DNA of 21,236 nt from a virus, in the IMG/VR virus record IMGVR_UViG_3300040856_000649, positions 1-21,236 of that record; one strand, given 5' to 3'. Under the pieces are notes generated by a model that was given only the letters and a program-made list of their open reading frames with translations, did no database searches and was not told the DNA's origin. The position numbers and the translations under genes are program-made. This document shows positions 1 through 21,236 of the stretch, one piece after another; position 1 is the first letter of the stretch, and each line of letters starts with the position of its first letter.

Positions 1-695
1 AACATTTAAACTTAAACTTATTAACTGAGGGACTTCCGTTAACGGATGTTCAAACTTTATATCATGAATTCTTTTATAGAAAAGATTATCAATGGTGGCG
101 TGACGTTGAGCTTGGTGATACTGTTGTCGATATTGGTGCTTGTGTTGGCTTTTTTGTATGTCATGCTTTGGATCGTGGTGCTAATCGTATCATTGCCGTT
201 GAGCCTTCTCGCCCTCATCTCAAAACGCTTATAAGAAACATATCGGATTATTTTATTGACCACGGAAAGGTTCCTGTCTTACCTATTGAGGCCGGGATTG
301 GTTCAACAGCAAATCATTTTGCGAATGTCTATTCAGACCATAAAGATTATAAAAAGATGTCTTTCTTAGATCTTGTAGTTGATTACGATATCCCAAAGAT
401 AGATTATTTAAAAATTGATTGTGAAGGTGGAGAGTATGGTATCTTTACCGAAATGAATCTTCCGTATTTGAAAAACAACGTAAAACATATTGCTTGCGAG
501 TTTCATTTAAACGCATACAGCGGTTGTGTTAAACAATGGCAAAAATTTCGCGATGGTCTATTAAGAGAATTTGATGTTAATCAAGTAAGATTCCTCGAAC
601 ATGAAGATAGAGAAAAAGCTTACGACGATGAGTTTTTAAATAAAGGAGACTTTAGTAAGTGGTGTTCCTTTATGTTGTTTATTACCAATTCTTAA
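1..695 (+). CDS. FkbM-family SAM-dependent methyltransferase (5' end outside window)
   Basis: The frame is open from base 3, so the gene enters from the left edge; the internal ATG at 168 is not its start, because the SAM-binding motif VVDIGACVGFF lies upstream of it. Further motifs are AVEPS (end of the second SAM-fold strand) and KIDCEGGEYGIF, the usual KIDxEGxE element of FkbM-type methyltransferases. These enzymes O-methylate small molecules or sugars, and in phages they often sit with glycan or surface genes; the substrate here is unknown. It shares layout and motifs with the minus-strand neighbour (KDYxWW, then TVVDIGA), so the two are paralogues. The 3' ends overlap by 14 bases, with no terminator between them. 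Family assignment is firm; role is not. Confidence 0.85.
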   Translation, partial: HLNLNLLTEGLPLTDVQTLYHEFFYRKDYQWWRDVELGDTVVDIGACVGFFVCHALDRGANRIIAVEPSRPHLKTLIRNISDYFIDHGKVPVLPIEAGIGSTANHFANVYSDHKDYKKMSFLDLVVDYDIPKIDYLKIDCEGGEYGIFTEMNLPYLKNNVKHIACEFHLNAYSGCVKQWQKFRDGLLREFDVNQVRFLEHEDREKAYDDEFLNKGDFSKWCSFMLFITNS

Positions 696-1380
696 CATAT
701 ATCATAAATGTATTTGGAAGGTGATCTTCCCAATCATCATACCAAATCTTTTCTCTCAAAGCTTCATCTTTAAATAGTAACCTATTCTTAAGTGGAGTTA
801 AAATTTCTTCTCTCCATTTCTCAAAGATCTTTTTCGTATTATATCGTTTATCCATATAACAACGAATCGCAATGAATCGTGTTCGGTCCATACAGAAAGG
901 TAATATATCAGGACATAAGATATTATATTCTGCTCCCCAAGCGTCTATCTTTAAATAATCAATAAACTCTAAATTATTCCAATAAGTGATTTCGGCAAGA
1001 GTCATAACTCTCGGTTCTTCACCTTCAACCATCGTTTGCGATTTGTAAATTGTTTGTCTATCTACATCCTTTCCAATCGCAGCATTGATTGCTTTAACTT
1101 TGACTTGCTCAGGTGGTGTATCAATTATGTGGTCAGATACATTTTTAATCGCAGCTTTAAGTAATCGTCTGTTAGGTTCAATCATTAAGACTTTGCCTGC
1201 ACCTGCCTCTAAAGCTTTCTTTGAAAATAATCCAATGTTTGCTCCAATGTCGACGACAGTACCACCTGCTTGTATTTCAGACCACCAATCGTAGTCCTTT
1301 CCAAGTATGATTTGATTATGTAATGTTGAGATTTCTTGAATTGTCAGCCCAGCTGTATCAAGGTCGTGAATGTTTTGCAT
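682..1380 (-). CDS. FkbM-family methyltransferase paralogue, possibly diverged active site
   Basis: A 232-residue protein with an intact SAM-binding motif, TVVDIGANIGLF, near residue 40, then MIEPN. It aligns with the protein encoded at 1-695 over essentially its whole length (KDYDWW, VVDIGA, YLKIDxxGxEY), so this is an inverted duplication of a family member. The usual KIDxEGAE element reads KIDAWGAE here, losing the first acidic residue, and the later acidic position (CEFH in the paralogue) reads RCY. The copy may therefore act on another substrate or be weakened. It is the only leftward gene seen in the window. A late-promoter-like TATAAATA box on its strand lies about 47 bases upstream; its ribosome binding site is weak. 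Confidence 0.82.
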   Translation of the reverse strand: MQNIHDLDTAGLTIQEISTLHNQIILGKDYDWWSEIQAGGTVVDIGANIGLFSKKALEAGAGKVLMIEPNRRLLKAAIKNVSDHIIDTPPEQVKVKAINAAIGKDVDRQTIYKSQTMVEGEEPRVMTLAEITYWNNLEFIDYLKIDAWGAEYNILCPDILPFCMDRTRFIAIRCYMDKRYNTKKIFEKWREEILTPLKNRLLFKDEALREKIWYDDWEDHLPNTFMIYVKNW

Positions 1381-1395
1381 GATTTAGTCCAATCT

Positions 1396-1403
1396 AATAA
1401 ATA
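1396..1403 (+). promoter_or_regulatory. Candidate late promoter (AATAAATA) for the tail-tube-like gene
   Basis: AATAAATA matches the T4-type late box recognised by gp55 (TATAAATA in T4; the first base is less fixed in marine relatives). It lies 42 bases before the ATG at 1446, in the 65-base gap between divergent genes. A late promoter suits a structural gene. The box is short and the region AT-rich, so chance is possible. Confidence 0.45.
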
Positions 1404-1426
1404 GTATAGTTAACAATTGATAAATC

Positions 1427-1434
1427 TATTTATA
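1427..1434 (-). promoter_or_regulatory. Candidate late promoter (TATAAATA) for the minus-strand methyltransferase
   Basis: The plus strand reads TATTTATA, which is exactly the T4 late consensus TATAAATA on the minus strand. It is about 47 bases upstream of the start codon at 1380. It faces the plus-strand late box at 1396-1403, so the two transcripts would overlap at their 5' ends. Confidence 0.55.
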
Positions 1435-1445
1435 GGAAATAGTAC

Positions 1446-1937
1446 ATGACAGAAATAATTAATAATTACTTATCTCCGACAAACTTCTCTGTTAGTATTC
1501 AGAGGTTGCCTCACGTTGAGTTTTTTACGCAAAAGGCAGCCGTTCCAAGTTTAACCGCTTCGGCAATAGAACTAAGTTCTCCAACGAATCCTTTTTACGA
1601 AGTACCACAGAACATTTCATATACTGATTTAGAATTAACATTTATCGTTGATGAAAATATGAATAATTATAAAGAAGTGCTTAATTGGATGGAAGGTATT
1701 TCTGGTCCAGAATCAACCAACCAAACAAAAAGCTTACTTGCTGCGAATGGATTTAAATCAGATATTATATTAACGATTACTAATTCTCATAAAAATCCAC
1801 ATGTGCAGTTTACATTTAAAGATAGTTTCCCTACATCGTTAGGAGCAATTAATCTTGACGTAAATGTTCAAGATGTTTCTTATGCAACATGTTCGGTCAC
1901 AATGAGATACGATACATTTACAATGCAACAGCTGTAA
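1446..1937 (+). CDS. Tail-tube-like virion structural protein
   Basis: 163 residues. The N-terminal half, with LSPTNFSVSIQRLPHVEFF followed by KAAVPSL, resembles the gp19/tail-tube-type proteins of marine T4-like phages, in which a beta strand reading NFxVxIxRLPNVxFF is followed by an xVPSLT turn. VDENMNNYKEVLNWMEGI is the usual central helix of these proteins. Such proteins assemble as rings in the tail tube or tube initiator. I cannot tell whether this is the major tube protein or a paralogue, since the other tail genes are outside the window. AGGA precedes the ATG by 8 bases, and a late-promoter-like box is just upstream. A sigma70 promoter for uvsY begins 7 bases after its stop. Confidence 0.6.
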   Translation: MTEIINNYLSPTNFSVSIQRLPHVEFFTQKAAVPSLTASAIELSSPTNPFYEVPQNISYTDLELTFIVDENMNNYKEVLNWMEGISGPESTNQTKSLLAANGFKSDIILTITNSHKNPHVQFTFKDSFPTSLGAINLDVNVQDVSYATCSVTMRYDTFTMQQL

Positions 1938-1944
1938 ATAACTA

Positions 1945-1973
1945 TTGACATTTATATACAAATAGTGTATAAT
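1945..1973 (+). promoter_or_regulatory. sigma70 promoter P1 (uvsY-uvsW unit)
   Basis: TTGACA at 1945-1950 and TATAAT at 1968-1973 with a 17-base spacer, both perfect consensus, in the context CTATTGACATTTATAT. It begins 7 bases after the preceding stop codon. The expected transcription start is about 1980, giving a leader of about 24 bases. Confidence 0.9.
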
Positions 1974-2003
1974 AGATATGTAATTAATAGTTTGAGATAG
2001 ATT

Positions 2004-2441
2004 ATGGACACAAATGATATAGCGGCCATTTGGGCGCAAGACTCACCAATTGATGAAACGAACTTGGTCGGTGAAAGTAAAAGAATTCCCCAACTTCATA
2101 GTAAGTACTATAATCTTTATTATAGAGAAGTCTTACGTGTAAAGAAACTTAAAGCCGAATATAAAGAACTTGAAATGGAGAAGCGTAATTATTACGACGG
2201 CTCAATGGATGAGTTAACTTTAAAGGAAAAAGGTTGGAAGCCGTTTCAGTTAAAAGTATTAAGAAACGATTTAGACAAATACATTCAAGCAGATAAAGAT
2301 ATTATTAAGTTAAGTCTTACAATTGATTTCCATAGCGCAAATGCAAACTATCTTGAAGATATAATTAAAACAATACACAGTAGGAATTTTGTAATTAAGA
2401 ATATGATTGATATTCTAAAATTCCAATCCGGAGATTATTAA
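2004..2441 (+). CDS. uvsY: UvsY recombination mediator
   Basis: 145 residues, close to the T4 protein. UvsY loads the UvsX recombinase onto ssDNA covered with gp32. The sequence fits marine UvsY proteins: an N-terminal IWxxDSPIDETNL segment, IPQLHSKY at about residues 28-35, a charged helix with RVKKLKAEYKELEMEKRNYYDG, then LKEKGWKPFQLKVLRNDLDKY and a C-terminal helix ending near IKNMIDILKF. It is the first gene after P1, followed with a one-base TAATG overlap by a small membrane protein and then uvsW, matching the uvsY/uvsW linkage of T4-like phages. No strong Shine-Dalgarno is seen in the leader. uvsX and gene 32 are not in this window. Confidence 0.85.
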   Translation: MDTNDIAAIWAQDSPIDETNLVGESKRIPQLHSKYYNLYYREVLRVKKLKAEYKELEMEKRNYYDGSMDELTLKEKGWKPFQLKVLRNDLDKYIQADKDIIKLSLTIDFHSANANYLEDIIKTIHSRNFVIKNMIDILKFQSGDY

Positions 2442-2665
2442 TGTACAATAAATTTATGGAATGGGCGTGGAAGCAGGAAGATGAGATAAAACCTGAACCT
2501 AAAGTAATTGATATGATGGCAGATGATGTTGACCCAAACGAGGTCACCATTGAAAATGCTTATAAGACAAGATGGATTTGGTATCATACTATTTTAGCAA
2601 TAGGTATCTTTTTCACTAACATATTATTAACAGCAATCCTGGTGGTCTTGGCACTTAAATTATGA
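2441..2665 (+). CDS. Small single-pass membrane protein between uvsY and uvsW
   Basis: 74 residues. The N-terminal 40 are polar and acidic (MEWAWKQEDEIKPEPK, then MADDVDPNEV). Residues about 47-70 form one hydrophobic segment ending in LALKL, so this is probably a single-pass membrane protein. It shares one base with the uvsY stop (TAATG) and four with the uvsW start (ATGA), so it is translationally coupled to both. I recognise no family. Its place inside a recombination operon could reflect a membrane anchor, but that is a guess. Confidence 0.7.
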   Translation: MYNKFMEWAWKQEDEIKPEPKVIDMMADDVDPNEVTIENAYKTRWIWYHTILAIGIFFTNILLTAILVVLALKL

Positions 2666-4152
2666 GTGAACGAATAGAAGTAGAATATATTAATTCGGTA
2701 TATATGCGTATCAAAGCAGATGCGGGTATGAAGTCTGAATTATCTGAGTTCTTTGCTTTCAAACCTGAAGGTTATCAATTCAGTCCAAAATATAAAGCAA
2801 GAGTATGGGATGGTACAATTCGTTTGTTTCAACCTATGCGACCTGTTCTATATGTTGGTTTATATCCTCACTTACAAAAGTTTTGCGAACAGCGCGATTA
2901 TATATTAGATGCTCCATCTGAAATTGGTGAAAAGGAAATTATTGAAAAAGGTTATGTTGAAGAACTTGCGGAATCTATTAGTTGTAAGTTCAAGCCTCGT
3001 GATTATCAGATAGAGTATATTGAAAATGCGTTAAAGAATCGTAGGTCTTTATCACTATCTCCGACTTCATCAGGTAAGTCGTTAATCATTTATTTAATTC
3101 AGCAGCACTATTATCAAACATTTGGTTTACGGACATTGATTATTGTTCCGACCATTTCATTAGTACATCAAATGTCAGGTGACTTTGTAGATTATGGTTG
3201 TGAAGATGAAATATACACAATTCAAGGCGGAGTAGATAAAAACACCAAAGCTCCTATTGTTATCTCTACATGGCAATCTTTAATTAAACAGCCCAAGGAT
3301 TGGTTCCGTCAATTTGGTTGTGTGATGGGAGATGAGGCTCATACCTTTCAAGCAAAGTCATTAACAAAAATTATGCATAACCTTGAGGACTGTCAATTCC
3401 GTCATGGATTTACAGGTACACTCAAATCTTCAGAAAGCAAAACACATAGGTTAGTATTAGAAGGTTGCTTTGGAGAAGTTAAGAAGGTTATATCAACGAA
3501 GAAACTTATGGACGAAGGTACTGTTGCTAACTTTGAAGTTAAGGCAATTGTATTGAATCATAGTAACGAAGCAAAACAAAACTTTAAGAAAGCAATGGCA
3601 AGTGTAAAGGAATCAGTTCGTAAATGGCCTGCTGAAAGAGAATTTATTGTTAACCATGAAAAGAGAAACAATTTTATTCGTAATCTCGTTCATTCTCTTG
3701 AAGACCAAAACAATTTGATTCTATTTGACTTGGTTGAGAAACATGGTAAGATCCTTGCTCCTTTATTAGAAAAAGAAGGACGTGAGTTACATTTTATATA
3801 CGGTGCAACAAAAGGAGAAGAACGTGAAAGAATTCGACATTTGGTTGAAAATGATCCTAACAAGAAACATGATATTCTTGCCTCATACGGAGTATTTAGT
3901 ACCGGTGTTAATATACGTAGGCTCGACAATGTAATCTTTGCCTCTTCGAGTAAATCGGAGATTAAAGTATTACAATCAATTGGTAGAAGTTTGCGTAAAG
4001 CGGAGGACTCGCAGAATGCGGTCCTCTATGATATCGCTGATGATTTATCGGTGGGGAGTTTTGAAAATTATACTCTCAAACACTTTAAACAGAGAATTGA
4101 GATTTACTCGACTGAGGAATTTCCATTTAAAATATTTACAATTGACATTTAA
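2662..4152 (+). CDS. uvsW: UvsW recombination helicase
   Basis: 496 residues, about the length of T4 UvsW (503). This superfamily 2 helicase branch-migrates Holliday junctions, regresses forks and unwinds R-loops, which in T4 shuts down origin-dependent initiation. In order: an N-terminal beta-rich domain (residues 1-105), RDYQ at 113-116, Walker A PTSSGKS at 134-140, DEAH at 224-227, motif III TGT at 251-253, and motif VI QSIGRSLR at 438-445. All helicase motifs appear intact. The start overlaps the upstream stop as ATGA. A perfect-consensus promoter on the opposite strand just beyond its 3' end points back into this gene. Confidence 0.95.
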   Translation: MSERIEVEYINSVYMRIKADAGMKSELSEFFAFKPEGYQFSPKYKARVWDGTIRLFQPMRPVLYVGLYPHLQKFCEQRDYILDAPSEIGEKEIIEKGYVEELAESISCKFKPRDYQIEYIENALKNRRSLSLSPTSSGKSLIIYLIQQHYYQTFGLRTLIIVPTISLVHQMSGDFVDYGCEDEIYTIQGGVDKNTKAPIVISTWQSLIKQPKDWFRQFGCVMGDEAHTFQAKSLTKIMHNLEDCQFRHGFTGTLKSSESKTHRLVLEGCFGEVKKVISTKKLMDEGTVANFEVKAIVLNHSNEAKQNFKKAMASVKESVRKWPAEREFIVNHEKRNNFIRNLVHSLEDQNNLILFDLVEKHGKILAPLLEKEGRELHFIYGATKGEERERIRHLVENDPNKKHDILASYGVFSTGVNIRRLDNVIFASSSKSEIKVLQSIGRSLRKAEDSQNAVLYDIADDLSVGSFENYTLKHFKQRIEIYSTEEFPFKIFTIDI

Positions 4153-4181
4153 CTTAGATATACCTTAAAGCCGATAGACTT

Positions 4182-4210
4182 ATTATACAAGGAGTTCGGA
4201 GACTTGTCAA
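4182..4210 (-). promoter_or_regulatory. Antisense sigma70 promoter aimed into uvsW
   Basis: On the minus strand, TTGACA (4210-4205) and TATAAT (4187-4182) are both perfect with a 17-base spacer. The box is preceded by CTA, giving the same CTATTGACA core as the forward promoters. It is divergent from P2, and the two are symmetric about position 4235 across an AT-rich segment that could act as a shared UP element. The transcript would start near 4175 and run antisense through uvsW. No convincing leftward gene lies nearby; the next is at 1380. Confidence 0.75.
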
Positions 4211-4266
4211 TAGAAAAAATGAAAAAAGTTTAATTAATTTCATATTTGTACATTGTCTATTGACAA
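4204..4266. repeat. 11-bp inverted repeat formed by divergent promoter -35 regions
   Basis: Bases 4204-4214 (TTGTCAATAGA) are the exact reverse complement of 4256-4266 (TCTATTGACAA). The arms hold the -35 boxes of the antisense promoter and of P2. The 41 bases between are very AT-rich and include the palindrome TTAATTAA at 4230-4237. It could serve as a bidirectional promoter or a regulator site, or fold as a hairpin in read-through RNA. Confidence 0.8.
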
Positions 4267-4288
4267 AACAGCAAATATAGATTATAAT
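4260..4288 (+). promoter_or_regulatory. sigma70 promoter P2 (gene 55 unit)
   Basis: TTGACA at 4260-4265 and TATAAT at 4283-4288 with a 17-base spacer, preceded by CTA. Unlike the other forward promoters it is over 100 bases from the preceding stop codon, because the divergent antisense promoter lies in between. The leader is about 28 bases and contains AAGGAG. Confidence 0.9.
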
Positions 4289-4322
4289 AACTACTAATTT
4301 AATACAAGGAGACTAGCTTGAA

Positions 4323-4805
4323 ATGGCTAAGAAAAGAAATTACGTAAACAACAAAGATCTCCTTGCCGCATTAATTGATTATAGAGAAAGATGCGCTGAG
4401 GCAGAAGAATGTGGAGAAACTAATCCACAAGTACCCGATTATATCGGTAAATGTATTATGATGATTGCACAAAGATTGGCAACAAGACCAAACTTCAGCG
4501 GTTATATGTATAAGGAAGAAATGATTTCAGACGGAATTGAAAACTGCCTACAATATATACATAACTTTAATCCAGAAAAATCTCAAAACCCATTTGCTTA
4601 TTTTACTCAAATCATTTGGTATGCATTCCTAAGAAGGATCTCTAAAGAGAAAAAGCAAATGTATATCAAGTTCAAAGCATCCCAAAGACAAATGCATGAC
4701 AATGAAGTATTTGATTCTATGGGACAAGAGGTAACTGGCAATCAGCTACCTGACTATATTAACGAATTCATTGATGACTTCGAAAATAAACTAAAGAAAA
4801 AATAA
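4323..4805 (+). CDS. 55: Late-transcription sigma factor gp55
   Basis: 160 residues (T4 gp55 is 185). gp55 replaces host sigma70 on RNA polymerase, recognises the TATAAATA late box and works with the sliding clamp and gp33. The sequence has a sigma region-2-like core: YKEEMISDGIENCLQYIHNF, then FNPEKSQNPFAYFTQIIWYAFLRRISKEKKQ at about residues 82-111. The start is the ATG at 4323, 11 bases after AAGGAG (4306-4311); the nearer TTG at 4318 is out of frame. Late-type boxes elsewhere in the window (1396, 1427, 13385, 17567) are its expected targets. The C-terminus is basic (KLKKK) and lacks an obvious terminal clamp-binding peptide. Confidence 0.88.
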   Translation: MAKKRNYVNNKDLLAALIDYRERCAEAEECGETNPQVPDYIGKCIMMIAQRLATRPNFSGYMYKEEMISDGIENCLQYIHNFNPEKSQNPFAYFTQIIWYAFLRRISKEKKQMYIKFKASQRQMHDNEVFDSMGQEVTGNQLPDYINEFIDDFENKLKKK

Positions 4806-4815
4806 TAAGGACGTA

Positions 4816-5247
4816 ATGAAAGTATTAGTATTTGGATTACCAGGTAGTGGTAAGAGCACGTTATCAGAACCGCTCGCAGAGCAGGTTGAAGGTGTCTGGA
4901 TTAACGCAGACGCAGTAAGAGAAAAATATAATGATTGGGATTTCAGCACTGAAGGCCGAATGAGGCAAGCAGCTCGTATGAGACATCTCGCAGACGGAGT
5001 AAGTATGGCAGGTAAGATTGCGATTACTGATTTCGTTTGTCCTTTTCAAAAGGCAAGAGATGAGTTTGAACCTGATTATGTTATTTGGATGAATACTATT
5101 GAGGAAGGTAGATTTGAAGATACGAATAAAGTATTTGAAGCTCCTCATCCTGATAGTATTGATTATATAGTCGATGCATTTCGTCCAAATGAAGAATTGA
5201 AAATTGAACCAATTCTAGAAAAGGCTTTTAGACAATGGCAGAGTTAG
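4816..5247 (+). CDS. P-loop kinase, adenylylsulfate (APS) kinase-like
   Basis: 143 residues beginning with a Walker A loop, GLPGSGKST at residues 7-15. WINADAVREKYNDWDFS matches the APS-kinase pattern of a nucleotide/substrate-contacting aspartate and arginine, and RFEDTNKVFEAP is typical of CysC-like proteins. APS kinase converts adenylylsulfate to PAPS. The protein is shorter than bacterial CysC (about 200), so a related small-molecule kinase is possible. AAGGA precedes the ATG by about 5 bases, and the gene follows gp55 by 10. It overlaps the DUF2061 gene by 13 bases. Family is fairly sure; substrate is inferred. Confidence 0.7.
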   Translation: MKVLVFGLPGSGKSTLSEPLAEQVEGVWINADAVREKYNDWDFSTEGRMRQAARMRHLADGVSMAGKIAITDFVCPFQKARDEFEPDYVIWMNTIEEGRFEDTNKVFEAPHPDSIDYIVDAFRPNEELKIEPILEKAFRQWQS

Positions 5248-5453
5248 AAAAGAAACGTCATTTGGCAAAAGCAGTGACATGGAGAATCATCGCATCGACA
5301 GTTACCGCTCTCATTGCATTATATTTTGGTTTACCTCAAAAAGCAGTAGGCGCAGTATTCTTTGCTGATTTGGTGATAAAGTTTTTCTTGTATTATGGTC
5401 ATGAAAGATTATGGTATAAGTATATAAAATATGGAGTAAAGCAAAATGTTTGA
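5235..5453 (+). CDS. DUF2061-type small membrane protein
   Basis: 72 residues. The N-terminal KKRHLAKAVTWRIIASTVTA is characteristic of the DUF2061 family of predicted membrane proteins. Two hydrophobic segments lie at about residues 19-32 and 37-55, with a basic aromatic tail (HERLWYKYIKYG). The biochemical role of the family is not known. Its start lies inside the end of the APS-kinase-like gene and its end overlaps the next gene by 8 bases, so the three are tightly coupled. I recall DUF2061 proteins occurring with APS-kinase-like domains in marine bacteria, which would fit here, but I could not check that. Confidence 0.75.
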   Translation: MAELEKKRHLAKAVTWRIIASTVTALIALYFGLPQKAVGAVFFADLVIKFFLYYGHERLWYKYIKYGVKQNV

Positions 5454-5871
5454 CATGGAGAACGCATTCGATTTTAAGAAACCAACAGTTCAAATGTTGG
5501 GAAGATGGCAACCTTGGCATGAAGGTCATACAAAATTATTTGAAAAGGCCTTGACATTGACGGGACAAGTTGTTATAATGGTACGTGAAGTATATGGATT
5601 TGAAGGTGATGCTGGTGCAGGACGCACTGTTGCTCAAACCGATAATCCTTTTGGAGAGATTGCTGTCATTGACGGTATTAAGAAAGGTCTTGGTGATGCG
5701 GGCTATGAAGAAGGTCGCGAATATATGATTATGGCCGTTCCTAATATCGTCGACATCAGTTACGGTCGTGGAGTAGGTTATACATTTACAGAACACGATC
5801 TTGGTGAAGATGTACATAAAATCTCTGCAACCAAAATTCGCGAACAAATGAGAGAAGAAGGTAAATTATGA
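5446..5871 (+). CDS. HIGH-superfamily nucleotidyltransferase (adenylyltransferase-like)
   Basis: 141 residues. GRWQPWHEGH at about residues 19-28 is the nucleotide-binding HxGH loop, and ISATKIR at 126-132 is the second signature (ISxTxxR). The fold is that of nucleotidyltransferases such as NadM-type NMN adenylyltransferase or the small ATP-sulfurylase-like enzymes; the motif TDNPF also recalls these groups. Next to an APS-kinase-like gene, an adenylyl transfer to sulfate or to a pyridine nucleotide are both possible. The start overlaps DUF2061 by 8 bases and the end overlaps def as ATGA. A perfect sigma70 promoter lies inside the reading frame at 5551-5579. Confidence 0.78.
   Translation: MFDMENAFDFKKPTVQMLGRWQPWHEGHTKLFEKALTLTGQVVIMVREVYGFEGDAGAGRTVAQTDNPFGEIAVIDGIKKGLGDAGYEEGREYMIMAVPNIVDISYGRGVGYTFTEHDLGEDVHKISATKIREQMREEGKL
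5551..5579 (+). promoter_or_regulatory. Intragenic sigma70 promoter ahead of def-47-46
   Basis: TTGACA at 5551-5556 and TATAAT at 5574-5579 with a 17-base spacer, both perfect, inside the nucleotidyltransferase reading frame (codons for LTLTGQVVIM). It lacks the upstream CTA of the other promoters. It would start a transcript near 5586 covering def, 47 and 46 without gene 55. A chance full match with ideal spacing in coding DNA is unlikely but not excluded. Confidence 0.6.
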
Positions 5872-6458
5872 ATTTAGTAAAAAGTACAGACCCAATCTTA
5901 CAAAAAGAATTAGCTGATGTTGATTTGAAGAATCCGGGATTTGACCCAAAAGAATTAAAAGAACAAATGACAGAGCTAATGGTTTCCAAAAGAGGTCTAG
6001 GTCTATCTGCTTGTCAAGTTGGCCTTGACCATAAGTTGTTTATTATTGGGGAGAATAAAGAAAACTGCATGATGTTTATCAATCCTGAAGTTATTTCAGT
6101 ATCAGAAGAAACTGAATTGGACGTTGAAGGTTGTTTAAGTTATCCAGATATGTTTATTCGATTAGCAAGGCCTAAACAAGTTGAAGCAAAATGGTATGAT
6201 GAAGAACTTAAGGAACAGAGTGGTTCTTTTGAAGGTTATACCGCAAGATGTTTCTTACATGAATTTGACCACTTATATGGAGTTGTATATAAAGATAAAG
6301 TATCTCGACTCAAGTGGGATCGTGCAAGAACAAAGAAAGATAAAATTACAAAACAACGAAATAAGCTTATGGCATATTTACAATCTGCCCAATCAACAAT
6401 TAATCAAGTTGAGTTGAGAGGACAAGAAGTAGCTGCAGAAGTAGCTGCCGAGGATTAA
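5868..6458 (+). CDS. def: Peptide deformylase
   Basis: 196 residues with all three family motifs: GLGLSACQ at 43-50 (motif I), EGCLS at 87-91 (motif II, metal-binding Cys) and HEFDH at 131-135 (motif III, two metal-binding His and the catalytic Glu). The enzyme removes the formyl group from nascent proteins. Phage-encoded deformylases are known in marine myoviruses. Compared with short cyanophage versions this one keeps a C-terminal helical extension rich in K, Q and A (about residues 150-196) of unknown function. Coupled by ATGA to the upstream gene; gene 47 starts one base after its stop. Confidence 0.93.
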   Translation: MNLVKSTDPILQKELADVDLKNPGFDPKELKEQMTELMVSKRGLGLSACQVGLDHKLFIIGENKENCMMFINPEVISVSEETELDVEGCLSYPDMFIRLARPKQVEAKWYDEELKEQSGSFEGYTARCFLHEFDHLYGVVYKDKVSRLKWDRARTKKDKITKQRNKLMAYLQSAQSTINQVELRGQEVAAEVAAED

Positions 6459-6459
6459 C

Positions 6460-7521
6460 ATGAAGATTGCGATCGTTACCGATATTCACATCGGTGCTCG
6501 TGGTGATAGTAAAGTATTCCACGAAGTCCAAAGAAAATTTTTTGAAGAAGTATTCTTTCCGTATATTGATGAACACAACATTACAACTGTGTTCGACCTT
6601 GGAGATACATTTGATAGACGGAAATATATAAATTATGTATCTCTACAGAAAGGTAAAGAATTTCTATTTGACAATTTAGCAAAGCGTAATATAGATTTCC
6701 ATGCTCTTATTGGAAACCATGATACCTATTACGTAAATAGTAATGAAGTCAATAGTATGAATCTTCTAACAAAGGAATATCCACAATTTAACTTGTATCA
6801 AGACAAAGCAAAACATCTTGAGATTGGTTCAACTAAATTCTGTATGCTTCCTTGGATTAATAAAGAAAATGCAGAAGAGAATCTAAAATTCGTATCTGAA
6901 TCTGATGCTCATATACTTATGGGTCATTTAGAAGTAAAAGGTTTCGAGATGATGAAAGGTGCTTTATGTACTCATGGACTTGATATGAATGTATTTAAGA
7001 ATTTTGAATCTGCGTTCTCTGGTCATTTTCACCATCCTTCAAGATATGGCAATGTCGAGTACCTTGGTGCACCATACGAAATGACTTGGTCAGATTACAA
7101 AGGTAGTCGAGGTTTCCATGTATTTGATACCGAAACTCGAGAGATGACAAAAATTGAAAATCCAAATCGTGTATTTTATAAAGTATTTTATGATGATGCT
7201 GAATGGACAGTTGATACTGTTGCACAATACGATGTTGACCAATATAAAGATACCTATGTTAAAGTAATTGTTCAAAATAGAACTAATGCTTATCTTTATG
7301 ATATGTTTATGAGTCGTATGTCAGAATGCGGAGCAGTCGATGTTCGAGCAGTTGACGATCATATGAATTTGGATGCAGAAGGTGTTGATGAAATACTTGA
7401 TGAAACAAAAGACACAACAGAAATATTATCACAATACATTGACTCTCTTGAGACGAATGTCGATAAAGGCAAAGTAAAAAGTTTAGTTGATGAGTTATAT
7501 CACGAGGCACTTAGTTTATAA
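6460..7521 (+). CDS. 47: gp47 recombination endonuclease subunit (Mre11-like)
   Basis: 353 residues (T4 gp47 is 339). It has the calcineurin-like phosphoesterase motifs of Mre11/SbcD: D8 and H10 in VTDIHIG, FDLGDTFDRR near 45-54, GNHD at 85-88, MGH at 154-156 and SGHFHH at 187-192. With gp46 it resects double-strand ends to 3' tails for recombination-dependent replication. The gene is followed by 46 with a one-base TAATG overlap. Confidence 0.95.
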   Translation: MKIAIVTDIHIGARGDSKVFHEVQRKFFEEVFFPYIDEHNITTVFDLGDTFDRRKYINYVSLQKGKEFLFDNLAKRNIDFHALIGNHDTYYVNSNEVNSMNLLTKEYPQFNLYQDKAKHLEIGSTKFCMLPWINKENAEENLKFVSESDAHILMGHLEVKGFEMMKGALCTHGLDMNVFKNFESAFSGHFHHPSRYGNVEYLGAPYEMTWSDYKGSRGFHVFDTETREMTKIENPNRVFYKVFYDDAEWTVDTVAQYDVDQYKDTYVKVIVQNRTNAYLYDMFMSRMSECGAVDVRAVDDHMNLDAEGVDEILDETKDTTEILSQYIDSLETNVDKGKVKSLVDELYHEALSL

Positions 7522-9233
7522 TGCGAATTAATTTTGAGAAGGTAAAATATAAAAACATATTATCCACAGGAAATGTATATACAACCATTGAACTAAATCA
7601 AGTACCTAGTACATTAATTGCTGGGTCAAACGGTTCAGGCAAATCCACATTGCTTGATGCAATTGTATTTGGGTTATACGGTCGACCTTTCCGTAATATC
7701 AATAAAGCACAGCTTGTTAACTCTATTAATAATAAAGAACTTGTTGTAGAATTATATTTTAATGCTGGCGGTGATAAGTATATGATTCGTCGTGGTATTA
7801 AACCAAACATCTTTGAAATTTGGAAAAACGGAGCAATGATAAATCAAGACGCATCAGTTCGTGATTATCAAGAGTTCCTTGAATCTAATATTCTAGGTAT
7901 TAACTTTAAAGCTTTTAATCAAATTGTAGTACTTGGTTCTGCTACTTATATTCCTTTTATGGAATTGCGTGCATATCAACGTCGTGAGATTATTGAAGAC
8001 TTGCTTGATATTGGTGTGTTCTCTGTTATGGGTACATTAGCAAAAGATCGTATGTCAAGTATTAAGACTGAAATCAATGACAACAAATATGAGATTGAGA
8101 TTACAGAAAACAATATGCAATCAGCTGAAGAGAACAACGAAGAGATTCGTAAACTTAAAACAGTTGAGGTTGATAAGATTAAAGAAAAGATGTCTGAACA
8201 TATTGACTTAATTGAAGAAAAGAATACTCGCATTGATACTCAAGATGAAATACTTAAAGTACTATACGATGATATATCTGATAAACTTGATGAGAAACAA
8301 AAATTCCAAGATGCTACAGAAAAAAGAGCAGAGCTTGAAAGAAATCGTATTGCGTTTGATAAGGAACTATCCTTTTACGAACATAACGATGATTGTCCAA
8401 CTTGTAAGCAAGGTATTGCTCATGATTTCAAAGAAGGTCAGATTATAGAAAAGAATCAAAAGAAAGCTCAAATTGAAACAAGTCTTCAAGCAACAGGTAT
8501 AGTTATTAAGAAACATCAAGAAAGACTAAATGCAATTTCAAAAATTGAAGAACAGATACAAGAAATCAACTTTAAGATATCTGAAATCCGAGCTGAGATT
8601 AAAATGTCGAAGAACGCGCTGATTACATACAAGAAAGACTTAGACAATGCTCAGAAAGAGGTTGATGAAGTTGATACAAGTAAGATTGATAATCTACAGA
8701 AGAAATTAAATAAGCAAATAGAGATACGAACAAAGCTACTCGATGAACATGAAGTATTGAATATTGTGCAAACTATTTTAAGAGATGGTGGTATCAAAGC
8801 TAAGATCATATCTCAGTACATTCCTGTTATTAATAAACTCATCAACAAGTATCTTGCAGCATTTGACTTATTTGTTGACTTTCAATTGGATGAAGAGTTC
8901 AATGAAGTTATTCGTTCTAGGTTCAGAGACAAATTTACTTATGCTAGTTTTTCAGAAGGTGAGAAACTACGTATCACATTATCAATTATGTTGGCGTGGA
9001 GGTCTGTTGCGAAACTTCGTTCTTCCGTATCCACTAACTTATTGATACTTGATGAAACTCTTGACGGCGCTTTAGATGGCGTAGGTATTGAGAGTTTAAT
9101 TGAAACACTACATGGGTTGAATTCCGATGACAATATCTTTGTGATATCACATCGTGGAGACCAATTTGCTGAAAAGTTTGAAAACAACCTTAAGTTTGAG
9201 AAACTCAAGAACTTCTCCGAGCTCGCAGCATAA
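7521..9233 (+). CDS. 46: gp46 recombination endonuclease subunit (Rad50/SbcC-like ATPase)
   Basis: 570 residues (T4 gp46 is 560). Walker A is GSNGSGKST at 35-43. Two long coiled-coil arms flank a zinc-hook CPTC at 292-295. The ABC signature is FSEGEKLR at about 477-484, Walker B LLILDE at 507-512, and the switch histidine is in ISHRG near 546. It is the ATPase partner of gp47. The gene is followed directly by a sigma70 promoter and gene 43; the clamp, clamp-loader and regA genes found between 46 and 43 in T4 are absent here. Confidence 0.95.
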   Translation: MRINFEKVKYKNILSTGNVYTTIELNQVPSTLIAGSNGSGKSTLLDAIVFGLYGRPFRNINKAQLVNSINNKELVVELYFNAGGDKYMIRRGIKPNIFEIWKNGAMINQDASVRDYQEFLESNILGINFKAFNQIVVLGSATYIPFMELRAYQRREIIEDLLDIGVFSVMGTLAKDRMSSIKTEINDNKYEIEITENNMQSAEENNEEIRKLKTVEVDKIKEKMSEHIDLIEEKNTRIDTQDEILKVLYDDISDKLDEKQKFQDATEKRAELERNRIAFDKELSFYEHNDDCPTCKQGIAHDFKEGQIIEKNQKKAQIETSLQATGIVIKKHQERLNAISKIEEQIQEINFKISEIRAEIKMSKNALITYKKDLDNAQKEVDEVDTSKIDNLQKKLNKQIEIRTKLLDEHEVLNIVQTILRDGGIKAKIISQYIPVINKLINKYLAAFDLFVDFQLDEEFNEVIRSRFRDKFTYASFSEGEKLRITLSIMLAWRSVAKLRSSVSTNLLILDETLDGALDGVGIESLIETLHGLNSDDNIFVISHRGDQFAEKFENNLKFEKLKNFSELAA

Positions 9234-9237
9234 ACCT

Positions 9238-9256
9238 ATTGACATTCCCTGTCAAT
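9238..9256. repeat. Inverted repeat over the -35 of the gene 43 promoter
   Basis: ATTGACA (9238-9244), a 5-base loop, then TGTCAAT (9250-9256): a perfect 7-bp inverted repeat that includes the -35 box. The related promoter P7 has a looser version upstream (TGTCAA at 15842-15847). It could be an operator for a dimeric repressor, or chance. Confidence 0.45.
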
Positions 9257-9267
9257 TAGTGTATAAT
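9239..9267 (+). promoter_or_regulatory. sigma70 promoter P3 (gene 43)
   Basis: TTGACA at 9239-9244 and TATAAT at 9262-9267 with a 17-base spacer. It begins 5 bases after the gp46 stop. The leader to the ATG at 9294 is about 20 bases, and AAGG lies only 3 bases before the start codon. Confidence 0.9.
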
Positions 9268-9293
9268 GGTTATCTAAATTTACAAAAAGGCTT

Positions 9294-11852
9294 ATGGCAT
9301 TGACAAAATTCTATACATCCGTTGAAAGGTATGGTAATAATATCTTACATCGTGGTTATGAAAACGGCAAACGTTTTTCGTATCGCGTACCTTTTCAACC
9401 AACTCTATATGTTCATACTCCAAAAGCTGGAGAAGAAGGTTATCGTTCTTTAGAAGGTGACTTACCTGTATCTCCACACAAGTTTGGTGATATGCGTGAA
9501 GCAAAGAACTTCATTGAAGAATACAAAGGTGTTCATGGTATGAAGACCTTCGGTTCAACAAACTATGTCACACAGTTTATTCAAGAAGAATATCCTGACA
9601 AGATTACATATGACGTAAGTCAAGTTAATATTGTTTCATTTGATATTGAGGTTGACATCAGTGACGGTTATGCCAATATGGAAACGGCTGATAAACCTAT
9701 TACTTCAATTGCTTATCATAGTTCAAGAAATGATACCTATTATGTACTTGGTCGTAAAGATTACGACAAGACAAAAACTGTAACTGATATTCCACACGAC
9801 AAGATTGAGTTTGTATTATTTGATGGAGTTGATGGTGAACGTGCTTTACTTCAATACTTTATGAAATTATGGACTAATGATTATCCAGATATCGTAACAG
9901 GTTGGAACGTTGAGTACTTTGATATTCAATACATCGTAACTCGTATCATAGCATTACTTGGAGAAGATACTGCAAGACGGTTATCTCCACATAAATCAAT
10001 CAAACAAAGATCCCGTGAAATCTTTGGTAAAGTCAATTCAACATATTCTATTATGGGTGTTGCTGTTATTGACTATATGGATTGCTTCAAGAAATTTGGT
10101 TATAAGTATGGTCCTCAAGAATCATATCGACTTGACCACATTGCTTATGTTGTCCTTGGTGAAAAGAAAATTGATTACTCTGAATATGGTTCGCTGACTG
10201 GATTGTGGGAAGAGAATCCACAATTATATTTGGACTATAACCTTAAAGATACTCAACTGATTGCTCGTCTTGAAGAAGAGACAGGATTGCTTGCTTTGGT
10301 TATGACTGTTGCTTATGATGGTGGAGTTAATTATGGAGATGCTTTCGGAACGGTAGGTATTTGGGAATCAACCATTTATCGTAAACTGATGAAAGATAAA
10401 ATTGTTCCTCCACTTAAAGGCAGTCCTGGTCAAAGAGCAGGAGATCTTGTAGGTGGTTATGTAAAAGATCCTAAAGTCGGAATGCATCCTTGGGTTGTAT
10501 CATTTGACCTTAACTCTCTATATCCTCACTTGATGTTACAATATAATATGTCACCTGAAACATATATGCCTGATGACCGAGAATATGTAACTCAAGATAT
10601 GGTTCTGAAAGGTGAATATCAGAATGATCGTCCAAATGTATCAGTTGCTGCCAACGGTGTTTGTTTCTCAAATAAGAAACTTGGAATCATTCCTGAAATC
10701 ATTGATGAATATTATAATAACCGTTCAGTTATCAAAAAGCAAATGATTGCTGCTGAACAACAGTTTGAGATTGAAAAAGATCCTGCTGAACTGAAAAGAC
10801 TGAAACGCGAAATCAATCAACTTCACAATTCACAAATGTCAATTAAGATTGCCATGAACAGTTTGTATGGTGCAACTGCTAACGTATATTTCTTATACTA
10901 TATTAACGAAATGGCAGAAGCAATTACAACCTCAGGTCAGTTAAGTATTCGTTATGCTCAAAAATCTGTAAATGATTATTTGAATAAAGTTCTTGGAACC
11001 GATAATGTTGACTATATCATTTATATTGATACTGACTCTATCTATGTTGACTTTGGTCCTTTGATTACTGAAGTGTTCGGTACAACTGATATTGATAAAG
11101 ACAAAGGTGAAGAGTTCCTTGACCGAGTATGTTCAACAAAGATTGAGCAAATCATTGAGGATGGTTACGAAAAGCTTGCCGCTGATTTAGGTACTTATCG
11201 TAATGCAATGGTAATGAAACGTGAAAAGATTGCTCACCGTGGAATTTTTGTTGCCAAGAAAAGATATATACTGAATACATTGAACTCTGAAGGAGTTCAT
11301 TATGATACTCCAAAGATATCAGTAACAGGTTTGGAATCAGTAAGATCCTCAACTCCTGAAATCTGTCGAGAGAAACTCAAGAAATGTTTTGAAGTTATTA
11401 TGAACACGGACGAAGAAACAACCCAAGAGTTCATCAAAGATTTCAAAGAAGAATTTAAAAAGCTGGATCCTATTGCTATCGCAAAGACTTCAGGTGTATC
11501 TGAACTTAAAAAGTATCAAGAGAAAGGATCCATATATAAGAAAGGTACTCCGATGCATGTTCGCGGTTCCTTGATGTATAATCATTTCCTAAAGGAAAAA
11601 GGACTTGATAAGAAATTTGAAACTATCCAAGGTGGAGATAAAGTCAAGCTACTTTATTTAAAGGTACCAAATCCTATTCGAGAAAACGCAATCTCGGTTC
11701 CTGGGTTATTGCCTAAACAACTTGGATTACATGAATATATTGATACTGAACTTCAGTTTGATAAAGTATTCCTAAATCCTATTCAATCAATCCTAGATGC
11801 GGTTGGTTGGTCAGCTGAACGAGTAAATACGATTGAAGATTTTTTCAGCTAA
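9294..11852 (+). CDS. 43: gp43 family B DNA polymerase
   Basis: 852 residues (T4 gp43 is 898). The proofreading exonuclease motifs are intact: SFDIEVD with D117 and E119, NVEYFD with D210, and YNLKDTQ with Y315 and D319. Polymerase motif A is DLNSLYP at 405-411, motif B KIAMNSLYG at 518-526, and motif C YIDTDS at 577-582. KKRYIL follows in the palm. No inteins or split are seen. The C-terminus, TIEDFFS, resembles the tail by which T4-type polymerases bind the sliding clamp, and a near copy ends two DNA-modification proteins downstream. It stands as a single-gene unit between P3 and P4. The start fits the usual N-terminus of the family (FYTSVERYGNNI). Confidence 0.97.
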   Translation: MALTKFYTSVERYGNNILHRGYENGKRFSYRVPFQPTLYVHTPKAGEEGYRSLEGDLPVSPHKFGDMREAKNFIEEYKGVHGMKTFGSTNYVTQFIQEEYPDKITYDVSQVNIVSFDIEVDISDGYANMETADKPITSIAYHSSRNDTYYVLGRKDYDKTKTVTDIPHDKIEFVLFDGVDGERALLQYFMKLWTNDYPDIVTGWNVEYFDIQYIVTRIIALLGEDTARRLSPHKSIKQRSREIFGKVNSTYSIMGVAVIDYMDCFKKFGYKYGPQESYRLDHIAYVVLGEKKIDYSEYGSLTGLWEENPQLYLDYNLKDTQLIARLEEETGLLALVMTVAYDGGVNYGDAFGTVGIWESTIYRKLMKDKIVPPLKGSPGQRAGDLVGGYVKDPKVGMHPWVVSFDLNSLYPHLMLQYNMSPETYMPDDREYVTQDMVLKGEYQNDRPNVSVAANGVCFSNKKLGIIPEIIDEYYNNRSVIKKQMIAAEQQFEIEKDPAELKRLKREINQLHNSQMSIKIAMNSLYGATANVYFLYYINEMAEAITTSGQLSIRYAQKSVNDYLNKVLGTDNVDYIIYIDTDSIYVDFGPLITEVFGTTDIDKDKGEEFLDRVCSTKIEQIIEDGYEKLAADLGTYRNAMVMKREKIAHRGIFVAKKRYILNTLNSEGVHYDTPKISVTGLESVRSSTPEICREKLKKCFEVIMNTDEETTQEFIKDFKEEFKKLDPIAIAKTSGVSELKKYQEKGSIYKKGTPMHVRGSLMYNHFLKEKGLDKKFETIQGGDKVKLLYLKVPNPIRENAISVPGLLPKQLGLHEYIDTELQFDKVFLNPIQSILDAVGWSAERVNTIEDFFS

Positions 11853-11856
11853 ACTA

Positions 11857-11885
11857 TTGACATTTATATTAAAGTGTGATATAAT
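11857..11885 (+). promoter_or_regulatory. sigma70 promoter P4 (Sm-like/glutaredoxin/cytochrome unit)
   Basis: TTGACA at 11857-11862 and TATAAT at 11880-11885 with a 17-base spacer, starting 4 bases after the gp43 stop. The short leader holds AAAGGAG. Confidence 0.9.
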
Positions 11886-11909
11886 AAACCACACTAAAGG
11901 AGAATTGCT

Positions 11910-12200
11910 ATGAGCGATGTACAAATTGTAAGACTATCAACCGGAGAAGAGGTTGTAGCAAAAGTGGTATATGATAAAGGTTTCTATACATTAACGGATG
12001 GAATTTTGTTAGTACCAGCAGGTGAAGGTAAAATTGGAATGGTTCCTTTCGTACCTTACGCAAAAAGAAAACCAGTATCTATTGGTGAACAACATGTGAT
12101 GTTTGTTGTAGAACCTGCAGATGAATTAAAGAAACAAGTTATAGAAGCAACATCAGGAATCGCACTACCTGATAGTCAAGGAGGACTAAAGTTAGTATGA
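11910..12200 (+). CDS. Conserved small beta-rich protein, possibly Sm-like
   Basis: 96 residues. RLSTGEEVVAKVVYDKGFYTL followed by GILLVPAGEGKIGMVPFVPYAK reads as an open beta barrel of the kind seen in Sm/Hfq-like proteins, and proteins of this pattern are common next to replication genes in marine T4-like phages. The later VMFVVEPADELKKQV supports the same family. An RNA-binding or translational-control role would suit its position after gene 43, where T4 has regA, but this is only inference. A clear AAAGGAG precedes the ATG by 8 bases. The end overlaps glutaredoxin as ATGA. Confidence 0.5.
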   Translation: MSDVQIVRLSTGEEVVAKVVYDKGFYTLTDGILLVPAGEGKIGMVPFVPYAKRKPVSIGEQHVMFVVEPADELKKQVIEATSGIALPDSQGGLKLV

Positions 12201-12412
12201 TAAAAATTTACGGTAAAGACAATTGTGCATACTGTAATATGGCAAAACAGCTATGCGAATCAAAAGGACTTGATTACGAATACTTAATGCTTGGTGAAGA
12301 TTATCAGCAAGAAGAATTTTTTGAAACATTTCCCGGTGCAAGAACCTTTCCTCAAATACAAAAGGATGGAGAAAACGTCGGTGGCTTTATGGAATTAAGG
12401 GAATTATTATGA
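12197..12412 (+). CDS. Glutaredoxin
   Basis: 71 residues with the dithiol active site CAYC at 10-13, the cis-proline loop TFPQ at 50-53 and the GG pair at 62-63 that positions glutathione. Phage glutaredoxins usually reduce ribonucleotide reductase; no nrd genes are in the window. It overlaps the preceding gene and the cytochrome gene by ATGA, so it is cotranslated with a heme protein whose CxxCH cysteines need a reduced thiol state, although the two proteins would be in different compartments. Confidence 0.9.
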   Translation: MIKIYGKDNCAYCNMAKQLCESKGLDYEYLMLGEDYQQEEFFETFPGARTFPQIQKDGENVGGFMELRELL

Positions 12413-12717
12413 ATAAGTTTATTATCGCAATGACATTAGTATTATCAACAACTGCAGTGGCAGAAGATAGATTTGCGCCTATTCGTTCAACAATGAATAC
12501 TTGTGCAGCTTGTCACGGACCTCAAGGTCAAGGTGGAATCGGTCCTAAATTACAAGGACAATCTGCTGATGATATTATTACAAAACTATTGGCATATAAA
12601 AATAAAGAAATGGTAGGACCACAATCTGCAATGATGTGGCCGACAGCAGGTATGCTAACCGAAGGTCAAATTGGTATGATTGGTGTTTATATTTCACAAG
12701 GATATCCAAATGAGTAA
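12409..12717 (+). CDS. Secreted class I c-type cytochrome
   Basis: 102 residues. The first 18 form a signal peptide (MNKF, hydrophobic core IIAMTLVLSTT, cleavage likely after AVA), so the mature protein of about 84 residues should be periplasmic. The heme site is CAACH at 32-36, followed by GPQGQGGIGPKLQGQ, a pattern of c4/c553-type cytochromes. Candidate axial methionines lie in SAMMWPTAGML at 73-83. A final helix, GQIGMIGVYISQG, is the usual C-terminal helix. It would carry one electron in the host respiratory chain and would need host Ccm for heme attachment. The ATGA overlap with glutaredoxin and 8-base overlap with the MazG-like gene place it firmly in the phage operon. No frameshift or missing ligand is seen. 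Confidence 0.9.
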   Translation: MNKFIIAMTLVLSTTAVAEDRFAPIRSTMNTCAACHGPQGQGGIGPKLQGQSADDIITKLLAYKNKEMVGPQSAMMWPTAGMLTEGQIGMIGVYISQGYPNE

Positions 12718-13129
12718 AGATTGGGTTAAAGATATACAAGATATGCAAAACAAATATCAGACAAGAGATTGGGTTGCGAACAATGCAAATGACATTGACA
12801 AATTAAAAGCGTTTTTGAGATTTAGAATTGATTTCTTGGAAGAGGAATTAACTGAAACTCGAAATGCGCAAAAAGTTATCGACTCCGAAGAAATCGTAGA
12901 TGGTTTAGTTGACCTTTGTGTAGTGGCAATCGGTACTCTTGATGCCTTCGGAGTCGACCCTTATAAAGCTTGGGACGCAGTTCTCGAGGCAAACATGGCA
13001 AAAGAAGTAGGTGTAAAAGAAGGAAGGCCAAATCCACTTGGTGTACCTGACTTAATGAAACCAGAAGGATGGACGGCTCCATCTCATGAAGGAAATCATG
13101 GAGTCCTACCAACATTAAAAGGAGAATAA
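12710..13129 (+). CDS. MazG-like all-alpha nucleotide pyrophosphohydrolase
   Basis: 139 residues from the ATG at 12710, which has AAGGA 8 bases upstream (12697-12701); a longer frame from 12680 lacks a good site and adds residues encoded by the cytochrome C-terminus. The helical acidic motifs are FLEEELTE near residue 42 and IVDGLVDLCV near 60, the EExxE...D pattern of the MazG/HisE/dUTPase-like fold. The C-terminal KEGRPNPLGVPDLMKPEGW and SHEGNHG are characteristic of a marine-phage subfamily. The substrate may be a non-canonical NTP or dNTP, or an alarmone, as proposed for phage MazG; not determined here. Confidence 0.8.
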   Translation: MSKDWVKDIQDMQNKYQTRDWVANNANDIDKLKAFLRFRIDFLEEELTETRNAQKVIDSEEIVDGLVDLCVVAIGTLDAFGVDPYKAWDAVLEANMAKEVGVKEGRPNPLGVPDLMKPEGWTAPSHEGNHGVLPTLKGE

Positions 13130-13130
13130 T

Positions 13131-13358
13131 ATGGCTATGAGTGAATTATTAGTAAATGCGTTAATCGCAAAGTATGAAGGACAGATTGCTGAACATTCAG
13201 CAAACATTGCTGTCTTTTTGGAAAATGGAGTTGGAGTAGCAGAACATCCTGGTACGGTTGAAACTCTTGATGTAGAAGTGGCAAAACTTGCTGAGGCTGA
13301 AGATAAATTACAGTCAATTAAGCAGTTTGCTCTACCTGTTCCACCAAAAGTTGTATAA
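13131..13358 (+). CDS. Small helical protein of unknown function
   Basis: 75 residues, starting one base after the MazG-like stop with GGAG 6 bases before the ATG. It is mostly helical and charged (LIAKYEGQIAEHSANI, then VAKLAEAEDKLQSIKQF) with a loop VGVAEHPGTVETLD in the middle, so a short helical hairpin is likely. I recognise no named family, though similar short proteins occur in marine T4-like phages. It ends the P4 unit. Confidence 0.7.
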   Translation: MAMSELLVNALIAKYEGQIAEHSANIAVFLENGVGVAEHPGTVETLDVEVAKLAEAEDKLQSIKQFALPVPPKVV

Positions 13359-13391
13359 ATTCAATACCTTAATCGAACTCTTTGTATAAAT
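13351..13391 (+). repeat. Direct repeat TTGTATAAAT
   Basis: TTGTATAAAT occurs at 13351-13360, over the stop codon of the preceding gene, and again at 13382-13391 inside the late-promoter-like box. The two copies are 31 bases apart. The first gives TATAAATT, one base from the late consensus. Confidence 0.5.
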
Positions 13392-13392
13392 A
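13385..13392 (+). promoter_or_regulatory. Candidate late promoter (TATAAATA) before the mini-gene
   Basis: An exact match to the T4 late consensus recognised by gp55. Transcription would start near 13398, run through the TGTAACAT repeats, and reach the 22-residue open frame at 13453. Confidence 0.5.
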
Positions 13393-13394
13393 AT

Positions 13395-13435
13395 TGTAAC
13401 ATTAATGTAACATATTGTTTTCATTAGTGTAACAT
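13395..13435 (+). repeat. Three TGTAACAT boxes with 11-bp phasing
   Basis: TGTAACAT occurs at 13395-13402, 13406-13413 and 13428-13435. The starts are 11 and 22 bases apart, so all three lie on the same face of the helix. The vacant 11-base position (13417-13424) keeps only CAT and one T. The first two overlap the palindrome ACATTAATGT (13399-13408), and a 15-base unit (CATTARTGTAACATA) is repeated at 13400 and 13422. The pattern suggests cooperative protein binding (operator or iterons). Confidence 0.65.
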
Positions 13436-13452
13436 AAACAAACAAGGATAGT

Positions 13453-13521
13453 ATGAAATACTTACATAAATTGATGAAATCCAGCAGAATACAAAATGTT
13501 TGGAGAGTAATCCTAAAATAA
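13453..13521 (+). CDS. Possible 22-residue basic peptide
   Basis: An ATG at 13453 preceded by AAGGA (13444-13448) opens a 22-codon frame: MKYLHKLMKSSR, then IQNVWRVILK. The product would be a basic, amphipathic helix. In its favour, promoter P5 begins 3 bases after its stop codon, as six other promoters do after stops of real genes. It is too short for statistical support from composition. Confidence 0.4.
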   Translation: MKYLHKLMKSSRIQNVWRVILK

Positions 13522-13524
13522 CTA

Positions 13525-13553
13525 TTGACATTTCGTAGGAAGTAGAGTATAAT
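13525..13553 (+). promoter_or_regulatory. sigma70 promoter P5
   Basis: TTGACA at 13525-13530 and TATAAT at 13548-13553 with a 17-base spacer, in the usual AACTATTGACATTT context. It serves the gene at 13584. The leader of about 24 bases has no visible Shine-Dalgarno. Confidence 0.9.
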
Positions 13554-13583
13554 ATATCTATAAATTAAAATAGACTTTATATT

Positions 13584-14090
13584 ATGCAAACAGAAATGTT
13601 TAACGAAGACCTGTCGATAGATGGGTCTTTATTAAAAGAACATCTAAGTAAGATGATATTCATCGGCACGTTAAAAATAAACGGAGAGCAGCTTGAGTAT
13701 CAAAAATCACCAAACATTCAACGCAAAGAACTAAATGAAGATTTAGTATATTATATGGTGTGTAAAGGTCAATTAATGAAAATTGGCATAGCAGGCGGTA
13801 TGATGGGTTGGAATGGTCGTGTAGGAATGTACCGAAAAGGTATTCTTAATGGCAAAGGTGATGGAACAAATCACAGAATCTTTCGTATTATGAAAGAACG
13901 CAAATTAACCAAAGAACTTATTTACGTATTTGGAATTTATACACCTCCACAGGTTGTTGATGTAATATGTCCTATGAATGGAACAGTTATGCAGCAAGAA
14001 GTTCAAATACATCGTAATATAGAAAGGTCTTTAACCGCAGAGTTTTTATCAGAAGGTTATGAGTTACCTTTCAGTAAGCAATTAAATTAA
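13584..14090 (+). CDS. Hypothetical protein, possibly divergent GIY-YIG nuclease-like
   Basis: 168 residues. The centre, LVYYMVCKGQLMKIGIAGG (about 54-72) followed by GRVGMYR, resembles the GIY-YIG fold: an hYYh strand, a short turn, a KIG strand and a conserved arginine (R79) on the next helix. A candidate acidic residue is E153 in TAEFLSEGYELP, or E139. GIY-YIG enzymes cut DNA as homing, repair or restriction endonucleases. The canonical Gly-Ile-Tyr is missing, so this may be an inactive or re-purposed relative, or unrelated. It is a single-gene unit between P5 and P6. No ribosome binding site is evident before the ATG at 13584 or the next ATG at 13596. Confidence 0.4.
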   Translation: MQTEMFNEDLSIDGSLLKEHLSKMIFIGTLKINGEQLEYQKSPNIQRKELNEDLVYYMVCKGQLMKIGIAGGMMGWNGRVGMYRKGILNGKGDGTNHRIFRIMKERKLTKELIYVFGIYTPPQVVDVICPMNGTVMQQEVQIHRNIERSLTAEFLSEGYELPFSKQLN

Positions 14091-14093
14091 CTA

Positions 14094-14122
14094 TTGACAT
14101 TGTACACAAAATAATTTATAAT
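14094..14122 (+). promoter_or_regulatory. sigma70 promoter P6 (dCMP hydroxymethylase unit)
   Basis: TTGACA at 14094-14099 and TATAAT at 14117-14122 with a 17-base spacer, starting 3 bases after the preceding stop. The leader holds GGAG. Confidence 0.9.
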
Positions 14123-14148
14123 AGTACTTTACATTATGGAGATTGCCT

Positions 14149-14493
14149 ATGAGCAAACAAGCAAACCCAGTTTCGGTTGATGTACTACAAGAGTGCGTTG
14201 ACCTTCAGTTGAAAAAGTCTCGCGATTATCAGAATCCGAACTCAACTGTTCAACAAGCCGACTACTATCCTAACGGTATTACAACCATTCATGATATTAT
14301 GCATGCAAAAATGCTTCGTATGAAATCTGTTATGGAAGCAATGCAGTCGGATGATTATGATCCTAACTTTGAATCCCTTGAAGATTCAGCAAAAGATTTA
14401 ATTAACTATTCAAGTTTCTTTGTCTCTTACTGTCGTAAAGGTATTAAAGGTCAAGATCCAACTAAAGATGTATTTAATAGGAGTACTAAATAA
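14149..14493 (+). CDS. Nmad1 (DUF1599)-like protein
   Basis: 114 residues from the ATG at 14149, which lies 7 bases after GGAG (14138-14141); a TTG at 14143 would be only one base from that site. KKSRDYQNPNS at about 22-32 and ESLEDSAKDLINYSSF at 76-91 match the K-x-x-DY and ED-x-x-x-DLxNY elements of the family once called DUF1599, now nucleotide-modification-associated domain 1. Its biochemical role is not established, but it is found with nucleotide-modifying enzymes, and here it opens the operon of dCMP hydroxymethylase. It overlaps the next gene by one base (TAATG). Confidence 0.6.
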   Translation: MSKQANPVSVDVLQECVDLQLKKSRDYQNPNSTVQQADYYPNGITTIHDIMHAKMLRMKSVMEAMQSDDYDPNFESLEDSAKDLINYSSFFVSYCRKGIKGQDPTKDVFNRSTK

Positions 14494-14747
14494 TGAGTAA
14501 TGTGATATTACCGTCAAGTGACGAAGACAAGAAAAGAATCCGTGGCTGCATGGAAGAAATGAGCAATTCATTTACAAGAATGGAATCAGAACGTGATTTT
14601 CAAAAAGAAGCAATTAATGCTTTGGCTGAAGAAGTACAGATTCCAAAATCAATCTTAAGGAAAACTGCAAGAGCTTTCCATAATCAAAACGTTTCAGATC
14701 TCGTTGCTGAAGTATCGGATATTGAAGCATTAATGGAATCAATTTAA
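14493..14747 (+). CDS. Small helical protein, DsbA-like (dsDNA-binding) candidate
   Basis: 84 residues, similar in size and pattern to T4 DsbA (89): a polar N-terminus, MSNSFTRMESERDFQKEAINALAEEV as one helix, IPKSILRKTARAFHNQNV as a short helical DNA-binding-like element, and an acidic tail (SDLVAEVSDIEALME). T4 DsbA binds double-stranded DNA and influences late transcription. Similarity is by pattern only. It is coupled by one-base overlaps on both sides, between the Nmad1-like gene and dCMP hydroxymethylase. Confidence 0.5.
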   Translation: MSNVILPSSDEDKKRIRGCMEEMSNSFTRMESERDFQKEAINALAEEVQIPKSILRKTARAFHNQNVSDLVAEVSDIEALMESI

Positions 14748-15418
14748 TGAACGTATCTTATATGCGACAAATGATTATTGACAAATATCTTAGTGAAGAT
14801 TTTGTCATTGATAAGACAGGTGTAAAAACTGTTGAAGTTATCGGAGCAACATTTATTGCTGATGAAGATCATATCATTCGTAAACCTGCGTATGCATATA
14901 TTGAACGTGAATTAGAATGGTATAAATCTCAATCATTGAATGTTAATGATATTCCTGGTGAAACGCCGCAGATTTGGAAATCTGTTGCTTCAACCGAAGG
15001 TTTGATTAACTCTAATTATGGTTGGTGCATTTACTCTGAAGAGAATGGTAATCAATACAAGCACGTTCTTCGTGAATTGAATAACAATCCAAACTCTCGT
15101 AGAGCAACAATGATTTATAATCGACCAAGTATGCATTTAGATTACAACCGAGATGGTATGTCTGACTTTATGTGTACCTACGCAAATACTTTTTATGTTC
15201 GCGACAATAAATTAGTATCGCATTACTTGATGCGTTCTAACGATGCAGTCTTTGGATATAACAATGATTATGCTTGGGCAAAATATGTTCAGAATCAACT
15301 TGCTGAAGATCTTGGTATCGAAGTTGGTGAATTAATTTGGACAGCATCAAACTTCCATGTATATGAAAGACACTTCAACTTTATTGAGGAATTAATTGAT
15401 GGACTCAAAGTGGGATAA
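14747..15418 (+). CDS. 42: dCMP hydroxymethylase (gp42)
   Basis: 223 residues (T4 gp42 is 246). DFVIDKTGVKTVEVIGATF at about 18-36 is very close to T4 gp42, as are ELEWYKSQSL, DIPGETPQIW and SNYGW. The catalytic cysteine is C143 in MSDFMC, and RSNDAVFG lies at 163-170. The residue that in thymidylate synthase is the dUMP-selecting asparagine is D174 here (NND), as in T4 gp42 (D179), which favours dCMP as the substrate. The enzyme makes 5-hydroxymethyl-dCMP from dCMP and methylene-tetrahydrofolate, so the phage DNA probably contains hydroxymethylcytosine. The corresponding kinase (gp1) is not in this window. The end overlaps the dCMP deaminase by 20 bases. Confidence 0.93.
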   Translation: MNVSYMRQMIIDKYLSEDFVIDKTGVKTVEVIGATFIADEDHIIRKPAYAYIERELEWYKSQSLNVNDIPGETPQIWKSVASTEGLINSNYGWCIYSEENGNQYKHVLRELNNNPNSRRATMIYNRPSMHLDYNRDGMSDFMCTYANTFYVRDNKLVSHYLMRSNDAVFGYNNDYAWAKYVQNQLAEDLGIEVGELIWTASNFHVYERHFNFIEELIDGLKVG

Positions 15419-15851
15419 ACGCTTTATGCGTGTTGCTCAGGAAATATCTTGTTGGAGCAAAGACCCTTCAAAACAAATAGGAGCGGTGGCAGTTAACTCT
15501 GACCGTCGTATACTAGCAACTGGGTATAATGGATTTCCAAAAGGAATTGAAGATATACCTGCTCGGTATGAAGATAGAACAATTAAATATGACTTGGTTG
15601 TTCATGCCGAGATGAACTGTATATACAATGCGACCTTTTCTGGCATTTCATTAAAGGATTCTACAATGTATGTATGGGGATTACCAGTTTGCCACGATTG
15701 TGCAAAAGGTATTATCCAAGTAGGCATAAATAGAATTGTCATTGGTATGATGGATTCTCCACAAAAGTGGTTAGACTCATTTGAAAAGTCAAGACGTATG
15801 TTTGACGAATCAGGAGTTGATATTGACTTTTTACATGATACTGTCAACTAA
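15399..15851 (+). CDS. cd: dCMP deaminase
   Basis: 150 residues from the ATG at 15399 (GAGGA 8 bases upstream; a TTG at 15396 is an alternative). It carries the zinc deaminase motif: HAE at 69-71, with C98 and C101 in PVCHDC, plus the N-terminal SKDPSKQIGAV and GYNGFP elements. The enzyme turns dCMP into dUMP for thymidylate synthesis. In T4 it is allosteric, stimulated by hydroxymethyl-dCTP. It starts inside the gp42 gene, so two enzymes that compete for dCMP are cotranslated. No thymidylate synthase is in this window. Confidence 0.92.
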   Translation: MDSKWDKRFMRVAQEISCWSKDPSKQIGAVAVNSDRRILATGYNGFPKGIEDIPARYEDRTIKYDLVVHAEMNCIYNATFSGISLKDSTMYVWGLPVCHDCAKGIIQVGINRIVIGMMDSPQKWLDSFEKSRRMFDESGVDIDFLHDTVN

Positions 15852-15855
15852 TCTA

Positions 15856-15884
15856 TTGACATTTATAGTAAACCATGTTATAAT
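15856..15884 (+). promoter_or_regulatory. sigma70 promoter P7
   Basis: TTGACA at 15856-15861 and TATAAT at 15879-15884 with a 17-base spacer, starting 4 bases after the deaminase stop. It serves the membrane protein, HAD-kinase and cytidylyltransferase genes, and probably those beyond. Confidence 0.9.
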
Positions 15885-15912
15885 GGTAGTTAAATTTTAA
15901 GGATATTATATT

Positions 15913-16113
15913 ATGAAAGAAATTATTACAGATATGACTTATGGCATCGTGTTCGTTGCTATTATTTTTGGAACAATGGCAGGCGCCGTATTTTTAATGG
16001 AAGCAATCAATATGACTAAAGATAGTATTCGTATTGCTATTGCTGTTCCTTTATTCCTCTTCTTCTGTTATCACTTTGGTGGACTAACAAGATCCATTAT
16101 CTTTAAGAAATAA
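15913..16113 (+). CDS. Small two-pass membrane protein
   Basis: 66 residues with two hydrophobic segments at about 10-32 and 41-58 separated by a charged NMTKDSIR loop, and a basic C-terminal end (SIIFKK). AAGGA (15899-15903) lies 9 bases before the ATG. No family recognised. It is the first gene after P7 and lies two bases before the HAD-kinase gene. Confidence 0.65.
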   Translation: MKEIITDMTYGIVFVAIIFGTMAGAVFLMEAINMTKDSIRIAIAVPLFLFFCYHFGGLTRSIIFKK

Positions 16114-16115
16114 TT

Positions 16116-17150
16116 ATGGCATTACACAAAAGAATAGTACTTGACTTTGACGACACATTAGCGTTTACGTCAAACAGAGATTGGGAAAATGCAGAACCAA
16201 ATATTGCTTTGATTGAAAAATGCAATGAATTGTATAATGCAGGTTGGCAAGTAGATATTTTTACTGCTCGTGGTTCTATTTCTTGTAGGAGTAGAGTTGA
16301 AGCAGAAGAAAAGTATGGAGAACAAATACGGTCTTGGTTAGAAAAGCACCATGTAAAATATCATATGTTGTCTTTTGATAAACCACTTGCTGCATACTAT
16401 ATTGATGATAAAGGTATTACACCTGAAGATTTTATATATGCTGACATTCGTGAATTGGAAGGTGGTCTATCAGGATCTGATATTTACACTGATGGTATGT
16501 TAGTACATAAGACCGCAAGTAATGCTCATGAAGTGGCAAAATGGTATAAGCAAACTGGCAGTGCAGTATATACTCCAGAAATCCATAGAGTGGTTGGTGA
16601 TACAATTACAATGGATTACATTGAACACGATGAAGAGTTCTTTAAGCATTCTCCGTATAAAGCATTGGCAATGATACAAGAAGCACTTGATGAATTCGGT
16701 CATATACCTACTAAAAAGTTTTTAACATTTGATGACTATATCGCAAGGATTGTAGGTCATGTTCAGTTAGCTGATGTACCTGTGTTTAACGATATTGTTG
16801 AAAGGATGGCAAATATTAATTTAGAATACGGGTATTGTCACGGAGATTTTGGTATTAAGAACATGCTGTTTAATGAACATAACATGTACTTAATTGACCC
16901 TATCCCTAATGTATTTGGTTGTCGTGAACTTGACATAGCAAAGTTTATCGCAAGCTTGCTTATTAATCGTTATAACATTGAACTACAAGATCTTTCAATT
17001 AATACGCTGTTAGCTTACAATCCTCAAATAGAAAGAAACACATTAATAATTTTAACAGCAGCTGAGATTATTCGTGTATATAAGTATCACCCTGATAAAG
17101 ATTTTATTATACAATGTGTTAATGATATTACGGAAGAATTATGTTTTTAG
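16116..17150 (+). CDS. HAD phosphatase-choline/aminoglycoside-kinase-like fusion
   Basis: 344 residues in two domains. Residues 1-105 are a HAD-type phosphatase: motif I DFDDT at 10-14, FTARGS near 49, and IDDKG at 96-100, in the style of capsule-biosynthesis phosphatases. Residues about 125-340 resemble the APH/choline-kinase fold: the Brenner motif HGDFGIKN at 242-249 carries the catalytic Asp244 and Asn249, and the metal-binding D261 follows in LIDP. It probably phosphorylates an alcohol or sugar (choline, ethanolamine, glycerol or a sugar). The next gene, overlapping by 10 bases, is a cytidylyltransferase, which is how LicA-LicC-type pathways activate such products. The substrate is unknown. 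The absence of a break or frameshift supports a true fusion. Confidence 0.72.
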   Translation: MALHKRIVLDFDDTLAFTSNRDWENAEPNIALIEKCNELYNAGWQVDIFTARGSISCRSRVEAEEKYGEQIRSWLEKHHVKYHMLSFDKPLAAYYIDDKGITPEDFIYADIRELEGGLSGSDIYTDGMLVHKTASNAHEVAKWYKQTGSAVYTPEIHRVVGDTITMDYIEHDEEFFKHSPYKALAMIQEALDEFGHIPTKKFLTFDDYIARIVGHVQLADVPVFNDIVERMANINLEYGYCHGDFGIKNMLFNEHNMYLIDPIPNVFGCRELDIAKFIASLLINRYNIELQDLSINTLLAYNPQIERNTLIILTAAEIIRVYKYHPDKDFIIQCVNDITEELCF

Positions 17151-17575
17151 ATAGAAAGAAATTACCTGAAGATTTTAAAGTAGGATTTACATGTTCTACT
17201 TTTGATTTGTTTCACGCAGGTCATATTGTAATGTTACAAGAAGCAAAGACATTGTGTGATTATTTAATTGTTGGATTATTGATTGACCCAACAGTGGATC
17301 GTCCTGAGTCAAAGAACAAGCCTATTCAAACTCCTTTTGAGAGATACATACAGGTATCATCTTGTAAGTATGTTGATGAGGTTATTCCTTTTACAACAGA
17401 ACAAGAAATCGTTGATATGATCTTGACGATTAATCCTGACATAAGAATTGTTGGTGAAGAGTATAAAGACCAAGAACATACAGGTAAAGGCTTATGTCCT
17501 GTTCATTATAATAGACGAAGACACTCATTCAGTTCAACAGAGCTCAGACAACGTGTGGTCAATTCTAATAAATAA
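17141..17575 (+). CDS. Cytidylyltransferase (TagD/HldE-C-like)
   Basis: 144 residues, matching glycerol-3-phosphate cytidylyltransferase TagD and the related HldE adenylyltransferase domain in length. CSTFDLFHAGH at 18-28 contains the HxGH motif, and HSFSST at 128-133 is the second signature (RTxGxSTT-like). It should activate a phosphorylated alcohol or sugar as a CDP (or ADP) derivative. It overlaps the HAD-kinase gene by 10 bases. The phosphate-to-CDP order with a kinase upstream and a glycosyltransferase downstream suggests one short pathway. Confidence 0.8.
   Translation: MFLDRKKLPEDFKVGFTCSTFDLFHAGHIVMLQEAKTLCDYLIVGLLIDPTVDRPESKNKPIQTPFERYIQVSSCKYVDEVIPFTTEQEIVDMILTINPDIRIVGEEYKDQEHTGKGLCPVHYNRRRHSFSSTELRQRVVNSNK
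17567..17574 (+). promoter_or_regulatory. Candidate late promoter (AATAAATA) before the glycosyltransferase
   Basis: AATAAATA overlaps the stop codon of the cytidylyltransferase gene, 26 bases before the ATG at 17601. It is the same sequence as the box before the tail-tube-like gene, in the same CTAATAAATA context, and would let the transferase and methyltransferase also be made late. Confidence 0.4.
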
Positions 17576-17600
17576 AAATACAGTCGGATAATTATATATT

Positions 17601-18860
17601 ATGAAAAACATTGGATTCGCAAAGATTGGCAAGTCAGTCAAGTTTAAACGCAATAGGTTCTCACCTATCGGTGGAGACAACGAGCCATCTTCAGTTCTAA
17701 TTGCACTCGCAAATAATAACCCAGACAAAACATTTTATATTATCGGTCGTTCTGACTTCAGCACTCTTTCTGAATCTGAAGCTTTGGATTTGTTTCCGTA
17801 TGATAATGTAATTGATATTTGGAAAGGTATTAAGAATGATGAAACCGATAGCTTTTATCGTCATGTGATTAACTATTTTAATCAGAGAGGATTTAAGTTA
17901 GATTATACTGTTATGATGGTAGGTCAAGTTGGTACTGTTACGATCCCAGGTAAGATTACTCAAGTGAAACATTTAAAAGAAGGTATCACTGACGGTAAAC
18001 CTGCTTCTGTGATTGATATGACAAAGAACTATACTTCTCCTATTGCGATTTGGTTAAATGAAGAAAAGCCTGACTACGTTGAGATTGTAAATGATCCACG
18101 ATATGTAATGAATCAATCAAGAGATATCTTTCATTTACCAAATAAGTCGTTAGGTCAATATGATTATAAGTATAAAGCAAGTACAATAGAATCATATGAA
18201 AACCAAGAACGATCCGACAAATTTGTAGAATCTGTATATGCAGGAATGGAAACAAACTTTTGTGTTCGTTACGACTATACAGAAGAATTTAATACAACAA
18301 GAAACATTCCTTTTATGGTCATATTGAATGAAGGTAAACCTTCAAGATATGGATTGATGAAGGAATGGGTATTGAACGATTTTGAAGATGTTGAAGTTTA
18401 TGGAAAATGGGAACACCCAGATACAGAAACTGATGCTAGGTTCAAAGGTTCTATTCATCTTGACGATGTAATTCGTAAATTGGATAATGTTAAATTTACG
18501 TTTATTATTCCAATTGAAAAAGGTTGGGTAACAGCAAAGTATATTGAAATGATACACGCAGGAGTTGTTCCTTTCTTACATCCAACATATGATGAACAGA
18601 AACATTTACCTATACCTGACTTCTTACGACCAAAAACTCCAACTGAGTTTAAAGAAAGAATGGATAGATTACTAAATAATGAAGAAGAGTACTTATCAGT
18701 AGTTAAAGGATTGCGTAAACTTATATGCAAGCCTGAGTTATATGATGGCACCTTCTTAAACAATAAAATTATGACAGCAATTGATGAAGATTATATCGCT
18801 ACTGATATATCACAATACGAAAAGAAAACTGCTGCTACACTTGAGGACTTTTTTGGATGA
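17601..18860 (+). CDS. GT-B-like glycosyltransferase, likely DNA-modifying
   Basis: 419 residues (T4 alpha-glucosyltransferase is 400). The C-terminal half has the GT-B nucleotide-sugar-binding arrangement: KYIEMIHAGVVPFLHPTYDE at about 315-334, like the E-x-x-x-x-G-x-x-P loop of T4 AGT. The N-terminal part is a Rossmann-like domain with little recognisable identity. The last residues, TLEDFFG, nearly match the polymerase tail TIEDFFS, suggesting binding to the sliding clamp; an AGT-gp45 interaction has been reported in T4. I infer that it glycosylates hydroxymethylcytosine in phage DNA using a nucleotide sugar. A glycan or teichoic-type acceptor remains possible. The ATGA overlap couples it to the C5-methyltransferase. 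Its ribosome binding site is weak. Confidence 0.65.
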   Translation: MKNIGFAKIGKSVKFKRNRFSPIGGDNEPSSVLIALANNNPDKTFYIIGRSDFSTLSESEALDLFPYDNVIDIWKGIKNDETDSFYRHVINYFNQRGFKLDYTVMMVGQVGTVTIPGKITQVKHLKEGITDGKPASVIDMTKNYTSPIAIWLNEEKPDYVEIVNDPRYVMNQSRDIFHLPNKSLGQYDYKYKASTIESYENQERSDKFVESVYAGMETNFCVRYDYTEEFNTTRNIPFMVILNEGKPSRYGLMKEWVLNDFEDVEVYGKWEHPDTETDARFKGSIHLDDVIRKLDNVKFTFIIPIEKGWVTAKYIEMIHAGVVPFLHPTYDEQKHLPIPDFLRPKTPTEFKERMDRLLNNEEEYLSVVKGLRKLICKPELYDGTFLNNKIMTAIDEDYIATDISQYEKKTAATLEDFFG

Positions 18861-20077
18861 AACAAGATATAACATGGGCACCACTTATTCCGCTTATTGG
18901 TGGACAAATGCTAGGAGCGGAAAAAGCTTTCGGTAAACCACCCGAAGCAATTTATTCTTATAGTGGATTTGAAGCTAACGATGGACATTATGTCAATTAT
19001 CAACAAGTAACGAAAGGACGTGATATTCCTTATGTATTACTTGATTCTGAAAATCCAAATATTAAACAAGTGGATGTAGTATCAGGTACTCCACCTTGCG
19101 CTGCATTATCGCAATTGAATACTGGATTAACTGAAGAATCAAAAGGTGCTAAATGTGCAAAGAACGAATTTATGTATCAGGTCTTTCAAGATGGTATTGA
19201 TGTTTTAGGAGCAAAGGTTGTTATTGTTGAGAACGCTCCTGCACTATATACAAACAAAGGTCGTCCAGTCGCAAATAGACTGTATGAAATTTGTGCTGAG
19301 AGAGGTTATTCTTTATCTCTGTATAAAACCTCAACGAGATATCATGGAGTTCCTCAGGGACGAGATAGAACGTTTGCGATTGGTTGGAAGTCAAGTACTT
19401 CTCCTGTATTAAACTGGTATAACCGTGATCGTAAATCATTTTCTGAATATCTTCAAGAGATTCCTGATGATGCATTACAACACGATTTGATTATTAATAA
19501 GAATGTACCTGAAGAACCTTACTATACATTTATTAAAACAAAAACAAACCGTGATGTAAGAGAGATTATGTTAGAAGAAGATGTAAAGACAACTCTCAAT
19601 TATGTTAACAAAAAAGGTTGGATGAAAGAAGCAAACGAATGGTTCCATAAGACAGGACATGAAAAAGGTATTAAGTATTCTGACCACGCAATTAAAAAGT
19701 ATGCTGATGGATTAGGTGTATGGGATGGTTCAGTACATGTCTTTGGTGATTATATGAATGCAGTCATTGGTCGTAATATGGTTGATACGATTCACCCAAC
19801 TGAAGATAGGTCATTAACTATTCGTGAAGCTCTACATATGATGGGATTCCCAGAAGACTTTGAACTATTAGGTGGATTGCCTAAAGTAAATCATATTGCT
19901 CAAAATGTTCCTGTACCTACATCAAGAGATTTACATTTTGAGATTGGTAAATTTTTAAGAGGGGAACTAACATTATCTGATACCACTTATTTAAGACAAA
20001 ACAATCATAAACAATTAATGGAGTTTGACCCTAACGGAAAAGATACAACTCCATCTCTTGAAGAATTTATGTCATAA
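18857..20077 (+). CDS. DNA (cytosine-5-)-methyltransferase
   Basis: 406 residues with the ordered C5-methyltransferase motifs: I near residues 10-21 (PLIPLIGGQMLG, a variant of FxGxGG), IV PPC at 79-81 with catalytic C81, VI ENAP at 125-128, VIII QGRDR at 167-171, a variable target-recognition stretch, IX SLTIREALHMMGFPEDF near 324-340, and X QNVPVPTSRDL. All catalytic motifs are present. The enzyme methylates C5 of cytosine in DNA. This is odd beside a dCMP hydroxymethylase, whose product already blocks C5. The C-terminal SLEEFMS resembles the polymerase tail. Coupled by ATGA to the glycosyltransferase gene. Target sequence cannot be predicted. Confidence 0.88.
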   Translation: MKQDITWAPLIPLIGGQMLGAEKAFGKPPEAIYSYSGFEANDGHYVNYQQVTKGRDIPYVLLDSENPNIKQVDVVSGTPPCAALSQLNTGLTEESKGAKCAKNEFMYQVFQDGIDVLGAKVVIVENAPALYTNKGRPVANRLYEICAERGYSLSLYKTSTRYHGVPQGRDRTFAIGWKSSTSPVLNWYNRDRKSFSEYLQEIPDDALQHDLIINKNVPEEPYYTFIKTKTNRDVREIMLEEDVKTTLNYVNKKGWMKEANEWFHKTGHEKGIKYSDHAIKKYADGLGVWDGSVHVFGDYMNAVIGRNMVDTIHPTEDRSLTIREALHMMGFPEDFELLGGLPKVNHIAQNVPVPTSRDLHFEIGKFLRGELTLSDTTYLRQNNHKQLMEFDPNGKDTTPSLEEFMS

Positions 20078-20081
20078 ACTA

Positions 20082-20110
20082 TTGACATTCAATAAAAAAT
20101 AGAGTATAAT
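20082..20110 (+). promoter_or_regulatory. sigma70 promoter P8 (dexA)
   Basis: TTGACA at 20082-20087 and TATAAT at 20105-20110 with a 17-base spacer, starting 4 bases after the methyltransferase stop. The dexA ATG is 7 bases after the -10 box, so transcription would begin at or next to the start codon. Confidence 0.9.
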
Positions 20111-20117
20111 ATACACC

Positions 20118-20756
20118 ATGAGAAATGATTTAATAATAGACTTTGAAACAATGGGTCAAGACGTACATAATTGTGCTGTCATTGATATGTCAGTAATGGT
20201 ATTTCAATGGGACAAGTTTACGTCTGACGATCCATACAATTTAGGCGATGTATTCAAGGTGAAGAAATTCAAATTGAATGTATCGGAGCAAGTCAAGAAT
20301 TACAATTGGGTAGTTGATAAAGGTACATTGGACTTTTGGTCGCAGCAGGATTCTGAAGTAAGAAAGAATATTGCTCCTAAGAGTTCTGATTTATCTGTTG
20401 CTGATTTTGTAAAACAATTCACAGATTTTTTAATTGATAGCCCAAAGATTGATTTTTGGTGGTCAAGGTCTAATTCATTTGACCCAGTTATTCTGGAAAG
20501 ATTATTTAAATCTCAGAATAAAGTAAATCATTTACAATCACACCTACAACATTGGAAAGTTAGAGATACAAGAACTTTTATTGATGCAAAGTTTGATTTT
20601 GGTTTGAAGAAGAATGGATTCCCTCCTTGTGCTAATGAAGATAAATGGGATTCTGTATTTAAAGCACACGATTCAGCTTGGGATATATTGGCTGACGTAA
20701 TGAGATTACAGTCAATCACTAGAGCTGAAAATGATATGGAGCAAATCACAGTATGA
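20118..20756 (+). CDS. dexA: DexA exonuclease A
   Basis: 212 residues (T4 DexA is 227). IIDFETMG at the N-terminus gives D8 and E10; SFDPVILERL provides D122; HDSAWD provides H184 and D189, completing the DEDDh exonuclease set. VRKNIAP near residue 81 matches T4 DexA closely. The T4 protein degrades DNA 3' to 5'. The start codon lies at about the predicted transcription start of P8, with no leader and no Shine-Dalgarno, so translation may be leaderless. It overlaps the next gene as ATGA. Confidence 0.9.
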   Translation: MRNDLIIDFETMGQDVHNCAVIDMSVMVFQWDKFTSDDPYNLGDVFKVKKFKLNVSEQVKNYNWVVDKGTLDFWSQQDSEVRKNIAPKSSDLSVADFVKQFTDFLIDSPKIDFWWSRSNSFDPVILERLFKSQNKVNHLQSHLQHWKVRDTRTFIDAKFDFGLKKNGFPPCANEDKWDSVFKAHDSAWDILADVMRLQSITRAENDMEQITV

Positions 20757-21236
20757 AATTAGAAGTAAAAACAGAAGAACTACAAAAACAACGACTCTTT
20801 ATTGGAACACCTATGTATGGTGGATCTTGTGCAGGATTATATACAAAGTCAACAAATGATTTAAGTATGTTATGTTCATCGCATAAAATTCCAATGAAAT
20901 ACTATTTCTTATTTAACGAAAGTTTAGTACAAAGAGCTAGGAATTATATTGTTGATGAATTCCTTCGTTCTGACTGTACTCATTTATTGTTTATAGATTC
21001 AGATATTGGATTTGACCCAAGAGATGCATTAGCATTACTTGCATTACAAATATCAGACCCAGAGAAGTATGATATTGTATGCGGTCCATATCCAAAGAAA
21101 ACAATTGCATGGGAAAAGGTTTCTGTAGCAGCACAGCAAGGTGTTGGAAAGGAAAATCCTTTTGAACTTGAACAATATACATCAGATTTTGTCTTTAACC
21201 CTGTTGCGGATATAAGACAATTTAAACTCTCCGACC
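20753..21236 (+). CDS. GT-A-type glycosyltransferase (3' end outside window)
   Basis: 161 codons are visible before the window ends. RLFIGTPMYGGSCAGLYTKS at about 14-33, then NESLVQRARNYIVDEFLRS, and LLFIDSDIGF near residue 80 holding the DxD metal/nucleotide-sugar site, identify a GT-A protein common in marine T4-like phages, as do CGPYPKKTIAWEK and ENPFELE. The acceptor is not known; both phage DNA and virion or host glycans have been suggested for such proteins. The start is the ATG at 20753, coupled by ATGA to dexA. The frame is open to the right edge. Confidence 0.82.
   Translation, partial: MKLEVKTEELQKQRLFIGTPMYGGSCAGLYTKSTNDLSMLCSSHKIPMKYYFLFNESLVQRARNYIVDEFLRSDCTHLLFIDSDIGFDPRDALALLALQISDPEKYDIVCGPYPKKTIAWEKVSVAAQQGVGKENPFELEQYTSDFVFNPVADIRQFKLSD

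Follow-up and report, generated by a model that had tools for sequence, protein, structure and literature searches.

A conserved leftward promoter with a covarying start-site dyad upstream of gene 55 in marine T4-like phages

Why should a T4-like phage keep a perfect promoter that points away from any gene? The question is raised by a viral DNA fragment of 21,236 nucleotides (IMG/VR record IMGVR_UViG_3300040856_000649, positions 1 to 21,236), hereafter the window. It is a piece of a T4-like genome with genes for gp19, UvsY, UvsW, gp55, gp47/46-type proteins, the DNA polymerase gp43 and thymidylate synthase, among others. A Megablast search of phage records with the window returned no matches. 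The identity of its UvsW to those of cultured phages reaches about 45% at most, while UvsW relatives in IMG/VR form a continuous gradient from 100% identity downwards. The late block (structural genes, uvsY and uvsW) meets the early/replication block (gp55, gp47 and gp46) between uvsW and gp55, and it is here that two promoters diverge (Table 1). An earlier reading of this DNA, made from the letters alone (the sequence-only reading), had proposed that the leftward promoter makes an RNA antisense to uvsW that keeps the gene off early in infection, UvsW being late in T4 (PMC3016281).

Table 1. Features of the uvsW–gp55 junction and its surroundings (positions in the window unless a record is named)
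Feature	Position	Strand	Basis or remark
Late-promoter motif TATAAATA	1427..1434	-	47 nt upstream of the FkbM-type methyltransferase gene 682-1380 (leftward)
Early promoter, perfect	1945..1973	+	At head of the uvsY-orf-uvsW operon
uvsY	2004..2441	+	Pfam UvsY, E 2e-28
uvsW helicase	2662..4152	+	Pfam UvsW_N, ResIII, Helicase_C; leftward RNA would be antisense
Predicted initial transcribed stretch before entry into uvsW antisense	4153..4174	-
Start-site dyad AAGTC-TATC-GGCTT, about -6 to +8	4168..4181	-	Arms covary, loop length varies
Expected transcription start, 7th base after -10	4175..4175	-	Predicted from sigma70 geometry; in TAT(C) here
Leftward promoter -10 box TATAAT, 17-bp spacer	4182..4187	-	Sequence, conservation
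Inverted-repeat left arm, extended -35 TCTATTGACAA of leftward promoter	4204..4214	-
Leftward promoter -35 box TTGACA	4205..4210	-	Sequence
Inverted-repeat right arm, extended -35 TCTATTGACAA of rightward promoter	4256..4266	+
Rightward promoter TTGACA-17-TATAAT, drives gp55	4260..4288	+	Sequence, conservation
gp55, late sigma factor	4323..4805	+	PHROG 234, E 4e-63
Equivalent of start 4175, P-HM2	~120,709		NC_015284
Equivalent of start 4175, S-PM2	84,439		NC_006820
Equivalent of start 4175, Syn9	123,698		NC_008296

Both promoters lie exactly where that reading had placed them, the forward one as the mirror image of the leftward one, and the centre between them is about 80% AT. It was also right that no leftward gene starts here, since no leftward open reading frame of at least 40 aa begins at the site. 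The window contains ten copies of TTGACA-N17-TATAAT, nine on the plus strand and the leftward promoter as the only one on the minus strand; dinucleotide shuffles of the window gave a mean of 0.06 and a maximum of 1. The 11-bp inverted repeat that had been described around the AT-rich centre is real and forms part of a 14-nt, 93% pair, but it does not stand as an independent feature, because it consists of the extended −35 sequence CTATTGACA of the two promoters in opposite orientations. The form CTATTGACA(TT) is common to most of the ten perfect promoters of the window, and relatives keep the boxes without their flanks.

Conservation of the leftward boxes in relatives had been set beforehand as the test on which the promoter claim could fail. 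Among 68 distinct uvsW–gp55 intergenic regions of relatives, all 12 box positions are present in 58 and at least 10 of the 12 in 63, whereas shuffled intergenic regions gave 12/12 in none of 1360 tries. Perfect matches are more frequent at the leftward promoter than at the promoter of gp55 itself (48/68), and the former is retained down to about 68% UvsW identity. Across the loci of relatives, distinct perfect promoters number 137 on the plus strand, 48 on the minus strand at the site of the element and two on the minus strand elsewhere, one of which is probably the element itself in a truncated contig (L078). Five of the 68 regions lack the element, four through deletion of the block, with gaps of 74–77 nt, and one (L143) with a gene in its place; some lineages can evidently do without it. 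These losses are what might be cited for regarding the boxes as chance matches or a functionless relic, a reading to which we give next to no weight: with 0.06 sites expected per window and perfect matches in excess of those at the gp55 promoter, conservation has already refuted it. With TTGACA and TATAAT boxes, a spacing within 16–18 bp and conservation, the leftward site has the features of a sigma70-type early promoter, and on sequence grounds we are highly confident that it is real and conserved. In two further regions the insertion lies on the gp55 side of the element, which still adjoins uvsW. Each of the three regions has a different single open frame (234 aa in L143, 182 aa in L050 and 201 aa in L080), and the uvsW–gp55 junction is a gene-insertion hot spot.

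The element extends well beyond the window lineage. The cyanophage S-CAM3 has the same layout upstream of gp55, and a scan with its gp55 yielded 77 distinct cyanophage-type upstream regions, every one of which has the leftward promoter with at least 10 of the 12 positions. TTGACA is whole in 81 of 82 cyanophage-type loci, TTGAC is invariant in the cyanophage alignment, and the triplet at the expected start, TAT(C) in the window, is TGT in cyanophages, where it is invariant in 27 diverse cyanophage-type sequences. Cultured phages with the element include S-CAM1, S-RSM4, S-RIM8, S-RIM32, P-HM2, Syn9 and S-PM2; it is annotated in none of the cultured-phage records that were opened. In a third clade, to which the Melnitz phages of Methylophilales belong, most forms match at 9–12/12, often with TTGACT and TATATT. 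Melnitz-3 itself gave no match of at least 9/12, and no comparable element is found at gene 55 of T4. Genomes usually carry one copy, and one genome (G012) carries two.

What, then, would such a promoter make? A conserved leftward promoter without a leftward gene implies that an RNA would start near 4175, antisense to uvsW, and would enter the 3′ end of uvsW after about 22 nt. No conserved open reading frame follows the promoter among relatives, and a leftward small protein was rejected on this ground. No leftward intrinsic-terminator-like site occurs between 4175 and 1380, and in Rfam nothing reached the gathering score for ten related loci, the window giving chance-level hits only at E<=5. 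Judged from the DNA, a near-consensus sigma70 promoter is under strong selection here with no conserved coding behind it.

That the RNA exists specifically to silence uvsW early, as the sequence-only reading had it, would be in keeping with a conserved promoter whose transcript runs antisense to this gene, but we regard it as distinctly unlikely. The genes uvsY, orf and uvsW overlap in an operon headed by a perfect sigma70 promoter of its own at 1945. Of 70 distinct relatives, 52 keep this promoter at 12/12 and 61 at 11/12 or better, and the late motif NATAAATA is present at this operon in only three of the 70. The sequence argues for early expression of uvsW in the window lineage, which runs counter to the premise that the gene is off at that stage. 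Moreover, the antisense stretch of uvsW has no extra synonymous conservation, its last codons being below average. In S-CAM3, S-RSM4, S-CAM1, S-RIM8, S-RIM32, S-PM2, P-HM2 and Syn9 a different gene, usually annotated as 'methylamine utilization', separates the element from uvsW; what is conserved is therefore not the antisense target. The further suggestion that a long antisense RNA might reach the leftward methyltransferase gene fares no better, as this gene is 2.8 kb away and has its own late motif, TATAAATA. The highest synonymous conservation in uvsW is found at its first codons (window 2662–2700, z about 3), perhaps a translation-start or overlap effect.

The sequence-only reading had the promoter right and missed a second feature of the site: a dyad that directly follows the leftward −10 box and holds the expected +1 in its loop. 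Relatives have dyads of quite different sequence, such as TGGAT-TATC-ATCCA (L065), AACCG-TGTGG-CGGTT (L210), ATGAG-TGTG-CTCAT (L221) and GGG-TATGTA-CCC (L297). Covariation was tested in 54 dissimilar sequences, with the geometry chosen by Watson–Crick pairs alone and the 3′ arms shuffled among sequences. Read with the proviso that the shuffle counts are not probabilities and overstate independence, because the sequences are related, the dyad has 172 Watson–Crick cells against 131.7 ± 5.0 in shuffles (reached in 0/500), whereas the plus gp55 promoter has 93 against 93.1 and hence no dyad; in a fixed register, cells changed on both sides number 16 against 7.5 in the cyanophage set and 19 against 6.1 in the window lineage (0/500 each), the count in the alignment of the latter being weak with a 4-base loop and the 5-base register fitting better. 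All four of four pairs are formed at 50% of leftward elements as against 2–5% of plus promoters. The dyad is poor or absent in L136, L152, L157, L190, L194 and L235. As a general class of promoter it was rejected, two large cyanophage contigs having given chance-like cases only.

Mismatches at the dyad are informative about how it might act. A.C cells are depleted (3 against 10.2 expected) and G.T cells are not, and this bias together with the variable loop favours pairing within a single strand of the minus sense over a protein operator. On the operator reading, a dimeric regulator from the phage or the host would bind the dyad and control the leftward promoter; like many repressor sites, the dyad does have its centre at the start site. 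However, its half-sites are not fixed but vary freely among close relatives, with a spacing of 3–7 bases, and A.C mismatches are rarer than G.T, so that we consider an operator very unlikely. The predicted RNA fold is weak, at −2.4 kcal/mol for the window dyad and about −2 to −5 kcal/mol across dyads. With a start at the seventh base, the 5′ arm (about −6 to −2) would be untranscribed; the expected product is then not obviously an RNA hairpin, and a fold would need the non-template DNA strand. As a promoter design, a covarying hairpin around a bacterial transcription start whose 5′ arm falls in the untranscribed discriminator would be out of the ordinary.

The explanation we favour, at somewhat under an even chance, is that two conserved promoters diverge where the late block borders the early one, and that the element is the leftward member of this pair. 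Host RNA polymerase would use the leftward promoter early, as it would other consensus promoters, and would make from it an RNA that runs leftward without being translated, antisense to the gene whose 3′ end lies there, whichever that is (uvsW in the window); we infer the expression, timing and length of this RNA from the DNA. Since different genes occupy the target position and the antisense stretch is unconstrained, action in cis is most likely, rather than specific pairing with uvsW, and we propose, a little more tentatively than the account as a whole, that early, leftward, untranslated transcription acts in cis at the late/early junction. The effect could come about through transcription or strand opening, as interference with the late block or as its antisense cover, a tentative suggestion drawn from the position of the element. 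The dyad (about −6 to +8) would lie in the DNA melted at initiation and could fold in the non-template strand, where it might set opening or escape.

The bias towards pairing in the minus-sense single strand would also suit a replication origin. Here the leftward transcript would stay annealed as an R-loop and its 3′ end would prime leading-strand synthesis, while the displaced non-template strand would form the hairpin at the start site and so keep the bubble open or mark the site of helicase loading. The element is usually single in the genome (G012, again, has two) and adjoins uvsY and uvsW, the region of oriF in T4. The T4 origins oriF (at uvsY) and oriG each combine a promoter with an AT-rich unwinding element of exchangeable sequence (PMC3016281), which would account for the absent downstream conservation here; as a promoter with AT-rich DNA near uvsY/uvsW and an unconserved downstream sequence, the element may resemble them. 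In cyanophages the DNA that follows the promoter is of lower stability than most of the locus (median 89th percentile), although low stability and AT-richness are usual at gene ends and in intergenic DNA. The T4 origins, however, are MotA middle promoters, and the review of them makes no mention of hairpins, at the start site or otherwise (PMC3016281), whereas the −35 box of the element is the sigma70 consensus TTGACA rather than a MotA-type sequence. GC skew has no clear turning point at the site, and T4, in which gene 55 is located elsewhere, has no such element at that gene. An R-loop origin seems unlikely to us, and slightly more so in its widest form, as a family-wide origin of marine T4-like phages in which, next to uvsW, the gene of the R-loop helicase, a covarying non-template hairpin accompanies a transcript that primes early replication.

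Alternatively, RNA polymerase held at the leftward promoter might compete with the gp55 promoter and so act as a switch for the late sigma factor. The promoter pair is nearly always upstream of gp55, and in cyanophage-type regions the two −35 boxes are usually only a few bases apart, which means that both promoters could not be occupied simultaneously. In the window lineage, by contrast, the boxes are 49 bp apart, with room for two polymerases side by side, and L050 and L080 have genes between the element and gp55. Such a switch fits the cyanophages better than the window lineage, and for the element as a whole we hold it to be improbable.

The conserved leftward promoter, on any of these accounts, belongs to a family in which antisense transcription has been noted before (PMC10976474). 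CfrI is a cis-antisense RNA of cyanophage S-PM2 (Millard 2010, described in PMC2984593 and PMC9602691). As far as these descriptions go, it resembles the RNA predicted here in being leftward and untranslated, in running antisense over the 3′ end of a cyanophage gene, and in the virus family concerned; it differs in that it lies at psbA/F-CphI and its expression is proven, whereas the element lies at gene 55, with a predicted RNA and a start-site dyad. The S-PM2 record contains both loci, CfrI as an annotated feature and the gene 55 element. In the lineage of the window, psbA was not found in eight related contigs. Antisense transcription of gene 32 in T4 (Belin 1987, cited in PMC3014915) likewise affects a replication gene of a T4-type phage, but it is a different gene, and no family-wide conserved promoter or dyad was seen for it in the literature covered. 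Early sigma70 promoters of T4-like cyanophages (PMC2984593) share with the element the consensus −35 and −10 boxes and the use of unmodified host polymerase; unlike the leftward promoter, other early sigma70 promoters have no covarying dyad at +1, and the leftward one points away from any gene. No description of the element was found in the literature covered, the main Syn9 transcriptome paper lying outside it. Antisense RNA in T4-like cyanophages is therefore known, and the leftward gene 55 promoter with its start-site dyad appears to be new. Few viruses of the sea are as common as the marine T4-like phages, and a near-invariant element that occurs in Syn9, S-PM2, P-HM2 and S-RSM4 suggests that these phages have a step in common where early and late genes meet, whether antisense control, gp55 control or origin use. 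Strand-specific RNA-seq of P-HM2 on Prochlorococcus MED4 is public (GSE79359).

Several smaller observations concern the other promoters and repeats. The nine perfect plus promoters in the 21 kb begin at 1945, 4260, 5551, 9239, 11857, 13525, 14094, 15856 and 20082 and mostly have the extended −35 sequence CTATTGACATT, an unusually uniform early-promoter set. The promoter at 5551–5579 lies within the open reading frame 5446–5871 and lacks the CTA extension that most others have; it is possibly an internal promoter of the peptide deformylase gene at 5868. The same frame is the second half of a split member of kinase family phrog_10255, of which 4816–5247 is the first half, with a 72-aa open reading frame between them. 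The plus promoter at 9239 is overlapped by a second promoter-like site on the minus strand (9227–9255, TTGACA-17-TATGCT, 10/12), which points towards the end of the gp46 gene. An exact repeat, ATACAAGGAG, occurs at 4185–4194 and 4302–4311, so that the ribosome-binding region of gp55 recurs within the leftward promoter; it is seen only in the window and its close relatives. A small rightward open reading frame from a TTG/ATG at 4203, with an SD-like AAGGAG, was discarded, as it occurs in some relatives only and the −35 context, read on the other strand, supplies its ATG. The second copy of the element in G012 (L238 1196–1224; G012 97995, plus strand) lies upstream of a tRNA-like sequence, and the arms of its hairpin promoter, AGCAATGTGGCGCTTT, are identical to those of the gp55 copy in the same genome.
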